A stretch of DNA of 64,000 bases, from the NCBI RefSeq assembly GCF_027474825.1, contig NZ_CP107030.1:1-64000 (forward strand). Direction: 5' to 3'. The translations under genes were made by a program, and so were the position numbers. This stretch comes from Maribacter halichondriae. GTDB taxonomy: Bacteria; Bacteroidota; Bacteroidia; Flavobacteriales; Flavobacteriaceae. The notes under the pieces were generated by a model that ran no database searches, was not told where the DNA came from, and worked only from the letters and a program-made list of their open reading frames with translations. Within the stretch, counting starts at the first letter, position 1. Every line of letters begins with the position of its first letter. Positions 1-64,000 of the stretch are shown one piece after another.

Positions 1-1425
1 ATGAGTGTGACTGCTAATTCCGTATGGAACAATTGCTTGGCTTTTATCAAAGATAATATCCAGCCGCAGGCATTCAAAACGTGGTTTGAGCCCATCAAGC
101 CTGTTAAGCTTTCCGAAAACGCCTTAAGCATACAAGTACCGAGCAAATTCTTTTACGAATGGCTCGAAGAACATTATGTGAAAATCTTAAAAGTCGCCCT
201 GACACGCGAACTCGGTGAAACGGCCAAATTGGTCTATATCATTCGTATGGAGAACACCTATGGTAATCGAGAGCCCTTTACCGAAAAAATACCCAGTTCA
301 AATCGAAGTGGTATGACCCCACAAGAAATGGACGTCCCTATTAAATCAAAAAATCCTGAGCTTAGGAACCCTTTTGTAATCCCTGGAATCCGAAATATTA
401 AAATCGAATCGCAGCTCAATCCGAATTATAATTTTGAAAACTTTTTAGAAGGCGATTCGAACCGTTTGGCTCGTTCTGCCGGTATGGCCGTAGCGAACAA
501 ACCGGGTGGTACATCGTTCAATCCTTTATTGGTATTCGGGGGCGTAGGATTGGGAAAAACCCATTTGGCCCATGCCATTGGGGTTGAGATAAAGGATAAA
601 TATCCTGAAAGAACGGTACTTTATATTTCTGCGGAAAAATTTACGCAACAGTACATCGAATCGGTCAAAAAAAATACCCGAAATGATTTTATACATTTTT
701 ATCAATTGATCGATGTGTTGATTATTGATGACGTACAGTTTCTTTCCGGAAAGTCGGGAACGCAAGACGTCTTCTTCCATATTTTCAATCATCTACATCA
801 AAATGGAAAGCAGGTTATATTGACATCAGATAAAGCACCTGTCGATATGCAAGATATCGAGCAAAGACTTCTTTCCCGCTTTAAATGGGGACTTTCGGCA
901 GAATTGCAAAATCCGGATTATGAAACCCGTATTTCCATCCTAAAAAATAAATTGTACCGAGACGGCGTGGAGATGCCCGATGATATTATCGAATATGTCG
1001 CCAAACATATAAAAACCAATATTCGAGAACTTGAAGGTGCCATCATATCACTCATCGCACAATCTTCATTCAACAAAAAAGAGGTGACCTTGGAACTCGC
1101 CCAGCATGTGGTAGAAAAATTTGTAAAGAATACCAAGCGCGAAGTTTCCATAGATTACATTCAAAAAGTGGTCTCGGACTATTTCGAAATGGATGTTGCC
1201 ACATTACAGTCAAAAACAAGAAAGAGACATATCGTTCAAGCAAGGCAGCTGGCAATGTTCTTTGCCAAAAAGTTTACGAAAGCTTCTTTGGCAAGTATCG
1301 GTTCTCAAATCGGAAAACGCGATCATGCCACCGTACTTCATGCTTGTAAAACGGTTGATAACCTCGCTGAAACCGATAAGCAGTTTCGCAAGTATATTGA
1401 CGACTTGACCAAAAAATTCTCTTAA
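1..1425 (+). CDS. dnaA: Chromosomal replication initiator protein DnaA
   Basis: DnaA is the AAA+ ATPase that binds DnaA boxes and opens the origin. The 474-residue protein has all four domains: an N-terminal helicase-interaction domain (about 1-85), a variable linker (about 90-130), the AAA+ core with Walker A GGVGLGKT at 180-187 and Walker B LIIDDVQF near 240-247, and a C-terminal DNA-binding domain carrying the DnaA signature IGKRDHATVLHACK. The length is normal. The window begins exactly at its ATG, so the upstream promoter and any DnaA boxes lie outside. A phosphatase gene follows after 6 bases, suggesting co-transcription. Confidence 0.98.
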   Translation: MSVTANSVWNNCLAFIKDNIQPQAFKTWFEPIKPVKLSENALSIQVPSKFFYEWLEEHYVKILKVALTRELGETAKLVYIIRMENTYGNREPFTEKIPSSNRSGMTPQEMDVPIKSKNPELRNPFVIPGIRNIKIESQLNPNYNFENFLEGDSNRLARSAGMAVANKPGGTSFNPLLVFGGVGLGKTHLAHAIGVEIKDKYPERTVLYISAEKFTQQYIESVKKNTRNDFIHFYQLIDVLIIDDVQFLSGKSGTQDVFFHIFNHLHQNGKQVILTSDKAPVDMQDIEQRLLSRFKWGLSAELQNPDYETRISILKNKLYRDGVEMPDDIIEYVAKHIKTNIRELEGAIISLIAQSSFNKKEVTLELAQHVVEKFVKNTKREVSIDYIQKVVSDYFEMDVATLQSKTRKRHIVQARQLAMFFAKKFTKASLASIGSQIGKRDHATVLHACKTVDNLAETDKQFRKYIDDLTKKFS

Positions 1426-1431
1426 ATCTTA

Positions 1432-1899
1432 ATGCCTGTCAAAATTTTGATGGTTTGTCTCGGTAACATCTGTAGGTCGCCATTGGCCGAGGGTATTCTT
1501 CAAAGCAAGGTAGACACTAGTGCAGTATACGTCGATTCGGCTGGCACAGGAGGATATCATATAGGCAATCCGCCCGATAAAAGAAGTATTGCCGTCGCAT
1601 CTAAATACGGACTCGATATTTCGCACCAGCGGTGTCGTCAAGTCACTAGGGAAGATTTCGAGAACTTCGATATTATCTACGCCATGGACAGGAATAATTA
1701 TTTAAGCCTGATCCACATGGCCGAAAACGAAGGCCAAATTTCGAAAGTACGACTGCTTTTGGAGGAAGTCTCGATTGGAACCAGCGAAGTGCCCGATCCC
1801 TACTATGGTGGCAAAGATGGTTTTGAAAAGATATTTACGATGATAAATGATGCCTGTGATGCCGTTGCCCTGCGGTTGAAAACCAGGAATATAAACTGA
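1432..1899 (+). CDS. Low-molecular-weight protein-tyrosine-phosphatase
   Basis: This cytoplasmic phosphatase (155 aa, typical length) uses a cysteine nucleophile. The P-loop CLGNICRS lies at residues 9-16 (C9, R15 of the CX5R motif) and the general-acid loop DPYYG is present near residue 123. It sits 6 bases after dnaA and 2 bases before a methyltransferase gene, so the three are probably one transcript; dnaA followed by this phosphatase is a common flavobacterial gene order. Its substrate cannot be read from the sequence. No capsule or kinase genes lie nearby. Confidence 0.93.
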   Translation: MPVKILMVCLGNICRSPLAEGILQSKVDTSAVYVDSAGTGGYHIGNPPDKRSIAVASKYGLDISHQRCRQVTREDFENFDIIYAMDRNNYLSLIHMAENEGQISKVRLLLEEVSIGTSEVPDPYYGGKDGFEKIFTMINDACDAVALRLKTRNIN

Positions 1900-1901
1900 C
1901 C

Positions 1902-2627
1902 ATGACCAAAAACGACAAAAAAACATTGGGCAAACTCTACCTGATCCCTTCTACTTTAGGTGATAATGAACCCTTGGAGGTATTGCCGATTTCTATCAAA
2001 AGAGTAATTGAAAGTGTCGATTATTACATCGTCGAAAATGAAAAAACGGCACGTAGGTTCATCAAAAAAATAAGCCCGAGAAAATCACAACCAAGTCTTC
2101 ATTTAGAGGTATTGAACAAATATACCGAACCAGAAAGCATTCCATCGTACCTGACGCCTTGTTACGAGGGTTTCAATATTGGGGTGCTATCTGAAGCAGG
2201 TTGCCCCGGAATCGCCGACCCCGGAGCTGAAGTCGTCAAGGTTGCCCACGAAAAAGGAATTCAGGTCGTTCCGTTGGTCGGGCCATCTTCTATCTTTATG
2301 GCACTTATGGCAAGTGGCCTTAATGGTCAAAGTTTTGCCTTCAATGGATATCTGCCGATTGATATTTCGGAACGTAAAAAAGCAATCAAGAAGCTTGAAA
2401 AAATATCCATAGATCAACAGCAATCGCAAATATTCATTGAAACACCCTATAGAAATGATAAGTTGCTTGCCGATTTATTGAAAAACCTCGCTCAAAGCAC
2501 TAAACTATGTATTGCCTGTGATATTACCTTGTCCACCGAATACATTCTGACTTTACCTATCTCGGCATGGAAAAAAATAACGTTGGATCTGCACAAAAGA
2601 CCCGCTATTTTTATCATTCAAGGATAA
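1902..2627 (+). CDS. SAM-dependent methyltransferase, tetrapyrrole-methylase/RsmI-like family
   Basis: A 241-residue protein of the tetrapyrrole methylase superfamily. The block EAGCPGIADPGA (about residues 97-108), followed by VPLVGPSSI, matches RsmI-type enzymes, which 2'-O-methylate C1402 of 16S rRNA. The N-terminus (KLYLIPSTLG) differs from classical RsmI (YVVATPIGN), as in the second RsmI-like paralogue that Bacteroidota often carry, so the exact substrate is uncertain. It follows the phosphatase gene by 2 bases. Confidence 0.85.
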   Translation: MTKNDKKTLGKLYLIPSTLGDNEPLEVLPISIKRVIESVDYYIVENEKTARRFIKKISPRKSQPSLHLEVLNKYTEPESIPSYLTPCYEGFNIGVLSEAGCPGIADPGAEVVKVAHEKGIQVVPLVGPSSIFMALMASGLNGQSFAFNGYLPIDISERKKAIKKLEKISIDQQQSQIFIETPYRNDKLLADLLKNLAQSTKLCIACDITLSTEYILTLPISAWKKITLDLHKRPAIFIIQG

Positions 2628-2631
2628 AATA

Positions 2632-2655
2632 AACCCCGATGTTTCCATCAGGGTC
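2632..2655. terminator. Weak hairpin between convergent genes
   Basis: The stem ACCCCGATG / CATCAGGGT has one mismatch and a TTTC loop. It lies just after the methyltransferase stop and before the stop of the convergent transglycosylase-like gene. There is no strong T-run on either side, so terminator function is only a suggestion. Confidence 0.4.
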
Positions 2656-2683
2656 TATCCATTTTCATATGTATATAATTATC

Positions 2684-3337
2684 TTAGACTTTCGGATTCC
2701 GCTTGGGAGAGACATGTGACACGTCATATCCCGAAAACTTTTTGAGGTATTTAGCGATGGTCGTACCATAGGCATCGGCCACATCAATCTGTCCGTAAGA
2801 CCTCAAGTATTTTTTCACATTACCGGCACCGGCCAAATGAGCAGCAGCCAACATACCAGACTCCGTGATTTTGGTGCCGCCTATATACTTTCCGACGAAG
2901 CGGTCAATGTCACGTCGAAGTATCCATTTATTGCGGGCGATATTGGTATGAAATACCTTTTCTTGTAATTCAGGATTATTCAAAAAATAGGTAGAATTAT
3001 AAACCCCCATTAATTGAAGGGTTCCAATTCCGAATTGATATTTTCCCAAATACCCTAAGGTATTGATGGAAAAATAATCACCTCGAGACTCCTTAAAGGC
3101 CAAAGCCTCTTTAAAGCCAATGTACGAACTTCCCAAAAAGGGAGGCGCAACGATTGTAGTAGCAATAGGAGTCTCATATTTGGGGTACGAGAACTCAGTA
3201 GGTTCAGTTACCTTAAGAGTCTCGGGCACTTCGACTTTTGAAGTATACCTGAAACTCATTAAGATGAGGAGCATGATAAGAGAACTGAAAAAAATGACAC
3301 ATCTTCTCATATCTCTGTTTTTCATAAGACTCACCAA
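2684..3337 (-). CDS. Lytic transglycosylase-like exported protein
   Basis: A 217-residue protein with an N-terminal membrane or signal segment (about 12-28) and a periplasmic domain. The stretch FKESRGDY (E83) followed by LGKYQFGIGTLQ resembles the catalytic glutamate region of soluble lytic transglycosylases and lysozyme-like folds; a later AAAHLAGAGNVKKYL block fits the same fold. The likely role is peptidoglycan cleavage, which agrees with the neighbouring mltG and dapF on the same strand. Three in-frame ATG codons lie within the first ten codons, so the start is uncertain by up to nine residues. Confidence 0.7.
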   Translation of the reverse strand: MVSLMKNRDMRRCVIFFSSLIMLLILMSFRYTSKVEVPETLKVTEPTEFSYPKYETPIATTIVAPPFLGSSYIGFKEALAFKESRGDYFSINTLGYLGKYQFGIGTLQLMGVYNSTYFLNNPELQEKVFHTNIARNKWILRRDIDRFVGKYIGGTKITESGMLAAAHLAGAGNVKKYLRSYGQIDVADAYGTTIAKYLKKFSGYDVSHVSPKRNPKV

Positions 3338-3459
3338 AAAATAATGGTAAGCTTATATTTCACATGACAAAGATACGTTCGTATTGAAAGGCTGGCCTTC
3401 ACGCTTGTGTTAAAAATATCTAATATTTGTTAACAAGTCTTAAAATAGCGATAAAAGGA

Positions 3460-4503
3460 CTATCTGTTTATTTTCTGGGCGTTTATCCACTGGATGTACT
3501 GCACCTTATTGCGGTTATGCTGCGCAATGGTCTTGGCAAATTTGTGATAGCCGAAGTCTTCTACGTTGGCCACCATATAGTAGTATTCATGTTTTTCAGG
3601 TTTCAGAACAGCGTCTATCGCTGACATATCGGGCATCGTTATCGGGCCAGGAGGCACACCTGCGTATTTATAGGTATTATACGGCGAGTCGAGTTCGAGG
3701 TCTTTGTAAAGTACTCTTTTAATGACCGTATCGAAATTTCCCGAATATTTTTTTATGGCATATATCACCGTGGGGTCGGCCTGTAACAACATTCCGGATT
3801 TTAGACGGTTTAAATAAAGTCCGGCCACACGTGGGCGTTCCTCCACTTTTGCCGTTTCTTTGTGTACAATGGATGCAAGGGCAACAACCCCTTCTGGGGT
3901 CATTCCCATTTCCTTTGCCTTGGTAAGGCGCTCTTCGTTCCAAAAGCGCTTGTATTCGGCCAACATGCGATCTCTGAACTTATCGGCCGAAGTATTCCAA
4001 AAAAATTCATAGCTGTTCGGCAAGTACATGCTCAATTTATTATCCTCGTTGAAACCATTGCCTTCGAAAAAAGACGGATCTTCGAAGGATGCCAATAAGC
4101 TCAAGCTATCTGCTTCTATTTGACCTGCGATTCGCCCGGCAAGATCCTTTAGGGTCTCTTGATTATTGAAAGCCACCTTGACCGGTATATTATTGGCGCG
4201 AAGAGAATTAATAATATCATTATTGTTCATTCCCTTTTTGATGGCATATTTTCCACCTTTGATATTCCCTGTATATCCTTTTCTTTCGGCCACTTTTTCG
4301 AAAGAAGCCATATCTGCCAATAGCGGTTCAAGTGTTTTTTTTACTTCATCGAAAGTAGCATCCGTAGGAATATAGATAAACGCTTCATCATTATTGAATT
4401 TTGTATTCGGCGAGAATATGGCATCATAGACATTATAGGCAAAAAATCCGCCAACTACCAACCCTAGGAGGGCCACAATCAATATAATTTTTTTGATATA
4501 CAT
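3460..4503 (-). CDS. mltG: Endolytic murein transglycosylase MltG
   Basis: MltG (YceG family) cleaves nascent glycan strands and acts as a terminase for peptidoglycan polymerisation. The 347-residue protein has one N-terminal transmembrane helix (about 6-25), a LysM-like region, then the YceG core with IVHKETAKVEERPRVAGLYLN, containing the catalytic glutamate, and the downstream LQADPTVIYA and SPYNTY segments. The length is normal. Its ATG shares a base with the stop of the upstream GNAT gene, pointing to translational coupling in a dapF-GNAT-mltG operon. Confidence 0.95.
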   Translation of the reverse strand: MYIKKIILIVALLGLVVGGFFAYNVYDAIFSPNTKFNNDEAFIYIPTDATFDEVKKTLEPLLADMASFEKVAERKGYTGNIKGGKYAIKKGMNNNDIINSLRANNIPVKVAFNNQETLKDLAGRIAGQIEADSLSLLASFEDPSFFEGNGFNEDNKLSMYLPNSYEFFWNTSADKFRDRMLAEYKRFWNEERLTKAKEMGMTPEGVVALASIVHKETAKVEERPRVAGLYLNRLKSGMLLQADPTVIYAIKKYSGNFDTVIKRVLYKDLELDSPYNTYKYAGVPPGPITMPDMSAIDAVLKPEKHEYYYMVANVEDFGYHKFAKTIAQHNRNKVQYIQWINAQKINR

Positions 4504-5027
4504 CAGGATTTTATTTTTTGGAACAATAGTTCATTTTTATAGCCTACATTCGAGTAGATCCAGTCTTTCTTGGTACCGACTTCCTCGAATCCGAGCTTTT
4601 TAAACAAATGGATACTAGCAGCATTATCTTCCATCACATTGGCATAGATCTGATGTAATTGCAGTGCGGAGAAAGCATAATCTACAAGTAAGGATATAGC
4701 CTCGGCTCCTACCCCTTTGTTGCGTTCTTTTTCTTCAAGGACCACAAGGCCGAGACCAGCCCGGTGGTTTTTTGGGTCAAAATCAAAAAGGTCGATAAGA
4801 CCGATGACACTATTTTTTAGGTTGCAGATACATAAACGTAACTGCTTGACATCAAAAATGTCGCGATGCGCATTATCAAGATAGAGTTTTAGCACGTGCT
4901 TTGAAAAAGGGGTCACCGTATTACTGATTTCCCAAATCGCGGTATTGTTCTCCAATTGATACAAAAATTCGAGATCATCAGGCTCAAGAGCCCTCAAATA
5001 AATATGTTCGCCTTTTAGTGTCAACAA
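4503..5027 (-). CDS. GNAT family N-acetyltransferase (RimJ/RimL-like)
   Basis: A 174-residue acetyltransferase of the RimJ/RimL type. It has the N-terminal EHIYLRALEPDDLEFLYQ pattern, the acetyl-CoA motif region LEEKERNKGVGAEAISLL, and the C-terminal NAASIHLFKKLGFEEVG. The substrate is unknown. It overlaps the 3' end of dapF by 7 bases and mltG by 1 base, so it is tightly embedded in the cell-wall operon. Confidence 0.88.
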   Translation of the reverse strand: MLTLKGEHIYLRALEPDDLEFLYQLENNTAIWEISNTVTPFSKHVLKLYLDNAHRDIFDVKQLRLCICNLKNSVIGLIDLFDFDPKNHRAGLGLVVLEEKERNKGVGAEAISLLVDYAFSALQLHQIYANVMEDNAASIHLFKKLGFEEVGTKKDWIYSNVGYKNELLFQKIKS

Positions 5028-5796
5028 TCGATTTCTCCTTTAAAGACCTGTTTTACAGGTCCTATTAAAAAAATATTCCGATACTTTTCATTTTCAACGT
5101 CAAAAGTGACCTGCAGATTTCCGCCAAGTGTATGTACAGTTATAGTTTGGCTATCCGTTTTTCCTGAATTATGCATCGCTAAGGCCACCGCGGTGACTCC
5201 GGTACCACATGACAAGGTCTCATCTTCGACACCACGCTCGTAGGTGCGCACCGAAAAAGTGCCATCATCTTCGGGTTTTACGAAATTGATATTGCTTCCG
5301 TTTTGCCCATAGAGTCCGTATCGTATTTTTTTCCTTCTTTGTATACCTTAAATCTTTCCAAGTCGTCCACAATCTGAACATGATGCGGTGATCCGGTATT
5401 CAAAAATAGGGCCTTGGGTTTGGTCTTGATTTCTTCTACATCTTGCATTTGAAGGCTGACTTCTTCCTGCTCTATTGTGGCCTTGTGCAATCCGTCAACG
5501 GCATTAAAAGTGGCATGATTTGAAACTATCCCCAAATAATTCGCAAAGGCCATGGCACATCTCCCCCCGTTACCACACATGCTACCCTCGTTTCCATCTG
5601 AATTAAAATACACCATTTTAAAATCTGACATTTGGTCATTTTGCAATAATATAAGGCCATCCGCACCAATGCCAAATTTTCTGTTGCACAAAAAAGAGAC
5701 CAGTTTAGTATCGTTTTTGGGGAAAAAGTCAGTACGATTATCGACCATTATAAAGTCGTTTCCCGTACCCTGGTATTTATAAAAAGTAAGTCTCAT
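5021..5796 (-). pseudogene. dapF: Diaminopimelate epimerase, interrupted by one frameshift
   Basis: DapF converts LL- to meso-diaminopimelate, for lysine and peptidoglycan. The N-terminal half (from ATG at 5796) has YQGTGNDFIMVDN and the first catalytic cysteine in GNGGRCAMAF; the C-terminal half has SCGTGVTAVALA with the second. The frame breaks at an A7 run on the coding strand (T7 at 5326-5332). One extra A restores a continuous protein through KEGKKIRYGLYGQNGSN to the C-terminal half, about 258 aa, the normal length. Since this is normally the only route to meso-DAP in such organisms, a sequencing error or tolerated slippage is likelier than gene death. Confidence 0.9.
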
Positions 5797-5936
5797 CTTC
5801 AAAATAGAACCACAAAGATATGACTTTATTTAAGGATTTTTTAGCAGTTAAAAACTCGTTAAACTACAAAACTGGGATGCAAAAAAAGTTAATTTTACAT
5901 TGTCAACATTTGAAAATCCAAATTCGTTCAATAAAT

Positions 5937-7335
5937 ATGAAAAAAATAACAAGTTCACTATTGATTGCCATTTTTGCAGGTGCAATCACCCTTGGGGCCT
6001 ACAAGCTTTTCTTCGAAAATACGAATTATGCCATTTTATCGAATGACGATAGTGGCCCTACGTTTACCACAAGTCTTAAGCCGACATCGGCGAAAGGCGC
6101 CGGAATCAATGAGATAGATTTTACGGCTGCGGCAGAGAATACGGTTAACGCCGTGGTACACGTAAAAAATGTAACCCTTAGCCAAGGGCCAAGCAATCCG
6201 TTGGAATTTATTTTTGGTTCTGGGCAAAATGCTCGGCCACAAGTAGGGACAGGCTCTGGAGTCATTATTACTTCAGATGGTTACATCGTAACGAACAACC
6301 ACGTGGTGGACAACGCAAGTCAATTGCAGGTTACCTTGAATAATAATAAAACATATGATGCAGAGTTTATTGGTGCCGACCCAAACTCCGATATTGCATT
6401 ACTTAAAATTGATGCTGAAAGTAAACTACCCTATCTTGCTTTTGGGAATTCGGATAATGCCAAGATCGGTGAATGGGTCTTGGCCGTTGGAAACCCATTT
6501 AATCTTACCTCTACCGTAACGGCAGGAATTGTAAGTGCAAAGGCAAGAAATCTTGATCCTAGAAGGGGTCAATCTTTCATACAAACCGATGCGGCCGTAA
6601 ATCCGGGAAACAGTGGTGGTGCTTTGGTAAATACCAATGGAGATTTGATAGGAATCAATACGGCCATTACCTCGCGAACAGGATCCTATGTGGGGTATTC
6701 TTTTGCCGTACCCAGCAACATTGCCAAAAAAGTGGTCGACGACATCATGGAATACGGTAATGTGCAGAAGGCATTTTTAGGGATTTCTTCAATTCCACTA
6801 AACACAAAGGATGCCATTGAGAAAGGAGTCAACGACATCGACGGTGTTTTTGTGGCCTACGTCCAAGATGATTCCGGAGCTATGGATGCTGGATTCGTTG
6901 AAGGGGATATCATAAAACAAGTGGACAATATTAAGGTTCGAAAGTTTGCCGAACTCAATGGGTATATTTCTTCCAAAAGACCAGGGTGATAAAATCAATG
7001 TTGCTTTTGAACGAGATGGATATATCAAAGAAGTTATGGTCACCCTGAAGAAAAAACAAACCTTGGAGGTACCTGTAATGGGCCTTACCGTTAAAGATTT
7101 GACCGATGATGACAAGAAAAAGTTTAAGGTTAAGAAGGGTGTAAAAATTGTAGATGTTCCTGAACTATATAATGATTATGGTCTCGAGGGCAAAGTACTA
7201 TTATCCGTCGACAATGAGGAAATAAATGATATTCAAGAAGCCTATGAACTGTTCGGCCAAATTTCCAGATACGGAAAGACCGTAATAACGATGGTCAACG
7301 AAAAAGGAGAAAGGGAAAGACTTATCTTTCAATAA
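5937..7335 (+). pseudogene. HtrA/Deg-family periplasmic serine protease, one frameshift
   Basis: A trypsin-like periplasmic protease and chaperone (DegP/DegQ family) for misfolded envelope proteins. I chose ATG 5937 because a membrane/signal segment follows at once (MKKITSSLLIAIFAG). The catalytic triad is visible: His in NNHVVD, Asp in PNSDIALLKI, Ser in NPGNSGGAL. One PDZ domain follows and a second shorter one ends the protein. The frame breaks at GGG 6984-6986; removing one G restores the conserved RPGDKI of PDZ1 and gives about 465 aa. This is the clearest apparent insertion among the broken genes. Confidence 0.9.
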
Positions 7336-7350
7336 AAAGGTTTTGGCCTA

Positions 7351-7390
7351 AAAAGAAAAACGCCCCTAAAATGGGGGCGTTTTTCTTTTT
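7351..7390 (+). terminator. Rho-independent terminator after htrA
   Basis: A GC-rich stem AACGCCCC / GGGGGCGTT with a TAAAAT-type loop is followed by a T-rich tail. It lies 16 bases after the htrA stop and ahead of the GAPDH promoter region. Confidence 0.88.
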
Positions 7391-7420
7391 GGTTTTACCA
7401 ACGAAAACCTTTGAAATAGC

Positions 7421-7428
7421 TACTTTTG
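7421..7428 (+). promoter_or_regulatory. Bacteroidota -7 promoter element for GAPDH
   Basis: TACTTTTG matches the TAnnTTTG -7 consensus of the Bacteroidota primary sigma factor and lies 28 bases before the GAPDH start. No TTG is found at the usual 19-21 base spacing upstream, so only the -7 half is supported. Confidence 0.45.
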
Positions 7429-7456
7429 TAGCGATAGAAAACTTTTAACCAAAGTA

Positions 7457-8905
7457 ATGGCATCGATAAAATCATACGAAAAAGAACTAGCCTTTCAGGC
7501 AGACCGTAGAAAGGCAACAACCGAATTCATTAAGATTACCAGCGATTTGTGGTATGACAAATCCATCGAGATCGTACTCTTTAAGAACCAGGTTATTGAT
7601 AAAAATGTCAGTGATATTATAAATCTCCACGAATATGCAGGTGAATTTGTTCAAAAACCCATCTCAATTTTTGATTCTGTCGAGTTGCTTCGGGCTATTA
7701 ATGATATAAAACTACCACCTTCAAAACTCGACATTGGAAAATTGACCTACGAATACCATTCCGATGATAATAATTTCAATGATGTCAAGGCCTTTGTATT
7801 GGACAAATTGCAGAATGCCGATGAAACCGCAGGTATCAAACCAAAAGACGTGGTGCTCTATGGATTTGGAAGAATTGGTAGACTCTTGGCGCGAGAATTG
7901 ATGGCAAAGACGGGTAAAGGCAATCAATTGAGATTGAGGGCCATCGTTACAAGAGGAGGAAATGACGTCGAGACGCTTGAAAAAAGAGCCAATTTACTTA
8001 GAATCGATTCGGTTCATGGCCAGTTCATGGGTACTGTTGATATCGATTTGAAAAGAAATGCATTATTGATAAACGGAACCACCGTTCATATGATCAACGC
8101 AAATAATCCTGAGGATATCGATTATTCGCAATTCGGAATTTCAGATGCCCTTATCATTGACAATACAGGTGCTTTTAGAACCAAAGAAGAACTTGGTAGG
8201 CACCTAAAGGCCAAAGGGGCAAGTCAAGTACTGCTAACGGCTCCCGGAAAAGAAGTACCGAATATTGTTCATGGCGTAAACCATAAGGATTATAACCCTG
8301 ATAAAACGAAAATCTACTCGGCGGCTTCATGCACTACCAATGCCATTACCCCTATTTTAAAGGTAGTTGAAGATTCACTGGGAATAAAGAAAGGTCATCT
8401 TGAAACGATACACGCCTACACCAACGACCAGAACCTGGTCGACAATATGCACGGCAAATACCGACGTGGAAGGGCGGCGGCACTGAATATGGTCATTACA
8501 GAGACCGGTGCGGGTGAAGCTGTTTCCAAGGCTTTGCCATCTTTAAAAGGTAAACTTACCTCTAATGCGATACGTGTTCCCGTGCCCAATGGTTCATTAG
8601 CGATACTAAATCTCGAAATCAAGAATAAAACCTCGTTGGACGGTGTTAACACCATGCTAAAGAAGTATGCGTTAGAAGGTGATTTGGTGGAGCAAATCAA
8701 ATATTCTTTAAGCAAAGAAATGGTATCCACGGATATTGTGGGTACTTCGGCTCCATCAATTTACGATAGTAAGGCGACTATTGTGTCCGATAATGGAAAA
8801 AATATAGTATTGTATATATGGTATGACAACGAATATGGATATTCGCATCAGGTAATCCGCTTGGCCAAATATATTGCCAAAGTTCGAAGGTTCACTTACT
8901 ATTAG
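7457..8905 (+). CDS. Glyceraldehyde-3-phosphate dehydrogenase, long N-terminally extended form
   Basis: Interconverts glyceraldehyde-3-phosphate and 1,3-bisphosphoglycerate. The 482-residue protein carries about 130 extra N-terminal residues before the NAD(P)-binding motif YGFGRIGR (135-142). The catalytic cysteine is C292 in SAASCTTNAITP. Later conserved segments include RVPVPNGSLA and WYDNEYGYSHQV. Long GAPDHs of this type are known in Bacteroidota and usually occur beside a normal-length paralogue used in glycolysis. Cofactor preference cannot be decided here. It is monocistronic, with a terminator upstream and its own -7 element. Confidence 0.95.
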   Translation: MASIKSYEKELAFQADRRKATTEFIKITSDLWYDKSIEIVLFKNQVIDKNVSDIINLHEYAGEFVQKPISIFDSVELLRAINDIKLPPSKLDIGKLTYEYHSDDNNFNDVKAFVLDKLQNADETAGIKPKDVVLYGFGRIGRLLARELMAKTGKGNQLRLRAIVTRGGNDVETLEKRANLLRIDSVHGQFMGTVDIDLKRNALLINGTTVHMINANNPEDIDYSQFGISDALIIDNTGAFRTKEELGRHLKAKGASQVLLTAPGKEVPNIVHGVNHKDYNPDKTKIYSAASCTTNAITPILKVVEDSLGIKKGHLETIHAYTNDQNLVDNMHGKYRRGRAAALNMVITETGAGEAVSKALPSLKGKLTSNAIRVPVPNGSLAILNLEIKNKTSLDGVNTMLKKYALEGDLVEQIKYSLSKEMVSTDIVGTSAPSIYDSKATIVSDNGKNIVLYIWYDNEYGYSHQVIRLAKYIAKVRRFTYY

Positions 8906-9051
8906 GGTTTTTAATTTCAGCTTGTGAAAGCTATCTTACAACCCCTAATATCCCTTGAAAAGCAACCTTCTTTTCGATTTTTTTCTTAATTGATAATATT
9001 GGATTACTTTAGTCTTCTCTAAATCGTTTTTTAATACATAAGACCTAATAA

Positions 9052-9672
9052 ATGAAAGTTTTAAGACTACTCTTCATTGTGGTTTCCTTGCTGGCATTCA
9101 ACCTACAATATGCACAGGAAGCGGAACAGACAGAAATCCTCACCTTGGACGGTGGAAGCATAAACAGCCAATTCGAATTTGTTTATAAAAAATCGGGCAA
9201 TTATAGGGCCGAAGGAAAAAAATATGAAGTTGTAAGGACTATATCGCTTGACAAACTACGTCAGAATGTGCTCGACACACTGAAAGTTTATAGTGGGAAA
9301 GAAGCCGAGCTAAAGGGAACAATTGCCGGTCATGAGACCACCATTTCAGGTTTGAACAAAAAACTTGCTGAGACTACAAACAATCTGGCATCGGTTACCG
9401 AAGAAAAAGACAGCATGTCGTTCTTAGGGATCCTTGTGTCGAAAATCACCTACAATACTATTCTCTGGTCCATCATAGCGGGCTTATTGGCCTTGACCTT
9501 GTTCTTCATGTTCAAGTTCAGAAAAAGCAACGTGCTTACACAAGAGGCCAAATCAAACCTATCCGAACTGGAAAGCGAATATGAGGATCATAGGCGTCGG
9601 GCGCTTGAAAGAGAGCAGAAAATCAGCCGGCAGCTGCAAGACGAAATCAACAAATACAAAAAAGCAAAATAA
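9052..9672 (+). CDS. Conserved exported membrane protein with coiled coils (trmD-linked)
   Basis: A 206-residue protein with a signal peptide ending near AQEAEQ, a periplasmic region rich in alpha-helix and coiled coil (about 85-120), one transmembrane helix (about 130-155, TILWSIIAGLLALTLFFMF) and a charged cytoplasmic coiled-coil tail. Homologues next to trmD in flavobacteria are often labelled tRNA (guanine-N1)-methyltransferase, but there is no methyltransferase motif, so that name looks like a transferred error. Function is unknown; a scaffold or envelope-sensing role is possible. Confidence 0.8.
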   Translation: MKVLRLLFIVVSLLAFNLQYAQEAEQTEILTLDGGSINSQFEFVYKKSGNYRAEGKKYEVVRTISLDKLRQNVLDTLKVYSGKEAELKGTIAGHETTISGLNKKLAETTNNLASVTEEKDSMSFLGILVSKITYNTILWSIIAGLLALTLFFMFKFRKSNVLTQEAKSNLSELESEYEDHRRRALEREQKISRQLQDEINKYKKAK

Positions 9673-9677
9673 GAAAG

Positions 9678-9700
9678 AAGCTCCTCACGGGGCTTTTTTT
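9678..9700 (+). terminator. Rho-independent terminator
   Basis: AAGCTCC-TCAC-GGGGCTT is followed by T7. It starts 6 bases after the coiled-coil protein stop and ends 10 bases before the next gene. Confidence 0.75.
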
Positions 9701-9710
9701 AGCTTCAGTC

Positions 9711-10154
9711 ATGATCGAAATTATCAAAGTCGACAAAACCTATTTAGACGATATTGCCCCTTTATTCGATGCCTATCGCATTTTTTACGGTCAAAACAGC
9801 GATGTGCCTGCTGCAAGAATATTTCTTACTGAAAGGATGGACAAAAGGGAAAGTGTACTCTTTTTGGCCCACCATAAAGGAATTCCTGCCGGGTTTACCC
9901 AGCTATACACCACATTCTCGTCGGTCACATTGCAGCCTGTATATATTTTAAACGATTTGTATGTGGATGTAAAGTATCGAAAAATGGGTATCGGGGAAGC
10001 ATTGCTTGAAAAGGGCAAAACTTTTTGTAAATCAAAAGGATACAAGGGTTTGGCATTGGAGACAGCCATTGATAATCCCGCACAAAAACTCTATGAGCGA
10101 TTAGGTTGGGAGAAAGAATCCCATTGTTTTCACTATTTTTGGTCCGCGGAATAA
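9711..10154 (+). CDS. GNAT family N-acetyltransferase
   Basis: A 147-residue single-domain acetyltransferase. The acetyl-CoA binding region reads LNDLYVDVKYRKMGIGEALLEKG (R/Q-x-x-G-x-G/A type), followed by LALETAIDNPAQKLYERLGW. The length is standard. The substrate is unknown. It lies 18 bases upstream of trmD on the same strand and is likely co-transcribed with it. Confidence 0.9.
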   Translation: MIEIIKVDKTYLDDIAPLFDAYRIFYGQNSDVPAARIFLTERMDKRESVLFLAHHKGIPAGFTQLYTTFSSVTLQPVYILNDLYVDVKYRKMGIGEALLEKGKTFCKSKGYKGLALETAIDNPAQKLYERLGWEKESHCFHYFWSAE

Positions 10155-10172
10155 ATAGACTAAGACTGCCCC

Positions 10173-10847
10173 ATGCGTATAGACATAATAACGGTACTTC
10201 CCGAGCTTTTGAAAAGTCCTTTTGAGGCCTCTATTCTAAAAAGGGCCATTGAAAAAGGGCTGGTCGAAGTACATTTTCACAATCTTAGGGACTACACGGA
10301 CAAAAGCTATAATCAAGTCGATGATTATCAATTTGGTGGTGGAGCGGGCATGGTCTTGATGATAGAACCCATAGATAGATGCATCACATCTTTAAAGGCA
10401 GAACGTCAGTACGATGAAATCATCTACATGTCTCCCGATGGGGAAACCTTGAACCAAAAAATGGCCAATGGGCTATCTCTCTTGAAAAACATTGTTATCC
10501 TTTGTGGTCATTACAAAGGGGTAGATCAGCGGGTACGAGATCGGTTTGTGACCCGCGAAATATCGATTGGGGATTATGTGCTATCCGGTGGCGAACTCGG
10601 GGCGGCCGTTCTTTGCGATACGATTATTCGATTGATTCCGGGCGTATTGAATAACGAGACTTCCGCCCTGACAGATACTTTTCAAGATAATTTATTGGCT
10701 CCCCCTGTTTATACCAGACCTTCCGAATACAAAGGCATGAAGGTTCCAGAGGTATTATTAAGTGGCAATTTTCCAAAAATTGAAAAATGGCGTGAAGAGC
10801 AGGCACAGAAAAGAACGGAAAAAATGCGTCCGGATCTTTTGGAATGA
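10173..10847 (+). CDS. trmD: tRNA (guanine-N1)-methyltransferase TrmD
   Basis: TrmD methylates G37 of tRNAs read at CNN and preserves reading frame. The 224-residue SPOUT enzyme shows the expected blocks: [12 protein letters not shown] at the N-terminus, [12 protein letters not shown], the knot region [12 protein letters not shown] and [14 protein letters not shown]. The C-terminal [19 protein letters not shown] matches the family. rplS follows, the usual trmD-rplS order, but with its own promoter in the 141-base gap. Confidence 0.97.
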
Positions 10848-10890
10848 TGTAATGCCGTTCTTACCCTAACAAAAATTCGAGGCAAAACGC

Positions 10891-10920
10891 TTGTGGATTT
10901 TAATTTATAGACTATTTTTG
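10891..10920 (+). promoter_or_regulatory. Bacteroidota-type promoter of rplS
   Basis: TTG at 10891-10893 and TATTTTTG at 10913-10920 are separated by 19 bases. This is a full match to the Bacteroidota primary-sigma promoter (TTG-N19/21-TAnnTTTG). Transcription would start near 10926, leaving a leader of about 60 bases before rplS, long enough for autoregulatory structure. Confidence 0.75.
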
Positions 10921-10988
10921 CACACTATTAAATCAACCTCTGACGAAAATCGTGAACGTTGCTTTACGTACAATGTTAAAACAAGACC

Positions 10989-11339
10989 ATGGATTCATTG
11001 ATAAATTTCGTTGAAAACGAATTTGTTCCGAAAAAAGATTTTCCAAAATTCTCATCAGGAGATACCATTACGGTATACTATGAGATTAAGGAAGGTGAAA
11101 AAACACGTACCCAGTTTTTCAAAGGAGTCGTGATTCAGCGAAGAGGAACCGGTGCGACCGAAACTTTTACCATCCGTAAGATGTCGGGTACAGTGGGCGT
11201 AGAACGTATCTTCCCTGTAAATATGCCGGCCTTGCAGAAAGTTGAAGTAAACAAAAAAGGTAAGGTGCGTCGAGCGCGTATCTTCTATTTCAGAGGCCTT
11301 ACCGGTAAAAAAGCGAGAATTAAAGAAGTTCGTTCTTAG
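10989..11339 (+). CDS. rplS: 50S ribosomal protein L19
   Basis: L19 sits at the 30S-50S interface. The 116-residue protein has the standard length, with the conserved FSSGDTITVYYEIKEGEK, RTQFFKGVVIQRRG and the C-terminal ARIFYFRGLTGKKARIKE. It has its own well-matched promoter and a strong terminator, so it can be transcribed independently of trmD. Confidence 0.98.
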   Translation: MDSLINFVENEFVPKKDFPKFSSGDTITVYYEIKEGEKTRTQFFKGVVIQRRGTGATETFTIRKMSGTVGVERIFPVNMPALQKVEVNKKGKVRRARIFYFRGLTGKKARIKEVRS

Positions 11340-11361
11340 ATTTCGCAACGTATATTCTTAC

Positions 11362-11402
11362 ACTGCCTTCTATCTGATTTATCGATAGAAGGCTTTTTTA
11401 TG
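11362..11402 (+). terminator. Rho-independent terminator after rplS
   Basis: The stem CCTTCTATC / GATAGAAGG with a TGATTTATC-type loop is followed by a T-rich tail, about 25 bases after the rplS stop. Confidence 0.9.
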
Positions 11403-11761
11403 AACAATTGTTAAAAAGTGAGGTTCATAGTATGTTGATTATTAATATGTTAAATATTTTGGTCTTCCCGAAATATTATCCTACATTGAGGTATGATTTA
11501 AAATAACTATCGGAGGATATAAGTTTTAAGTCATTATAAAGGTTACGTTCTTTATATTATTGTTCAGCTTTTTAAAATTTTGAGTCGTGACGTAAGTTGC
11601 TTCCAGTTTTTTAATAGGCGAGTATGGAATCAAAGGGCTGTCGCCTTTTGTGTTGTCCATATGGATGTTCTTCACCAAACATAGGACTTCGGTTCGATAT
11701 TGGATTGAATAACATTAAGACAATGAGAAGAAATACGGAGAGTTGCTTGGTTTAATAATTA
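11403..11761. other. AT-rich non-coding gap upstream of a candidate RNA
   Basis: About 360 bases between the rplS terminator and the structured segment at 11762. No credible reading frame, tRNA or repeat was seen. It may hold the promoter of the RNA, but no TTG-N19/21-TAnnTTTG pair is positioned convincingly. Confidence 0.5.
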
Positions 11762-11903
11762 AGAACAATAATGTATTTCAAACGTTGAACAAGCGACGCA
11801 AATGCAATCAATGGTTGCCGTTTTGCCGCAAGGTAGAACAACAAGTTTGTAAGCTGTTCTAAAAAGCCATATCAATGTACTTGTACAATGATATGGCTTT
11901 TGT
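11762..11903 (+). ncRNA. Candidate structured small RNA with terminator (possibly 6S-like)
   Basis: Non-coding DNA folds into one long interrupted hairpin. AGAACA (11762-11767) pairs with TGTTCT (11855-11860); after an asymmetric AT-rich internal loop, CAAAC-GTTG pairs with CAAC-aa-GTTTG; further in, GCAAA pairs with TTTGC and GCAA with TTGC. A strong hairpin with T-rich tail follows at 11864-11903. A long hairpin with a large internal bubble and its own terminator is the 6S RNA architecture, and a flavobacterial 6S-like family (6S-Flavo) is known. I see the fold and inferred the family; an icd 5' regulatory element is an alternative. Confidence 0.45.
11864..11903 (+). terminator. Strong hairpin terminator upstream of icd
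   Basis: AAAAGCCATATCA / TGATATGGCTTTT is an almost perfect stem with an inner GTAC/GTAC pair, followed by TGTTTTG. It lies 113 bases before icd with no coding gene directly in front, implying a transcript ends here. Confidence 0.8.
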
Positions 11904-11980
11904 TTTGTAACATGTTTTCAAAACCCAAAAAACCTTCTGATATTGGGGAAATTCCTGTCTTTTGAGCGATGATAAAATTG

Positions 11981-11988
11981 TATATTTG
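11981..11988 (+). promoter_or_regulatory. -7 promoter element of icd
   Basis: TATATTTG matches TAnnTTTG and lies 28 bases before the icd ATG. A TTTG stands upstream but with only about 16 bases of spacing, short for this promoter class. Confidence 0.45.
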
Positions 11989-12016
11989 CTCCGCTTAAAA
12001 CAAAAGACAACCATAG

Positions 12017-14236
<2,220 letters not shown>

Positions 14237-14254
14237 AGGAATACAAAAAATGCA

Positions 14255-14294
14255 AAAAGACCTTTGCCATGGCAAAGGTCTTTTTGTTTTAAAT
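14255..14294 (+). terminator. Rho-independent terminator after icd
   Basis: The stem AAAGACCTTTGCC / GGCAAAGGTCTTT surrounds a very short loop and is followed by a TTGTTTT tail, 20 bases after the icd stop. Confidence 0.92.
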
Positions 14295-14354
14295 ATATGT
14301 TAACGATTTTACCACAGCCTATTTTCTATCTACATTTATAAAAAATTGCTTTTA

Positions 14355-16727
14355 ATGGCTTACCCTAAGAAAATCGCCCTCGTTTTTTTCTTTTTTCTTT
14401 CTTTTTTCTTTTGCGCAACAACGATTTACGCTAAGCGGAACGGTTTCGGAAGCCGCAAGCAACGAGACATTGATCGGCGTCACCATTGCCATTCCAGAGC
14501 TGCGTACCGGGGTTACTACAAACGAGTATGGGTTTTATTCGATTACTCTACCTGAAGGGGAATATCAAGTTCAAGTGAGCTATTTAGGCTTTCAGGATGT
14601 CGTACAGAACATTTCGCTTTCCGAAAATAAAAAAATCAACTTTCAACTTACCGAAGAGGCGGAACAACTTGACGAGGTCATTGTCACCGAAGATGTGGAA
14701 CAAATGGATATTCGCAAACCGCAGATGAGCGTGAATACGATGTCCGCTGCCACGATAAAAAAGATTCCGGTGATTCTTGGGGAGGCAGATGTAATCAAAT
14801 CCATTCTATTACTTCCGGGGTTACAAATGCCGGAGAAGGTGCTTCAGGGTTCAACGTACGAGGTGGGGCCGTTGACCAAAACCTAATTTTATTGGACGAA
14901 GCCATAATCTTTAATTCTTCCCATTTATTCGGGTTCTTTTCCGTTTTTAATCCCGACGCCATCAAGGATATCAAATTGTATAAAGGTGGCATTCCGGCAC
15001 GCTACGGAGGTAGAGTCTCTTCCGTACTCGATATCTTCCAGAAAGAAGGGAACAGTAAAGAGTTTCATGCGAATGGTGGTATAGGCGCTGTGGCTAGTAG
15101 ATTATTGCTCGAAGGACCAATCATAAAGGACAAAGCAGCTTTTTTGATCGGTGGGCGCGGTTCGTATGCGCATCTTTTTCTTCCCTTATTTGATCAAGAC
15201 AATACCGCATATTTCTATGACCTGAATACCAAGATAAATTATAATATCAACGACCGTAACAGTATCTTTTTGTCAGGGTATTTTGGAAGGGATGTTTTTG
15301 GCATCAGCGAGAGTTTTGTCAATACCTACGGGAATGCCCTGGGGAATTTTCGGTGGAACCATTTATTTTCGGACAAACTGTTTTCGAACCTATCCTTGAT
15401 TTATTCGGATTATTATTATGGGTTAAAACTCGACTTCGTGGGATTCAATTGGAATTCAGGCATTCAAAATTTCAACGTGAAGTATGATCTTAAAAATTAC
15501 GTGAACGATAAACTCCAGATCAATTATGGCATCAACAATATCTACTATCAGTTCAATCCCGGAAAAATTGAACCCAGTAATCCCACGTCCGGAATTGTCG
15601 AAGAACAACTGATTCAGAAATATGCCAATGAATTTGCCGCTTATATAGATGTCGAACATGATATTTCCGAGAATCTAAGCCTTGGCTACGGACTTCGATT
15701 CAGCAATTTTATCCGTTTGGGGCAAGATGAACTTAATGTATATGCGAACGACAATCCGGTATTCTATAATAGTGATCTGAAAATCTATCAGGAAGGAACC
15801 CCCATTGAAACCATTAACCCCGGTCGTAAAGGAAGCTTGGCGACCTTTAACAATTTCGAGCCTCGTTTTTCTTTGGCCTATACCCTGAATGACAATACCT
15901 CCTTTAAAACCAGTTATACCCGATTGGCGCAATATCTGCACCTACTTTCGAATACAAGTTCCCCTACCCCATTGGATGTATGGACACCAAGTGGCCCGTT
16001 TACCAAACCACAACTCTTGGATCAATACGCATTCGGATTTTTCAGGAATATCAAGAATGGTGAATATTCACTAGAATCGGAAGTGTTTTACAAAGACATT
16101 CAAAACCGAATCGATTATATCGACGGCGCCAACCTTATTGCGAATGATGCCATTGAGCAGGTTATTCTGAACGGTGAGGCCCGTGCATACGGGTTGGAAT
16201 TGTTACTTCGCAAAAACGAAGGTCAATTTCAAGGGTGGTTGGCCTATACCCTATCAAAATCAGAACAACGAACACCCGGAAGAACAATTGAAGAAGTCGG
16301 CATCAATAATGGCGCATGGTACAATACTCCATATGATAAGACCCACGATATTTCATTTTATGGAAGTTATGACCTTAACGAAAAATGGAGCTTCAACACG
16401 AACTTCGTTTTTCAAACAGGACAACCCACAAATTATCCGATCGGTCAGTTTGAGTTTCAAGGGCTGACCATTCCCTATTACGGTTTGCGGAATTCAGAAC
16501 GGCTTCCGGCCTATCATCGTTTAGATCTTTCCGCCACGATGACTCCGAGAAAAAACAAAAATAGAAAATGGAAGGCTGAATGGGTATTCAGCATCTATAA
16601 TGCTTACAATCGACGAAACGCGGCATCGATTAATTTCAGCCGCAATCAAGATACTGGTGCCAATGAAGCAATACGAACTTCTATTTTCGGTATTGTGCCG
16701 GCCGTAACCTATAACTTTAAGTTCTAA
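14355..16727 (+). pseudogene. TonB-dependent receptor with carboxypeptidase-regulatory-like domain, two frameshifts
   Basis: An outer-membrane TonB-dependent transporter. From ATG 14355 a signal peptide (MAYPKKIALVFFFFLS) is read; the frame then shifts within the T-runs at 14383-14407 into FAQQRFTLSGTVSEAASNE, a CarboxypepD_reg-like domain (TGVTTNEYGFYSITLPEGEY). A second break at GGGG 14817-14820 (one G short) interrupts LLPGVTNAGEG of the plug; the remaining frame gives the plug and a beta-barrel of about 600 residues ending in YNFKF. The conceptual protein is about 790 aa. A DUF4249 lipoprotein follows 3 bases later, a recurring pair in Bacteroidota. The substrate is unknown. Confidence 0.85.
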
Positions 16728-16730
16728 GCG

Positions 16731-17543
16731 ATGAGAAAACTAGTTTTATTCTTTTTATTTCTGGGCTTTTTATTTGGATGCCAAGACGTCATCGAAGTTG
16801 AAGTACCGACCGATTCTCCGCGTTTGGTAATCGACGCAGTAGTACGTATAGATGATCTGGAACAATCGAATACGATACTAACGGTAAAGGCTAGCGAAAC
16901 CAGTTCCTTCTTCGGGGAAATAACCCCTGCACAACTGAACACTATTTTAATCGAAAATTCCGCTTCGAATTTCAGTATGGTTTTAGTGGAGGAGGTAGCT
17001 GGTTCGGGAATATATTTAGCTGAAGTTCCCACCACCGAATTGACGGCTGGTCCGCTGCGGCTATCCATCGATTATAATGGACAATCATATCAAGCGGAGA
17101 CTTCATTCGTACCCTCGGTACCTATCGATGAATTACGCCAAGGAACCACAACCTTGTTCGGTGATGAAACTGAAATCATCCTCTCATTTACCGATATACC
17201 CGATAGCGTTGATTTTTATCTTTTTGACTTTGATTTTGACCAATACTTGGTTTCCGAAGATACGTTCTACCCTGGGCAGTCCTTTCAGTTTTCATACTTC
17301 TATGATGAAGACCTAGAACCTCAGAATATCGTGAACGTTAGTATCCTTGGAATTGACGAACAATTTTATAATTACATGAACCAGGTTATTGTTCAAAGTG
17401 GAGGTGACCAAGGACCATTTCAGACCCCATCGGCCACGGTTAAAGGAAACATTGTAAATAACACAGACCCTGAAAATTTTGCCTTAGGTTATTTTGCGGT
17501 TTGTCAGACCTTCACCGAATCATTGGAAATAGCGGAAAACTAA
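16731..17543 (+). CDS. DUF4249 family lipoprotein
   Basis: A 270-residue lipoprotein: signal segment MRKLVLFFLFLGFLFGC with C17 as the lipidation site, then a beta-rich domain typical of DUF4249 (EVEVPTDSPRLVIDAVV, then NPENFALGYF-like end). It starts 3 bases after the TonB receptor gene, so it is translationally linked and probably serves as the surface partner of that receptor. The function of DUF4249 is not established. It ends 5 bases before the convergent glycerate kinase stop. Confidence 0.8.
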   Translation: MRKLVLFFLFLGFLFGCQDVIEVEVPTDSPRLVIDAVVRIDDLEQSNTILTVKASETSSFFGEITPAQLNTILIENSASNFSMVLVEEVAGSGIYLAEVPTTELTAGPLRLSIDYNGQSYQAETSFVPSVPIDELRQGTTTLFGDETEIILSFTDIPDSVDFYLFDFDFDQYLVSEDTFYPGQSFQFSYFYDEDLEPQNIVNVSILGIDEQFYNYMNQVIVQSGGDQGPFQTPSATVKGNIVNNTDPENFALGYFAVCQTFTESLEIAEN

Positions 17544-17547
17544 AGCC

Positions 17548-18668
17548 TCACTTTGAGAAAAAGGCTTTGATCGCTTTTTCTACGAGTTCTGGGGCGTGCT
17601 CCATATTATACTTCAATGATTTATCGGCCTCCCTTACCTCTACTATTGCTTCTAGGCCTATTTTTTCCAAATTCTTTTCGTCCAAGTCAAGTTTACCACA
17701 TACGGCGATTACCGGTATCCCCTGGGTTTTCCCAAAATCGGTTACGCCCTTGATTAGTTTTCCGTTGAGTGTTTGTTCATCAAACTTGCCCTCTCCGGTA
17801 ATGATATAATCAAAATTTTGGGTTTCCATCATTCCATCCACCTTACTGATTTTTAGGATAAAATCTATTCCTGAAATGTAGTCGGCACCTAGAAATGCTT
17901 TTAACCCATAGGCTGCACCTCCGGCAGCCCCGGAGCCTGGATATTCCGCACAATCGACTTTCAATTGTTCTTTGACAATTTGGGAAAGATGGCGCAGACC
18001 CATATCCAATTGCCCTATCTGTTCTAGTTCTGCCCCTTCTGTGCGCCATAGGTGTATGCGGCACCTCTTTTTCCAAATAGCGGATTATCTACATCGTTTA
18101 CCGCGAACACGGAGACATCGGCGGGAAAAATTTGATTATTCTTTTTTATCGCATGGATAAGTGACAAATTTTTCCCGATTGGATTCAAAACTACACCGGA
18201 TTCATCCTGAAAATCGTAGCCGAGGGCATTGGCAATACCAATTCCTCCATCATTGGTAGCACTTCCGCCCAATCCCACATAAATTTTGGTAGCGCCTTTT
18301 TGTATGGCATCCTTGATTTCCAAACCTGTTCCGTAGGTAGAAGTAACCATTGCATTGCGTTCTTGCAAAGACAACAATTCAAGTCCTGACGCTTTTGCCA
18401 ATTCAATGTATGCCGTTTCGTCGTTTTTATTTAGAAGATATGTCGATGTGATTTTTCTTCCCAGAGGATCTACGGTATCAATAAATACATTTTCACATAG
18501 TACATTTGCTGCTATGGAGTTTAGAAATCCATCTCCACCATCGGAGGCCAGCACCGAAAAAAATTCCGCTGTGGGTATAGCGGCATGTATACCTTTTTTT
18601 AAAGCATCGATTACTCCTTGAGCCGAAAGCGAACCCTTGAATTTATCGGGAATCAGTAGTATTCTCAT
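17548..18668 (-). pseudogene. Glycerate kinase, one frameshift
   Basis: Phosphorylates D-glycerate (GlxK/GarK family), feeding it into glycolysis. The N-terminal part (from ATG 18668) begins MRILLIPDKFKGSLSA and includes GGSATNDGGIGIANALG; the C-terminal part includes YPGSGAAGGAAYGL and ITGEGKFDEQTLNGK. They are split at a coding-strand GGGG (CCCC at 18033-18036). One additional G joins them through GAQKGAELEQIGQLDMG, giving about 374 aa, the usual length. No glyoxylate or glycerate uptake genes are adjacent. Confidence 0.9.
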
Positions 18669-18741
18669 CGTGTTTTGCAGGAAATAGTCCGATTAAATAT
18701 AGTTCATAATCGGTACATTTGATACTAGAATTAGAAATTGC

Positions 18742-18972
18742 ATGAGAACGGACAAAGATTTGTTGATAAAGGGACTCAAATATATCGCGTTTACCATCGC
18801 ACTGATGTTTTTGGCACCAGTGGTTATGTATCAAGCTTTCAAAAATGAAGACCACCCTTGGTTCTGGCCTGTGGCGGTAATCGGCTTCCTTCTTGCCATC
18901 GGGGCAATAGGCATGGGTTTTTACAGTATAAAAGTAATTTTAGATGCCCTCTTTAATACGAAAAAGAAATAG
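18742..18972 (+). CDS. DUF6095 small membrane protein
   Basis: A 76-residue protein with two predicted transmembrane helices (about 10-32 and 41-66) and a lysine-rich C-terminus. It resembles the flavobacterial DUF6095 family, whose function is unknown. It is divergent from the glycerate kinase gene and convergent with the DUF4294 gene (25-base gap). Confidence 0.75.
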   Translation: MRTDKDLLIKGLKYIAFTIALMFLAPVVMYQAFKNEDHPWFWPVAVIGFLLAIGAIGMGFYSIKVILDALFNTKKK

Positions 18973-18997
18973 ATTGATTTTTTAATTGATTAGCAGA

Positions 18998-19678
18998 CTA
19001 CTTGTTTTGAGGGCCTTTCCACTTATTTGTTAACGCTGAATAATCATATTCCAAAGCCGATTTTTGGCGTTCCAATTGGCCAATGGCAAATGCACGTTGC
19101 AAAATATCTTCGATTAAATAATCTTCTTCCACCCGATCCGGACGAAACTCTTCCTTCAAACTGATTTTAAAAAGACTGGCAGTAGTATTGTACCAAAAGG
19201 CACGCCAACCGCTTCGCAATTCTTTGACCAGTTCGAATGCCGTAGTGCCCGTCTGTCGATGTACCAGTTTTACTAGAATTTGGCCCTCAGTTCGGGTCAG
19301 TTTCTTTAATTCATCCGAGAACTCACCTTCTATGTATTTTTGTATTTCTTTGGTATATTTCTTTCGCTTTCGCTTTTTGGTAATCTTTACCAGACTATCG
19401 TTTAATTCCACCAGACGATCCGCCGCTAGTTTCGCATACGGAAATACCTTTATCGTCTTTCTTCTTAGAATGTAATAGCGTAGCTTATCTTCATAGTTAT
19501 CAAAAGAAAGTTTTCCGAAAACATATACCTCTTCAAGATCGATGTGGGTGTGAAAAATCGAATCCCCTTCCATGATGATCAATTTTTCTTGAACGCTATC
19601 AAGAGGTTCCTCAGGAACCTGTGCGAACCCTAAAAATCCTATAAAAAAGATTAGAAATGTAATTTGAAGTTTTTCCAT
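18998..19678 (-). CDS. DUF4294 family exported protein
   Basis: A 226-residue protein with a signal peptide (MEKLQITFLIFFIGFLGFAQ). The core LEEVYVFGKLSF, LRRKTIKVFPYAKLAADRL, KKYIEGEFSDELKKLTRTEGQILVKLVHRQTG and GWRAFWYNTTASLF is characteristic of DUF4294, a Bacteroidota family of unknown function. It diverges from the M42 peptidase gene. Confidence 0.85.
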   Translation of the reverse strand: MEKLQITFLIFFIGFLGFAQVPEEPLDSVQEKLIIMEGDSIFHTHIDLEEVYVFGKLSFDNYEDKLRYYILRRKTIKVFPYAKLAADRLVELNDSLVKITKKRKRKKYTKEIQKYIEGEFSDELKKLTRTEGQILVKLVHRQTGTTAFELVKELRSGWRAFWYNTTASLFKISLKEEFRPDRVEEDYLIEDILQRAFAIGQLERQKSALEYDYSALTNKWKGPQNK

Positions 19679-19782
19679 GTACAGTATATGAACAAAAGCC
19701 CTGCCAAAATTAACGATAATTAGTCGTGCTTATTATTAATTAAAAGTGAATATTGCTAAGTTTGCAGTAAATAAAATTATAG

Positions 19783-20871
19783 ATGAGCACTAAAAAAATA
19801 CTGACCAAAAAATCACTTGATTTTTTTGAAAAATACCTCAACAATGCTGCCCCTACAGGCTATGAATGGGAAGGTCAAAAACTATGGATGAACTACCTCA
19901 AACCTTATGTCGATACGTTCATTACCGACACTTATGGCACGGCTGTGGGAGTCATCAATCCCGATGCGAAATACAAAGTGGTCATCGAAGGGCATTCGGA
20001 TGAGATTTCTTGGTATGTGAATTACATTACCGACAATGGGCTTATCTACGTTATACGCAACGGTGGAAGCGACCATCAAATTGCACCTTCGAAATGGGTG
20101 AACATCCATACCAAAAACGGAATGGTAAAAGGAGTTTTTGGCTGGCCGGCCATCCATACGAGAAAATCCGGAAAAGAAGAGCCGCCCAAATTAGATAACA
20201 TTTTTATCGATATCGGGGCAAAAGACAAAGCGGAAGTCGAGAAAATGGGGGTTCATGTAGGTTGTGTAATTACCTATCCCGACGAATTTCACATCCTGAA
20301 CAAAGATAAGTTTGTATGTCGTGCCATCGACAACCGTGCCGGGGGCTTTATGGTCGCCGAAGTGGCTCGCTTACTTCATGAAAACAAGAAGAAACTGCCC
20401 TTCGGATTATATATCACGAATTCGGTGCAAGAAGAAATCGGATTGCGTGGCGCCGAAATGATTACCAATACGATAAAACCAAATGTGGCCATTATCACCG
20501 ATGTTTGTCATGATACGACAACGCCCATGATCGAAAAGAAGACCCAAGGACATACTGAAATTGGGGCCGGACCTGTAATTTCATACGCACCGGCGGTGCA
20601 GAATAAATTACGAGAACGTATCATCGAGACTGCGGACGCCAATAAGATACCGTTTCAAAGAATGGCAGCTTCAAGAGCCACAGGCACTGATACCGATGCC
20701 TTTGCCTATAGCAACGGCGGTGTTGCCTCCGCTTTGATTTCATTGCCACTTCGCTACATGCATACCACCGTGGAGACCGTTCATAGGGATGACGTTGAAA
20801 ATGTGATTCGATTGATCTATGAGACACTATTGAATATAAAGGAAGGTGAAACTTTTAGCTATTTTGACTAA
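19783..20871 (+). CDS. M42 family metallopeptidase
   Basis: A dizinc aminopeptidase of the M42 family (often labelled endoglucanase). The 362-residue cytoplasmic protein shows the metal ligands in order: His in EGHSDEISW, Asp in RAIDNRAGG, Glu-Glu in SVQEEIGLRGAE, Asp in ITDVCHD and His in RYMHTTVETVH. The length is typical. It probably trims peptides from protein breakdown. A terminator hairpin follows. Confidence 0.94.
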   Translation: MSTKKILTKKSLDFFEKYLNNAAPTGYEWEGQKLWMNYLKPYVDTFITDTYGTAVGVINPDAKYKVVIEGHSDEISWYVNYITDNGLIYVIRNGGSDHQIAPSKWVNIHTKNGMVKGVFGWPAIHTRKSGKEEPPKLDNIFIDIGAKDKAEVEKMGVHVGCVITYPDEFHILNKDKFVCRAIDNRAGGFMVAEVARLLHENKKKLPFGLYITNSVQEEIGLRGAEMITNTIKPNVAIITDVCHDTTTPMIEKKTQGHTEIGAGPVISYAPAVQNKLRERIIETADANKIPFQRMAASRATGTDTDAFAYSNGGVASALISLPLRYMHTTVETVHRDDVENVIRLIYETLLNIKEGETFSYFD

Positions 20872-20882
20872 ATATATTGACC

Positions 20883-20911
20883 AGCCCCTCGTAACGGAAG
20901 GGCTTTTTTAA
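20883..20911 (+). terminator. Rho-independent terminator
   Basis: An imperfect AGCCC / GGGCT stem followed by T6, 11 bases after the peptidase stop and just before the NUDIX gene. Confidence 0.7.
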
Positions 20912-20917
20912 TGCTAT

Positions 20918-21465
20918 ATGGATGAACTTGTTGACATTTTAGATGCCGAAGGAAACTATACCGGCAAAACGGTCATGAAGTCTGAAGCGCACCGAAAAGG
21001 ACTTTTTCATCCGACAATACATGTTTGGTTTTATACGAAAACTGCTAAAGTACTTATACAGCTGAGAGCTAAAAACAAAGATACCCATCCCCTACTTTGG
21101 GATGTATCCGTAGCAGGTCATATCGCTGCTGGGGAAACTATTGAAACTTCAGCCGTTCGAGAGATTCAAGAGGAAATCGGACTAGATATTTCACCCGAGG
21201 ATTTAAATAAAATAGGAGTTTTCAAATCCGTCCAAGAGCATAGCGATACTTTGGTGGACTGTGAATTTCATCACACCTATTTATGTGAACTTAAGGTTCC
21301 CTTGAAAGTCTTAAAAGACAGGAAAGCGAAGTCGCCGACTTACAATTAATTTCTCTCATACAATTTTCAGAGGAGACCTGGGGAATGGCCGATCTTCAAA
21401 AATATGTTCCCCACGGAATAGCATATTATAAAAAGATTATCAAAGAAATAAAGGCGCGATTATAG
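20918..21465 (+). pseudogene. NUDIX hydrolase (isopentenyl-diphosphate-isomerase-like), one frameshift
   Basis: A Nudix-fold hydrolase. DELVDILDAEGNYTGK resembles the N-terminus of IDI-like Nudix proteins and the Nudix box is present as GHIAAGETIETSAVREIQEEIG. The frame breaks at CCC 21299-21301; one additional C restores a continuous tail ending with LQKYVPHGIAYYKKIIKE and a stop at 21463-21465, for about 182 aa. As read, the protein is cut to 143 aa, losing the C-terminus but keeping the Nudix box. The restored stop overlaps the convergent hisS stop by 6 bases. Confidence 0.8.
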
Positions 21466-22836
21466 TGCGTTCATAAAATCATCCAGAGTATCTAGCGCGT
21501 AGGTTTTTTGGTCTCCTTTGGCCATATTCTTGACCACAAAGGAATTCTTGGCCAATTCTTCAGCCCCTATCAAAATCACGTAGGGAACATTTCGATTGTT
21601 GGCATATTTGAATTGTTTCTGGATTTTGGCTTCCGAAGGATATAAATCTGCCTTTATTCCGTTTTCGCGCAAAAAAGTAATCAATTTCAAGCATGCCAAT
21701 GCTTCCTTTTCTCCAAAGTTAAGGCATAGAACGTCCAAAGATTGGTCTATAGCTTCGGGGAAAAGTCCTAATTCTTCTAAAACTAAATAGATTCTATCGA
21801 GCCCGAAAGAAATACCGACTCCGCTCACGTCTTTTAAACCAAATATTCCTGTAAGGTCATCGTAGCGGCCACCTCCACCTATGGAGCTCATATCGACATT
21901 TTCGGGAGCGCCAACTTCAAAAATGGCTCCTGTATAATAGTTCAACCCGCGGGCTAAGGTTACATCAATGGAAAGTTTGGCGGATTTCAAACCTAGCCTT
22001 TCAATGGTTTCCACAATAAATCTCAATTCTTCAACCCCTTTACCACCTTCTTCAGAACCGTTCAGTATATATTTCAAGGCATCCAATTGCTCTAGATTAC
22101 TTCCTGAAAGGAAAAATAATGGTGCTACTTTCTCAATGGATTCGAGTGAAAGGCCTTTTTCCTGCATTTCCTTTTTGACTCCTTCCACACCTATTTTATC
22201 CAACTTATCAAGAGCGACGGTGAAATCTACCAACAAATGTTTTGCACCTATGAATTCAGCAATTCCGGAAAGTATTTTACGGTTATTCAGTTTAATGGTT
22301 ACGCCCTCAAGCTTCAAATCGGAAAAAACAGCATCATATAATTGAATAAGTTCTACCTCCTGCAGTAATGAATTGGCCCCGACTACATCGGCATCACACT
22401 GATAGAACTCTCGAAAACGGCCTTTTTGTGGCCTATCGGCACGCCAAACCGGTTGAATTTGATACCGCTTAAAAGGAAAATCGATTTCATTTTGGTGCAT
22501 GACCACATAGCGTGCGAAAGGCACCGTCAAATCGTAGCGTAGCGCTTTTTCCGTAATCTTTGGGCCGAGAGAACTACTGCTTTTCGAACTATAGGTAAAG
22601 TCATCTACTTTGCTAATAAAATCCCCAGAATTGAGGATCTTAAAAATAAGACGATCTCCCTCATCCCCGTATTTGCCCAAAAGGGTTTCGGAATTTTCAA
22701 AAGAAGGGGTTTCTATGGGCTGAAAACCAAAGGTCCGAAAGTGTTTTTTGACAATGTCGATGATGTAGTTGCGCTTTGCGACCTCCGAAGGTGAAAAATC
22801 TCTTGTGCCTTTAGGTATACTTGGTTTCTGAGCCAT
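21460..22836 (-). CDS. hisS: Histidine--tRNA ligase
   Basis: Class II aminoacyl-tRNA synthetase charging tRNA-His. The 458-residue protein has motif 1 region IPKGTRDFSPSEVAKRN, motif 2 (FRAD-like VWRADRPQKGRFREFYQCDAD), the histidine A/B region LARGLNYYTGAIFEV and motif 3 GVGISFGLDRIYLVL. A C-terminal anticodon-binding domain completes it. The length is standard for bacteria. Confidence 0.97.
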   Translation of the reverse strand: MAQKPSIPKGTRDFSPSEVAKRNYIIDIVKKHFRTFGFQPIETPSFENSETLLGKYGDEGDRLIFKILNSGDFISKVDDFTYSSKSSSSLGPKITEKALRYDLTVPFARYVVMHQNEIDFPFKRYQIQPVWRADRPQKGRFREFYQCDADVVGANSLLQEVELIQLYDAVFSDLKLEGVTIKLNNRKILSGIAEFIGAKHLLVDFTVALDKLDKIGVEGVKKEMQEKGLSLESIEKVAPLFFLSGSNLEQLDALKYILNGSEEGGKGVEELRFIVETIERLGLKSAKLSIDVTLARGLNYYTGAIFEVGAPENVDMSSIGGGGRYDDLTGIFGLKDVSGVGISFGLDRIYLVLEELGLFPEAIDQSLDVLCLNFGEKEALACLKLITFLRENGIKADLYPSEAKIQKQFKYANNRNVPYVILIGAEELAKNSFVVKNMAKGDQKTYALDTLDDFMNAL

Positions 22837-22931
22837 TTGGTTTACTTATTCTGCAAATATAGTCCTCCCCTCGCTCCCTTCCAAAAGAGTAGAAGTCTCA
22901 TTATGTTCACAAAGGATTCTCTCTTTAAGGG

Positions 22932-23408
22932 CTAGATGACATCTATCATACCCTCAAACCATCGATATAAATCACCTTTTGTGATGACCGCCCCTTGTTG
23001 AATTAATTTGAACTTATCCAAGTTCGAGTCATCGGAATAGGCCTTTGAAGCCGTGAGATATTCCACAAAATCGGATTGCCAGTTCTTTTTGAACCAATCA
23101 AAGCCTATTTTGGTCGTCAAGTCAACATCCGGATTCATGACCTTTACGGAAATCAATTTCATTTCTTTTTCAGCACAGTGAAAAAGATGCATGTGCGATT
23201 TCGAAATATTTTCCAGATACGAAACCTTAGTCAGTACACCTTCCCAGATAAGGTCACTAAAAACATCAAGCTCGTCTTCCGCTACGGAAGGCTTTTCTTC
23301 TTTTAGTCTAGACCATTCATCAGCGGTAATCGATTGTGTGGCCAAAAAATTGATGAACTCAGGGTGGAGTTCCTCCAGTTGTTGTTTTGTAAGTCTTGTA
23401 TATTTCAA
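22932..23408 (-). CDS. DUF6495 family conserved protein
   Basis: A 158-residue soluble protein of the flavobacterial DUF6495 family, with YTRLTKQQLEELHPEFINFLA at the start, WEGVLTKVSYLENISKSHMHLF in the middle and DLYRWFEGMI at the end. No catalytic motif is recognisable and function is unknown. It sits alone between hisS and the rpsF operon. Confidence 0.78.
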   Translation of the reverse strand: MKYTRLTKQQLEELHPEFINFLATQSITADEWSRLKEEKPSVAEDELDVFSDLIWEGVLTKVSYLENISKSHMHLFHCAEKEMKLISVKVMNPDVDLTTKIGFDWFKKNWQSDFVEYLTASKAYSDDSNLDKFKLIQQGAVITKGDLYRWFEGMIDVI

Positions 23409-23529
23409 TTTCGAAAAGTTATTAACACTTTAGGACGTAGTTCGAATGTTAAATTAAGGTTACGAAAACACGGCTCACTGGTTATCAATCAGTTGTGTAA
23501 GGTTTTTCATTCTAGTATAGCGGAAACAA

Positions 23530-23573
23530 ATAAAAAACCGCCCGCTCAACAACTTGTGAACCGGCGGTTTTCA
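23530..23573 (-). terminator. Terminator of the rpsF-rpsR-rplI operon
   Basis: Stem AACCGCC / GGCGGTT; on the minus strand it is followed by a T6 run, directly after the rplI stop. Confidence 0.85.
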
Positions 23574-23587
23574 GAAATACTTTACTA

Positions 23588-24040
23588 TTATTTTGCCTCT
23601 GCGATCACTTCGAAAGGAAAGTCGACTACAACATCACGATGTAGACGAATCTGCGCGTTGTAAGGCCCTGTTCTCTTGACGGAACCACCTTGAATGCCGA
23701 TGAATTTCTTATCGATCTCATGGCCTTCTTTTGCTATGGCAGCTGCTAAATCAATGGTAGTAACAGAGCCGAAAAGTTTATCACCGGCACCGGTCTTGGC
23801 GGCAATCTTCAATTCAAGCGCCTTTAAGGCGTCTGCTGTTTTATTTGCGGCATCAATGATTTTCTTCTCTTTGTGAGCGCGTTGCTTCAAATTTTCCGCC
23901 AATACTTTTTTGGCCGAAGGAGTTGCCAATGCAGCCAACCCTTGAGGAATAAGGAAATTTCTTCCATATCCGTTTTTCACGCTTACCAAATCGTCTTTAA
24001 ACCCTAGGTTTTCAACGTCTTCTTTTAATATAAGTTCCAT
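23588..24040 (-). CDS. rplI: 50S ribosomal protein L9
   Basis: L9 binds 23S rRNA and helps keep reading frame. The 150-residue protein begins MELILKEDVENLGFKDD and has the signature KNGYGRNFLIPQGLA; the C-terminal domain follows a long helix. It is the last gene of the rpsF-rpsR-rplI operon, 12 bases after rpsR, and is followed by a terminator. Confidence 0.97.
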   Translation of the reverse strand: MELILKEDVENLGFKDDLVSVKNGYGRNFLIPQGLAALATPSAKKVLAENLKQRAHKEKKIIDAANKTADALKALELKIAAKTGAGDKLFGSVTTIDLAAAIAKEGHEIDKKFIGIQGGSVKRTGPYNAQIRLHRDVVVDFPFEVIAEAK

Positions 24041-24052
24041 GGTGCGTTTCTT

Positions 24053-24349
24053 TTATTTTAATAAATCTCCAACATACGGCATTAGCGCCAAATGACGTGC
24101 TCTTTTGACTGCTTGTGCTACTTTTCTTTGATATTTCAAAGAAGTACCGGTGAGTCTTCTTGGTAATAATTTACCTTGTTCATTGACCAATTTCATCAAA
24201 AAATCAGGGTCTTTATAATCGATATATTTGATACCTGATTTTTTGAAACGACAATACTTCTTTTTCGTGTTGGTCTCTATGTTCAGAGGAGTAAGATATC
24301 TGATATCCCCATCCTTTTTACCTTTTGCTTGTTGTTGTAATGTTGCCAT
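24053..24349 (-). CDS. rpsR: 30S ribosomal protein S18
   Basis: S18 partners S6 on the 30S platform. At 98 aa, it has a lysine-rich N-terminus, then [40 protein letters not shown] and [13 protein letters not shown], all family hallmarks. It lies 4 bases after rpsF. Confidence 0.98.
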
Positions 24350-24353
24350 AATA

Positions 24354-24695
24354 CTAAGCTTTAGCCGTTTTTAACCTTGATCTTCTTCTTTCTGCCCATT
24401 CAATAGCGTGCTTATCCAACCTTACGGTCAAAAATCGCATGATTCGCTCATCTCTTTTGAACTCTTGTTCATAGGGAGTAATCGCTTCACCTGGAGCAGT
24501 AAACTCGAACAAATGGTAAAAACCACTTTTTTTGTGTTGGATGGGATAGGCCAATTTCTTTAGCCCCCAATTCTCTTTGGAGACCATCTTGGCCCCATTC
24601 TTAATTAAGAAATCTTCGAATTTCTTAACTGTTTCCGCTATCTGATCATCAGAAAGCACGGGATTCAAAATGAAAACAGTTTCGTAATGGTTCAT
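24354..24695 (-). CDS. rpsF: 30S ribosomal protein S6
   Basis: S6 (113 aa) begins [18 protein letters not shown] and has [20 protein letters not shown] and a conserved [14 protein letters not shown]. It is first in the rpsF-rpsR-rplI operon and is driven by a promoter 24 bases upstream. In other bacteria the S6:S18 complex binds its own leader; here the leader is too short (about 15-20 bases) for that element. Confidence 0.98.
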
Positions 24696-24718
24696 AAATA
24701 TGTATATTTTAAGGAGCG

Positions 24719-24749
24719 CAAAAATAAGAATATTTACGACACTTCACAA
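24719..24749 (-). promoter_or_regulatory. Bacteroidota-type promoter of the rpsF operon
   Basis: On the minus strand TTG (24749-24747) and TATTTTTG (24726-24719) are separated by 20 bases, a full match to the Bacteroidota promoter. Transcription would start about 15-18 bases before the rpsF ATG. Confidence 0.75.
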
Positions 24750-24930
24750 GAAAACGGAAATTTCTTCGTTATAGCTAGGAACAATCATAAAAATTGAACT
24801 TAACCAAATCTTAACCTATGGTCATCTACCATTTACACAGGAAACCGTGCAATGTTTACAACTTTTGTTGTAGTTGAGCGGCTTTTTTCGGTAATTTGTC
24901 GATGATTTAACCCCACAAATCAACCCTTTT

Positions 24931-25623
24931 ATGAAATTAAGAAGTATTATTGTTGACGACTCGTCCATGCAACGTATGGCGGTCGCGAAACTGGTCAACA
25001 ACCACCCAAATCTAGCTATGGTGGCCGAGTACAGCAATGCGATCGAAGCGAAAAACGGCATTAAGAACAATGAGATCGATCTTATCTTTTTAGATGTTGA
25101 AATGCCAATTATCAATGGATTTGACCTACTCGAGTCCCTTGAAAACAGCCCTCAGGTAATCTTGATTACCGGTAAGCCCGATTATGCACTCAAAGCTTTT
25201 GACTACGACGTTACGGATTATCTTCACAAGCCTATTACCATGGCCCGTTTTGATGCCTCTGTGAAACGTGCGGTAGCCAAATACGAGCAGATGCACAAGG
25301 TGAACGAAGATGAAGAGCATATCTTCGTTAAGAGCAACCTTAAAAAGCGTAAGGTTATCCTTAATGATATCAAATGGATAGAAGCATTGGGAGATTATAT
25401 CAAATTGGTGACCGATGAAGCCAATATCGTTATCTTATCCACAATGAAGTCTTTCGAAAAGCAATTGCCAGAGGAGAAATTCCTACGCATCCACAAATCC
25501 TACATCATCAATTTGGAAAAAGTGGAAAAATTCAACAGTAAGAATGTTGAAGTGAGCGGAAGATCCATTCCTTTAAGTAGAAATAAAAAGACAGAACTGG
25601 CGGAAGCGTTGAGCAACGTCTAG
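24931..25623 (+). CDS. LytTR family DNA-binding response regulator
   Basis: A two-component regulator of 230 aa: receiver domain (about 1-118) with acidic pocket D9-D10, phosphoacceptor D55 in LIFLDVEMP and lysine in DYLHKPIT, then a LytTR DNA-binding domain (about 130-230) with IKWIEALGDYIKL and FLRIHKSYIINL. LytTR regulators usually pair with membrane-bound histidine kinases of the LytS/YehU type; none is adjacent, so it is an orphan in this window. A terminator follows. Confidence 0.93.
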   Translation: MKLRSIIVDDSSMQRMAVAKLVNNHPNLAMVAEYSNAIEAKNGIKNNEIDLIFLDVEMPIINGFDLLESLENSPQVILITGKPDYALKAFDYDVTDYLHKPITMARFDASVKRAVAKYEQMHKVNEDEEHIFVKSNLKKRKVILNDIKWIEALGDYIKLVTDEANIVILSTMKSFEKQLPEEKFLRIHKSYIINLEKVEKFNSKNVEVSGRSIPLSRNKKTELAEALSNV

Positions 25624-25642
25624 AACTGTACACTTTTGATAT

Positions 25643-25680
25643 AAAATCGCTGTTTTCGAAATGAAGGCAGCGATTTTTTT
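25643..25680 (+). terminator. Rho-independent terminator after the LytTR regulator
   Basis: AAATCGCTG pairs with CAGCGATTT, followed by T-rich sequence, 20 bases after the stop. Confidence 0.88.
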
Positions 25681-25695
25681 GAAGAAAACCTATTC

Positions 25696-25760
25696 GGTAC
25701 GAGGTACGAGGTACGAGGTACGAGGTACGAGGTACGAGGTACGAGGTACGAGGTACGAGG
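25696..25760. repeat. Tandem heptamer array, unit GGTACGA, about 9.3 copies
   Basis: Perfect head-to-tail copies of a 7-base unit occupy 65 bases between the LytTR terminator and the priA stop. The same motif appears twice inside the cobalamin riboswitch near 55540. Function is unknown; it lies between convergent genes. The copy number may be variable or misassembled. Confidence 0.95.
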
Positions 25761-25823
25761 TTTAAGAAAGCAAATTACAAACTAGTAAGCCATCAACTTT
25801 TTCCGCCGAGATGGTACAGTTTT

Positions 25824-25879
25824 GAGTTTGAATTTTGTATTTGTATTTGAACTTGCACTTGAATTTGAATTTGAATTTG
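25824..25879. repeat. Degenerate hexamer array, unit TTTGAA
   Basis: Successive TTTGAG, TTTGTA, TTTGAA, CTTGCA, CTTGAA and TTTGAA units run up to the priA stop codon. A similar TTGAAC-type run occurs at 44344-44380, also about 55-65 bases after a heptamer array. Confidence 0.8.
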
Positions 25880-28336
25880 TCAAATATGATCCACATTAAA
25901 AATCACACGAACGCTGCGGTAATATGAAATCGCGTTAAAGGATTTTTCAATCCTTTTTATTTGGTTCTTGGTCTTCACAATGGATTCTTCTAAATGCATT
26001 TTAACGATGATGTTCTTAATGTATTGATTTCGGATACGTGCCACGGGCGGGTATTCAGGACCTAACACGCCACTACCCAGTACATTTCGCAAAGACTGTG
26101 CGAACCAATCGGTGGCTTCGTTCAACTTGTTGTATTCCTTATGCTTGAAAGTTATTTTAATAATCCGATTGACCGGAGGATATTTGAACTGTTCCCGTTC
26201 ATAGATTTGATCTTTGTACATGCCATTGAAATCCCCTGTGGTGACTTGTTTTAATATTTGATGATATGGATTATAAGATTGTATGATTACTTTTCCACGC
26301 TTTTTGGTTCTTCCTGCCCTGCCCGATACTTGCGTCAATAACTGAAAACTTCGTTCATGCGCACGATAATCAGGAAAATTTAGTAGGGCATCGGCATTCA
26401 TGATTCCCACAAGTCCCACATTTCGGAAATCTAACCCCTTGGTCAACATTTGAGTACCTACGAGAATATCAAGTTCCTGTTGTTCGAAAGCTGTAATTAT
26501 CTTTTCATACCCATGTTTTCCGCGGGTGGTATCCAGATCCATTCGGCCAACTTTTGCTGCGGGAAACAATTTGTGTAACTCTTGTTCTACCTGCTCGGTA
26601 CCAAAACCTTTCGTGTCCAATGTAGGGCGTCCGCAGGCCAGACAGCTTTCTTGCAAAGCCATATGATGGCCACAATAATGGCAGCGTAATTGTTTTTTGT
26701 ATTGATGGTAGGTCAGGCTTACATCGCAATTCGGACACTGCGGGGAGTGCCCACAGGTAGTGCATTCGACGATTGGAGCATATCCCCTACGATTTTGGAA
26801 AAGTATTATTTGTTCCCCTAAACTTAGACTATCCTGAATTTCTTCAAGCAGGCGTTCCGAAAAATGTCCCTTCATTCTTCGTTTTCGAATCTGTTCCTTC
26901 AAATCAACCAATTCCATTTCTGGCATTAAAACATTGCCGTACCGTCGGTCAATTCGTGCATATCCATATTTATCGTTCTGTACATTGTGAAAGGTTTCTA
27001 CACTTGGCGTTGCCGAACCTAAAAGAATATTGCAATCGTGCAGTTTTGAAAGAACAATGGCCGCATCACGCGCGTGATATCTCGGCGCCGGATCGAATTG
27101 CTTGAACGAACCCTCGTGTTCTTCGTCTACAATAATCAATCCCAAATCGGAATAAGGTAGAAAAAGTGCCGAGCGTGCACCTATGACGATTTGCGCTTTT
27201 GGCCTTTTATGAAGCACATTGTTCCAGACCTCTACCCTTTCGTTGATACTATATTTGGAATGATAGACCGATATTTTCTCTCCAAAATATTCCTGTAGTC
27301 TGGTTATCAATTGTGTGGTCAATGCAATCTCGGGCAATAAATACAAAGCCTGTTTGTTGGTCTTTATGCAGTTTTCAATTAGTTCGACATAGACTTCTGT
27401 CTTTCCTGAGGAAGTAACGCCATGCAACAATGTAACTTTTCGATTTTCAAAATTTTGTAGAATATCGCCTAAAGCGGTTTCCTGCTGCTCGTTCAATAGT
27501 TTAAGTTCTTCGTTATCGTCCGCCCCCTCATAGGATACCCGATCGATACGAATGAAATATTCCTCCAAAATTTCTTTGTCGACCAACGATTTGATTACCG
27601 TTTTTGAGCCTCCGCTCGCCCGCTCCAATTCGTTGATCTTTATTGGTTTCTTCGATTCGGCCTGTAATTGGAACAAAGCCAAAACAACTTGGCTCTGTTT
27701 CGGTGCCCTAGACAACGTTTCCAATAAAACTTCCAATTTTTCTTCGGATAGGTATTCTTTTCCCAATTTTACATAACGCACCAATTTGGGCCGGTACTGT
27801 TCATAAATTTCTTCCTTCAATAAAATCACATTTTTATCAAGCAATCGATTCAGTACCGGTAAGATATTCCTACGCTCAATAATCGCACTGACCTCATGTA
27901 CTTTTAAAGAGGATTGATGCTGCAGTGCCTCATAGACCAAAAATTCATCATCTTTTAAATCGGTCTCGTCTATATTCGATTGTTCGTTCTTAAGGATAAG
28001 CGTTTCACTTTCCAATAAAAAAGCACCCGGTACTGCAGAGCGAAAAACTTCGCCTATGGTACACATATAATAATCAGCTATCCACTGCCAATGCTTTAGC
28101 TGTATTGAGTTGACCAAAGCAGCCTCATCCAAAATTCGATCGATTTCCTTTGCTTCATAGACTTCAGGAGCCGTAGTATGAATCTTGGAAACCAAACCCG
28201 TGTATATCTTCGATTTCCCGAAGGGAACAGCGACTCGCATACCCGGACTCAAAAAAGTAGCCTCATCGCGGGTAACGGTATAGGTAAAGTGTTTTTCTAA
28301 TGGTATTGGTAAAATAACATTGACAAAGTGCTGCAT
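25880..28336 (-). CDS. priA: Primosomal protein N' (replication restart helicase PriA)
   Basis: PriA is the 3'-5' helicase that reloads the replisome at stalled forks. The start at 28336 (MQHFVNVILPIPLEKHFTY) matches the family better than an upstream ATG that would overlap the preceding gene. The protein of about 818 aa has an N-terminal 3'-DNA-binding domain, Walker A GVTSSGKTEVY, DEEHEGSFKQ, a zinc-binding segment with paired CxxC motifs (CTTCGHSPQCPNC, CHYCGHH, CLACGRP) and the helicase C-domain ending in VSGRAGR. It is the last gene of a nadC-yihY-DUF2147-priA operon. Confidence 0.96.
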   Translation of the reverse strand: MQHFVNVILPIPLEKHFTYTVTRDEATFLSPGMRVAVPFGKSKIYTGLVSKIHTTAPEVYEAKEIDRILDEAALVNSIQLKHWQWIADYYMCTIGEVFRSAVPGAFLLESETLILKNEQSNIDETDLKDDEFLVYEALQHQSSLKVHEVSAIIERRNILPVLNRLLDKNVILLKEEIYEQYRPKLVRYVKLGKEYLSEEKLEVLLETLSRAPKQSQVVLALFQLQAESKKPIKINELERASGGSKTVIKSLVDKEILEEYFIRIDRVSYEGADDNEELKLLNEQQETALGDILQNFENRKVTLLHGVTSSGKTEVYVELIENCIKTNKQALYLLPEIALTTQLITRLQEYFGEKISVYHSKYSINERVEVWNNVLHKRPKAQIVIGARSALFLPYSDLGLIIVDEEHEGSFKQFDPAPRYHARDAAIVLSKLHDCNILLGSATPSVETFHNVQNDKYGYARIDRRYGNVLMPEMELVDLKEQIRKRRMKGHFSERLLEEIQDSLSLGEQIILFQNRRGYAPIVECTTCGHSPQCPNCDVSLTYHQYKKQLRCHYCGHHMALQESCLACGRPTLDTKGFGTEQVEQELHKLFPAAKVGRMDLDTTRGKHGYEKIITAFEQQELDILVGTQMLTKGLDFRNVGLVGIMNADALLNFPDYRAHERSFQLLTQVSGRAGRTKKRGKVIIQSYNPYHQILKQVTTGDFNGMYKDQIYEREQFKYPPVNRIIKITFKHKEYNKLNEATDWFAQSLRNVLGSGVLGPEYPPVARIRNQYIKNIIVKMHLEESIVKTKNQIKRIEKSFNAISYYRSVRVIFNVDHI

Positions 28337-28350
28337 AGTTCCATAACCTT

Positions 28351-28779
28351 CTAACTTTCCACCCTGATCCAAGTTTGTGTGCGATAAATAAAGGCCAAAT
28401 AACCACGTACTTTAAGTTCGTCCGAATTATCCGGATTCAGCCATATTTTACAACGGAAAGTCATTGCCTGTTGGGGGTCGAACAACGTATCGCCTTTGTA
28501 AACTCCATCGCCTTTATGTTCGGCACCTTCGATGATGGTCATGCCGATTACCGGTTTGTCCTTTTTATCGCCATCACATTTTGAACATAGGGCGTTCTCT
28601 TTACCTTCCTCCAATATTTCGACTACATGGCCATACATAAGTCCGTCTTTTTCATAGATATCGATGACGGCCTTTGGGTTTCCGGTGCGGTCGTCAATGG
28701 TCTTCCATTTTCCAAAAATACTTTGGGAGGATACCCAACTCGTACCCAACAATACAACTATCAATATGACTTTATTCAT
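28351..28779 (-). CDS. DUF2147 family exported protein
   Basis: A 142-residue secreted protein with a signal peptide (MNKVILIVVLLGTSWVSSQS), then the DUF2147 pattern GKWKTIDDRTGNPKAVIDIYE, CSKCDGDKKDKPVIGM and FRCKIWLNPDNSDELKVRGY. Function is unknown; the family has a lipocalin-like beta fold. It overlaps the upstream YihY gene by 8 bases and is followed by priA. Confidence 0.88.
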   Translation of the reverse strand: MNKVILIVVLLGTSWVSSQSIFGKWKTIDDRTGNPKAVIDIYEKDGLMYGHVVEILEEGKENALCSKCDGDKKDKPVIGMTIIEGAEHKGDGVYKGDTLFDPQQAMTFRCKIWLNPDNSDELKVRGYLAFIYRTQTWIRVES

Positions 28780-29746
28780 TCTCTTGGCCTTGATTATACG
28801 TTTTACGAAGTGAATTCAAGGAGGCGTTCAACTCGAATCCAAGAAGCAATATATTGGAATTTAACCAAATGAACACCATCAAAATTAATAATCCGCCTAA
28901 GGCCCCGTACAACTCATTGTAGCGAGCGAATTTTTCCACATAAATCCCGAAAAGGTATGACGTCAGCATGAACAAAATGGTCGTCATCAGCGCTCCAACG
29001 GAAAAGAATTTGGCTTCTTTGCCCTCGCGCGTTCCAAAATAATAAAGAATAGCGGTAGTAAAATAGGATAACACCGAAAAGAATACAAACTGAACGATTT
29101 TGAGCAAAAAGATATCCTCATTATCCAAGACGACACCATAGACCTTTTCCATAAATTCCCTGTAAAACTGGGCCGTGTAAAATTCAAAATAAAGGAAAGC
29201 GGCCGCCCCAATAATCAATAAAATGGATAATATCAGCCCAATGCCCAACGAATAGAGGTATTGTCTGAAAAAATTACGGGTCAGGTTCACGTGGTATGAA
29301 TTCTCGAACCCACCAAAAATAGCATTGACTCCGTTCGCCATTAAAAATATGGATATCAGAAAAGAAGATGACAACAGCCCTCCGCTCTTTTGATTTTCAA
29401 TTTGCTCGTAAATACCTGTAAAGTACTCACTTGTGGAGTCAGGTAAAAAAGATTCCAAAAACTCTGGGAAACGCGTATCAAAATTTTCGAGGCTGATGTA
29501 GGGTACCAAATAAGGCACCAACGTAATCAAAAAGATTAACAGCGGAAACAAAGCCATAAAAAGACTGAAGGCAATAGCACTAGCTCTTGTGGACAGGGCT
29601 CCCTGCACAATCCCCAAGAAATACATTTCTATTAGATCGTAAAGTGAAAGACCCTCAAAAGCTCGCAGTTTTATTTTTTTTAAAATGTTGGCAATCCATC
29701 CAATGATAGGGATTTTCTCAAGCTTCTCCTCTATTTCTACCGACAT
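28772..29746 (-). CDS. YihY/BrkB family inner-membrane protein
   Basis: A 324-residue integral membrane protein with about six transmembrane segments and the family pattern STRASAIAFSLFMALFPLLIFL near residue 57, and GALGGLLILMVFIWLNSNILLLG at the end. The family was once annotated as ribonuclease BN in error; its role is unresolved. It directly follows nadC on the same strand, with no gap. Confidence 0.9.
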   Translation of the reverse strand: MSVEIEEKLEKIPIIGWIANILKKIKLRAFEGLSLYDLIEMYFLGIVQGALSTRASAIAFSLFMALFPLLIFLITLVPYLVPYISLENFDTRFPEFLESFLPDSTSEYFTGIYEQIENQKSGGLLSSSFLISIFLMANGVNAIFGGFENSYHVNLTRNFFRQYLYSLGIGLILSILLIIGAAAFLYFEFYTAQFYREFMEKVYGVVLDNEDIFLLKIVQFVFFSVLSYFTTAILYYFGTREGKEAKFFSVGALMTTILFMLTSYLFGIYVEKFARYNELYGALGGLLILMVFIWLNSNILLLGFELNASLNSLRKTYNQGQENE

Positions 29747-30603
29747 TTATACCGCTTTTAAGCTTAAGTCCAAATTATATACCGAATGTGTCAAAGCTCC
29801 CGAGGAAATATAATCCACACCACATTCCGCATACTTGCGAATCGTCTTCTCATTGATTCCACCAGAAGATTCGGTCAAACATCTATCCCTGATGAGTTCA
29901 ACGGCCTTACGCGTATCTTCATAGTTAAAGTTATCGATGAGGATGCGATAAATACCCTCAGATTGCAAAATCTCACGGATTTCTTCTAGGTTACGGGCCT
30001 CAACAATAATCTTCAAGTCTCGGTCGGTTTCTTTTAAATATTGCTTGGTCTTCTCAATTGCTTTGGTAATCCCCCCGGCGAAATCGATATGATTGTCCTT
30101 GAGCATTATCATATCGTACAAGGCAAACCTATGATTTTCACCCCTCCTATCTTGACGGCCCATTTTTCAAGGGCCCTGATTCCTGGCGTTGTTTTTCGGG
30201 TATCCAAAATCTTGGTGCCAGTTCCTTCTAACAGTTCCACAAAATGATGGGTCTTGGTTGCAATTGCACTCATGCGCTGCATGGCGTTCAACACCAAACG
30301 TTCAGCTTTTAAGATACTTTGAGAACTTCCTTCCACGTAAAAGGCGATATCTCCATATTTTATTCGTGAACCATCCTTAATATGGACGTCTAAAACTAAA
30401 TTAGCATCCACATACTCAAAAACCTGTCTTGCGAAATCGACACCCGCAAGAATTCCATTGTCTTTGACCAACAATTTAGCCTTCCCTGTCGCACTGGCCG
30501 GAATACAAGCTAAAGAACTGTGGTCTCCATCGCCGACATCTTCTCGTATAGCGTTTCGAATGATGCCACTTATTTCTTCTTGAAACTGGACTTTTGAAAT
30601 CAT
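29747..30603 (-). pseudogene. nadC: Nicotinate-nucleotide pyrophosphorylase (carboxylating), one frameshift
   Basis: NadC makes nicotinate mononucleotide from quinolinate and PRPP in de novo NAD synthesis. The N-terminal half has IREDVGDGDHSSLACIP and TRKTTPGIRALEKWAVKIGG; the C-terminal half resumes with GENHRFALYDMIMLKDNHI and ends VDYISSGALTHSV. They are split at a coding-strand GGGG (CCCC at 30141-30144). One extra G gives a normal protein of about 285 aa. It heads the nadC-yihY-DUF2147-priA operon. Confidence 0.92.
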
Positions 30604-30675
30604 AGATGCGGTATTGATTTACGCTAAATTACTAAAAACAAAGGCCAAAATTCATATGTGATACGCTGAAAGTTC

Positions 30676-30683
30676 TATTTTTG
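30676..30683 (+). promoter_or_regulatory. -7 element immediately before rlmH
   Basis: TATTTTTG matches TAnnTTTG but ends only 4 bases before the rlmH ATG, so a transcript from it would be leaderless or nearly so. No well-spaced TTG upstream. Confidence 0.4.
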
Positions 30684-30687
30684 GAAT

Positions 30688-31161
30688 ATGACGATACGCC
30701 TTCTTGCCATCGGTAAAACTGATAGTCAATCTTTACAAGAATTGATTTCGGAATACGAAAATCGATTAAAGCATTATGTCAAGTTTGAATTGGAAATCGT
30801 TCCGGACCTAAAGAACACCAAAAATTTATCCGAGACCGAACAAAAGGTATTGGAAGGCCAATTAATTCTAAAGAAATTGAATACCTCCGACGTACTGATT
30901 TTGTTGGATGAAAACGGCAAACAACATAGCTCTATCGATTTTGCGAATTATTTGCAGAAAAAGATGAACTCCGGCATCAAGCAACTGGTATTTGTAATCG
31001 GTGGGCCGTATGGGTTTTCCGATGAAGTTTATCAAAGAGCTCAAGGAAAAATCAGTCTTTCAAAAATGACCTTTTCGCATCAAATGGTTCGGCTGTTCGT
31101 TGTGGAGCAAGTTTATCGAGCGTTTACCATTTTAAGAAATGAGCCGTATCATCATCGTTGA
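30688..31161 (+). CDS. rlmH: 23S rRNA (pseudouridine1915-N3)-methyltransferase RlmH
   Basis: A SPOUT methyltransferase that modifies pseudouridine 1915 in helix 69 of 23S rRNA. The 157-residue protein has the expected N-terminus MTIRLLAIGKTD, LILLDENGKQHSSIDFA, the knot FVIGGPYGFSDEVYQRA and the C-terminal FSHQMVRLFVVEQVYRAFTILRNEPYHHR. The length is standard. Confidence 0.97.
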   Translation: MTIRLLAIGKTDSQSLQELISEYENRLKHYVKFELEIVPDLKNTKNLSETEQKVLEGQLILKKLNTSDVLILLDENGKQHSSIDFANYLQKKMNSGIKQLVFVIGGPYGFSDEVYQRAQGKISLSKMTFSHQMVRLFVVEQVYRAFTILRNEPYHHR

Positions 31162-31172
31162 AAAACCGAATT

Positions 31173-31928
31173 ATGAAAAAGACGAGAGACGTTTTTTCGA
31201 ACTAAGCAAAAGCCTATAAAAAGTATCGACCACATTACCCCACTGAGTTTTATGATGAAATTCTTAAACTAGTCAAAGGTCATCAACTTTGTTGGGATTG
31301 TGGTACTGGCAACGGACAAGTAGCTGGTTACTTGTCAGATTACTTTGACAAGGTATATGCTACGGACATCAGTAGAAACCAGTTGAAAGAAGCTGAAAAA
31401 CGAAATAACATAATTTATGTGAAGGAGAGAGCGGAAGTAACATCGTTTCAAAATGATATGTTCGACCTCATCACCTGCGCTCAGGCAGTGCACTGGTTAG
31501 ATTTCGTCCCTTTCTATGAGGAAGTTAGAAGGACCGTTAAAAATAAAGGACTTCTTGCCATTTGGGGCTATGGTCTTCTAAAAATTGGAAATTCTTTTGA
31601 TGATATTATCCACCACTTTTATCAGGAACTAATTGGACCCTATTGGAATGAAGAACGTAAGCATATAGACTCAAAATACGAAACAATTGCTTTTGATTTT
31701 AAAGAAATTAAGCTCTCTAAGCAATTCTATATCGAAAATGATATGAATCTATTTGAGCTGGAAGGATATTTCAATTCGTGGTCGAGTGTTCAAAATTATA
31801 TACAATCAAACCATGAAAATCCAGTCAACGACTTAATCACTAAATTGAAAGAAAGTTGGGGCAATACAAACTCAACGAAAAAAGTGATATTTCCGATATT
31901 CACCAAAATCGGACGAATAAAAAAATAG
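31173..31928 (+). pseudogene. Class I SAM-dependent methyltransferase, disrupted 5' end
   Basis: The body has the SAM-binding motif WDCGTGNGQVAGYL, the acidic loop YATDISRNQL and TCAQAVHWLDF, as in the UbiE/COQ5-like type-11 methyltransferases. The first about 15 codons are out of frame: after ATG 31173 one A seems missing (AAAAA 31176-31180) and one C extra at 31213-31214. Correcting both gives MKKDERRFFELSKSYKKYRPH, typical for this family. An alternative start at 31139 would need only the second correction. Substrate unknown. It lies just after rlmH. Confidence 0.75.
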
Positions 31929-31941
31929 GGCAGCTTAATAT

Positions 31942-33834
31942 TTAATACAACACCCTAAACTTAATCGTATTCTCAACGTTTTTAAGTGCCTTAATCACCT
32001 CTTGGTTATACTCCTTATCCAAGTCGGAAATCACATAACCCACTTCATTATCGGTAGAAAGATATTGCCCGATAATGTTCATCTCATATTTCGCCAATAC
32101 CTCATTTATCTTGGCCATAATACCAGGCACATTTTTGTGGATGTGCAAGAAACGATGTGAATTCTGCTGCTTGGGAAGTCTGATATTCGGGAAATTAACG
32201 GCATCGACCGTATTTCCTGAATTGATATAATCCATAATTTTATTAGGGACAAAATCAGCGATATTTCGTTGCGCCTCTTCGGTACTACCACCGACATGAG
32301 GTGTCAAGATTACATTTTCAAGTCCTTGAAGGTCCGTCATGAACTCCCCATTGGCCCTAGGTTCTTCCGGATATACATCAACAGCCGCTCCGCCTAACTT
32401 TCCATTTTTCAAAGCATTGGCCAACGCCTCGATATCGACCACAAATCCACGGGAAAGGTTGATCAACATGGCACCGCTCTTCATCTGGTTGATTTCGCGT
32501 TCTCCAATAAAATTCTTGTTGGCCCTGTTGTCGTCTATATGTAAGGTCACTACATCGGAAATATTCAATAAATCTTCCAAAGTATTGCACTTTATCGCAT
32601 TTCCGAGCGCCAATTTATCATCGATATCATAGTAATAGACTCGCATACCAATGGCCTCGGCAAGCACTGATAATTGCTTGCCAATATTGCCGTAGCCAAC
32701 GATTCCCAAGTTTTTACCTCGTACCTCTCTAGAGTTGCTCGCGGTTTTGTTCCACTGTCCGTTATGTATTTCCGTACTTCTCGGAAAAACATTGCGCATC
32801 AGCATGATAATCTGGCCAATGGCCAATTCTACGACAGATCGTGTGTTGCTATATGGTGCGTTGAAAACGACTACTCCTTTTTTTCGGCTATAGTCCAAAT
32901 CAATTTGAGTCGTTCCGATACAGAATGCCCCGACGACCAACAATTTATTAGCGGCATCCAAGACTTTTTGAGTTACTTGAGTCTTGGATCGAATACCCAA
33001 AACATGGACACCTTTGATTTTCTTTATCAATTCTTCTTCGGAAAGGCTTTCTTTTATCAGTTCAACTGAAAATCCGTCTTCTGATAGGTTATCAAAGGCC
33101 GCAGGATGCACATTTTCCAACAATAATATCTTGATTCGATTCTTGGGATAAGAGATATTTCTCGGCAGGTCATTCACAAAAAGAAACTCGTCCATATTAG
33201 GAGTCACGTGATCAGCATTGTTTGCGGCCTTTTCACGATGTACATTTTCGGTATATGCGAAAAATTTGTCGGCGATACCGGCCTCTCGCATAACATAATC
33301 ACTGTAACCATCACCTATCACCTGTACCTCTCCATCAAGATCCATTTGCTTCAGGCATTCGATTTTTCCATTATGTTGTGACAAGGGATTGTTCTCATCG
33401 AAACCCACAATATTACCTTCATCGTCAAACTTGAAGGTATTTGCATAAACCCGTGCCGAAGGGATGTTATAGTCTTGCACGATGGGATCGATGAACTCCT
33501 TGAATCCACATGAGATTACATAAATATCGTCGGCAAATTTTTCGAAAAACTCTTTGTTAGATTCAATAGATTTTGAGATTTTTTGGCGTAGTTCCTTTAC
33601 CAGTCCATCCAAGTCCGATTTGTTGGCATTCAACAATTTTATACGACGCTCCAAAGATTCGGTAAACGATATGTCTCCGTCAATACCTAAATTGGTAATC
33701 TTCTGAATTTCGTCAATGACCTCATCTTTGTTCGATTTGCCCTGTAGGGTCATTTCAGCAAGCACATCCAAAGCTTCTACCCTAGTCAATGTACTGTCGA
33801 AATCGAATACGTATTTTCGTCCCACGTCTACCAT
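31942..33834 (-). CDS. Fused phosphoserine phosphatase / D-3-phosphoglycerate dehydrogenase
   Basis: A two-enzyme serine-biosynthesis fusion of 630 aa. Residues about 8-215 are a HAD phosphatase of the SerB type (D11 and D13 in FDFDSTLT, later GDGYSD); about 235-545 are a D-isomer 2-hydroxyacid dehydrogenase with NAD motif GIVGYGNIGKQL and catalytic-region ILTPHVGGST; the C-terminus (about 555-630) is an ACT domain. I start at 33834 (MVDVGRKYVF) because the codons before it read through a 20-base intergenic palindrome. It could catalyse the first and last steps of serine synthesis; the transaminase is not nearby. Confidence 0.9.
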   Translation of the reverse strand: MVDVGRKYVFDFDSTLTRVEALDVLAEMTLQGKSNKDEVIDEIQKITNLGIDGDISFTESLERRIKLLNANKSDLDGLVKELRQKISKSIESNKEFFEKFADDIYVISCGFKEFIDPIVQDYNIPSARVYANTFKFDDEGNIVGFDENNPLSQHNGKIECLKQMDLDGEVQVIGDGYSDYVMREAGIADKFFAYTENVHREKAANNADHVTPNMDEFLFVNDLPRNISYPKNRIKILLLENVHPAAFDNLSEDGFSVELIKESLSEEELIKKIKGVHVLGIRSKTQVTQKVLDAANKLLVVGAFCIGTTQIDLDYSRKKGVVVFNAPYSNTRSVVELAIGQIIMLMRNVFPRSTEIHNGQWNKTASNSREVRGKNLGIVGYGNIGKQLSVLAEAIGMRVYYYDIDDKLALGNAIKCNTLEDLLNISDVVTLHIDDNRANKNFIGEREINQMKSGAMLINLSRGFVVDIEALANALKNGKLGGAAVDVYPEEPRANGEFMTDLQGLENVILTPHVGGSTEEAQRNIADFVPNKIMDYINSGNTVDAVNFPNIRLPKQQNSHRFLHIHKNVPGIMAKINEVLAKYEMNIIGQYLSTDNEVGYVISDLDKEYNQEVIKALKNVENTIKFRVLY

Positions 33835-33851
33835 AATTTGAGATTCCCGCC

Positions 33852-33871
33852 CCTGCCTGCCGGCAGGCAGG
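33852..33871. repeat. 20-bp perfect palindrome (CCTGCCTGCC core)
   Basis: A perfect palindrome of GCCTGCC / GGCAGGC type, 17 bases before the SerB-SerA start. Related palindromes occur near 47986, 55447 and 61970. If read as coding it yields the spurious peptide LPAGRQG, which inflates gene starts in Bacteroidota annotations. Confidence 0.88.
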
Positions 33872-34046
33872 TTCACGGCAATGACCTTTTAATTAATGAA
33901 AATTTCAGGGGTAAAAGTAAAAATTAATTCTGACCGTGTTAGTGAAATGTTATCAAAAGTTATCCCTACCACCAAAATCCATGATTTTGATAGAAATCTC
34001 ATATTTTAGGGCAATCAAACCTATACATCGAACTTATCTGTTTCCC

Positions 34047-34499
34047 TTAAAACCATCTTCTTACCTTGACAAGGTATTGTTGGTATTCCTTTCCAAAAAT
34101 TTGCAGTAACGCCTGCTCTTCGGGCACAATCTGAAAACGGTTCATATACCCAACAAAACCCGCGGCCAGTAGTACGTTAAATGCATTGCCTAAATTTAGC
34201 CCCCATGCCAAAAGCAGCAGTAACATGGCCAAGTACATCGGGTTTCTGGTAAACGCATAAATTCCACCAGTTACCAAGCTTGATGCCTTATCAGGTTTGG
34301 TAGGATCTGCTGTGGTTTTCGATTTGAAAAACTGTAGCAATGGAATAACACTAACCACAACGGCGCTGATCAACAGAAAACCTTTCAAATAGATTCTTCC
34401 GAAAAAATCGAAATCACCGAAAGGTAAAAAGCGATCTAGCACATACATGCCGCCCGCAAATGCAAAAAGTATAACGATAGGTGGTAATTTTAACTCCAT
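34047..34499 (-). CDS. Isoprenylcysteine carboxyl methyltransferase-family membrane protein
   Basis: A 150-residue integral membrane methyltransferase with about four transmembrane helices. The C-terminal SAM-binding pattern VTGGIYAFTRNPMYLAMLL ... NRFQIVPEEQALLQIFGKEYQQY matches the ICMT/phospholipid N-methyltransferase superfamily. Prenyl-cysteine substrates are not expected in bacteria, so a lipid or small molecule is likelier. It diverges from rdgB. Confidence 0.85.
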   Translation of the reverse strand: MELKLPPIVILFAFAGGMYVLDRFLPFGDFDFFGRIYLKGFLLISAVVVSVIPLLQFFKSKTTADPTKPDKASSLVTGGIYAFTRNPMYLAMLLLLLAWGLNLGNAFNVLLAAGFVGYMNRFQIVPEEQALLQIFGKEYQQYLVKVRRWF

Positions 34500-34512
34500 G
34501 GGATAAAATTAC

Positions 34513-34520
34513 TACTTTTG
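34513..34520 (+). promoter_or_regulatory. -7 promoter element of rdgB
   Basis: TACTTTTG fits TAnnTTTG, 31 bases before the rdgB ATG, in the short gap between divergent genes. The upstream -33 TTG is not evident. Confidence 0.4.
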
Positions 34521-34551
34521 AAACAGTACCGCACATAACTTTCACTATTCG

Positions 34552-35130
34552 ATGCAACTGGTATTCGCTACTCACAACAATAACAAACTTCAAGAGGTAC
34601 GATCATTACTACCTGATTCTATCGAACTTTTGTCGTTAGACGATATCGGATGTCAAGCGGAAATACCGGAAACCGGAAAAACCTTGGTCGAAAATGCCAA
34701 GATCAAAGCTGATTTTGTTACTAAAACTTATGGTTATAACTGTTTCTCAGATGATACGGGACTTCTAGTAGAAACCTTGAACGGAGCACCTGGGGTGTAC
34801 TCCGCTCGTTATGCTGGCATTGATAAAAACGCCGAAGCCAACATGGCCAAGTTGCTTTTGGCATTGGAAAACGAAAACAATCGTAACGCCCAATTTAAAA
34901 CTGTAATAGCATTGAACCTCAACGGAAGCTATGTAACGTTCGAAGGCGTTGTCGATGGTCTCATTGAACATGAACAAATGGGAGAAAAAGGTTTCGGTTA
35001 CGATCCCATTTTCAAACCTAATGGGTATGACAGAACATTTGCCCAATTGCCCTTATCCGTTAAGAATGAAATCGGGCATCGAGGCAAGGCTATGGAAAAA
35101 CTGATTTATTATTTAAAAACTATAGGTTAA
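34552..35130 (+). CDS. rdgB: Non-canonical purine NTP pyrophosphatase (RdgB/HAM1)
   Basis: Hydrolyses dITP, ITP and XTP to clean the nucleotide pool. The 192-residue protein shows LVFATHNNNKLQEVRSLLP, FSDDTGLLVETLNGAPGVYSARYAG, GFGYDPIFKPNGYDRTFAQL and NEIGHRGKAMEKL, the full set of family blocks. Its stop overlaps the start of the next gene by one base (TAATG), implying coupling. Confidence 0.97.
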   Translation: MQLVFATHNNNKLQEVRSLLPDSIELLSLDDIGCQAEIPETGKTLVENAKIKADFVTKTYGYNCFSDDTGLLVETLNGAPGVYSARYAGIDKNAEANMAKLLLALENENNRNAQFKTVIALNLNGSYVTFEGVVDGLIEHEQMGEKGFGYDPIFKPNGYDRTFAQLPLSVKNEIGHRGKAMEKLIYYLKTIG

Positions 35131-35792
35131 TGTCCAAAGAAGAACTACAAAACACAAACCAAGGTAACAATGATATGGTCGAGGTATCGGTAGCCTCTGA
35201 ACGTGCTGAGGCCGTCGGCGGGGTACTTATTGCCTTCTTTGCGGCCCTTATGGCCATATCGCAAATGGTAAATGGCGAGTTGGAAGAAGAGATGTTGATC
35301 GCCCATAACAAAGTAGTCAACTATTCTAGTTGGTATCAATCCAAAAGCATAAAAGAAAGCCTTAAGGAAGGTGAACTCGATTACTTACAGACGTTACTGA
35401 ATACCGGAATGATTGCCGACGAAAAACAGTTTGTAGTCAACGAACAAATACAGGAAACAAAACGACTAATCGAAAAATATGGCGCCGAGAAGACCGAAAT
35501 ATTAGTGGGTTCCGCAAACATTGCAAAAGCCGAATGGGCGCAAGATTTGGATGGGGAAATGGGCAAAATCGTCGGCGTCAAAGAATGGGAACAACTTGCG
35601 GATGAATATGACACCTCTACAAAAAAATTCGATCTGGGCATGTTGTTCTTCCAAATCAGTATTGTACTTGGTGCAGTCTGCATCATTATCTATGACAACC
35701 CAAAACTGCAAAAGGCATTTATTACTTTAATGATATTGTTTGGAATTATTGGCATATTAATGTCAGTCTATGGGTATATGCTCGCACCATAA
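35130..35792 (+). CDS. DUF4337-like membrane protein
   Basis: A 220-residue protein with a conserved ERAEAVGGVLIAFFAALMAISQMV segment (helix about 27-50), a central helical region starting HNKVVNYSSWYQSKSIKESL, and two C-terminal transmembrane helices (about 165-215). This layout fits the DUF4337 family; function is unknown. It is translationally coupled to rdgB. Confidence 0.7.
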   Translation: MSKEELQNTNQGNNDMVEVSVASERAEAVGGVLIAFFAALMAISQMVNGELEEEMLIAHNKVVNYSSWYQSKSIKESLKEGELDYLQTLLNTGMIADEKQFVVNEQIQETKRLIEKYGAEKTEILVGSANIAKAEWAQDLDGEMGKIVGVKEWEQLADEYDTSTKKFDLGMLFFQISIVLGAVCIIIYDNPKLQKAFITLMILFGIIGILMSVYGYMLAP

Positions 35793-35956
35793 GGGTTGAC
35801 TTCTCAATTTCACTTCCGAAATACGAAGTAACCGATTTCTAGATCTTTGAATTTGACTTTTCCGTCTGTACCCAAACCATCTGAATTAGGGTTCTAAGAT
35901 GATTAAGTTTGAAAATTGTAAGAGAAATAAACTTTTCAATTAATGATTTATCAACT

Positions 35957-36044
35957 TCTTCCAACTGTTTATTGTTTACCGCCATCTGTTCACTGCTTAC
36001 AGCCCACTGCCAAATGATTACTGATTACTGCCAACTGCCCACTA
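35957..36044 (-). repeat. Degenerate heptamer array (CAGTNNN units)
   Basis: Read on the minus strand, twelve consecutive 7-base units follow each other: TAGTGGG, CAGTTGG, CAGTAAT, CAGTAAT, CATTTGG, CAGTGGG, CTGTAAG, CAGTGAA, CAGATGG, CGGTAAA, CAATAAA, CAGTTGG. They share the CAGT core and period of the arrays at 44227 and 60131 but have diverged. They lie in the gap between the DUF4337-like gene and the DEAD-box helicase gene. Confidence 0.8.
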
Positions 36045-36078
36045 AACAACCCTTTATCCACATGTCAATAATTAACAG

Positions 36079-36086
36079 TATCTTTG
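36079..36086 (+). promoter_or_regulatory. -7 element of the DEAD-box helicase gene
   Basis: TATCTTTG matches TAnnTTTG and is followed by CCGCTTC, the same TATCTTTGCCGCTTC found before purB (44414). It lies 108 bases before the helicase ATG, leaving a leader of about 100 bases that can fold: GGTGTTGC pairs with GCAACAC about 40 bases downstream. Confidence 0.5.
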
Positions 36087-36194
36087 CCGCTTCAATAACG
36101 CCGCCAGTATGGCAGGTGTTGCGCTGAGTCCACTGGGTTATATTTCGATAATCGCTCTATGCAACACACCTATTAGCGATTAATTATAACACAA

Positions 36195-37976
36195 ATGACA
36201 AAGTTTGAAGCACTAGGGCTACAAAAGTCCCTACTAGATGCTGTTTCCGACATGGGTTTTGAAACCCCTTCGGAAGTACAGGAAAAAGCAATCCCTATTT
36301 TATTAGAAGGCGAGACCGATCTGGTCGCACTCGCCCAAACAGGTACCGGAAAGACCGCTGCCTTCGGTTTTCCGTTGATTCAAAAAATCGATAGCAATAG
36401 CCGAACGACACAAGGGTTGATACTCTCCCCTACCCGTGAACTATGTTTACAGATTACAAACGAATTGCAGCTCTACAGCAAATATGAAAAGAATATAAAT
36501 GTAGTTGCAATCTACGGTGGAGCAAGTATTACCGATCAAGCACGCCAGATCAAGCGAGGGGCACAGATCATCGTTGCCACGCCCGGTCGGATGAAAGATA
36601 TGATCGGTCGCCGATTGGTCGATATTTCAAAAATCGATTATTGTATTCTGGACGAGGCCGATGAAATGCTCAATATGGGCTTTTTTGAGGATATAAAGGA
36701 CATACTTTCGAATACCCCAGAGGAAAAATCAACTTGGTTGTTCTCTGCCACCATGCCCAAGGAAGTATCGGTCATCGCCAAAAAATTCATGCATTCCCCT
36801 CAGGAAATAACCGTTGGGGCAAAAAACTCAGGTGTCGATACCGTGCAACACGAATATTATGTGGTCGGCGGAAGAGATCGTTATCCTGCTTTAAAAAGGT
36901 TGGCAGATACCAATCCGGATATATTCTCGGTGATTTTTTGCAGAACAAAACGGGATACCCAAAAGGTAGCGGAAAAATTGATCGAAGATGGGTACAACGC
37001 GGGAGCACTTCATGGAGATCTAAGCCAAAACCAAAGGGACATGGTCATGAACGCCTTTCGCAAAAAGCAGATTCAAATGCTGGTGGCTACCGATGTGGCG
37101 GCTAGGGGCATCGATGTTGATGATATCACACATGTAATCAATTACCAGCTTCCCGACGAAATCGAGACTTATACACATCGCAGTGGACGTACGGGCAGGG
37201 CCGGAAAATCAGGAATTTCAATGGTTATCGTTACACGAAGCGAACTGCGTAAAATTAAATCCATTGAAAATAAGATAAAGCAACAGTTCGTGGCCAAAAA
37301 GATTCCTACGGGAATGGAAATCTGTGAAATACAGCTATACCATTTGGCAAATAAAATAAAGGACACCAAGATAAACGAGGATGTCGAGAATTATCTTCCT
37401 GCAATTAATGACGTACTTCAGGGCATCGACCGTGAAGAACTGATTAAAAAAATTGTTTCGGTCGAATTCACCCGTTTCTTTAACTATTACAATAAAGCAC
37501 AGGACTTAAATTCTGTGGACATTGGTCGCGGAGAACGTGGTGGTGAAAGATCAAGAGGTGAAAATAGTTCAGACGGCTCGGTACGCTATTTCATCAATGT
37601 TGGTGAAAAAGATGGTTATGATTGGATGTCGTTAAAAGATTTTTTAAAGGACACCTTGGATCTGGGCCGAGACGCTATTTATAAAGTAGACGTAAAGGAG
37701 AGTTTTTCCTTTTTCAATACTGAGGCTTCCGATACTGAGAAGGTACTATCTACATTTACCGAGTTCAAAGTTGACGGACGGTTTGTCAATGTCGAGGTTT
37801 CCAAGACGCCCGGCGGTTCAGGCGGCGGTGGAGCAAATCGTGGCAGAAGATTTAAAGATAAAGGTCGCGGCGGAAAAGATAGAGGTCGCAGTAAAGGACG
37901 GGATCGAAGCACATCAAAAGACAATGCCAGCCATTCCGGAAAACGAAGAAGCAAAAAAAGAAGCGACTTCTTTTAA
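36195..37976 (+). CDS. DEAD/DEAH box RNA helicase with DbpA-like RNA-binding domain
   Basis: An ATP-dependent RNA helicase (593 aa) likely acting in ribosome assembly or RNA decay. Motifs in order: Q motif region, Walker A AQTGTGKT, PTRELCLQI, TPGRMKDMI, DEAD in LDEADEMLNMGF, SAT, then HRSGRTGRAG in the second RecA fold. An RNA-recognition domain of the DbpA type follows (about 465-535, SVRYFINVGEKDGYDW) and a basic Gly/Arg-rich tail (about 540-593, RGRRFKDKGRGGKDRGR). A long structured leader precedes it and a terminator follows. Confidence 0.94.
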   Translation: MTKFEALGLQKSLLDAVSDMGFETPSEVQEKAIPILLEGETDLVALAQTGTGKTAAFGFPLIQKIDSNSRTTQGLILSPTRELCLQITNELQLYSKYEKNINVVAIYGGASITDQARQIKRGAQIIVATPGRMKDMIGRRLVDISKIDYCILDEADEMLNMGFFEDIKDILSNTPEEKSTWLFSATMPKEVSVIAKKFMHSPQEITVGAKNSGVDTVQHEYYVVGGRDRYPALKRLADTNPDIFSVIFCRTKRDTQKVAEKLIEDGYNAGALHGDLSQNQRDMVMNAFRKKQIQMLVATDVAARGIDVDDITHVINYQLPDEIETYTHRSGRTGRAGKSGISMVIVTRSELRKIKSIENKIKQQFVAKKIPTGMEICEIQLYHLANKIKDTKINEDVENYLPAINDVLQGIDREELIKKIVSVEFTRFFNYYNKAQDLNSVDIGRGERGGERSRGENSSDGSVRYFINVGEKDGYDWMSLKDFLKDTLDLGRDAIYKVDVKESFSFFNTEASDTEKVLSTFTEFKVDGRFVNVEVSKTPGGSGGGGANRGRRFKDKGRGGKDRGRSKGRDRSTSKDNASHSGKRRSKKRSDFF

Positions 37977-38019
37977 CGTAGAAGGGTTTCTTGACAAGTT
38001 TTTGGTTAATTCTATATTA

Positions 38020-38046
38020 AAAATACGCTCCGGCGTATTTTTTTTG
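38020..38046 (+). terminator. Rho-independent terminator after the DEAD-box gene
   Basis: AAATACGC-TCCG-GCGTATTT plus a T-run, 43 bases after the stop. Confidence 0.9.
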
Positions 38047-38081
38047 CTTTGTTTAGTACCTTTAACGTCGATTAGAATTTA

Positions 38082-38852
38082 ATGAAGAATTATTTTACGC
38101 TCCTTTTCGCGCTATTGGCCTTTATCGGTTTTTCACAAGATGATGAGGCACCAGATGAAAAAATCAGTGCTACCGTAATCAATGCCCAGACCAATGAACC
38201 CATGGAGAGTGTTCACGTGTTGAACCTCAACCAGGTTATCGGTACCATCACCAACGCAAAAGGGGAATTCGCTATCACCGCTGCCGTAAACGATACCCTG
38301 TATATGACCTTCTTGGGTTTTAAACCCCAAAAAATTAAGGTAACCAACGACATGTTCAAGTTCAAGGACACTAAAATAGCCCTGACCGAATTGGCCTATG
38401 CCCTCGAAGAAGTTGTCGTTCGACCTTATCAACTGACCGGATATCTCGAAATCGATGTAAAAAACCTGGTCGTCAATGATTCGTACCAGTACAGTATTTC
38501 TGGTTTGAATGTAGGGTATGAGGCAGGTAACAAAAGCCCTAGTGCGGTAACAAAAGTCTTGGGGGCCATTCTAAATCCAGCAGATTTGTTGCGTAACCTA
38601 TTTGGCAGAAAGCCAAATCAAATGAACAAGTTACGCAAAATGAAGGAGGATGATGAGATTCGAAACCTGCTTGCCTCAAAATTCGACCGAGAGACCTTGA
38701 TCGAACTGCTCCAAATCGAAAAGGTCGACATCGAGGATATTCTCAATAACTGCAATTATTCGAAGTCGTTCATTACCACCGCAAACGACCTTCAGATTCT
38801 CGATGCCATTAGTAGCTGTTACGAAGAGTTTAAAGTGTTGAACCGAAAGTAG
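38082..38852 (+). CDS. Exported carboxypeptidase-regulatory-like domain protein
   Basis: A 256-residue secreted protein: signal peptide MKNYFTLLFALLAFIGFSQ, then a CarboxypepD_reg-like beta-sandwich (about 28-115: ISATVINAQTNEPMESVHVLNLNQVIGTITNAKGEF, DTLYMTFLGFKPQKI) as found at the N-terminus of SusC-type receptors, but with no barrel. The helical C-terminal half is conserved in homologues but of unknown function. Likely periplasmic or outer-membrane associated. Confidence 0.82.
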   Translation: MKNYFTLLFALLAFIGFSQDDEAPDEKISATVINAQTNEPMESVHVLNLNQVIGTITNAKGEFAITAAVNDTLYMTFLGFKPQKIKVTNDMFKFKDTKIALTELAYALEEVVVRPYQLTGYLEIDVKNLVVNDSYQYSISGLNVGYEAGNKSPSAVTKVLGAILNPADLLRNLFGRKPNQMNKLRKMKEDDEIRNLLASKFDRETLIELLQIEKVDIEDILNNCNYSKSFITTANDLQILDAISSCYEEFKVLNRK

Positions 38853-38925
38853 TAAGTCTCTACAAGTAAACTACCTAAGGGCATGCCAGCGAGGCATTGA
38901 AAGAAAATTTATTGTTTGATTTCGA

Positions 38926-38965
38926 CGCCTTCGTCCGCCAAAATGGCTAGGTGAAGGCGGGCAGG
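38926..38965. repeat. Imperfect palindromic repeat in a non-coding gap
   Basis: CGCCTTC pairs with GAAGGCG around CGCC/GGC, followed by GGCAGG. It belongs to the class of GC-rich palindromes found at several places in the window. The rest of the 277-base gap (38853-39129) shows no gene or clear promoter. Confidence 0.6.
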
Positions 38966-39129
38966 AGTTAGAGCAAATAAATCTCGATTACCGAGTCAAA
39001 ATCTTAAGGTATTAAACCGGGTGGCACTCGCCCCTAGGTAATCAAGCCTATGTTTAGTATGCTTAATAGTAGGAAATAAAATTTTCTATTTCCATCTGCA
39101 TTTTATAGCTTTAGCCAAAATAGTCGAAG

Positions 39130-40817
39130 ATGAAAAAACTGCTTGTTGCCGTTACAATTTTCCTATGTTTTTTTGGATGTAGGGAAGAAAAAAAGAACCT
39201 GTGAAAGAGAACGCGCAAAGACAGGAAATCGATTCTGAAGCTACAAAAAAGCAGATACCCTTCGTTTGGGAAGGAGCCAATATCTATTTCTTGCTAACCG
39301 ATCGTTTTAACAACGGAAACCCCGATAACGACGTAAACTTCGAAAGAACGGATACTACAGGAATTCTGAGAGGGTTCATGGGCGGTGATATTGAGGGAAT
39401 AACCCAGAAAATCGAAGATGGATACTTTTCTGATCTAGGCATAAATGCAATTTGGTTCACGCCGGTAGTAGAGCAAATTCATGGAGTCGACAAAGAGTCT
39501 GAAGACACCTATGGGTACCACGGTTATTGGACCAAGGACTGGACGGCTCTTGACCCAAACTTCGGTACAAAGAAAGACTTGGAGAACTTGGTGAAAACCG
39601 CCCACAAAAATGGAATACGCATTTTGATGGATGTGGTCGTAAACCATACAGGGCCAGAAACCGACATAGATCCTCTTTGGCCTGACGAATGGGTGCGTTC
39701 GACCGCGCGCTGTGATTTTACGAATTATGAAAACAATACCAGTTGCACATTGGTCAATTTGCCGGATATTTTGACCGAATCGAACGAACCTGTTGAATTG
39801 CCCGACCCCCTATTGGCAAAATGGAAGGAAGAAGGAAGGCTGAGCAATGAATTGGATGAACTGCAATTGTTCTTTGAACGAACCGGGTATCCTAGGGCGC
39901 CCCGTTTCTATATTATCAAATGGCTAACGGATTATGTAAACGATTTTGGTATCGATGGTTTTCGGGTAGATACGGTAAAACATGCCGATGAACATACCTG
40001 GGCCGAGCTTTACAAAGAGGCAGCTTACGCCTTTGAAACGTGGAAAAAGAAACATCCGAACGAAGTTTTGGACGACAATCCATTCTATATGGTCGGCGAG
40101 GTTTATGGATATGGTATTTCAGGCGGAAGGGAATATGATTTCGGGGATAAAAAAGTAGACTATTTCGACCACGGATTCAAGAGCCTTATCAACTTCGAAC
40201 TAAAGAACGATGCCAAAAATGACTATGAAACGATCTTTAGAAAGTATAGTGACCTGCTGAATACAAAATTAAATGGTAAAAGTGTTCTGAATTATTTGAC
40301 TTCCCACGATGATATGCAGCCTTACGACATGGAGCGGACAGATTCAATAAAATCAGCGAATATATTATTGCTTACCCCAGGGGCTTCCCAAATATACTAT
40401 GGGGATGAGTCTGCCAGACCTTTGATTATCGAGGGAACCACAGGTGACGCTACACTTCGCTCGTTCATGAATTGGGAAGACATTGCCCAAAACGATAAAA
40501 CGAAGAAGGTATTATCGCACTGGCAAAAACTGGGGAAATTTAGACAAGAACATCTCGCTATCGGTGCTGGAAAACACAAAAGACTGGGCAAAAAACCCTA
40601 TGTTTTTAGTAGAACCTACGCAGATGGAGATTATAAGGATAAGGTCGTGGTAGGCCTCGATTTGCCCAAAGGAAAAAAATCACTTTGGGTCAAAGGTTTT
40701 TTTGGGGATGGTACAAAATTGTATGACACCTACTCTGAAACCGAAGTCGAGGTGAAAAATGGAAAAGTAATTCTTGAGAACGATTACGATATCGCTCTTT
40801 TAGAACTAGCGCAGTAA
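39130..40817 (+). pseudogene. Alpha-amylase family (GH13) lipoprotein, one frameshift near the 5' end
   Basis: A glycoside hydrolase family 13 enzyme for alpha-glucans. From ATG 39130 a lipoprotein signal is read (MKKLLVAVTIFLCFFGC); the frame breaks at A7 39188-39194 and one more A joins it to VKENAQRQEID and the catalytic domain, about 562 aa in all. Catalytic blocks: DVVVNHTG, GFRVDTVKHAD (nucleophile Asp), GEVYGYG (acid Glu) and LTSHDDMQPYD. The lipid anchor would be lost as read. No sus genes lie around it, so it is not in a classical starch-utilisation locus. Confidence 0.88.
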
Positions 40818-40842
40818 GGCGCTACACTACCAACCCAACCTC

Positions 40843-41208
40843 TTACTTATTTGAGTGTAGTGCAATACGGTTTCCTTCGGTATCTTTCATCAAGGCCATA
40901 TAACCATGTCCTCCACCAATTTCGGTCTTAGCCTGCATAATGGTGCCTCCTGAAGGTTCAACCCTACTTAACTCGTTGGCGACATCTTTACAGGAAAAAT
41001 AAATCAATGGGCCATCGGTCAAGCTTGGTTTGTACATTTCATGTTGTACCAAAGAACCTGTGGCACCTGATTTTTCAGAATCCATAGGAAACCACCCCAT
41101 TATAAATCCTCCTAAATTATGAATGCCGATTTTAATATCGAAAACGGATTCATAGAACTTCTTTGCACGATCCATATTCGAGACGGGAATTTCAAACCAT
41201 CCTACCAT
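40843..41208 (-). CDS. VOC family protein (glyoxalase-like)
   Basis: A 121-residue vicinal-oxygen-chelate fold protein: WFEIPVSNMDRAKKFYESVFD at the start and GGHGYMALMKDTEGNRIALHS at the end. Activity cannot be assigned. Similar proteins are often called PhnB- or CFP30-like. It lies 13 bases after the SRPBCC gene on the same strand. Confidence 0.9.
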   Translation of the reverse strand: MVGWFEIPVSNMDRAKKFYESVFDIKIGIHNLGGFIMGWFPMDSEKSGATGSLVQHEMYKPSLTDGPLIYFSCKDVANELSRVEPSGGTIMQAKTEIGGGHGYMALMKDTEGNRIALHSNK

Positions 41209-41221
41209 ACTATTCCAATTA

Positions 41222-41749
41222 TTATTTTTCTAATACCGTTTTTAGGGTCGCCAAGCCCTCTTCAAAATCTTTGCCTACCATTTTATCCATACTCATGAAT
41301 AATGTCATAATACTCATCGGGAATTTATTGTTTCCCGAAAAACCCCAAGTCACCTTGGTTTTTCCACTACCCACATCTGCCACTTTGGTATAACAATCCG
41401 ACGTAGATTTCCAAGGTTTTAAAAATCGAAGCTCAGATTCGATTCGCTCACCGTCCACTACTTTCTTGATTTCCTGTTCTCCTTCGCCAACATCTTTGTT
41501 TCCGTTCCAGTAGCTAACGGCACCAGATTCACCATCGGTACCTGTGAACTTCTTTTCCATATCGGGATCTTTCTTCGCCCACGGAGACCATTCGTCCATA
41601 TTCTTGAGATATTTTAAATAGTTAAAGACTTCGCCCTTCGATCGGTCGATTTCAATGGAGCGTGAGACATCGTACGTTTTTGGGGCGATTATTGCTAAAA
41701 AAAGAATCAAAACAATAATACCCAACAGAATGTAAAGTAGTGTAGCCAT
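41222..41749 (-). CDS. SRPBCC family protein with N-terminal membrane anchor
   Basis: A 175-residue protein with a transmembrane segment (about 3-22) followed by a START/polyketide-cyclase-like fold: YDVSRSIEIDRSKGEVFNYL, WSPWAKKDPDMEKKFTG and a hydrophobic-ligand cavity. Ligand unknown. It is probably co-transcribed with the VOC gene downstream. Confidence 0.87.
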   Translation of the reverse strand: MATLLYILLGIIVLILFLAIIAPKTYDVSRSIEIDRSKGEVFNYLKYLKNMDEWSPWAKKDPDMEKKFTGTDGESGAVSYWNGNKDVGEGEQEIKKVVDGERIESELRFLKPWKSTSDCYTKVADVGSGKTKVTWGFSGNNKFPMSIMTLFMSMDKMVGKDFEEGLATLKTVLEK

Positions 41750-41793
41750 TTGTTTATCAATTAGTTAGTTGTATCTAAATATAATAAAAAAAG

Positions 41794-42449
41794 CTAATGT
41801 TCCTTAAAATATCTTGCCAAAACGTCATCGATACTCCGGATTGACTTTTTAGTCCACTCAAGTCTTTTATCCAGTTTTTCACAATCAGCCAATTGCCACG
41901 GTAAATCGGTCTTTCTGAGTTCTGTTGATATATGGTGCAGGAGAATTGCAGCAGAGACCGAAATATTCAAACTTTCGGTAAAACCGACCATTGGTATTCT
42001 TAAGGAGGCATCCGCTTGTTCTAGAACTTCTTGGCTAAGTCCTTCTTTTTCGGTGCCAAAAAAAGTGCTGTTTTTTCGCTGAGATTGAAATCTTCCACCG
42101 CACAGGCATTTTCCTTAGGGGTGGTCGCGACGATTTTATAGCCATTTTGTCTAAGATTTTGAATACAATCGGTAGTGTTTTTATAACCATGCATATCTAC
42201 CCATTGTTGAGCTCCCATGGCTATGTTCTTATCCAATCTTTTGCCAAACCGATTTTCAATGACATGGGCTTCCTGTATGCCAAATACTTCACAACTTCGT
42301 ATGACCGCGCTGGTATTGTGCAATTGAAAAACATCTTCTATAGCGACCGTGATGAATTTTGTTCGCTGCTCCAACACCTCAATAAAACGAGCTTTGCGTT
42401 CAGGTGTGATAAAATCTTCAAGATATGACAAGAGTCGTTCGTCATCCAT
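41794..42449 (-). pseudogene. TrmH/SpoU family RNA 2'-O-methyltransferase, one frameshift
   Basis: A SPOUT-type 2'-O-ribose methyltransferase, TrmH-like (possibly tRNA Gm18). The first part has NTSAVIRSCEVFGIQEAHVIENR; the last has IPMVGFTESLNISVSAAILLH, the SAM-knot motif 3. The frame breaks at a coding-strand T7 (A7 at 42058-42064); one more T gives the family motif ALFFGTEKEGLSQEVLEQA and a protein of about 218 aa. Without the correction, the catalytic knot is lost. Confidence 0.88.
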
Positions 42450-42478
42450 AAATCGAATATAATAAAAAGTCTATTTTT

Positions 42479-43180
42479 ATGACATCAATGAAGAAAATCG
42501 TCGTACTTACTGGAGCGGGCATCAGCGCAGAAAGTGGTCTTAAAACCTTTAGGGACGCAGATGGCCTTTGGGAAGGCCATGATGTTATGCAAGTGGCTTC
42601 TCCACAGAGTTTTTTTGAAAATCCTGAATTGGTGCTTGAGTTCTATAATCAACGTAGGAGACAGCTTGCAAGTGTCTCTCCCAATAAAGCACATCTAGCA
42701 CTTGTTGAACTTGAAAGGTATTTCGATGTTTCAATTATTACCCAAAACGTAGACAATCTTCATGAACAGGCGGGAAGTAATCATGTAACCCATTTGCATG
42801 GCGAACTTCTAAAGGCCCGCTGTACAAGAAGTGAAGACTTTGTTATCGATTGGAAGTCAGATTTGAACTTGGGCGATTTGAGCGAAAATGGTCATCAACT
42901 TCGACCACATATTGTCTGGTTCGGCGAACAAGTCCCCTTCTTACAAAGTGCCATAGAAATTACGGCAACGGCCAATATTTTGATTATTGTCGGCACCTCC
43001 ATGCAGGTTTACCCAGCGGCTGGTTTAATTAATTTTGTAGGACTAGGGACTCCAATTTATTTCGTCGACCCAAGGCCTAATGTTGCGGCCGGTGACTACA
43101 ACGACCTTAAGATAATCACCGAAACTGCAGTAAACGGGCTTCCTATTCTGGTTGCTGATCTAATTGGTACAGCGCCCTAG
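42479..43180 (+). CDS. SIR2 family NAD-dependent protein deacylase
   Basis: A class III sirtuin (CobB-like, 233 aa) that removes acyl groups from lysine using NAD. Visible motifs: GAGISAESG at 12-20, YNQR at 56-59 (the YxxR signature linked to succinyl/malonyl groups), TQNVDNLHEQAG at 88-99 and catalytic H107 in HLHGEL. The zinc ribbon appears degenerate: only one cysteine (KARC) stands where four are usual. Its 3' end overlaps the convergent haem-binding gene by 38 bases. Confidence 0.92.
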   Translation: MTSMKKIVVLTGAGISAESGLKTFRDADGLWEGHDVMQVASPQSFFENPELVLEFYNQRRRQLASVSPNKAHLALVELERYFDVSIITQNVDNLHEQAGSNHVTHLHGELLKARCTRSEDFVIDWKSDLNLGDLSENGHQLRPHIVWFGEQVPFLQSAIEITATANILIIVGTSMQVYPAAGLINFVGLGTPIYFVDPRPNVAAGDYNDLKIITETAVNGLPILVADLIGTAP

Positions 43181-43616
43181 AACGCTTTGCCCATTCGATT
43201 ATCGCATCACGTTGCTCAGTGGTAAGTTGAGCTTTTTCATGTGTCCAAGTATACTCTTTTAGCGGCATCTCACCAGATTCTACCATTTCTATCACTTCCT
43301 CTAATTTGTGGTCTTTCTTTTTGGTATCATACGCTTCCCATTCAGAAAAATTCAAATGGCCTTTTCCGTGCTTGATATGATCGGACAACCAATACGATAC
43401 GGGGGCAATATTATCGTACCAAGGGTATACCGTATTATTGCTATGGCAATCGTAACAAGTTTGTACTAAAATGGCCTTTACATTGGGAGGCGGATTTGTT
43501 TCCGCAAGGAAAGTCGCGGTATGTTCGCCTTGGGCAATATTCTTTTCAGGGCGATAGAACTGCATAAGTACAAAGATGACCAATAAGGCCAACCATACTT
43601 TTTTTAGTATTTTCAT
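43143..43616 (-). CDS. Haem-binding domain-containing exported protein
   Basis: A 157-residue protein with an N-terminal signal or anchor (about 5-22) and a single c-type haem motif CYDCH in VQTCYDCHSNNTVYPWYDN, followed by WLSDHIKHGKGHLNFSEW and LTTEQRDAIIEWA. This matches the Haem_bd family of Bacteroidota. Probably a periplasmic electron carrier or oxygen sensor; no partner is adjacent. Confidence 0.88.
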   Translation of the reverse strand: MKILKKVWLALLVIFVLMQFYRPEKNIAQGEHTATFLAETNPPPNVKAILVQTCYDCHSNNTVYPWYDNIAPVSYWLSDHIKHGKGHLNFSEWEAYDTKKKDHKLEEVIEMVESGEMPLKEYTWTHEKAQLTTEQRDAIIEWAKRSRALYQLDQQPE

Positions 43617-43651
43617 TATTTTAAATTTGAGGCACCGCTAAATTACAATTT

Positions 43652-44212
43652 TTGACCAGAACGGAATTATACGAGGATCTAAATTACGTTGATGCCACTC
43701 GAAAAAAGCGAACCGAAATGGCGGCATTGGTCTTGGACAACCCCAAGGTAATGAAACACCTGGTTGACATTGCAATGACCAATGACGATCCAATATCAAG
43801 TCGGGCCTGTTGGGTTCTTGAATTTGTCGTTAAGCAAAAACCATCTTATATTTTCTCTCATTTGGAAGATTTTACAACGAGATTGGGAGATGTGAAACTT
43901 CACTCATCCGTTAGGCCAATAGCGAAAATCTGCGAAATTTTGGTCAAAGCATATTTTTCGAAAAAACCGAATCCGGTGCAGGGCAAACTGAACGGGGGAC
44001 ATTTAGAACGAATCGCCACCGCATGCTTTGACTGGCTGATAGGCGATCATAAAGTTGCGGCACAGGCCTATTCAATGACCTCGCTTTTGCTTTTGGGAAG
44101 AAAGTTCGACTGGATATTGCCCGAACTCAAAATGGTCTTGGAGCTGAATTATGCCAATGGAAGCGCAGCATATAAAGCTAGGGCTAGAATGACCCTGGCT
44201 AAAATTAAGTGA
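43652..44212 (+). CDS. Conserved helical-repeat protein linked to purB
   Basis: A 186-residue, mostly helical protein (HEAT-like appearance), starting with TTG at 43652 (MTRTELYEDLNYVDATRKKR). Homologues next to purB in flavobacteria are frequently labelled adenylosuccinate lyase, but it lacks any lyase signature (SSAMPHK-type), so that name is probably transferred from the neighbour. Function unknown. Confidence 0.75.
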   Translation: MTRTELYEDLNYVDATRKKRTEMAALVLDNPKVMKHLVDIAMTNDDPISSRACWVLEFVVKQKPSYIFSHLEDFTTRLGDVKLHSSVRPIAKICEILVKAYFSKKPNPVQGKLNGGHLERIATACFDWLIGDHKVAAQAYSMTSLLLLGRKFDWILPELKMVLELNYANGSAAYKARARMTLAKIK

Positions 44213-44226
44213 ACAGTTTGCAATTG

Positions 44227-44289
44227 CAGTAATCAGTAATCAGTAATCAGTAATCAGTAATCAGTAATCAGTAATCAGTAATCAGTAAT
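44227..44289. repeat. Tandem heptamer array, unit CAGTAAT, 9 copies
   Basis: Nine exact head-to-tail copies of CAGTAAT fill 63 bases after the helical-repeat gene. The unit equals two units of the degenerate array at 35957 and shares CAGT with the array at 60131. A TTGAAC-type hexamer run follows at 44344-44380. Confidence 0.95.
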
Positions 44290-44343
44290 GGAAGAAAGCT
44301 CTTTTCAAACCATATAAACTCATAACCCAATAAACTTATAAAC

Positions 44344-44380
44344 TTTTGAACTTAAGTTTGTACTTGAACTTGAACTTCCC
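44344..44380. repeat. Degenerate hexamer run, TTGAAC-type
   Basis: TTTGAACTTAAGTTTGTACTT-like sequence followed by repeated TTGAAC units. It resembles the run at 25824-25879 and also sits 55-65 bases after a heptamer array. Confidence 0.6.
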
Positions 44381-44413
44381 AACTATATACTTTTAAACTC
44401 CCATTCGAATAAG

Positions 44414-44421
44414 TATCTTTG
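44414..44421 (+). promoter_or_regulatory. -7 promoter element of purB
   Basis: TATCTTTG matches TAnnTTTG, 32 bases before the purB ATG, and is followed by CCGCTTC exactly as before the DEAD-box gene. Confidence 0.5.
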
Positions 44422-44453
44422 CCGCTTCCAATAAAAACCAATTCCTGTCGCAG

Positions 44454-45794
44454 ATGTCTCTAAATCCGTTGAATGCTATTTCCCCTGTTGATGGGCGTTA
44501 TCGAAGTAAAACCGCTAGTTTGGCATCTTTTTTTTCGGAAGAGGCGTTGATCAAATATCGGGTTCGGATCGAAGTTGAATATTTTATCGCGCTTTGTCAG
44601 ATTCCGTTACCACAATTGCAAGAATTTGATAGCTCAAAGTTCGAGACCCTGCGCGATATCTACAAAAATTTTGACGCCAAAGATGCCGAAGAAATAAAGG
44701 AAATTGAAAAAACCACCAATCATGATGTAAAGGCCGTAGAATATTTTATCAAATCGGCTTTTGATAAAATGGGGATTTCACAGTTCAAAGAGTTCATTCA
44801 TTTTGGTCTGACCTCACAGGATATTAATAATACGGCGGTTCCCCTTTCCATCAAGGAGGCGATGAACGAAGTATATGTGCCGCAATACCAAGAAGTCCTC
44901 AAAAAGTTGCAGACCATGGCCGATGAATGGGCAGATATTCCAATGCTGGCCCGTACGCATGGGCAACCGGCCTCCCCTACCCGGTTGGGCAAGGAAGTCG
45001 AGGTTTTTGTACAGCGATTGAAGGAACAGTTCAACCTGTTGAACGACATACCTAGTGCTGCAAAATTTGGTGGCGCTACGGGCAATTATAATGCGCATCA
45101 GGTGGCCTATCCAGAGATCGATTGGAAAGAATTCGGTCAGAATTTCGTTCATGACCTAGGATTGTATCACTCGTTTCCAACCACGCAAATCGAACATTAC
45201 GACCATATGGCCGCTCTCTTCGATACGTTAAAAAGAATCAACACCATAATCCTTGATTTAGATAGGGATTTCTGGACTTATGTTTCTATGGATTATTTTA
45301 AACAACGTATCAAAGAAGGAGAGGTCGGTTCTTCGGCCATGCCGCACAAGGTCAATCCGATAGATTTTGAAAATTCGGAAGGAAACCTAGGCATCGCCAA
45401 TGCCCTTTTCGAACATCTTTCCGCAAAGCTTCCGGTATCTAGGTTGCAACGTGACCTTACCGATAGCACAGTGCTTAGAAATGTTGGTGTTCCCTTTGCG
45501 CATACAATTCTCGCCTTTCAATCTACTCTTAAAGGATTGAACAAATTATTGCTCAACAAAGAAAAATTCGAACAAGATCTTGAAAATAATTGGGCCGTTG
45601 TCGCCGAGGCCATTCAGACGATTTTGCGAAGGGAAGGTTATCCGAATCCGTATGAGGCCTTAAAAGGATTGACCCGGACCAATGATAAGATCAATCAACA
45701 GTCGATCGCTAATTTTATCGATACTTTAGAAGTTTCGGATGCTATCAAAAATGAGTTGAAGGCTATCACGCCGAGCAACTATACAGGGATATAA
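44454..45794 (+). CDS. purB: Adenylosuccinate lyase
   Basis: Acts twice in purine synthesis: SAICAR to AICAR and adenylosuccinate to AMP. The 446-residue protein has LNAISPVDGRYRSKT at the start, TNHDVKAVEYFI, FGLTSQDINNTA, ARTHGQPASPTRLGKE and the signature loop GSSAMPHKVNPIDFENSEG with the catalytic serine. The length matches the E. coli-type enzyme. A bidirectional terminator follows. Confidence 0.97.
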   Translation: MSLNPLNAISPVDGRYRSKTASLASFFSEEALIKYRVRIEVEYFIALCQIPLPQLQEFDSSKFETLRDIYKNFDAKDAEEIKEIEKTTNHDVKAVEYFIKSAFDKMGISQFKEFIHFGLTSQDINNTAVPLSIKEAMNEVYVPQYQEVLKKLQTMADEWADIPMLARTHGQPASPTRLGKEVEVFVQRLKEQFNLLNDIPSAAKFGGATGNYNAHQVAYPEIDWKEFGQNFVHDLGLYHSFPTTQIEHYDHMAALFDTLKRINTIILDLDRDFWTYVSMDYFKQRIKEGEVGSSAMPHKVNPIDFENSEGNLGIANALFEHLSAKLPVSRLQRDLTDSTVLRNVGVPFAHTILAFQSTLKGLNKLLLNKEKFEQDLENNWAVVAEAIQTILRREGYPNPYEALKGLTRTNDKINQQSIANFIDTLEVSDAIKNELKAITPSNYTGI

Positions 45795-45838
45795 AAAAGA
45801 ACTCCAACAGTTTTGAAAGCTGTTGGAGTTCTTTTTAT
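45793..45838. terminator. Bidirectional terminator between purB and mscS
   Basis: AAAGAACTCCAACAG pairs with CTGTTGGAGTTCTTT, with A- and T-runs on both sides; it can stop purB on + and the mechanosensitive channel gene on -. Confidence 0.92.
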
Positions 45839-45861
45839 TCTTCGGAAAAATGCCTTTAATA

Positions 45862-46680
45862 TTAATCCTCCCCTTTGTGAATTTCCACGGAATGTGGGTA
45901 CGGGATCTCGATTCCCGCCTTATCAAGGGCCAATTTACAACCTTCCAAGGTTCCGAAATAAACATCCCAATAATCCTCAGGTTTACAAAATGGCCGTACT
46001 GCAAAATTGACCGAGCTGTCCGCCAGTTCAGATACATTTACAGAGGGCGCTGGGTCTTGAAGTACTTTTGGGTTCGATGTCAAAACTTCCAACAAAACTT
46101 CCTTGGCCTTTTTGATATCCTCGTCATAACCGATTCCGATGGTGGTGTCGACACGCATTTTTCCTTCTTCGGTGTAGTTTATGATGTTTCCGTTGGCCAT
46201 GGCACCATTTGGAATAATCGCCAATTTATTTTCAGGCGTAATCAATTTCGTGGTAAAAATCTCGATTTCCTTGACTGAACCTAAGACACCTTGAGCTTCG
46301 ATTAAATCATCGATTTTATAAGGTTTGAATATGATAATAAGTACGCCACCCGCAAAATTGGACAATGACCCCTGAAGTGCCAGACCAATTGCTAAACCCG
46401 CAGCGGCAATAAGAGCGGCAAAGCTTGTAGTCTCAACACCTAATGTTGAAATTACGGTAATTATCAAAAAGATGGTCAATGCCCATTTTACAAGACTTAA
46501 CAAGAACCTTTGCAACGATTTGTCATACTCTTGGGCGGTCATTCCCTTTCGAACGAGTTTCACCAATTTTTTGATTACCCATGAGCCTATGATGTAAATC
46601 AGAATGGCTCCGATGACTTTAGGGCCATATTCTACGACAAAGTCAATTCCTTTGTTCATCCATACTTGTGCGTCTTCCAT
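45862..46680 (-). CDS. Small-conductance mechanosensitive channel (MscS family)
   Basis: A pore-forming channel relieving turgor on osmotic downshock. Start chosen at 46680 (MEDAQVWMNKGIDFVV), as an upstream ATG adds 27 residues atypical of the family. The 272-residue protein has three transmembrane helices, the pore helix GLAIGLALQGSLSNFAGGVLI (A/G-rich, TM3) and the beta domain FKPYKIDDLIEAQGVLGSVKEIEIFTT. Length and order match minimal MscS. Confidence 0.93.
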   Translation of the reverse strand: MEDAQVWMNKGIDFVVEYGPKVIGAILIYIIGSWVIKKLVKLVRKGMTAQEYDKSLQRFLLSLVKWALTIFLIITVISTLGVETTSFAALIAAAGLAIGLALQGSLSNFAGGVLIIIFKPYKIDDLIEAQGVLGSVKEIEIFTTKLITPENKLAIIPNGAMANGNIINYTEEGKMRVDTTIGIGYDEDIKKAKEVLLEVLTSNPKVLQDPAPSVNVSELADSSVNFAVRPFCKPEDYWDVYFGTLEGCKLALDKAGIEIPYPHSVEIHKGED

Positions 46681-46792
46681 AATACTAATGTTTAATGTGA
46701 GTAGTTTGTTTATAGTCCGCTCAATATAAGGATTAGGAATTAAAAAAGTAAGAGGATTCAAAAGTCAATGGTAAATTTAATGTCGTGATAAC

Positions 46793-46830
46793 AAAAAAAT
46801 CCTGTTTCGAAGATTTTCGAAACAGGATTT
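46793..46830 (-). terminator. Terminator after the DUF4252 genes
   Basis: AATCCTGTTTCGAA / TTCGAAACAGGATT with a GATT-type loop; on the minus strand a T7 run follows. It lies 22 bases after the last DUF4252 stop. Confidence 0.9.
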
Positions 46831-46851
46831 AGTATACTAGGTTATTAAAAT

Positions 46852-47391
46852 TTATCCTTGAAAAAGCTTGCCCAAATCTTTTAATCCCTCCCCGTCATAA
46901 TCCGATTTTTCAATAGCTTGAAGCAATTGCATCATATGCGCGGGATTCATATTGTCGCCCAAAACACGAATCAAAGCAAAACCTTTTTCATCACTATCGC
47001 CGTAAATGATGACTTCATCAATGGCATCCTCGGTGCCTAAATATTTGATGGTCGCCCTTCCGTAGCTCGTATTCATTTTCATAAGTTGTATGAACTTATT
47101 GTCCGAAAGTATCGCTTTTACATTGGCCTTTTCGATTTTGAAATCCGCAGCATTGTCATTGGTCTTTTTAAAGGCCAGAATATTCAACTTTTTCAATGAC
47201 CCCAAGGCATCTCTTTGCGTATCGGTCAAATCAGCCTTTTCAAGATTGAGGACACTCGTCGGAACGTCCAACTTAAGAAAGTTCGGATTCTCTGAGTTAT
47301 CGACGTAGTATTCTTGTAAACTCTGCGTTGAAGAACAGGCAGTGAATGCCAAGACTACGAATACATATATAATGGATTTTAGTGTTTTCAT
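46852..47391 (-). CDS. DUF4252 family lipoprotein (third copy)
   Basis: A 179-residue lipoprotein: MKTLKSIIYVFVVLAFTAC gives C19 as lipidation site. The domain matches DUF4252 (PTSVLNLEKADLTDTQRD, KFIQLMKMNTSYGRATIKYLG, DNMNPAHMMQLLQAIEK). It is the most diverged of three consecutive DUF4252 genes downstream of an ECF sigma factor gene. Function unknown. Confidence 0.82.
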   Translation of the reverse strand: MKTLKSIIYVFVVLAFTACSSTQSLQEYYVDNSENPNFLKLDVPTSVLNLEKADLTDTQRDALGSLKKLNILAFKKTNDNAADFKIEKANVKAILSDNKFIQLMKMNTSYGRATIKYLGTEDAIDEVIIYGDSDEKGFALIRVLGDNMNPAHMMQLLQAIEKSDYDGEGLKDLGKLFQG

Positions 47392-47421
47392 TTTCTTATT
47401 TTATGTTATAATATTCCGCTT

Positions 47422-47970
47422 TTAGCGATCTCCTTTTTTTCCTGCCTTGTTAAGATCATGGGGGAGGTCCATTTTTTTGGTCAAAGATCCTATTTTGTTC
47501 AAATCGATATCACCGGTCATCGACACCAGAACACTTTCGAATTTTCTCCCGTTGATATCGATGTCACTGTCACTGATTCCTGAAACGAACATCAATAGCT
47601 CGCTGACATGGTCCTCATCGCTCCCTTGTTTGATATAGAATTTAACATTGGTGTCTTTATCCTTTATGCGCATCAATTCTTCTAAAGAAGAAGATTTAAG
47701 ATACTTCTTTACCGTGGCACCCATATCTTCCGCAACATCGGCGTTTTGGGTAATGAATACTTTGAGTCCGTCTAGACTATGTGCTATATCCTTAAAATCT
47801 TGTGCATCTTGATCGTCATCATCAAGAGCCGCAAGATTTCCCGCAAGACGAATCATACTGCTATTTATCGTTACCGAGGCAACGTCATTCATGTCTTCGA
47901 ACTTATCGAAGATCGATTGTGAAAATCCAAAGAATGGAATAAGGGCGAGAACTACTAATACTTTTTTCAT
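47422..47970 (-). CDS. DUF4252 family exported protein (second copy)
   Basis: A 182-residue protein with a signal peptide (MKKVLVVLALIPFFGFSQS) and a DUF4252 domain (IFDKFEDMNDVASVTINSSMIRL, GLKVFITQNADVAEDM, VSELLMFVSGIS). It is clearly paralogous to the upstream copy at 48074, sharing SLTKKMDLPHDLNKAGKK at the C-terminus, so a local duplication is likely. Confidence 0.85.
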   Translation of the reverse strand: MKKVLVVLALIPFFGFSQSIFDKFEDMNDVASVTINSSMIRLAGNLAALDDDDQDAQDFKDIAHSLDGLKVFITQNADVAEDMGATVKKYLKSSSLEELMRIKDKDTNVKFYIKQGSDEDHVSELLMFVSGISDSDIDINGRKFESVLVSMTGDIDLNKIGSLTKKMDLPHDLNKAGKKGDR

Positions 47971-47985
47971 GATTGTTCGTTTTTT

Positions 47986-48006
47986 GACCTGCTGGCAGCA
48001 GACAGG
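47986..48006. repeat. Imperfect ACCTG...CAGGT palindrome
   Basis: A short GC-rich palindrome between the first and second DUF4252 genes, related in style to the palindrome at 33852 (CCTGC / GCAGG half-sites). The divergence makes family membership uncertain. Confidence 0.45.
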
Positions 48007-48028
48007 TTGTTGATTTTGATGAATATTT

Positions 48029-48062
48029 AGAACGGGCAGTACTTTACATGAACTACCCGTTC
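48029..48062 (-). terminator. Hairpin after the first DUF4252 gene
   Basis: GAACGGG-AG pairs with CT-CCCGTTC; a weak downstream T-run makes it a possible attenuator rather than a full terminator, separating the first from the other two DUF4252 genes. Confidence 0.55.
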
Positions 48063-48073
48063 ATCACTTTTTG

Positions 48074-48625
48074 TTAATTCTTTTTTCCGGCTTTATTCAA
48101 ATCGTCAGGAAGGTTCATTTTTTTTGTTAAAGAACCTATCTTGTTCAAATCGATATTTCCTGTCAGAGAAAGTAGTACGGTTTCGAACTTTCTACCATTG
48201 ACATCGACATCGACACCCGAATCTTTTAATCCGGTCACGAACATGAGCAATTCGCTTACATGATCGGAGTCTTTACCTTCCCGAATGTAAAACTTCACAT
48301 TGGCATCTTTATCCTTGACGCGCATCAGCTCTTCAAGTTTCGCTGATTTGAGGTAGCTATCTACCGAAGCCTTCATATCGGCCGAAATCTTTTTATCCTC
48401 CGTTATAAAAACTTTAAGATTGTTTAGGCTTTGTGCGATATCCATAAAATCCTTTGCTTCAGGATCATCGACTTCTACATCTATTTTGCTCAAAAGGTTG
48501 AACATGCTTTTGTTTACCACTACGGCACTCACATTATCTAAATCTTCATATTTGTCGAATAAGGATTGTCCAAACCCGGTAAAGGGCAAAATTGCGAGTA
48601 ATATTACTATGAGGGGTTTTTTCAT
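48074..48625 (-). CDS. DUF4252 family exported protein (first copy)
   Basis: A 183-residue protein with a signal peptide (MKKPLIVILLAILPFTGFGQS) and a DUF4252 domain (LFDKYEDLDNVSAVVVNKSMFNL, NLKVFITEDKKISADM, VSELLMFVTGLKDSGVDVDV). It follows the anti-sigma-like gene by 11 bases, so it is probably under the same sigma-factor control. Confidence 0.85.
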   Translation of the reverse strand: MKKPLIVILLAILPFTGFGQSLFDKYEDLDNVSAVVVNKSMFNLLSKIDVEVDDPEAKDFMDIAQSLNNLKVFITEDKKISADMKASVDSYLKSAKLEELMRVKDKDANVKFYIREGKDSDHVSELLMFVTGLKDSGVDVDVNGRKFETVLLSLTGNIDLNKIGSLTKKMNLPDDLNKAGKKN

Positions 48626-48636
48626 GATTTCTAATA

Positions 48637-49071
48637 TTAATTATTGTTATAAATTTTTTGTTTTGTTTCTTCAAACTCTTTTAAATAAGCTACTTTTTCA
48701 GTGCCTTTGCTAAAATTCTCGGCGAGAAGATCTAATGCCATCTTTGTTTGTTGATAAGCATATGCCGCCTTCTCTTTTTCGGCTAGCTGCTGTTCTCGGT
48801 AATCATTACCAAAATAGATGCCAAACAATAGAACTGCTACTGCCGCAACGGATAACCACTTCGTATAGTTTCTTCTAGGTTTTAGTGCTACCTGCTTCGT
48901 ATACCGTTCTTCTTTGGCCTTTGAAAAATATTGAAACATCGGTGCATACTGCTCTAGATGTGTCGCTACACTTTCTTGTGAGAAATACGTTCGCAAGGTT
49001 TCTTCTTCGGCGACCGTAGTGGTGGCCTCAAAATACTTTTCCAATAATTTTTCTATGTTATCCAATTCCAT
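48637..49071 (-). CDS. Small membrane protein, probable anti-sigma factor
   Basis: A 144-residue protein: cytoplasmic N-terminal helical region (LDNIEKLLEKYFEATTTVAEEE), one transmembrane helix (about 70-88, WLSVAAVAVLLFGIYFGN) and a coiled extracytoplasmic tail. It overlaps the ECF sigma gene by 14 bases, the classical position of an anti-sigma factor. There is no zinc ASD motif (HxxxCxxC), so the assignment rests on layout and topology. Confidence 0.65.
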   Translation of the reverse strand: MELDNIEKLLEKYFEATTTVAEEETLRTYFSQESVATHLEQYAPMFQYFSKAKEERYTKQVALKPRRNYTKWLSVAAVAVLLFGIYFGNDYREQQLAEKEKAAYAYQQTKMALDLLAENFSKGTEKVAYLKEFEETKQKIYNNN

Positions 49072-49567
49072 AACTATGTTTTTGCATTAATTTTTCCCGT
49101 ACTGTTTTTCGTGCCCGGGAAAGTGCGACACGTATTGCTGTGGGTTTCATATCTAAAAGAGCCCCGATTTCGTCAAAATCATATTCTTCGACATCACGTA
49201 ATTGAAGCACCATTTTTTGTTGTTCGGGCAGCTCTTCCATGATTCTCTCTACCCAATTTATACTATCTTTTGCCTCTACCTGGCTTTGTAGTGAACTATT
49301 TCCATCACTATAATTACTATGCACCAGTGTTAAATTGCTTGCCTGTTTCGACTTTAACCTATCAAGACAAAAGTTTTTTGTCATCGTCATGGCAAAGGCC
49401 TCCACATTATTATAGCTCTCCATTACTTTGTTCTTCGACCACAATTTGAGCAATATCTCTTGAGTGGCGTCCTCCGCTTCTTCGGTCGATACCAGTAATC
49501 TTTTGGCCAATCGGTACAATTTGTCCTTAAAAGGCATCACTATGTTCAGAAAATCCGCCTGATTCAT
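49058..49567 (-). CDS. ECF-type RNA polymerase sigma factor
   Basis: A 169-residue sigma-70 family factor with region 2 (KDKLYRLAKRLLVSTEEAEDATQEILLKLW) and region 4 (LPEQQKMVLQLRDVEEYDFDEIGALLDMKPTAIRVALSRARKTVRE) and no region 3 or 1.1. It heads a five-gene set with an anti-sigma-like protein and three DUF4252 genes, which are the likeliest regulon members. Confidence 0.95.
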   Translation of the reverse strand: MNQADFLNIVMPFKDKLYRLAKRLLVSTEEAEDATQEILLKLWSKNKVMESYNNVEAFAMTMTKNFCLDRLKSKQASNLTLVHSNYSDGNSSLQSQVEAKDSINWVERIMEELPEQQKMVLQLRDVEEYDFDEIGALLDMKPTAIRVALSRARKTVREKLMQKHSYGIG

Positions 49568-49789
49568 TTTTTGATTGTTGTTTGTAAACCGTCTTTATTC
49601 GGTTACATAAGGAAGACGATATACAACGAATTTTGTTACAAATAATTTTTTTTTCATCGCTTATTAACTAAATTGTTCCGCCTTGGTTGCAATGATAGCT
49701 ATTTGAATAGGAAGATTAAACCCCTAAATATCCCAATATTTGGCATACCGTTACCTTAGGTCAAGTGAAACCACAAAAAAATAAAAATT

Positions 49790-51364
49790 ATGAAAAAGTA
49801 TTTGTTATTGTTCCTTGCCGTCGGGCTTGTATTCAATTCGTGTAAAAAAAGCGATGATGAGCCGTTTATAAAACCTGTAACGCAAGTACCAGAGCCAGAA
49901 CCGGAGGCGGAACCGGAACCAGAACCGGAACCAGAATCAATCGATCCGGCAACGGTCATTGTTCAGAATTTTATGTGGCAGACCATGAACGCCTATTATC
50001 TTTGGCAGGGTGAGATGCCCGATTTGGCGGATACCCGATTTCCAGAGACCGATGAAGGTGAGGCCGCGTATTTGGAGTTTCTTGCCGCCGAACCAGATCC
50101 CGGGAAGTTCTTTGAAAACAAACTCCTTTTTTCGGCAGATAGATTTAGTGGTTACAGTGAAAACTATAAAGACCTTGTAAATCTTTTTGCTGGTATTACA
50201 AAAAGCAACGGTCTAGAATTTGGACTGTCATTGTACGGCTCGGGTGATGACGTTCTTGGGTTCGTGAACTACATTGTTAAAGACTCCGATGCTTCTACCA
50301 AAGACATTCAGCGAGGTGATATTTTCGTAGGGGTGAACGGCACGAGTCTGAACCTTGACAATTATATCGATCTATTATTCGGCGATGAGGACACCTATAC
50401 GCTGAATATGGCCGATGTTGAAGACAATACTTTAGTGCCCAATGGCAAAGAAATCGTTCTGACCAAAATGGAAGGATTGGAGGAAGACCCGATTCTTGTT
50501 ACGAATATAGTTGATCAAGGTGGGGCTAAAATAGGTTATCTGATGTACAACCAATTCGTGGGTGGTTCTGGGGAAGCACTTAATCAAGCTTTTGGAGAAT
50601 TCGTCTCAGCCGGAGTTACCGATTTGGTGCTCGACTTGCGATATAACCTAGGTGGTTCGTCACATACCTCGGCAGTATTGGCTAGTCTCATATCCGGAAG
50701 GAGTGCAAGTGAAATTTTTTACAAGGATAAATACAATGCCAAGATCGAGGCACAATTGGAACCTGATGACTTCTTGAATTATTTTCTGACCACGACGGGT
50801 ACCATTCATGGTAATTCTGATACTCCCTTAAACACGCTCAACCTTAACAAGGTCTATGTTTTGGCCACCAATAGGTCGGCTTCGGCCAGTGAACTGGTTA
50901 TGGTCGGCTTGGAACCCTACATTGATGTCGTCCATATTGGTACTACAACGGTCGGAAAAAACCAAGGATCCAATACCTTCGTTGACGACCCTGAAAACGG
51001 AAATTTCTATAACCCAGATCGAGAAGGTGAAATCAATCCTAACAATCAATGGGCCATTCAACCCATTATCGTGACGGCGGAAAATTCAGATGGTTTTTCG
51101 GACTATTCAAGTGGATTGGTTCCAGATATTGAACTCGCCGAGGATATCATCAATCTAGGCATACTCGGAGATCCCGAAGAACCTCTATTTGCAAGGGCAA
51201 TCGCTGAGATTACAGGGTCTACCACCAAACGTGGCTTCATCCCGGAAATGCCCGTAGACCTCGTTACAAGTTCAAAATTACAAAAGCCCTTTGCTGATAG
51301 ATTGATCGTAGACAAAAGTGCAATCGGTTTAAAAATAAAGGGAAATGCCGCATCGGAACAGTAA
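49790..51364 (+). CDS. S41 family peptidase, lipoprotein with Glu-Pro-rich linker (copy 1)
   Basis: A tail-specific/C-terminal processing protease-like enzyme of 524 aa. Lipobox at LVFNSC (C18); residues 34-52 are a Glu-Pro repeat linker; then an N-terminal domain, an embedded PDZ-like region (DIQRGDIFVGVNGTSLN) and the S41 catalytic domain with GVTDLVLDLRYNLGG, the nucleophile serine in NRSASASELVM and the base lysine in TVGKNQGS. Likely anchored in the outer membrane. It is paralogous to the next gene. Confidence 0.92.
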   Translation: MKKYLLLFLAVGLVFNSCKKSDDEPFIKPVTQVPEPEPEAEPEPEPEPESIDPATVIVQNFMWQTMNAYYLWQGEMPDLADTRFPETDEGEAAYLEFLAAEPDPGKFFENKLLFSADRFSGYSENYKDLVNLFAGITKSNGLEFGLSLYGSGDDVLGFVNYIVKDSDASTKDIQRGDIFVGVNGTSLNLDNYIDLLFGDEDTYTLNMADVEDNTLVPNGKEIVLTKMEGLEEDPILVTNIVDQGGAKIGYLMYNQFVGGSGEALNQAFGEFVSAGVTDLVLDLRYNLGGSSHTSAVLASLISGRSASEIFYKDKYNAKIEAQLEPDDFLNYFLTTTGTIHGNSDTPLNTLNLNKVYVLATNRSASASELVMVGLEPYIDVVHIGTTTVGKNQGSNTFVDDPENGNFYNPDREGEINPNNQWAIQPIIVTAENSDGFSDYSSGLVPDIELAEDIINLGILGDPEEPLFARAIAEITGSTTKRGFIPEMPVDLVTSSKLQKPFADRLIVDKSAIGLKIKGNAASEQ

Positions 51365-51438
51365 AATTTTTAAAACGAATTCGGATTCCATATAGCAAAT
51401 TCGTAAAATTTTATTATTCTTCATGTAATAAGGTTTCA

Positions 51439-51470
51439 TTTAGCCTTGGCGATAAATCGCCAAGGCTAAA
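51439..51470 (+). terminator. Long perfect hairpin after S41 copy 1
   Basis: TTTAGCCTTGGCGA pairs with TCGCCAAGGCTAAA around a four-base loop, 75 bases after the stop. No T-run follows, so it may stop transcription poorly or protect the mRNA 3' end. Confidence 0.65.
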
Positions 51471-51820
51471 TTATTCCCAAAAATCCGTTCTTTATGATTT
51501 GACTTGGCCATACTATCAGATTTTTTGAAGTCCAAAATTCCAAAATCCTCTCTCAGCAAAACATAATAATAGGTTAAAGCTTACCTTTTCTACGCCTTTT
51601 TTAATTTATTTTAGCAACCAAAGACTAAAACTTTACGTACATACGTTTAGAGTTTAGGTATTGCCCCCTATCTTTTATATCTAACAATTCGGAACGATAA
51701 TTGATTGGGTGTGCTATTGTAATATTCAATTAAAAAAAACGACTACGATATGGGCGTTCCAAAGCTTCACCAGTTGTCGAATACATTTTATGCATTAAAA
51801 ACTCATTAAAAATTGCTCCA
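51471..51820. other. Non-coding gap between the two S41 genes
   Basis: About 350 AT-rich bases. No reading frame, repeat array or complete promoter was recognised. The leader of the second S41 gene lies here. Confidence 0.5.
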
Positions 51821-53287
51821 ATGAAAAAAAATTTCTTGTTGTTCCTCACTATGGGACTACTTTTTGCCGCTTGCAAAAAGGATGACAACACTATTCCACC
51901 CGGACCCTCTGCCGATTTGACCGTTCAAGATTTTATGTGGAGGGCCATGAATTTATGGTATTTTTGGCAAGATGATGTCGCAAATTTAGCAGATAATAAA
52001 TTTGCCGATACAACCGAGGGTAATCAAGCCTATGAAGAGTTTTTGGCTTCTGAAGATGATCCGGCGGCCTTTTTTGACAACCGCCTTCTCTTTAACGAAG
52101 ATCGTTTCAGTTTTTACTCCGAAGATTATAAAGAACTTACACAAGCACTTTCGGGAATTTCAAAAAGTAACGGCCTTGAATTCGGATTGGTTCGTTTTCA
52201 GGGGAACGATGAGCTTTTCGGTTATGTGAGATACATTGTACCCGATTCGGATGCTTCCATAAAAGACATCAGCCGAGGCGAACTTTTCACCGGTGTTAAT
52301 GGTACAACTTTGGACATTAACAACTACCAAGATCTTTTGTTCGGTGACGAAGATACCTACACTTTGAACATGGCCGATATTACTAATAATACGGTTACGC
52401 CTAATGAGAAGGAAGTTACCTTGACCAAACAACCGAATTTGGCAGAGAACCCAGTCTTTCTTTCTAAGTCTTTTGATGTCAACGGTGAAATAATCGGCTA
52501 TCTGGTCTACAACGGTTTTACCAACGAATATGATGAAGACCTTAACAATGCCATTGGTGATTTAAAGGCTGCCGGAGTTACAAACCTTGTATTAGACCTA
52601 AGATACAATCCAGGTGGTTCGGTAAACTCGGCTAGATTGTTATCGAGTATGATTTACGGTACAAATACCAGTAATCTCTTTTTGAGACAACGTTGGAATT
52701 CCAAAGTTCAATCTCAATTCAGTGATGAGCAATTGGAAGATTATTTTGCAGACAAGACTAATGATGGCACTCCTTTAAATGCTTTAAACTTGAACCAGGT
52801 TTATGTCATTGCTACGGGCAGTTCGGCCTCGGCAAGTGAATTGGTGATGAACGGTCTTGCCCCGTATATGAATGTAATCCATATTGGTGAAACCACACGG
52901 GGGAAAAATGAATTTTCGATTACGATGGTAGACGATGCGCAGGGAAGTTATATTTTCAATCCCGATAGGGAGTCTAATATCAATTCAAATAACCAATGGG
53001 CCATACAGCCACTTGTAGGGCGAAATGAAAATGCAGACGGGTTCTCGGACTATACAAATGGATTGGAGCCCAATATCGAACTTCAAGAAGATTTAGAAAA
53101 CCTTGGTGTCTTGGGTGACCAGAACGAACCTTTATTGGCCCGTGCCATTCAAGAGATTACCGGCGTTTCGAGTAAAAGAGATTTTACCGTTAGCATGCCC
53201 GCCAATGTGATGACCAGTTCAAAAATGTTTACCCCGATGAAAGACAATATGGTCTTGGACAAGCCTTTGAATATTAACTTTCAGTAA
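51821..53287 (+). CDS. S41 family peptidase lipoprotein (copy 2)
   Basis: A 488-residue paralogue of the upstream gene without the Glu-Pro linker. Lipobox LLFAAC (C18), PDZ-like DISRGELFTGVNGTTLDINN, catalytic GVTNLVLDLRYNPGGS, serine in GSSASASELVMNG and lysine in TTRGKNEFS. The two proteins align over their whole length, so the pair arose by duplication. A bidirectional terminator follows. Confidence 0.93.
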   Translation: MKKNFLLFLTMGLLFAACKKDDNTIPPGPSADLTVQDFMWRAMNLWYFWQDDVANLADNKFADTTEGNQAYEEFLASEDDPAAFFDNRLLFNEDRFSFYSEDYKELTQALSGISKSNGLEFGLVRFQGNDELFGYVRYIVPDSDASIKDISRGELFTGVNGTTLDINNYQDLLFGDEDTYTLNMADITNNTVTPNEKEVTLTKQPNLAENPVFLSKSFDVNGEIIGYLVYNGFTNEYDEDLNNAIGDLKAAGVTNLVLDLRYNPGGSVNSARLLSSMIYGTNTSNLFLRQRWNSKVQSQFSDEQLEDYFADKTNDGTPLNALNLNQVYVIATGSSASASELVMNGLAPYMNVIHIGETTRGKNEFSITMVDDAQGSYIFNPDRESNINSNNQWAIQPLVGRNENADGFSDYTNGLEPNIELQEDLENLGVLGDQNEPLLARAIQEITGVSSKRDFTVSMPANVMTSSKMFTPMKDNMVLDKPLNINFQ

Positions 53288-53300
53288 GAGTTATGAATTT

Positions 53301-53340
53301 TAAAAGCCCGAACGAATCGTATTCGTTCGGGCTTTTTATT
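53301..53340. terminator. Bidirectional terminator
   Basis: AAAAGCCCGAACGAAT pairs with ATTCGTTCGGGCTTTT, between convergent S41 copy 2 and the TonB receptor gene. Confidence 0.93.
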
Positions 53341-53341
53341 G

Positions 53342-55207
53342 TTATAAGGTCAGGTTCAACCCCGCCCTTACATTTCTCCCTCTTGTGGTAAAACCAATGA
53401 TTTCGGTATAATCTTCATTGAACACATTAGACATGGCAAAAAAGAGCTTCAATCTCTTGGAAAGCAACTGATGTTCCACATAAAAGTCGACCAAAGAATA
53501 ATTTGGTAAGGCTATATTTTCAAAGGTTGTAAAATCGGTGTCAAAACGCGTTCCGGTAAGCGCATAGTTCAAAGACGCATTGGTTTTTTCCGAAAGTTCA
53601 TATACCAAACCTGCGTTTATTTTGTGCTTAGGTATTCGAATGGCGGCATCCCCCTTGCGCTCGGTAAATGTATAATTACCTGAAATATTTATCTTATCCA
53701 ATGGATTCCAAACGAACTCTAACTCGACCCCTTGGGCATCAATATTCGAAACGGCATTCGAATATTGTCCGGTTTGATTATTGTAGATTACTGCGTTTTC
53801 CTCCTTCCTATTAAAATAAATACCACTGAACCTTAGTTTTTGTTGTATCGCAAATTCAAATCCGCCTTCGAGCGTTCTATTTTTCTCAGGTTCCAAATCA
53901 GGATTCGCCCCAAATCTACCGAACAATTGGGTCAACGAAGGTGTGATATAGGAGGTGGCATACGAGCCTAGAAATTTAAGATAACCGTTTTGCGTTTCGA
54001 AGCAATATGAAGGATTCACATTATACACAAAGTGATTCCCATATTCCGAATGGTTGTTCAAACGACCGCCGATATTGAGGTTGAACCCAAAATCGGACAC
54101 ATAGACCATATTAACATACGAATCGAGAATGGCAAACTCTTTTTCTGTGTCAAATTCCGTTCTGTCCTTAATATAGTTCAGGCCGATTATAGTATGAAAT
54201 TGACTGTTGATACTTAGCTTATTGTAAAGATCTGCGGTAAAATTATCTCCTTTGAAAGAACTCGGAAAGGCACTGATATTTTCAGAGTCATAGTCCGCAT
54301 ATCCAGTATTGAGGTGCAACGCCCCGTTCGTATACTTGAATTCTGAGGATAATCCGGCCCGCTTCTGTTCACTTTTAAACACATAAGGCGCATCCGTTGG
54401 ACCGAACGATTCGTCATAATCGGTTCTTAGCTTCGTTTGATTTCCATAAACATTGATGGTAAAGGAGTCTGAAAATCGATATCCTAATTTAATGTCGGTA
54501 CTAAAGGTCGAAAATACATCTTCAAGATTTTCAGGGGTTATCAAGGCGGATAATCCTTCTGAATATCGATTTGCAAAAGCAATCTGATAATTCAATTTAT
54601 TCAAGGTTCCGCTAAGATTGACTCCGTTGTAAGCTCTCGCAAGATCATAGTTCTGGTCTTCACTGGTTTGGTTCGTACCCCGACTGGTCTGAAAATTCAA
54701 TTTGACCTTTTCGGGCGACGCATTTTTCGTCTTGATATTGATGACCGCAGTTGCAGCGTTCGTGCCATAAAGCGTACTCGCAGCCCCTTTTATGATTTCG
54801 ATGGATTCGATATTAGTCGCCGAAAGTAACCGAAGATCGTATTCCTGAGAAGAGGATGATGGGTCGCTTACACGAACGCCATCGATAAGCACCAAAACCT
54901 GGCGACCCCGTCCACCCCGGGCAAAAACTCCCAAAATGGTTCCTTCCCTACCCCGGCTTCCGGCAATTTCGATGCCGCTTTTGGTGTTGATGATCTCGGC
55001 TATGGACCTACCTTGATTTCTTTCAAGCTCTTCCGAAGAAATCTTGATGACGGTCTTGCCCGAATTTTCACGCTTCAGTTCAAAACGCGAATCACTTACT
55101 ACGACTTCATCCAATAATTGAATTTTCGTGGTGTCGTTTTGCTGCTGAGCAGCAGCATTAGTGCATAACAGTACACTGGCGCAAAGGCCTAAAAACTTTT
55201 TGCTCAT
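53342..55207 (-). CDS. TonB-dependent receptor, probable cobalamin transporter (BtuB-like)
   Basis: An outer-membrane receptor of about 621 aa. Start at 55207 (MSKKFLGLCASVLLC), which begins the signal peptide; the upstream ATG adds 14 residues. A TonB-box-like LLDEVVVSD leads into the plug domain (SIAEIINTKSGIEIAG, RQVLVLIDGVRVSDP) and a 22-strand-type barrel ending NVRAGLNLTL. The cobalamin riboswitch directly upstream on the same strand supports vitamin B12 or corrinoid as substrate. btuF-btuC-btuD-like genes diverge from it. Confidence 0.93.
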   Translation of the reverse strand: MSKKFLGLCASVLLCTNAAAQQQNDTTKIQLLDEVVVSDSRFELKRENSGKTVIKISSEELERNQGRSIAEIINTKSGIEIAGSRGREGTILGVFARGGRGRQVLVLIDGVRVSDPSSSSQEYDLRLLSATNIESIEIIKGAASTLYGTNAATAVINIKTKNASPEKVKLNFQTSRGTNQTSEDQNYDLARAYNGVNLSGTLNKLNYQIAFANRYSEGLSALITPENLEDVFSTFSTDIKLGYRFSDSFTINVYGNQTKLRTDYDESFGPTDAPYVFKSEQKRAGLSSEFKYTNGALHLNTGYADYDSENISAFPSSFKGDNFTADLYNKLSINSQFHTIIGLNYIKDRTEFDTEKEFAILDSYVNMVYVSDFGFNLNIGGRLNNHSEYGNHFVYNVNPSYCFETQNGYLKFLGSYATSYITPSLTQLFGRFGANPDLEPEKNRTLEGGFEFAIQQKLRFSGIYFNRKEENAVIYNNQTGQYSNAVSNIDAQGVELEFVWNPLDKINISGNYTFTERKGDAAIRIPKHKINAGLVYELSEKTNASLNYALTGTRFDTDFTTFENIALPNYSLVDFYVEHQLLSKRLKLFFAMSNVFNEDYTEIIGFTTRGRNVRAGLNLTL

Positions 55208-55295
55208 TTCGTTTAATTTAATAAACGGGAGAATAGTATGTCTGTACACATACGTAAACTTTTATCCCGAAAGTTTAACATGATTTGTTTGAATT

Positions 55296-55586
55296 GGCAG
55301 GTCTCCTGACTTGCGTACTACCATCGACCTTCCCGCCTGTCCTGAACTTGTTTCAGAATCTGCCGAATTAGGCCTAAACCCTAAATCGACAGATGCCAAA
55401 ATAAATTTGGCACAAGCAGTGGTATTCGAAGAAAATGGTAACCATCCGCCAGCTGGCGGACTTAGCTTACAGTTGCGGGAACAGTTCCAGAATTTTTGAC
55501 CTACCTGGTACGATTTTAGAATTCTTCTTCGTTAATCGTACCTCGTACTTCAAATCACTGGATTCCCTTTTAATCCCATCACCAAT
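55296..55586 (-). promoter_or_regulatory. Cobalamin riboswitch with repeat-derived arms
   Basis: Read on the minus strand from 55586: GGTG then TTAAAAGGGAATCCAGTGA; CTGTTCCCGCAACTGTAAG (55492-55468); GGTTACC-like and CCACTG; GCGGGAAGG; and the B12 box GCAAGTCAGGAGACCTGCC ending at 55296. These are the conserved cobalamin-riboswitch blocks in the right order. The element ends about 90 bases before the receptor start. Variable arms contain two GTACGAG heptamers, a CCGCCAGCTGGCGG palindrome and a CCTGAACTTGTTTCAG repeat. Confidence 0.93.
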
Positions 55587-55687
55587 AAAATGATGCGAAC
55601 CAAATACGCGACCAAAGTAAACATTTTGTTTAATCTTTCGAGCCAAAGTTTAAATAATACTACTTTTGGAATCTTAAACGAACAGTC

Positions 55688-56831
55688 TTGAATAGAATTC
55701 CACTACTTATATCGCTCTTTTTATTTTTCGGCTGTAAGCAAGAAAAAAAGAGGTACTGCCTTTGGAAAATCTAAGTCCGGCAACCACTATTTTTCATGCA
55801 AAAGGGTTTACCGTAGAAAATTCGAATACGGGATTGACCATCATCAAGATTAACTCTCCGTGGCCCAATGCTGAATCCGGATTCACCTATGCCTTGATTC
55901 CAAAGGGTAAAATGGCCGCCATGACCTTGAACAAAAACGAATATGATGCCATTGTTACCGTACCTGTCGAGCGACTCGTGGTTACCTCGACTACACATAT
56001 TGCGGCACTTGAAGCATTGGGAATGTTGGATAGATTGGTAGGGTTCCCTGACACGGAATATATTTCCTCCAAAGAAGCTAGAGAGCGAATCGATCAGGGA
56101 AACATAAAGGAACTCGGCAATAACGAGGCCATCAATACCGAAATGGTCATCGAGCTGAACCCGGATGTAGTTGTCGGATTCGGAATCGATAATCAGAACA
56201 GTGCTTACGAAACCATACAACGCTCCAATATTCCGGTGGTCTATAATGGCGATTGGACCGAAGAAACACCTCTGGGAAAAGCGGAATGGATCAAGTTTTT
56301 CGCTCCCTTCTTTCAAATGGAAAAAAAGCCGATTCCATTTTTAGTGAAATTGAAAAAAACTATAAAGAAATCAAATCCTTGGCAAAAAAAGCTTCCCATC
56401 GACCCACAGTTTTGAGCGGGGCGCTATACAAAGATGTTTGGTACCTTCCTGGAGGAAAGAGCTGGGCCGCTACTTTTTTAGAAGACTCAAACGCCCAATA
56501 TCTCTGGGAGGATACCGAAGTGACGGGAAGTCTCTCCTTAAGTATTGAAAATATACTTGAAAAAGGCAAAACTGCCGAATATTGGGTTTCTCCATCACAA
56601 TATACATCATATAAAGAGTTGGAAGAGGCCAACCAACACTACCTTCAATTCGATGCATTTCAGAAAAAAAAGATGTACACTTTTGCAAAAACTATGGGAG
56701 ACACGGGTGGGTTACTTTACTATGAACTTGCTCCACAGCGACCCGACCTGGTCCTAGAAGATCTTGTCTATATTTTTCATCCCGAACTGCTACCTGACCA
56801 CGAACCTTTCTTTTTCAAACCCCTCGATTGA
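55688..56831 (+). pseudogene. ABC transporter substrate-binding lipoprotein (BtuF-like), two frameshifts
   Basis: A periplasmic binding protein of the FepB/BtuF type. From TTG 55688 a lipoprotein signal is read (MNRIPLLISLFLFFGC, C16); the frame breaks at A7 55743-55749 and again at A7 56321-56327. Adding one A at each gives a continuous protein of about 382 aa: ERLVVTSTTHIAALEALGMLDRLVG, INTEMVIELNPDVVVGFG, QMEKKADSIFSEIEKNY and PTVLSGALYKDVWYLPGG. It precedes a FecCD permease by zero bases of gap. Riboswitch context across the divergent gap suggests corrinoid uptake. Confidence 0.85.
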
Positions 56832-57863
56832 TTGGAAAGATCCAGCACATATCGCATTCCGTTTTTCATCTTGCTGATGGTGCTAGTATTGTGTTTTGGC
56901 CTCAATATCAGTTTGGGCTCGGTTTCGATTCCTTTTTCAGATACTTGGAACAGCATTTTAGGCGGAAATATCGAAAAGGAATCATGGCACTATATTATTT
57001 GGGACTATAGAATTCCAAAGGCCTTCACGGCCATTTTGGTAGGTAGTGGATTGGCACTAAGCGGACTCTTGATGCAAACCTTGTTTCGTAATCCCTTGGC
57101 AGGTCCATTTGTTCTCGGAATCAGTTCGGGGGCAAGTCTTGGTGCCGCCTTGATTATTATGGGTTCTTCTTTGTTTTCCGGAGTTTTGGCTTTTGGGTTT
57201 GCGAACGATGTTGTCTTGGCCATCGCAGCGAGCTTTGGCAGTTTTTTGGTACTCCTCGTAGTGATGGTCGTCGCGTCCAAAGTGAAGGATACCATGGCGT
57301 TGTTGATTATCGGCTTGATGTTCGGTAGTATTACGGCCGCTATCGTAAGCGTACTTTCGTATTTTACGAATGCTGAAAAATTGCAACAATACGTGTATTG
57401 GTCCTTTGGGAGTGTGGGCAATTTATCTTGGCCTCAACTTGCACTTTTAACCAGTATTATCCTAATAGGAATCGTCTTAAGCGTCCTTTCAATCAAATCG
57501 TTAAATGCATTATTGTTGGGGGAAAACTATGCACGTAGTCTGGGGGTCGATATGAAAAAATCGCGCTATCTTATCATTATTGCGACAGGAATACTGGCCG
57601 GGGGCATTACCGCCTTTGCTGGACCAATAGCTTTTGTGGGGCTCGCTGTTCCACATTTAACGAGACAGATTTTCAAAACCACAGACCATACAATTCTTGT
57701 TCCGGCAGTTTTGATGTATGGTGCCGTTTTAATGCTACTCTGTGATACCATTGCCCAATTGCCGACATCAGCAAATGTATTGCCGATTAATGCCATTACA
57801 AGCATCGTAGGTGCGCCGATCGTCATTTGGTTATTGGTGCGAAAACGTAAAATGATATTTTGA
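56832..57863 (+). CDS. FecCD/BtuC family ABC transporter permease
   Basis: An inner-membrane permease of 343 aa with about ten transmembrane helices. Family blocks: DYRIPKAFTAILVGSGLALSG, MQTLFRNPLAGPFVLGISSGA, GGITAFAGPIAFVGLAVPHLTR. It starts with TTG directly after the binding-protein stop and its stop overlaps the ATP-binding protein start (TGATG). The likely substrate is cobalamin, though siderophore transporters share this family. Confidence 0.93.
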   Translation: MERSSTYRIPFFILLMVLVLCFGLNISLGSVSIPFSDTWNSILGGNIEKESWHYIIWDYRIPKAFTAILVGSGLALSGLLMQTLFRNPLAGPFVLGISSGASLGAALIIMGSSLFSGVLAFGFANDVVLAIAASFGSFLVLLVVMVVASKVKDTMALLIIGLMFGSITAAIVSVLSYFTNAEKLQQYVYWSFGSVGNLSWPQLALLTSIILIGIVLSVLSIKSLNALLLGENYARSLGVDMKKSRYLIIIATGILAGGITAFAGPIAFVGLAVPHLTRQIFKTTDHTILVPAVLMYGAVLMLLCDTIAQLPTSANVLPINAITSIVGAPIVIWLLVRKRKMIF

Positions 57864-58660
57864 TGACTGAAATCAAAAAGAAAAATATCGCCCTTCAAAC
57901 TAAAAATCTGTCCATTGGTTACCAAACCAAAAAGGAAGTTACGACTGTTGCCAAAGAAATCAATCTGGAATTACACTCAGGTATTTTGACTGCCATCGTA
58001 GGTGTCAACGGCATTGGAAAATCTACGCTACTGAGAACCCTTGGAAAAGTGCAGCCGCAACTTGAAGGCGAAATCGAAATCAACGGTAAACGACTGCAAG
58101 ATTATAATTCCTTGGAACTGGCATCCGTAGTCAGCCTCGTACTCACGGAACCTCTGGCCTCAAAAAACATGACGGTCTTGGAATTGGTCACTTTGGGAAG
58201 ACAGCCCTATACCAATTGGATCGGGGCGTTGTCCGAAAATGATAAAACAAAAATCAGGGAAGCTCTAGAACGGTTGGAGCTAAAGCCTTTACGGCACAAA
58301 AAATGCTACGAGCTCAGTGACGGACAATTACAGCGGGTTATGATCGCTAGGGCACTGGCGCAGGACACCGCGATAATACTGTTAGACGAACCCACAACGC
58401 ATCTCGACCTCTATCACAAGGTCCGGATATTAAAACTACTAAAATCAATAGCGCACGAAACGAATAAGACCATTGTATTTACGACCCATGAAATTGAAAT
58501 GGCCATTCAACTCTGCGATACCATGTTGTTGTTAGATGGCAAAACAAACCCTTTTGGGCAACCATGTGAGTTAATCGAACGAAAAGCCTTTGAAAACCTC
58601 TTTCCGGCCAATGCCGTTTCCTTCGACTCTCAAACGGGCTCTTTTCGAATTGAAAAATAA
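57863..58660 (+). CDS. ABC transporter ATP-binding protein (FecE/BtuD-like)
   Basis: The ATPase subunit of the import system, 265 aa from ATG 57863, which overlaps the permease stop by one base. Walker A GVNGIGKST near residue 47, signature LSDGQLQR, Walker B IILLDEPTTHLD and switch His in FTTHE are all present. With the binding protein and permease it forms a complete BtuCDF-type set. Confidence 0.94.
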   Translation: MTEIKKKNIALQTKNLSIGYQTKKEVTTVAKEINLELHSGILTAIVGVNGIGKSTLLRTLGKVQPQLEGEIEINGKRLQDYNSLELASVVSLVLTEPLASKNMTVLELVTLGRQPYTNWIGALSENDKTKIREALERLELKPLRHKKCYELSDGQLQRVMIARALAQDTAIILLDEPTTHLDLYHKVRILKLLKSIAHETNKTIVFTTHEIEMAIQLCDTMLLLDGKTNPFGQPCELIERKAFENLFPANAVSFDSQTGSFRIEK

Positions 58661-58670
58661 TATTATTATT

Positions 58671-58692
58671 GTCCCCTTCCCCTTGAGGGGAC
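58671..58692. repeat. GTCCCC...GGGGAC palindrome
   Basis: A GC-rich inverted repeat followed by a partial copy (TTTAGGGG), between the ABC ATPase gene and rmuC. The rest of the 132-base gap is plain. Confidence 0.6.
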
Positions 58693-58792
58693 TTTAGGGG
58701 TGTAATACGGAGGTCAAATGAATTCTACTTCCCCTCTCGATTGAACTTCAAGAGCAATCTTGTATCTTTACTTCAAACACTTTTGAGTACGA

Positions 58793-60136
58793 ATGAACGA
58801 ATATGTAGTATATCTGATAATTGGTCTGATTTGCCTTGCCATCGGTTATTTTCTCGGGAATTACATCCGTGGATTAAAAACTAAATCGGAGCAAAGTGCC
58901 CTAGAGGAACGCGAGCAGCAGTTGAACAATAATCTGAGTCAATTGGAAACCAAACTGATGGATGTGGAGGAACACAAAACCCATCTACAGCGTGAAAAAG
59001 AGCAAATGGGCAATCAAATAGTTCGTTATCAAGCAGATCTTGAGAACCTTGAAGTCAAAAACCGCGAACAGAAACAGGAAGTCGAAAAACTTCAGGAAAA
59101 ATTTACAAAAGAATTCGAAAACCTTGCAAATAAGATTCTGGAAGAAAAAAGTCTAAAATTCACGGAACGCAACGAAAAGAACATCAAAGACATTCTGACT
59201 CCGTTAAATGAAAAAATACAACTGTTCGAGAAAAAGGTCGAGGAAAGTCAAAAGGAGAATATAAGTATCCATTCCGCTCTAAAAGAGCAATTATTGAACC
59301 TACAGACCCAAAACCTAAAGATTACCCAAGAAGCGGAAAACCTGACCAAGGCCTTGAAGGGCGATAGCAAAATGCAAGGTAATTGGGGCGAGCTGGTACT
59401 TGAAAGAGTCCTTGAAAAATCAGGACTCGAAAAAGATAGGGAATATACCGTACAGCAGAGCTTTACCTTGGAGGATGGTACACGGGTCCTTCCCGATGTC
59501 ATCATTCACCTTCCCGACGGCAAGAAGATGATCGTTGATTCAAAGGTTTCCTTGACTGATTATGAACGATTTATCAATGCCGAAGATGAGTTCAAGGATA
59601 AATTTTTAAAAGACCATGTCAATTCCATTCGCAAGCATGTGGATCAACTTTCCGCTAAAAAATATGAAGATTTGTATGAAATGGAGAGTCCTGATTTTGT
59701 GTTGATGTTCGTTCCGATAGAACCTGCCTTTGCCATTGCAATAAACAATGATAACTCATTGTACAACAAGGCCTTTGAGCAAAATATCGTTATTGTTACT
59801 CCATCTACATTGCTCGCCACCTTGCGCACTATCGACAGTATGTGGAACAATGAAAAACAACAACGCAATGCAATCGAAATTGCTAGGCAGGCCGGAGCTC
59901 TCTATGATAAATTTGAAGGTTTTGTAGGTGATTTAACCAAAGTGGGCAAAAAGATGGACGATGCCAAAGATGAGTACAAAGGGGCCATGAACAAGTTGGT
60001 CGAAGGCCGCGGCAACATTATCACCAGTATTGAAAAATTAAAAAAGATGGGGGCGAAAGCCAAAAAGTCGATTCCAGAAGCTATCTTGAAAAGAGCGGAA
60101 GAAGACGATTTTGAGGAAGAGCCGAGGTTGCAGTAG
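58793..60136 (+). CDS. rmuC: DNA recombination protein RmuC homologue
   Basis: RmuC limits inversions between short repeats. The 447-residue protein has an N-terminal transmembrane helix (about 4-24), a long coiled coil (about 35-190) and the RmuC nuclease-like domain with GNWGELVLERVLEKSGL, DVIIHLPDGKKMIVDSKVSL, ADEYE/LMFVPIEPAFA and RTIDSMWNNEKQQRN. The length is normal. A heptamer array follows immediately. Confidence 0.94.
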   Translation: MNEYVVYLIIGLICLAIGYFLGNYIRGLKTKSEQSALEEREQQLNNNLSQLETKLMDVEEHKTHLQREKEQMGNQIVRYQADLENLEVKNREQKQEVEKLQEKFTKEFENLANKILEEKSLKFTERNEKNIKDILTPLNEKIQLFEKKVEESQKENISIHSALKEQLLNLQTQNLKITQEAENLTKALKGDSKMQGNWGELVLERVLEKSGLEKDREYTVQQSFTLEDGTRVLPDVIIHLPDGKKMIVDSKVSLTDYERFINAEDEFKDKFLKDHVNSIRKHVDQLSAKKYEDLYEMESPDFVLMFVPIEPAFAIAINNDNSLYNKAFEQNIVIVTPSTLLATLRTIDSMWNNEKQQRNAIEIARQAGALYDKFEGFVGDLTKVGKKMDDAKDEYKGAMNKLVEGRGNIITSIEKLKKMGAKAKKSIPEAILKRAEEDDFEEEPRLQ

Positions 60137-60200
60137 GCAGTAGGCAGTGGTTAGTGGTTAGTGGTTAGTGGTTAGTGGTTAGTGGTTAGTGGTTAGTGGT
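60131..60200. repeat. Heptamer array, CAGTAGG to TAGTGGT units, 10 copies
   Basis: Ten head-to-tail 7-base units overlap the rmuC stop codon region: CAGTAGG twice, CAGTGGT once, TAGTGGT seven times. The first units overlap the last two codons of rmuC. Same period and core as the arrays at 35957 and 44227. Confidence 0.95.
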
Positions 60201-60234
60201 TAAAACTAGTTTTCCTCTTGAAATTGAACGTGAT

Positions 60235-60600
60235 ATGAAAAAAATACTTTTCCTTTTTATTGGCGGACTGCTCGCGCTATTGGCCCTTTATTACGCCTTT
60301 ATTTATTTTGTGCCCTACAGTGAAGGTGTACGCTCGGGAGAATTAATAAAAATCAGCCGCAAGGGGGTCATCGCAAAAACTTGGGAAGGCGAGATCAGCC
60401 AAGGCATTTCCGGGGCACAGATTTTTGCCTTCTCCATTCTGGATAAGGACGAAGACGTCATCGAAAAACTAAAAGAATATCAAGGTGAGTACGTCAAAGT
60501 GAGCTATACCGAACGCTACGCCACTTTTTTCTGGTTGGGCGATACGAAGTATTTTATAACGGAAGTAGAAAAAGAACGATCTCCGCATTTTAGAAATTGA
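60235..60600 (+). CDS. Small conserved membrane-anchored protein
   Basis: A 121-residue protein from ATG 60235: one N-terminal transmembrane helix (about 4-25), then a conserved extracytoplasmic domain VPYSEGVRSGELIKISRKGVI, KTWEGEISQG and YVKVSYTERYATFFWLGDTKYFI. Homologues are sometimes labelled 6-phosphogluconate dehydrogenase from proximity to gnd, but no such domain exists here. The TGATG overlap links it to the thioesterase gene. Confidence 0.8.
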   Translation: MKKILFLFIGGLLALLALYYAFIYFVPYSEGVRSGELIKISRKGVIAKTWEGEISQGISGAQIFAFSILDKDEDVIEKLKEYQGEYVKVSYTERYATFFWLGDTKYFITEVEKERSPHFRN

Positions 60601-61145
60601 TGGAAAACTTCAAAACGGCACGTGAATCGAGAATGAGCATTACGCAACTGATGCTCCCCTCCCACTCCAATTTTGGGGGAAAGGTGCATGGAGGTCATAT
60701 TCTTAACCTGATGGACCAGATTGCCTTTGCCTGCGCGTCGAAGCATAGTCGCAGCTATTGTGTAACGGCCTCCGTAAATCGGGTAGACTTTCTAAACCCC
60801 ATCGAGGTGGGTGAACTCGTGACCTTGAAGGCTTCCGTAAACTATACCGGAAAAACCTCAATGGTAGTAGGTGTTCGTGTAGAAGCCGAAAATATTACTA
60901 CAGGTAAAAAACGGCATTGTAATTCATCCTATTTTACCATGGTCGCGAAGGATGAAGATGACAATAGCGTCGAAGTTCCGGGGCTTTTAGTGCAAGATGC
61001 ACTCGGTGTTCGCCGTTTCGCTCGCAGTAAATTCAGAAAAGAAGCCGCCTTTAAACGTGATACCAAATTCGATGAGAGTAATTTTAAATATGAAGAACAT
61101 CTCAAACAACTCAAAAAAGAGAATATCAAGATTGAGTTGAAGTAA
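60600..61145 (+). CDS. Acyl-CoA thioesterase (hotdog fold)
   Basis: Hydrolyses acyl-CoA thioesters; 181 aa from ATG 60600. The hotdog signature SNFGGKVHGGHILNLMDQIAFACASKHS holds the helix with catalytic-region residues; SVNRVDFLNPIEVGELV follows. Its stop region overlaps the convergent pgl gene by 20 bases, and its start overlaps the preceding stop by one base. Confidence 0.93.
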   Translation: MENFKTARESRMSITQLMLPSHSNFGGKVHGGHILNLMDQIAFACASKHSRSYCVTASVNRVDFLNPIEVGELVTLKASVNYTGKTSMVVGVRVEAENITTGKKRHCNSSYFTMVAKDEDDNSVEVPGLLVQDALGVRRFARSKFRKEAAFKRDTKFDESNFKYEEHLKQLKKENIKIELK

Positions 61146-61851
61146 TTCCCGCTGCCGCGGCTTTATCCAAAAACCAAAGCAATTTCCCTGATGCCGGGGC
61201 TACCAAATTGGCCGGGTAGTTTTTGAAATCTCCTTCTTGATTAATTATTTCCGATACTTTCTCCGCTTTACTTCCTCCAGTAACCAAAAAAGTGACCTCG
61301 GTAGCATGGTTGATTATTCTTCCGGTCATCGTTATCCGTTTTTGTCCGGATTCTGGATGCTCTGCCACCTCGCAAAGTTTATCAGAATGCCACAAATCGA
61401 TTTCATGGGGGAAAATGGAAGCGGTATGCCCATCATCGCCCATCCCCAAGATGACCAAATCGAATTTTGGAAGCTTGTTCGTCTTTGGAAGCTCTTTTTT
61501 CAAAACATCTGTATAGCGTTCCGCCTCATACTCCGGTTTATTCTCACCTTTTATCCGATGAATATTCTTTTCAGGAATTTCAACCTTCGAAATCAAATGT
61601 TCCACGGTCATTTTGTAGTTACTTTCATCATCTGTCGGAGGCACACAACGTTCATCGCCCCAATATAAGTGAACTTTCTTCCAAACGTCTTTCGGAATTT
61701 CACGCGAAGCCAATTCGTCAAAAACGATTTTTGGGGTGCTGCCCCCTGATAAAGCGATATGTAAGCTTTCGCTGGAACTCATTAAATCGCCGAGGTAGTC
61801 CGCAAAGTTGTTGGCTACGTCTTGTTTTGTTTTTGAGATATTTAATTGCAT
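61126..61851 (-). CDS. pgl: 6-phosphogluconolactonase
   Basis: Hydrolyses 6-phosphogluconolactone in the oxidative pentose phosphate pathway. Start at 61851 (MQLNISKTKQDVAN); two further in-frame ATGs lie upstream. The 241-residue protein has IALSGGSTPKIVFDELA, LYWGDERCVPPTDDESNYKM and DLVILGMGDDGHTASIFP, as in the DevB/NagB-like family. It lies downstream of zwf on the same strand, separated by a palindromic element. Confidence 0.95.
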   Translation of the reverse strand: MQLNISKTKQDVANNFADYLGDLMSSSESLHIALSGGSTPKIVFDELASREIPKDVWKKVHLYWGDERCVPPTDDESNYKMTVEHLISKVEIPEKNIHRIKGENKPEYEAERYTDVLKKELPKTNKLPKFDLVILGMGDDGHTASIFPHEIDLWHSDKLCEVAEHPESGQKRITMTGRIINHATEVTFLVTGGSKAEKVSEIINQEGDFKNYPANLVAPASGKLLWFLDKAAAAGITSTQS

Positions 61852-61867
61852 ATGTTTCATTCTAGAT

Positions 61868-62002
61868 GTCATTGCGAGGAGCTATGAAAAATATAATCGT
61901 ATTTTAAAGTTGAAAGCGACGCGGCAATCTGCTGAACTCGTGTTCCAAAGTAACAGATTGCCGCGCTCCGCCTGCCTGTCGGCTAGGCAGGCTCGCAATA
62001 AC
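61868..62002. mobile_element. Nested palindromic element (MITE-like)
   Basis: Outer arms ATTGCGAG (61871-61878) and CTCGCAAT (61992-61999) and inner arms CGCGGCAATCTG (61920-61931) and CAGATTGCCGCG (61954-61965) give a long inverted structure of about 135 bases. A second palindrome GCCTGCC...GGCAGGC (61970-61992) is nested in the right arm. ATTGCGAGGAGC-type repeats are widespread in bacteria. No transposase is present. It separates zwf from pgl. Confidence 0.65.
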
Positions 62003-62005
62003 GTA

Positions 62006-63538
62006 TTAACAAATCACACAAAACCCAGGATCATCCGCCAAATTCTCACTGGGGTTTCGCCACATGCCAAGTCCTTCGATGAGTTCATCGGCATTCGTTG
62101 GCCCCCAAACGCCTGCGGAATACCCATACGTTTTGACACCTTTTCCATTCTTCCAATAATCCAAGATGGGATCTACGAATTCCCACGCGGCTTCTACCTC
62201 ATCCGCTCTGGCGTATAACGTGGCATCACCTTGCATGGCATCCAATAACAATCGTTCATAGGCTTCCATAACATTATTTTCGACCAAACTTGAATAATAG
62301 AAATCCAAATTGGCACGCTCGACTTTAAAGCCCTGTCCCGGAACTTTCACTCCGAATTTTATTAAAATACCTTCATCGGGCTGGATTCTGATAATCAGTT
62401 TATTATCCTTATTGTTCAGGCCCGAATCTTTAAAAATTTGGTGATGGGGCGTTTTAAAATGAATAACTACCTCAGTTACCTTGGTTGGCATCCGCTTCGC
62501 CGTACGAACATAGAAGGGAACGTCGGCCCAGCGCCAATTATCGACATAGAACTTAATGGCAGCGTAGGTTTCGGTACTCGAATCGGGGTCTACCCCTTCT
62601 TCCTCGCGATACCCTTTTACCTTCTCTCCATTGATTATTGAACTAATATACTGCGCCTTGATCGTATTATCGTGTAAGGTCTTTTCATCTTTCATGATCC
62701 GTAACGACTTCAAGGCCTTCACTTTTTCGTTTCGTATCTCATCGGCATTCGAACCGATAGGAGGCTCCATAACCACTAATGATACTATCTGTAACAAATG
62801 ATTTTGAAACATATCGCGCAACGCCCCAGACTTGTCATAATACCCGCCCCGCAGTTCCACACCGCCGCTTTCGGCATTGGTGATTTCAACATGGTGAATA
62901 TAATTGCGGTTCCACAGCGGTTCGAAAATGCTATTGGCAAAACGGGTTACCAAAAGATTCTGAACCGTTTCCTTGCCCAAATAGTGGTCGATACGATAAA
63001 TCTGTGATTCTTTGAAATATTGGTGTAGGCCATCATTGAGTTGGCGGGCACTCTCTAGGCTGTACCCAAAAGGTTTCTCTACAATGATACGCTTCCATCC
63101 CGTGTTTTGATCGTTCAGCCCGACCTCGGCAAGGTTCTTTGCTATGGCTTCGTATAAACTTGGCGGAGTCGATAGATAGAAAATACAATTCTGATCGGTA
63201 CCATGTTCCACGTTCAGATCGGTTATTCTTTTTTGAAGTCCCTTGTAACTAGTATCATAGTCCTTTCCCAGATCTTCATAAAAAAGTTTTTCGCAAAACC
63301 GATCGATTATTTTTGAATCTAAATCCTTGGTTTTTTTTTTCAAATATTCACTCTCTTGAACAACCTTTTTTCTAAAATCGGAATCGCTCAAATTGCTCCG
63401 GCTCACACCCAATACAACAAAATTTTCTGGCAGATGGTTGTCTTTGAACAGACTAAAAAGGGCCGGAACCAGCTTACGTGCCGTTAAGTCTCCCGATGCC
63501 CCAAAAATGATGAGCATTTGATTTTCTGTTTTCTTCAT
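62006..63538 (-). CDS. zwf: Glucose-6-phosphate 1-dehydrogenase
   Basis: First enzyme of the oxidative pentose phosphate pathway, producing NADPH. Start at 63538 (MKKTENQMLIIFGASGDLTARK), since the 50 upstream codons are unlike the family. The 510-residue protein shows the nucleotide motif FGASGDLTARKLVPALF, the active-site RIDHYLGKETVQNLL and the VEKPFGYSLESA block. A ten-T run at 63331-63340 is in frame. It is followed by pgl; gnd diverges upstream. Confidence 0.96.
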   Translation of the reverse strand: MKKTENQMLIIFGASGDLTARKLVPALFSLFKDNHLPENFVVLGVSRSNLSDSDFRKKVVQESEYLKKKTKDLDSKIIDRFCEKLFYEDLGKDYDTSYKGLQKRITDLNVEHGTDQNCIFYLSTPPSLYEAIAKNLAEVGLNDQNTGWKRIIVEKPFGYSLESARQLNDGLHQYFKESQIYRIDHYLGKETVQNLLVTRFANSIFEPLWNRNYIHHVEITNAESGGVELRGGYYDKSGALRDMFQNHLLQIVSLVVMEPPIGSNADEIRNEKVKALKSLRIMKDEKTLHDNTIKAQYISSIINGEKVKGYREEEGVDPDSSTETYAAIKFYVDNWRWADVPFYVRTAKRMPTKVTEVVIHFKTPHHQIFKDSGLNNKDNKLIIRIQPDEGILIKFGVKVPGQGFKVERANLDFYYSSLVENNVMEAYERLLLDAMQGDATLYARADEVEAAWEFVDPILDYWKNGKGVKTYGYSAGVWGPTNADELIEGLGMWRNPSENLADDPGFCVIC

Positions 63539-63677
63539 TGCGTACCGTAATATGTTAGCCTTAAATGTATCGAAAAGAAAAAGCAATACCAACGACTTTA
63601 TATTAACTTGAACTAGGGTCTCGATATTTTCATTTATTTTTGATTGCCTCACCCGGAATTGCCCAAAAGTAATTCCG

Positions 63678-63696
63678 ACCTCTCCCAAGGAGAGGT
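63678..63696. repeat. ACCTCTCC...GGAGAGGT palindrome
   Basis: A perfect eight-base-arm inverted repeat with a CAA spacer, 28 bases before gnd, in the zwf-gnd divergent gap. It may be an operator or another intergenic repeat; no copy elsewhere in the window was found. Confidence 0.55.
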
Positions 63697-63723
63697 GAAA
63701 AATTAAAAAAAAGGTAGATAATT

Positions 63724-64000
63724 ATGGCAGATAGATACGATTTCGGACTGGTAGGCTTGGGTGTAATGGGCCGTAATTTTATACTCAATGTGGCCGATAA
63801 CGGTTTTACGGCTTTCGGCAATGACCTCGATGCCGAAAAAGTGGCCGCCCTGATCGAAGAGGGAGGCGACACCCAAAAAGTCAATGCGACCACGGATGCC
63901 AAAACGTTCGTGGCCGCGCTCTCTACCCCACGAAAAATCATGTTGTTGGTACCTGCGGGAAAAATTGTAGATGCGGTTATTGAGAGTTTGCTTCCGCTAT
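63724..64000 (+). CDS. gnd: 6-phosphogluconate dehydrogenase (decarboxylating), partial
   Basis: Oxidatively decarboxylates 6-phosphogluconate to ribulose-5-phosphate. Only the first 92 codons lie in the window: MADRYDFGLVGLGVMGRNF contains the Rossmann motif GLGVMG (11-16) and NVADNGF, followed by KIMLLVPAGKIVDAVIESLL. The reading frame is open to the right edge. With zwf and pgl it completes the oxidative branch, transcribed divergently from them. Confidence 0.95.
   Translation, partial: MADRYDFGLVGLGVMGRNFILNVADNGFTAFGNDLDAEKVAALIEEGGDTQKVNATTDAKTFVAALSTPRKIMLLVPAGKIVDAVIESLLPL

Follow-up and report, generated by a model that had tools for sequence, protein, structure and literature searches.

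A structured RNA gene between rplS and icd in the Flavobacteriaceae

The gap between rplS and icd in Maribacter halichondriae almost certainly, judged from sequence, holds a structured RNA gene. It is probably an independent non-coding RNA gene, with its own promoter and terminator, whose product would act in trans, in a structural or a regulatory role. The window analysed is 64,000 nucleotides long (contig NZ_CP107030.1, positions 1 to 64,000). In it an earlier note had marked positions 11762-11903 as a 6S-like RNA with its own terminator beside rplS and icd. The structured RNA, its terminator and its neighbours all stand. The 6S identity falls: the genome's single match to the 6S-Flavo family lies elsewhere, and the gap has none. 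The marked interval also proves to be only the last third of a unit about three times longer, from about 11494 to 11906. The 677-base gap was given correctly: the rplS stop ends at 11339 and the icd ATG begins at 12017.

Support for an independent gene comes from a conserved single locus, covariation, a body that folds more strongly on the + strand, the lack of a reading frame, the spacing of its own promoter, and exceptions that tie it to neither neighbour. As proposed, a dedicated promoter and a conserved upstream element (block A) would drive transcription of an RNA whose length is about 410 nt in the short type and about 500 nt in the long type. It would fold into a 5' hairpin and a multibranch domain closed by a long-range helix, then an internal hairpin domain and a 3' junction, with the terminator last (Table 1), and it would most likely act in trans, structurally or as a regulator.

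Table 1. Features of the rplS-icd locus, in window positions
Feature	Position	Strand	Basis
rplS (ribosomal protein L19), upstream neighbour	10989..11339	+	PF01245, 144.7 bits
rplS terminator hairpin and T-run, directly before block A	11365..11399	+	sequence
Block A, upstream conserved DNA element	11398..11445	+	consensus of 75 sequences
Putative promoter: -33-like TTTTGG 11457-11462; -7-like TACATTGA 11482-11489	11457..11489	+	spacing, consensus
Large structured RNA, about 413 nt, predicted start	about 11494..11906	+	alignments, folds
5' hairpin, conserved ACGTT loop	11535..11556	+	alignment; helix 1 of A2
Long-range helix 11557-11564/11719-11726, closing the multibranch domain	11557..11726	+	A2 helix 3
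Internal hairpin domain 11730-11736/11773-11779	11730..11779	+	A2 helix 4
3' three-way junction	11787..11860	+	A2 helices 5-8
Possible long-range pairing, loop ACGTT 11545-11549 with AACGT 11781-11785	11545..11785	+	RNAalifold
Terminator hairpin AAAAGCCATATCA...TGATATGGCTTTT and TTTTGTTTT tail	11862..11906	+	fold, z -7.21
icd's own -7 element TATATTTG, 3' of the RNA terminator	11981..11988	+	sequence; consensus in the consulted part of PMC6847099
icd, monomeric isocitrate dehydrogenase, downstream neighbour	12017..14236	+	PF03971, 1300.5 bits

Sixty genomes, this one included, were searched by blastn with the 511 bases of 11400-11910. Nineteen match, all within one family (f1); in all 19 rplS precedes and icd follows the RNA in one orientation, with another gene between RNA and icd in three (G031, G015, G030). 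The DNA 3' of rplS was then read in 39 further genomes (G037 and G057 were left out). The RNA or a diverged copy is present in nine of the 18 family members without a blastn match: five found by motif (G008, G010, G021, G023, G011), three by eye (G009, G014, G033), and one through block A (G027). Presence in these last four was judged by eye, and absences elsewhere rest mostly on motif searches. Carriers therefore number at least 27 among the 36 family relatives of the 60-genome sample. A motif search did not find the RNA downstream of rplS in 21 genomes of other families. The rplS gene itself is present in all 60.

A scan for the RNA's terminator pattern, covering about 85,000 species by one genome apiece, returned at least 117 stretches, 80 of them listed. 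Among the 80 matches listed, 72 have rplS and/or icd adjoining (52 both, 10 rplS only, 10 icd only). The remaining eight have neither gene: one is a Flavobacteriaceae record at a contig end, and seven are records outside the family, taken as chance matches. Carrier genera among the matches listed include Zobellia, Maribacter, Arenibacter, Cellulophaga, Winogradskyella, Algibacter, Polaribacter, Tenacibaculum, Kordia, Aquimarina, Aequorivita, and Gelidibacter. Two contigs labelled as Chlorobiota and Rokubacteria MAGs (L083, L117) have rplS, the terminator of the RNA, and icd arranged as in Flavobacteriaceae; they are probably mis-binned. The pattern has no match in viral contigs, and a phage or mobile RNA was rejected on that result.

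Breadth within the family was gauged with R1, a covariance model of the 3' domain built from 31 long-type sequences. R1 matches 178 of 299 Flavobacteriaceae genomes and 147 of 236 genera, counts that may include a few false matches since its E-values are rough. It also misses diverged copies (G014 and G027 have no match) and gives short-type RNAs only some 50 bits. An order-wide draw gave 25 matches in 395 genomes, all Flavobacteriaceae; a phylum-wide draw gave 12 in 395, eleven of them Flavobacteriaceae and one (G871) outside. The weak matches in G871 (2.9e-5) and G419 (2.5e-4) are plain terminators with neither rplS nor isocitrate dehydrogenase (IDH) beside them, whereas matches of like strength in G156, G540, G105, and G253 lie between rplS and icd. 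The draws from order and phylum thus suggest that the RNA is restricted to Flavobacteriaceae.

One genus, with many genomes in the draws, stands apart. In g147, presumably Flavobacterium, 12 of the 13 genomes have icd 248-316 nt past rplS, and searches of those 12 gave no block A and no terminator of the RNA; the thirteenth (G1019) has no icd 3' of rplS. The RNA is thus an optional insert at a stable locus.

Block A follows directly on the rplS terminator; at that position relatives have hairpins whose stem sequences differ, as read by eye. Its consensus, TTATgAACAAttGTTAATAAct...GTTtATAA..tGTTgATat.tAA, comes from the 75 sequences, among 91, in which its start was detected. (The 91 count one contig twice, as L071 and L005, and may include other duplicates.) Spacing to the promoter is nearly fixed. 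A single -7-like box occurs 60-140 nt past the block A start in 67 of the 75 sequences, and in 64 of these 67 it lies at 83-85 nt; seven others have more than one box, in each case including one at 83 or 84 nt, and one has none. The count takes all -7-like boxes in that interval, without preselecting the box nearest 84 nt. Block A is a probable activator or UP-type site.

In the part of PMC6847099 consulted, the promoter consensus is TTTG/TANNTTTG, the -7 box occupying -12 to -5 relative to the start. From the position of its -7 box, the RNA would start near 11494 and would be transcribed from its own promoter. The M. halichondriae box is imperfect, matching the consensus at four of six key positions, and this counts against an independent gene; the icd element TATATTTG is a perfect match. 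A strict block A palindrome was found in six of 21 genomes searched, with at most two sites each, and was not found in this one. Too few genomes and sites thus have it for block A to be a widespread regulon element, and that idea was dropped. The 250 nt before the 6S, RNase P RNA, and tmRNA genes contain no half-site, a weak control because the window's own block A has only one strict half-site.

The RNA occurs in two size types that share a core and differ in their arms. The short type (about 410 nt) includes the window RNA and its nearest relatives; the long type (about 500 nt) is that of Winogradskyella, Algibacter, and others. Seventeen of the 91 sequences fell in neither size group. Alignment A1 comprises 33 long-type RNAs, and A3 is 31 of its rows (L115 and L134 excluded). 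A2 comprises 20 short-type RNAs, this one included, picked from the 41 sequences of the "short" group for likeness to the window's type; L075 and L080 align poorly in its interior.

Covariation supports extensive secondary structure in both types. The A1 consensus has 88 pairs with 95.8% of cells paired, and 48 pairs show changes on both sides; its covariation score is 0.386, against 0.070-0.099 for slid controls (40-47% of cells paired) and 0.208 for shuffles. A2 has 67 pairs with 95.4% of cells paired, 27 with changes on both sides, and a score of 0.264 against 0.073-0.094 for slid controls (41-51% paired). None of 500 shuffles of either alignment reaches any of five measures. The double-change counts are the stronger evidence, because the structures were derived from the same alignments, which favours the percentage paired.

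Support is uneven among the parts. Both-side changes affect five of the eight pairs of the long-range helix in A2 (95.0% of cells paired), one of nine pairs of its long-type form (A1 helix 1), five of seven in the internal hairpin domain, and one of seven in the 5' hairpin. The arms of the multibranch domain are supported by an alignment of the eight nearest short-type sequences and by the RNA's own fold, and are also present in the long type; the 20 short-type RNAs of A2 yield no consensus pair in the domain's interior, a point against the independent gene. The 3' three-way junction has stems 11787-11794/11853-11859 and 11798-11803/11845-11850 and hairpins 11804-11818 and 11821-11838, with compensatory changes among relatives. 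The contact between the ACGTT loop and AACGT is weakly supported: 95.0% of A2 cells are paired, zero pairs have both-side changes, and by eye the long type shows no equivalent. The 5' hairpin loop (11543-11549) also holds, in most rows, a palindrome that would permit loop-loop dimers. Within the first 40 nt, AACGTT occurs in 29 of 33 A1 rows, and ACGT in 17 of 20 A2 rows, two of which have AACGTT.

The strong terminator that had been claimed is well borne out. The stable hairpin at 11862-11901 (-20.4 kcal/mol, z -7.21) is followed by TTTTGTTTT. A simple terminator scan of 11330-12030 listed no terminator, probably because the innermost loop is too short for the scan. That the stem is nearly invariant in A1 and A2 is owed in part to its use as the search pattern; genomes chosen through rplS, and not through that pattern, have the stem changed on both sides. 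By eye, the changes are compensatory in G009, G033, G014, and G027, the stem in G009 and G033 being GCCATTTCA / TGAAATGGC.

Single-sequence folding gives a more modest picture. None of 200 shuffles folds as well as the interval 11762-11903 (142 nt; z -5.32), and most of that signal is due to the terminator hairpin. With the terminator excluded, 11762-11860 reaches only z -1.82, and eight of 200 shuffles fold as well. In place of the interrupted hairpin of about 100 bases with a large AT-rich bubble that the earlier note had seen, this part forms a three-way junction (11786-11860, z -2.92). The whole of 11400-11905 gives z -6.19. The body alone (11497-11860, without the terminator) gives -3.59 to -3.73 on the + strand and -0.91 to -1.06 on the - strand. 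This strand difference holds for the body only: scored over its first 400 nt, with the rplS terminator among them, the gap is nearly as strong on one strand as on the other (-4.22 on +, -3.76 on -).

Eight gaps of at least 250 nt in the window were compared by the first 400 nt of each (+ strand). Only the rplS-icd gap and that of a cobalamin riboswitch (-6.94) fall below -4; the six others range from +0.68 to -2.96, three of them at -2.6 to -3.0. These three, set beside the modest body value of -3.59, count against an independent gene. The riboswitch (55279-55619, - strand, 76.7 bits) lies in the gap 55250-55752, which has the strongest fold signal of the eight.

A small protein gene was ruled out, by the lack of a conserved reading frame and by gap lengths. 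An ATG reading frame of at least 20 codons is shared at the same codon position by at most 12 of 33 rows in A1 and four of 20 in A2, and internal alignment gaps are mostly not multiples of three. With frames ignored, at most 61% of A1 rows (near column 148) and 35% of A2 rows lie within such a frame at any one column; the A1 peak is a point on the other side.

IDH lies within 1 kb downstream of the RNA in 63 of the 69 loci with enough sequence. This argues for a long leader or attenuator of icd, with the 3' hairpin as a regulated terminator, and it counts against an independent gene. So does G027, in which a diverged RNA, in two copies by eye, precedes a dimeric IDH (PF00180) that is non-homologous to the window's monomeric enzyme (PF03971). 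Such a leader is nonetheless improbable. No IDH occurs within the 1.7-6.4 kb read at the other six loci (L099, L104, L113, L124, L125, L137). In L104 and L132 the first reading frame past the terminator encodes another protein, with no IDH in the stretch read. A leader would always stand upstream of an icd that has no separate promoter; in the window icd has its own -7 box 3' of the RNA terminator. Moreover, rplS and IDH adjoin without the RNA in G005, G006, and G022 and in 12 of the 13 g147 genomes, while L080 and L119 have the RNA and icd behind an upstream protein other than rplS. These exceptions to both neighbours, with the separate promoters, favour an independent, trans-acting gene, and action in trans is likely. 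A shared helical core with varying peripheral arms likewise suggests an RNP or self-assembling scaffold over an icd leader. Alternatively, the RNA could be a trans-acting base-pairing sRNA, with conserved loops and linkers, instead of a scaffold, pairing with mRNAs. Several of its loops and linkers are highly conserved (GTCAATACATTTTGAAAG in the long type is one), and the family offers a precedent in Rfp18 of Flavobacterium psychrophilum, a reported regulator of this sort (PMC9723704, part consulted). That alternative is possible, if doubtful: much of the conserved sequence sits within helices, and the independent transcripts in the consulted part of the same source have a median length of 176 bp, far below that of this RNA. 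It is very unlikely that block A and its surroundings form the replication origin, with block A resembling a cluster of DnaA boxes. Block A does contain TTATNAAC-type repeats, dnaA is about 10 kb away (C1:25-1416), and a third parS-like site, with one mismatch, stands at 4.12 Mb, far from the other two. The genome's own skew also has exceptions: of 25 samples, those near 0.04 and 1.06 Mb are slightly positive and that at 3.22 Mb is negative. Against this, strand-corrected GC3 skew, mostly negative up to about 1.86 Mb, is mostly positive beyond it, and the turn coincides with two perfect parS-like palindromes at 1.88 Mb. In G016 the skew turns cleanly between 0.84 and 1.02 Mb, with the RNA at 10 kb. 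On the parS-like sites and the skew of these two genomes, an origin at block A was ruled out; counts of DnaA boxes did not locate the origin. Skew places it at about 1.86 Mb on C1 of this genome (G000), far from dnaA, and at about 0.93 Mb in G016, far from the RNA.

6S RNA is a rod with a large central single-stranded bubble; it binds RNA polymerase and templates pRNA. The RNA described here is intergenic and structured and ends in its own terminator, as a 6S RNA would, and yet it is almost certainly not one. The genome has a single, clear match to 6S-Flavo (RF01685), outside the window at C1:3623464-3623573 (102.4 bits, cut-off 85). In the covariance-model check proposed in the earlier note, no 6S-Flavo match appeared in 11340-12030 at E-values up to 5, and none of the six sub-threshold Rfam matches there is to 6S, the top ones being the L10 leader (20.8 bits, cut-off 44) and StyR-143 (20.5 bits, cut-off 176). 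Nor do the consensus folds form a bubbled rod: they have a domain-closing long-range helix and a three-way 3' junction. An RNA already described under another name outside Rfam, such as an Rfp transcript or a published motif, is also unlikely, although less remote. The consulted part of PMC9723704 reports 85 newly described RNAs, four of them structured and conserved in other species. On the other side, Rfam 15 at gathering score has no match to the RNA in 13 relatives, g147 (presumably Flavobacterium) lacks it at the locus in the 13 genomes read, and no literature was found that joins rplS or icd, Flavobacteria, and an RNA. A scan of the window at gathering score likewise matched no Rfam family in the rplS-icd gap; the structured RNA gene is thus outside every Rfam family tested. 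The literature search, which extended neither to supplementary tables nor to the 2017 list of 224 motifs, found no description of an RNA at this locus. The RNA is absent from the consulted parts of PMC2864571, PMC9723704, PMC5613140, PMC5069720, and PMC12286853, and the main text of PMC9723704, as far as consulted, names neither rplS nor icd.

Returning to an independent, probably trans-acting gene, the lasting neighbourhood hints at a functional link between the RNA and IDH. The neighbourhood of rplS and IDH is itself probably older than the RNA, since a dimeric IDH follows rplS without the RNA in G006, G022, and, in another family, G038; the IDH was apparently displaced in place. This apparent displacement beside rplS, PF00180 versus PF03971, varies by lineage (L255, which is G027; L195, L204, L211). 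At L255, two tandem block A copies and the diverged RNA lie between rplS and IDH, with terminators that differ by eye. More tentatively, and on balance improbably, the RNA may be an unnamed ornate RNA, core to much of the family: a scaffold that assembles itself or organises proteins and that has a link to central carbon metabolism. Self-assembly is suggested by the near-palindromic AACGTT or ACGT loop of the 5' hairpin, and the metabolic link by the lasting place before IDH, even with a non-homologous isozyme.

Marine Flavobacteriaceae are major polysaccharide degraders, and to our knowledge few of the family's regulatory RNAs have been characterised. This one has dozens of covarying pairs, is absent from Rfam 15, and was detected in over half of the family genomes sampled. 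Its fixed address (rplS, RNA, icd) makes it a ready target, with named carrier isolates in Zobellia, Maribacter, Cellulophaga, Polaribacter, Tenacibaculum, and Winogradskyella. The genus g147, which keeps both neighbours and lacks the RNA, provides a natural control.

Other RNAs were called nearby or elsewhere. The L19-Flavobacteria ribosomal leader (RF03130) is found at 10934-10961 (+), before rplS. In three of 13 relatives scanned, a Flavo-1 RNA (RF01705) lies just 5' of that leader (L010:298-387, L066:3351-3419, L259:339-421); the Rfam scan at gathering score made no Flavo-1 call in the window. A Whalefall-1 match at 63645-63698 (-) scores 37.5 bits, just above the cut-off of 37. RNase P RNA and tmRNA were rejected as occupants of the gap, as both lie elsewhere (C1:412948-413262 and C1:3193158-3193557).

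Comparison with known RNAs places the rplS-icd RNA among large structured ones. The L19 leader has the same rplS locus, but it is a 28-base leader on the other side of the gene. The "icd" motif in the 2010 list of 104 candidates also takes its name from an icd gene; as described in the consulted part of PMC2864571, it is listed for Pseudomonas as a possible cis-regulator, and the comparison is by description only. 6S-Flavo is likewise an intergenic structured RNA of Bacteroidota, and its 108 model positions approach the size of the interval first marked; the rplS-icd RNA is about four times as long, is multi-domain, and has no match to the model. Rfp18, reported in the consulted part of PMC9723704 as a trans-acting base-pairing regulator, resembles it as a structured, conserved sRNA in Flavobacteriaceae; compared by description only, the two differ in that g147, presumably the same genus, gave no copy of the rplS-icd RNA when the gap between the two genes was searched. 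RNase P RNA and tmRNA share its size class of 300-400 nt. OLE, GOLLD, and ROOL are large bacterial or phage RNAs with extensive covarying structure and poorly understood function (PMC12286853, part consulted). Many GOLLD members exceed 800 nt according to that part, so the rplS-icd RNA is smaller. It differs from all three in having no Rfam match at gathering score (window and 13 relatives), none to these families in its gap up to E = 5, and no match to its pattern in viral contigs. Like them, it is large and has extensive covarying structure.

Follow-up and report, generated by a model that had tools for sequence, protein, structure and literature searches.

In cobalamin riboswitches, bound cobalamin stabilises a kissing loop between L5 and L13, and expression falls. 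Intergenic heptanucleotide repeats of the STRR type reportedly occur within the RNase P RNA of cyanobacteria. Two other systems lie close to the locus described here. Barrick and Breaker (2007; PMC2258182) already described a T-loop in P4 that a helix sometimes interrupts, as well as variable insertions in general. Intergenic arrays of heptamer direct repeats have been described in some Bacteroidetes, Gramella and other flavobacteria among them (MacGregor, 2015; PMC4679880). Here, we analyzed a cobalamin riboswitch in a 64,000-nucleotide stretch of the Maribacter halichondriae genome (the window), and found that its P4 T-loop is interrupted by a hairpin made of a dispersed heptad repeat.

First, a covariance-model search identified a complete riboswitch of family RF00174 on the minus strand, with 76.7 bits (gathering score 31.5 bits) and E 3.8e-17 over the full length of the model; it was the sole RF00174 match in the 4.5-Mb genome. 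This bears out a preliminary description of this DNA, in which all conserved riboswitch blocks were said to be intact. The features of the locus are listed below.

55279..55619, minus strand: cobalamin riboswitch aptamer (RF00174), covariance-model match 1-189.
55486..55562, minus strand: P4 stem and T-loop, UCCAG (55562-55558) with CUGGA (55490-55486).
55495..55554, minus strand: heptad-repeat hairpin in the P4 T-loop, 60 nt, holding AAGTACGAGGTACGA at 55536-55550.
55445..55460, minus strand: TCCGCCAGCTGGCGGA palindrome, a hairpin of the P6 accessory region; relatives have unrelated hairpins there.
55335..55416, minus strand: second accessory arm, expanded, 82 nt, an optional domain of P8-P11 type with three predicted hairpins, its outline common to L135.
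55340..55356, minus strand: CTGAAACAAGTTCAGGA hairpin inside the second accessory arm.
55296..55311, minus strand: B12 box AGTCAGGAGACCTGCC, from the RF00174 match and the sequence.
55256..55276, minus strand: P13 hairpin AAACTTT-CGGGATA-AAAGTTT, from the sequence.
53342..55207, minus strand: btuB-like TonB-dependent receptor (TIGR01779 TonB-B12, Plug domain), the predicted target of the switch.
55762..58660, plus strand: divergent vitamin B12/iron ABC transporter genes, namely a periplasmic binding protein (two frames), a BtuC-like permease and an ATPase.

The B12 box, the complementarity of L5 and L13 and a B12-related gene downstream are all those of an RF00174 member. The P13 loop CGGGA (55269-55265) is complementary to UCCCG in L5 (55480-55476), which would give a kissing-loop expression platform. 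A hairpin with a CGGGA loop is also present in congeners, and CGGG lies within 110 nt past the B12 box in 113 of the 126 parsed homologues; thus, the platform looks intact. Cobalamin would be expected to stabilise this L5-L13 contact and lower btuB expression. The best NCBIfam match of the receptor is TIGR01779 (E 1.8e-63), under the equivalog cut-off. On the other side of the switch, the btuF-like periplasmic binding protein (55762-56831, plus strand) is read as two overlapping frames, each covering half of Peripla_BP_2; judging from the sequence, the split near homopolymer A runs (about 56317-56360) may be a frameshift or an assembly error. The window also holds an L19-Flavobacteria ribosomal leader (10934-10961, plus strand) and a match to Whalefall-1 RNA (63645-63698, minus strand) that barely passes the gathering threshold.

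The canonical P4 loop has 7 nt (UGAAAAU type). The loop of the window's switch is interrupted by 60 nt placed between UGA (55557-55555) and AAUU (55494-55491), giving a 5-bp P4, an interrupted loop of 3 nt and 4 nt, and a separate hairpin with a folding z of -5.6. The helix is located within the GNR triloop and the T-loop residues are kept, as in the known class of P4 T-loops with an intervening helix. Of 49 inserted loops, the majority conserve U, G and A, and P4 was intact in each of the 30 long inserts folded. The helix closing the ends of the insert had a mean length of 8.1 bp compared with 2.2 bp in shuffled inserts (n=30), and was missing in two of the 30. Relative to shuffles, the inserts were also more stable (mean folding z -2.5) than the repeat's genomic copies, of which 19 were compared, all taken from the window's own genome, G000 (-0.7; p 5e-5). 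Genus g8 (L040, L138 and L152) has the longest inserts, of 108-122 nt, together with a P4 T-loop whose U is lost or replaced. The P4 loop contact may therefore be damaged or altered there, and the largest inserts may come at the cost of the loop motif.

Second, we analyzed the repeat content of the arms in the whole genome. The 15-mer AAGTACGAGGTACGA of the P4-loop arm had 6 exact and 23 one-mismatch matches; its reversed control had none, and about 0.01 exact matches would be expected by chance according to our estimate. When the aptamer was compared with the genome by BLAST, the top three non-self matches all fell in the P4-loop arm, and no match apart from those in this arm was below E 0.2. 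Copies of the AAGTACGAGGTACGA type were mostly intergenic or at gene ends. Identity at lag 7 within the insert was 0.47, a value as high being reached in none of 300 shuffles. With several near-identical copies and a 7-nt periodicity, the P4 insert is a dispersed intergenic heptad repeat. Most genomic copies were single arms, and no complete copy of the hairpin was seen elsewhere in G000. Sequence of this genome was sampled at even spacing, 400 kb in total. The heptamer GTACGAG, previously noted as a repeat of the window that pairs within this arm, does occur 16 times in the window, but nine of these belong to one tandem array (25697-25759); 55534-55554 does pair with 55495-55515 (21 nt, 81% complementary), but the switch contains a single GTACGAG (55542-55548). 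Perfect tandem heptamer arrays, lying within intergenic DNA or at its borders, were located at 25696-25761 (GGTACGA x9.4), 44227-44289 (CAGTAAT x9) and 60146-60202 (AGTGGTT x8.1).

The other two arms gave a different result. The palindrome arm (CCGCCAGCTGGCGG/TCCGCCAGCTGGCGGA) was rejected as an invasion because relatives carry unrelated hairpins of similar length in the same place, and so was the second accessory arm, where relatives likewise have other hairpins and L135, which belongs to another genus, has the long arm in outline. In homologues, neither position is without a hairpin, and neither arm shows an excess at lag 7. Since CCGCCAGCTGGCGG and CCTGAACTTGTTTCAG lie in P6, an accessory region that is variable as a rule and in which relatives have their own hairpins, they are poor evidence of invasion. 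Both had been thought to be repeated elsewhere in the window, which proved incorrect: each had one match in the 64 kb with up to two mismatches allowed. Genome-wide, CCTGAACTTGTTTCAG had one further exact copy, and the TCCGCCAGCTGGCGGA palindrome was found at 8 places with up to two mismatches (control 0; about 1 by chance, our estimate). Congeners have a ACTGATTGAAGTTCAGT hairpin at the site of the window's TCTGAAACAAGTTCAGGA. Over 60 genomes, the sequence CTGAAACAAGTTCAGGA occurred 10 times, whereas we estimate an expectation of about 0.02; it could thus be a genuine dispersed hairpin. Similar elements were observed in other switches: a CTCGATAGTTATCGGGA hairpin is nested within the heptad insert of L202 (G129), and in L129 (G248) and L150 (G348), from close relatives whose loops are otherwise short, accessory hairpins contain the palindromes CACCCTGAGCGCAGTCGAAGGG and CCCGTTAGTTATCGGT.

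Searches for RF00174 covered about 100 relatives and some 400 members of the family and gave 146 distinct readable switches, namely 91 without an insert, 20 with a short hairpin and 35 with a long insert; this set is enriched for long inserts, as parts of it were chosen by low scores or for specific comparisons. In a family sample of one or two switches per genus (n=64), the corresponding numbers were 49, 8 and 7, and none of 12 switches from other families contained an insert. The insert was at the T-loop site in every case, across at least 27 genera. Over dinucleotide shuffles, identity at lags of 7, 14 and 21 nt had z values of 16, 11 and 5.6 in 33 long inserts, and of 13.8, 9.2 and 5.0 when one insert per genus was used; two-thirds of the genera (18/27) were individually significant (p<0.05), and the remaining nine had no significant 7-nt periodicity. 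The insert sequences differ from genus to genus. G281 contains 29 further matches to its insert. In G303, the insert is a REP-like palindrome, rich in G+C, that matched 11 more times in that genome, and the congener G044 has an empty site (a loop without insert). The genome of the window has two genes of the Y1-transposase family (PF01797), L223 (4428493-4428708, minus strand) and L224 (4000781-4001020, minus strand), which are possible REP-associated transposases unlinked to the switch.

Comparison with close homologues revealed a rapid turnover of the insert. Three switches (L051, L024 and L030) have an interior of the window type and an uninterrupted, canonical P4 loop; the loop is also canonical in the congeneric L032 and L033. 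The congeners G001 and G002 were rejected as clean empty sites because they differ in type throughout the interior, and the three former switches were hence taken for comparison. On a BtuB tree of 82 homologues, the long/not-long state required at least 17 changes, nine of them forced by well-supported branches. The preliminary description, in which repeats were proposed to have invaded the arms and relatives were suggested as the place to look for repeat-free ones, was right in kind on one arm: the P4-loop arm is made of repeats and is absent from close homologues with a like interior. It was wrong on the two P6 accessory hairpins, which have counterparts in relatives, and on the copies in the window. 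Its suggestion that such stems are tolerated because they are self-contained agrees, on comparison, with a P4-arm insert predicted to fold as its own stem closed at the T-loop and with long inserts that fold more stably than genomic copies of the repeat. Mobility is read from the dispersal of copies in the genome and not from a mechanism of transposition, and to call the P4 insert domesticated, with a new function gained, would go beyond the evidence.

How the heptads came to be in the loop can be approached through switches that share one interior. L222, L129, L123 and L150 have the same interior and a P4 loop (L4) of 18, 31, 86 and 86 nt, respectively, and this series suggests that short hairpins grow into heptad hairpins. 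It would also fit an origin in situ, in which slippage during replication expanded a short ancestral hairpin into heptads and their likeness to sequences elsewhere reflects a shared mutational bias; pure tandem heptamer arrays are indeed present in the window, and in many prokaryotes heptamers reportedly outnumber other long simple repeats (Mrazek et al., cited in PMC4679880). Such an origin is possible but somewhat doubtful, because the six exact dispersed copies of AAGTACGAGGTACGA and the 29 own-genome matches of the G281 insert exceed what slippage alone would predict, and the REP-like insert of G303 is not a heptad repeat.

Recombination could also generate presence and absence of the L4 hairpin, if whole interiors were swapped between conserved boxes by homologous exchange and no repeat was inserted. 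In the congeneric pair L151 (G351) and L208 (G156), the flanks are about 95-97% identical and BtuB is near-identical, and the sequence from P4 to the B12 box is unrelated, which implies recombination within the riboswitch. Likewise, near-identical neighbours in genus g140 differ in the whole aptamer interior, beyond the loop, so recombination accounts for part of the pattern of gain and loss. The window itself has a 3' flank closest to its congeners and an interior closest to other genera. However, L4 varies on a single interior in the four switches above, and L051, L024 and L030 likewise differ from L148 and the window in L4. Exchange would cover the spread of inserts and leave their repeat content unexplained; as a replacement for repeat insertion, we consider it rather unlikely.

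Recruitment of the insert for a function, such as pacing or slowing co-transcriptional folding, RNase processing or tuning of the switch, appears improbable. In its favour, the inserts form closed hairpins that exceed shuffles in stability and keep P4 and, mostly, the T-loop residues, but their sequence, length (short hairpins to 122 nt) and presence vary freely among close relatives, which fits tolerated and not required sequence. Similarly improbable is the view that all three arms are ancestral variable arms resembling genomic repeats by chance: it holds for the two accessory arms, given the hairpins at like positions in relatives and the long second arm of L135, and can cite for L4 a hairpin base common to L148 and L083, but for L4 it is already contradicted by genome matches with zero in reversed controls, by a 7-nt periodicity missing from the other arms, and by canonical loops in homologues with a like interior. 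The shared base is the outer stem of the window insert (GATTTGA...TCAAAAATTC), present in L148 and, as a short hairpin, in L083; thus, part of the insert may predate the species, and congeners may have lost it.

Taken as one joint reading, we consider it probable that the window contains an ordinary cobalamin riboswitch, predicted to control btuB, whose P4 T-loop carries a tolerated heptad-repeat hairpin. A 60-nt hairpin of GAAGTAC/GAGGTAC-type heptads, which are dispersed intergenically in this genome, interrupts the GNR triloop between its second and third residues, at a T-loop that would be an exposed insertion point of the fold. Because of this exposure, a repeat landing or expanding there may be tolerated by selection when its arms pair, a helix closes at the loop, and P4 and the T-loop residues stay in place. 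The probable starting point is a short hairpin with some 10-16 extra nt that grows by units of 7 nt. Most likely, the insert contributes little or nothing to regulation, and it would presumably be neutral for the response to the ligand.

In Flavobacteriaceae, the same point appears to have been filled repeatedly by different, mostly repeat-derived hairpins, so the loop looks like a safe site that absorbs stray repeats. A broader view, to which we give about an even chance, is that the T-loop is a hot spot absorbing several unrelated repeat families, with purifying selection passing only those hairpins that close and recombination of interiors spreading variants between species. If true, the aptamer would be both a filter and a record of repeat activity. 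The present results link the variable insertions of this major class of riboswitches, long noted and so far unexplained, to a specific origin in dispersed genomic repeats, and point to one exact structural position at which they are tolerated. Helix gain in structured RNAs thereby becomes testable as the capture of repeats at T-loops, with self-contained folding as the filter.

We found no description of repeat-derived hairpins recurring at one riboswitch T-loop in the open-access literature searched. The locus nevertheless resembles several known systems. It is similar to REP/BIME palindromes in that a dispersed G+C-rich palindrome occupies that loop in G303 and two Y1 genes are present in the window's genome, whereas the window insert is a heptad hairpin. 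As with STRR in cyanobacterial RNase P RNA, intergenic 7-nt repeats are found inside a structured RNA gene; the RNA, the phylum and the repeat are different, degenerate heptads form both arms of the hairpin here, and the recurrence is at one T-loop position in many genera. Like the arrays of MacGregor (2015), they are intergenic heptamers of Bacteroidetes missing from orthologous intergenic regions of close relatives, but those arrays are TAACTGA repeats near start codons, and riboswitches are absent from that paper. Finally, insertion of a helix in the P4 T-loop is known, and the repeat origin and fast turnover are apparently new. In comparison with the RF00174 insertions in the part of PMC2258182 considered here, our results add the origin of the insert from repeats, its copies in the same genome, its 7-nt periodicity and its fast turnover.
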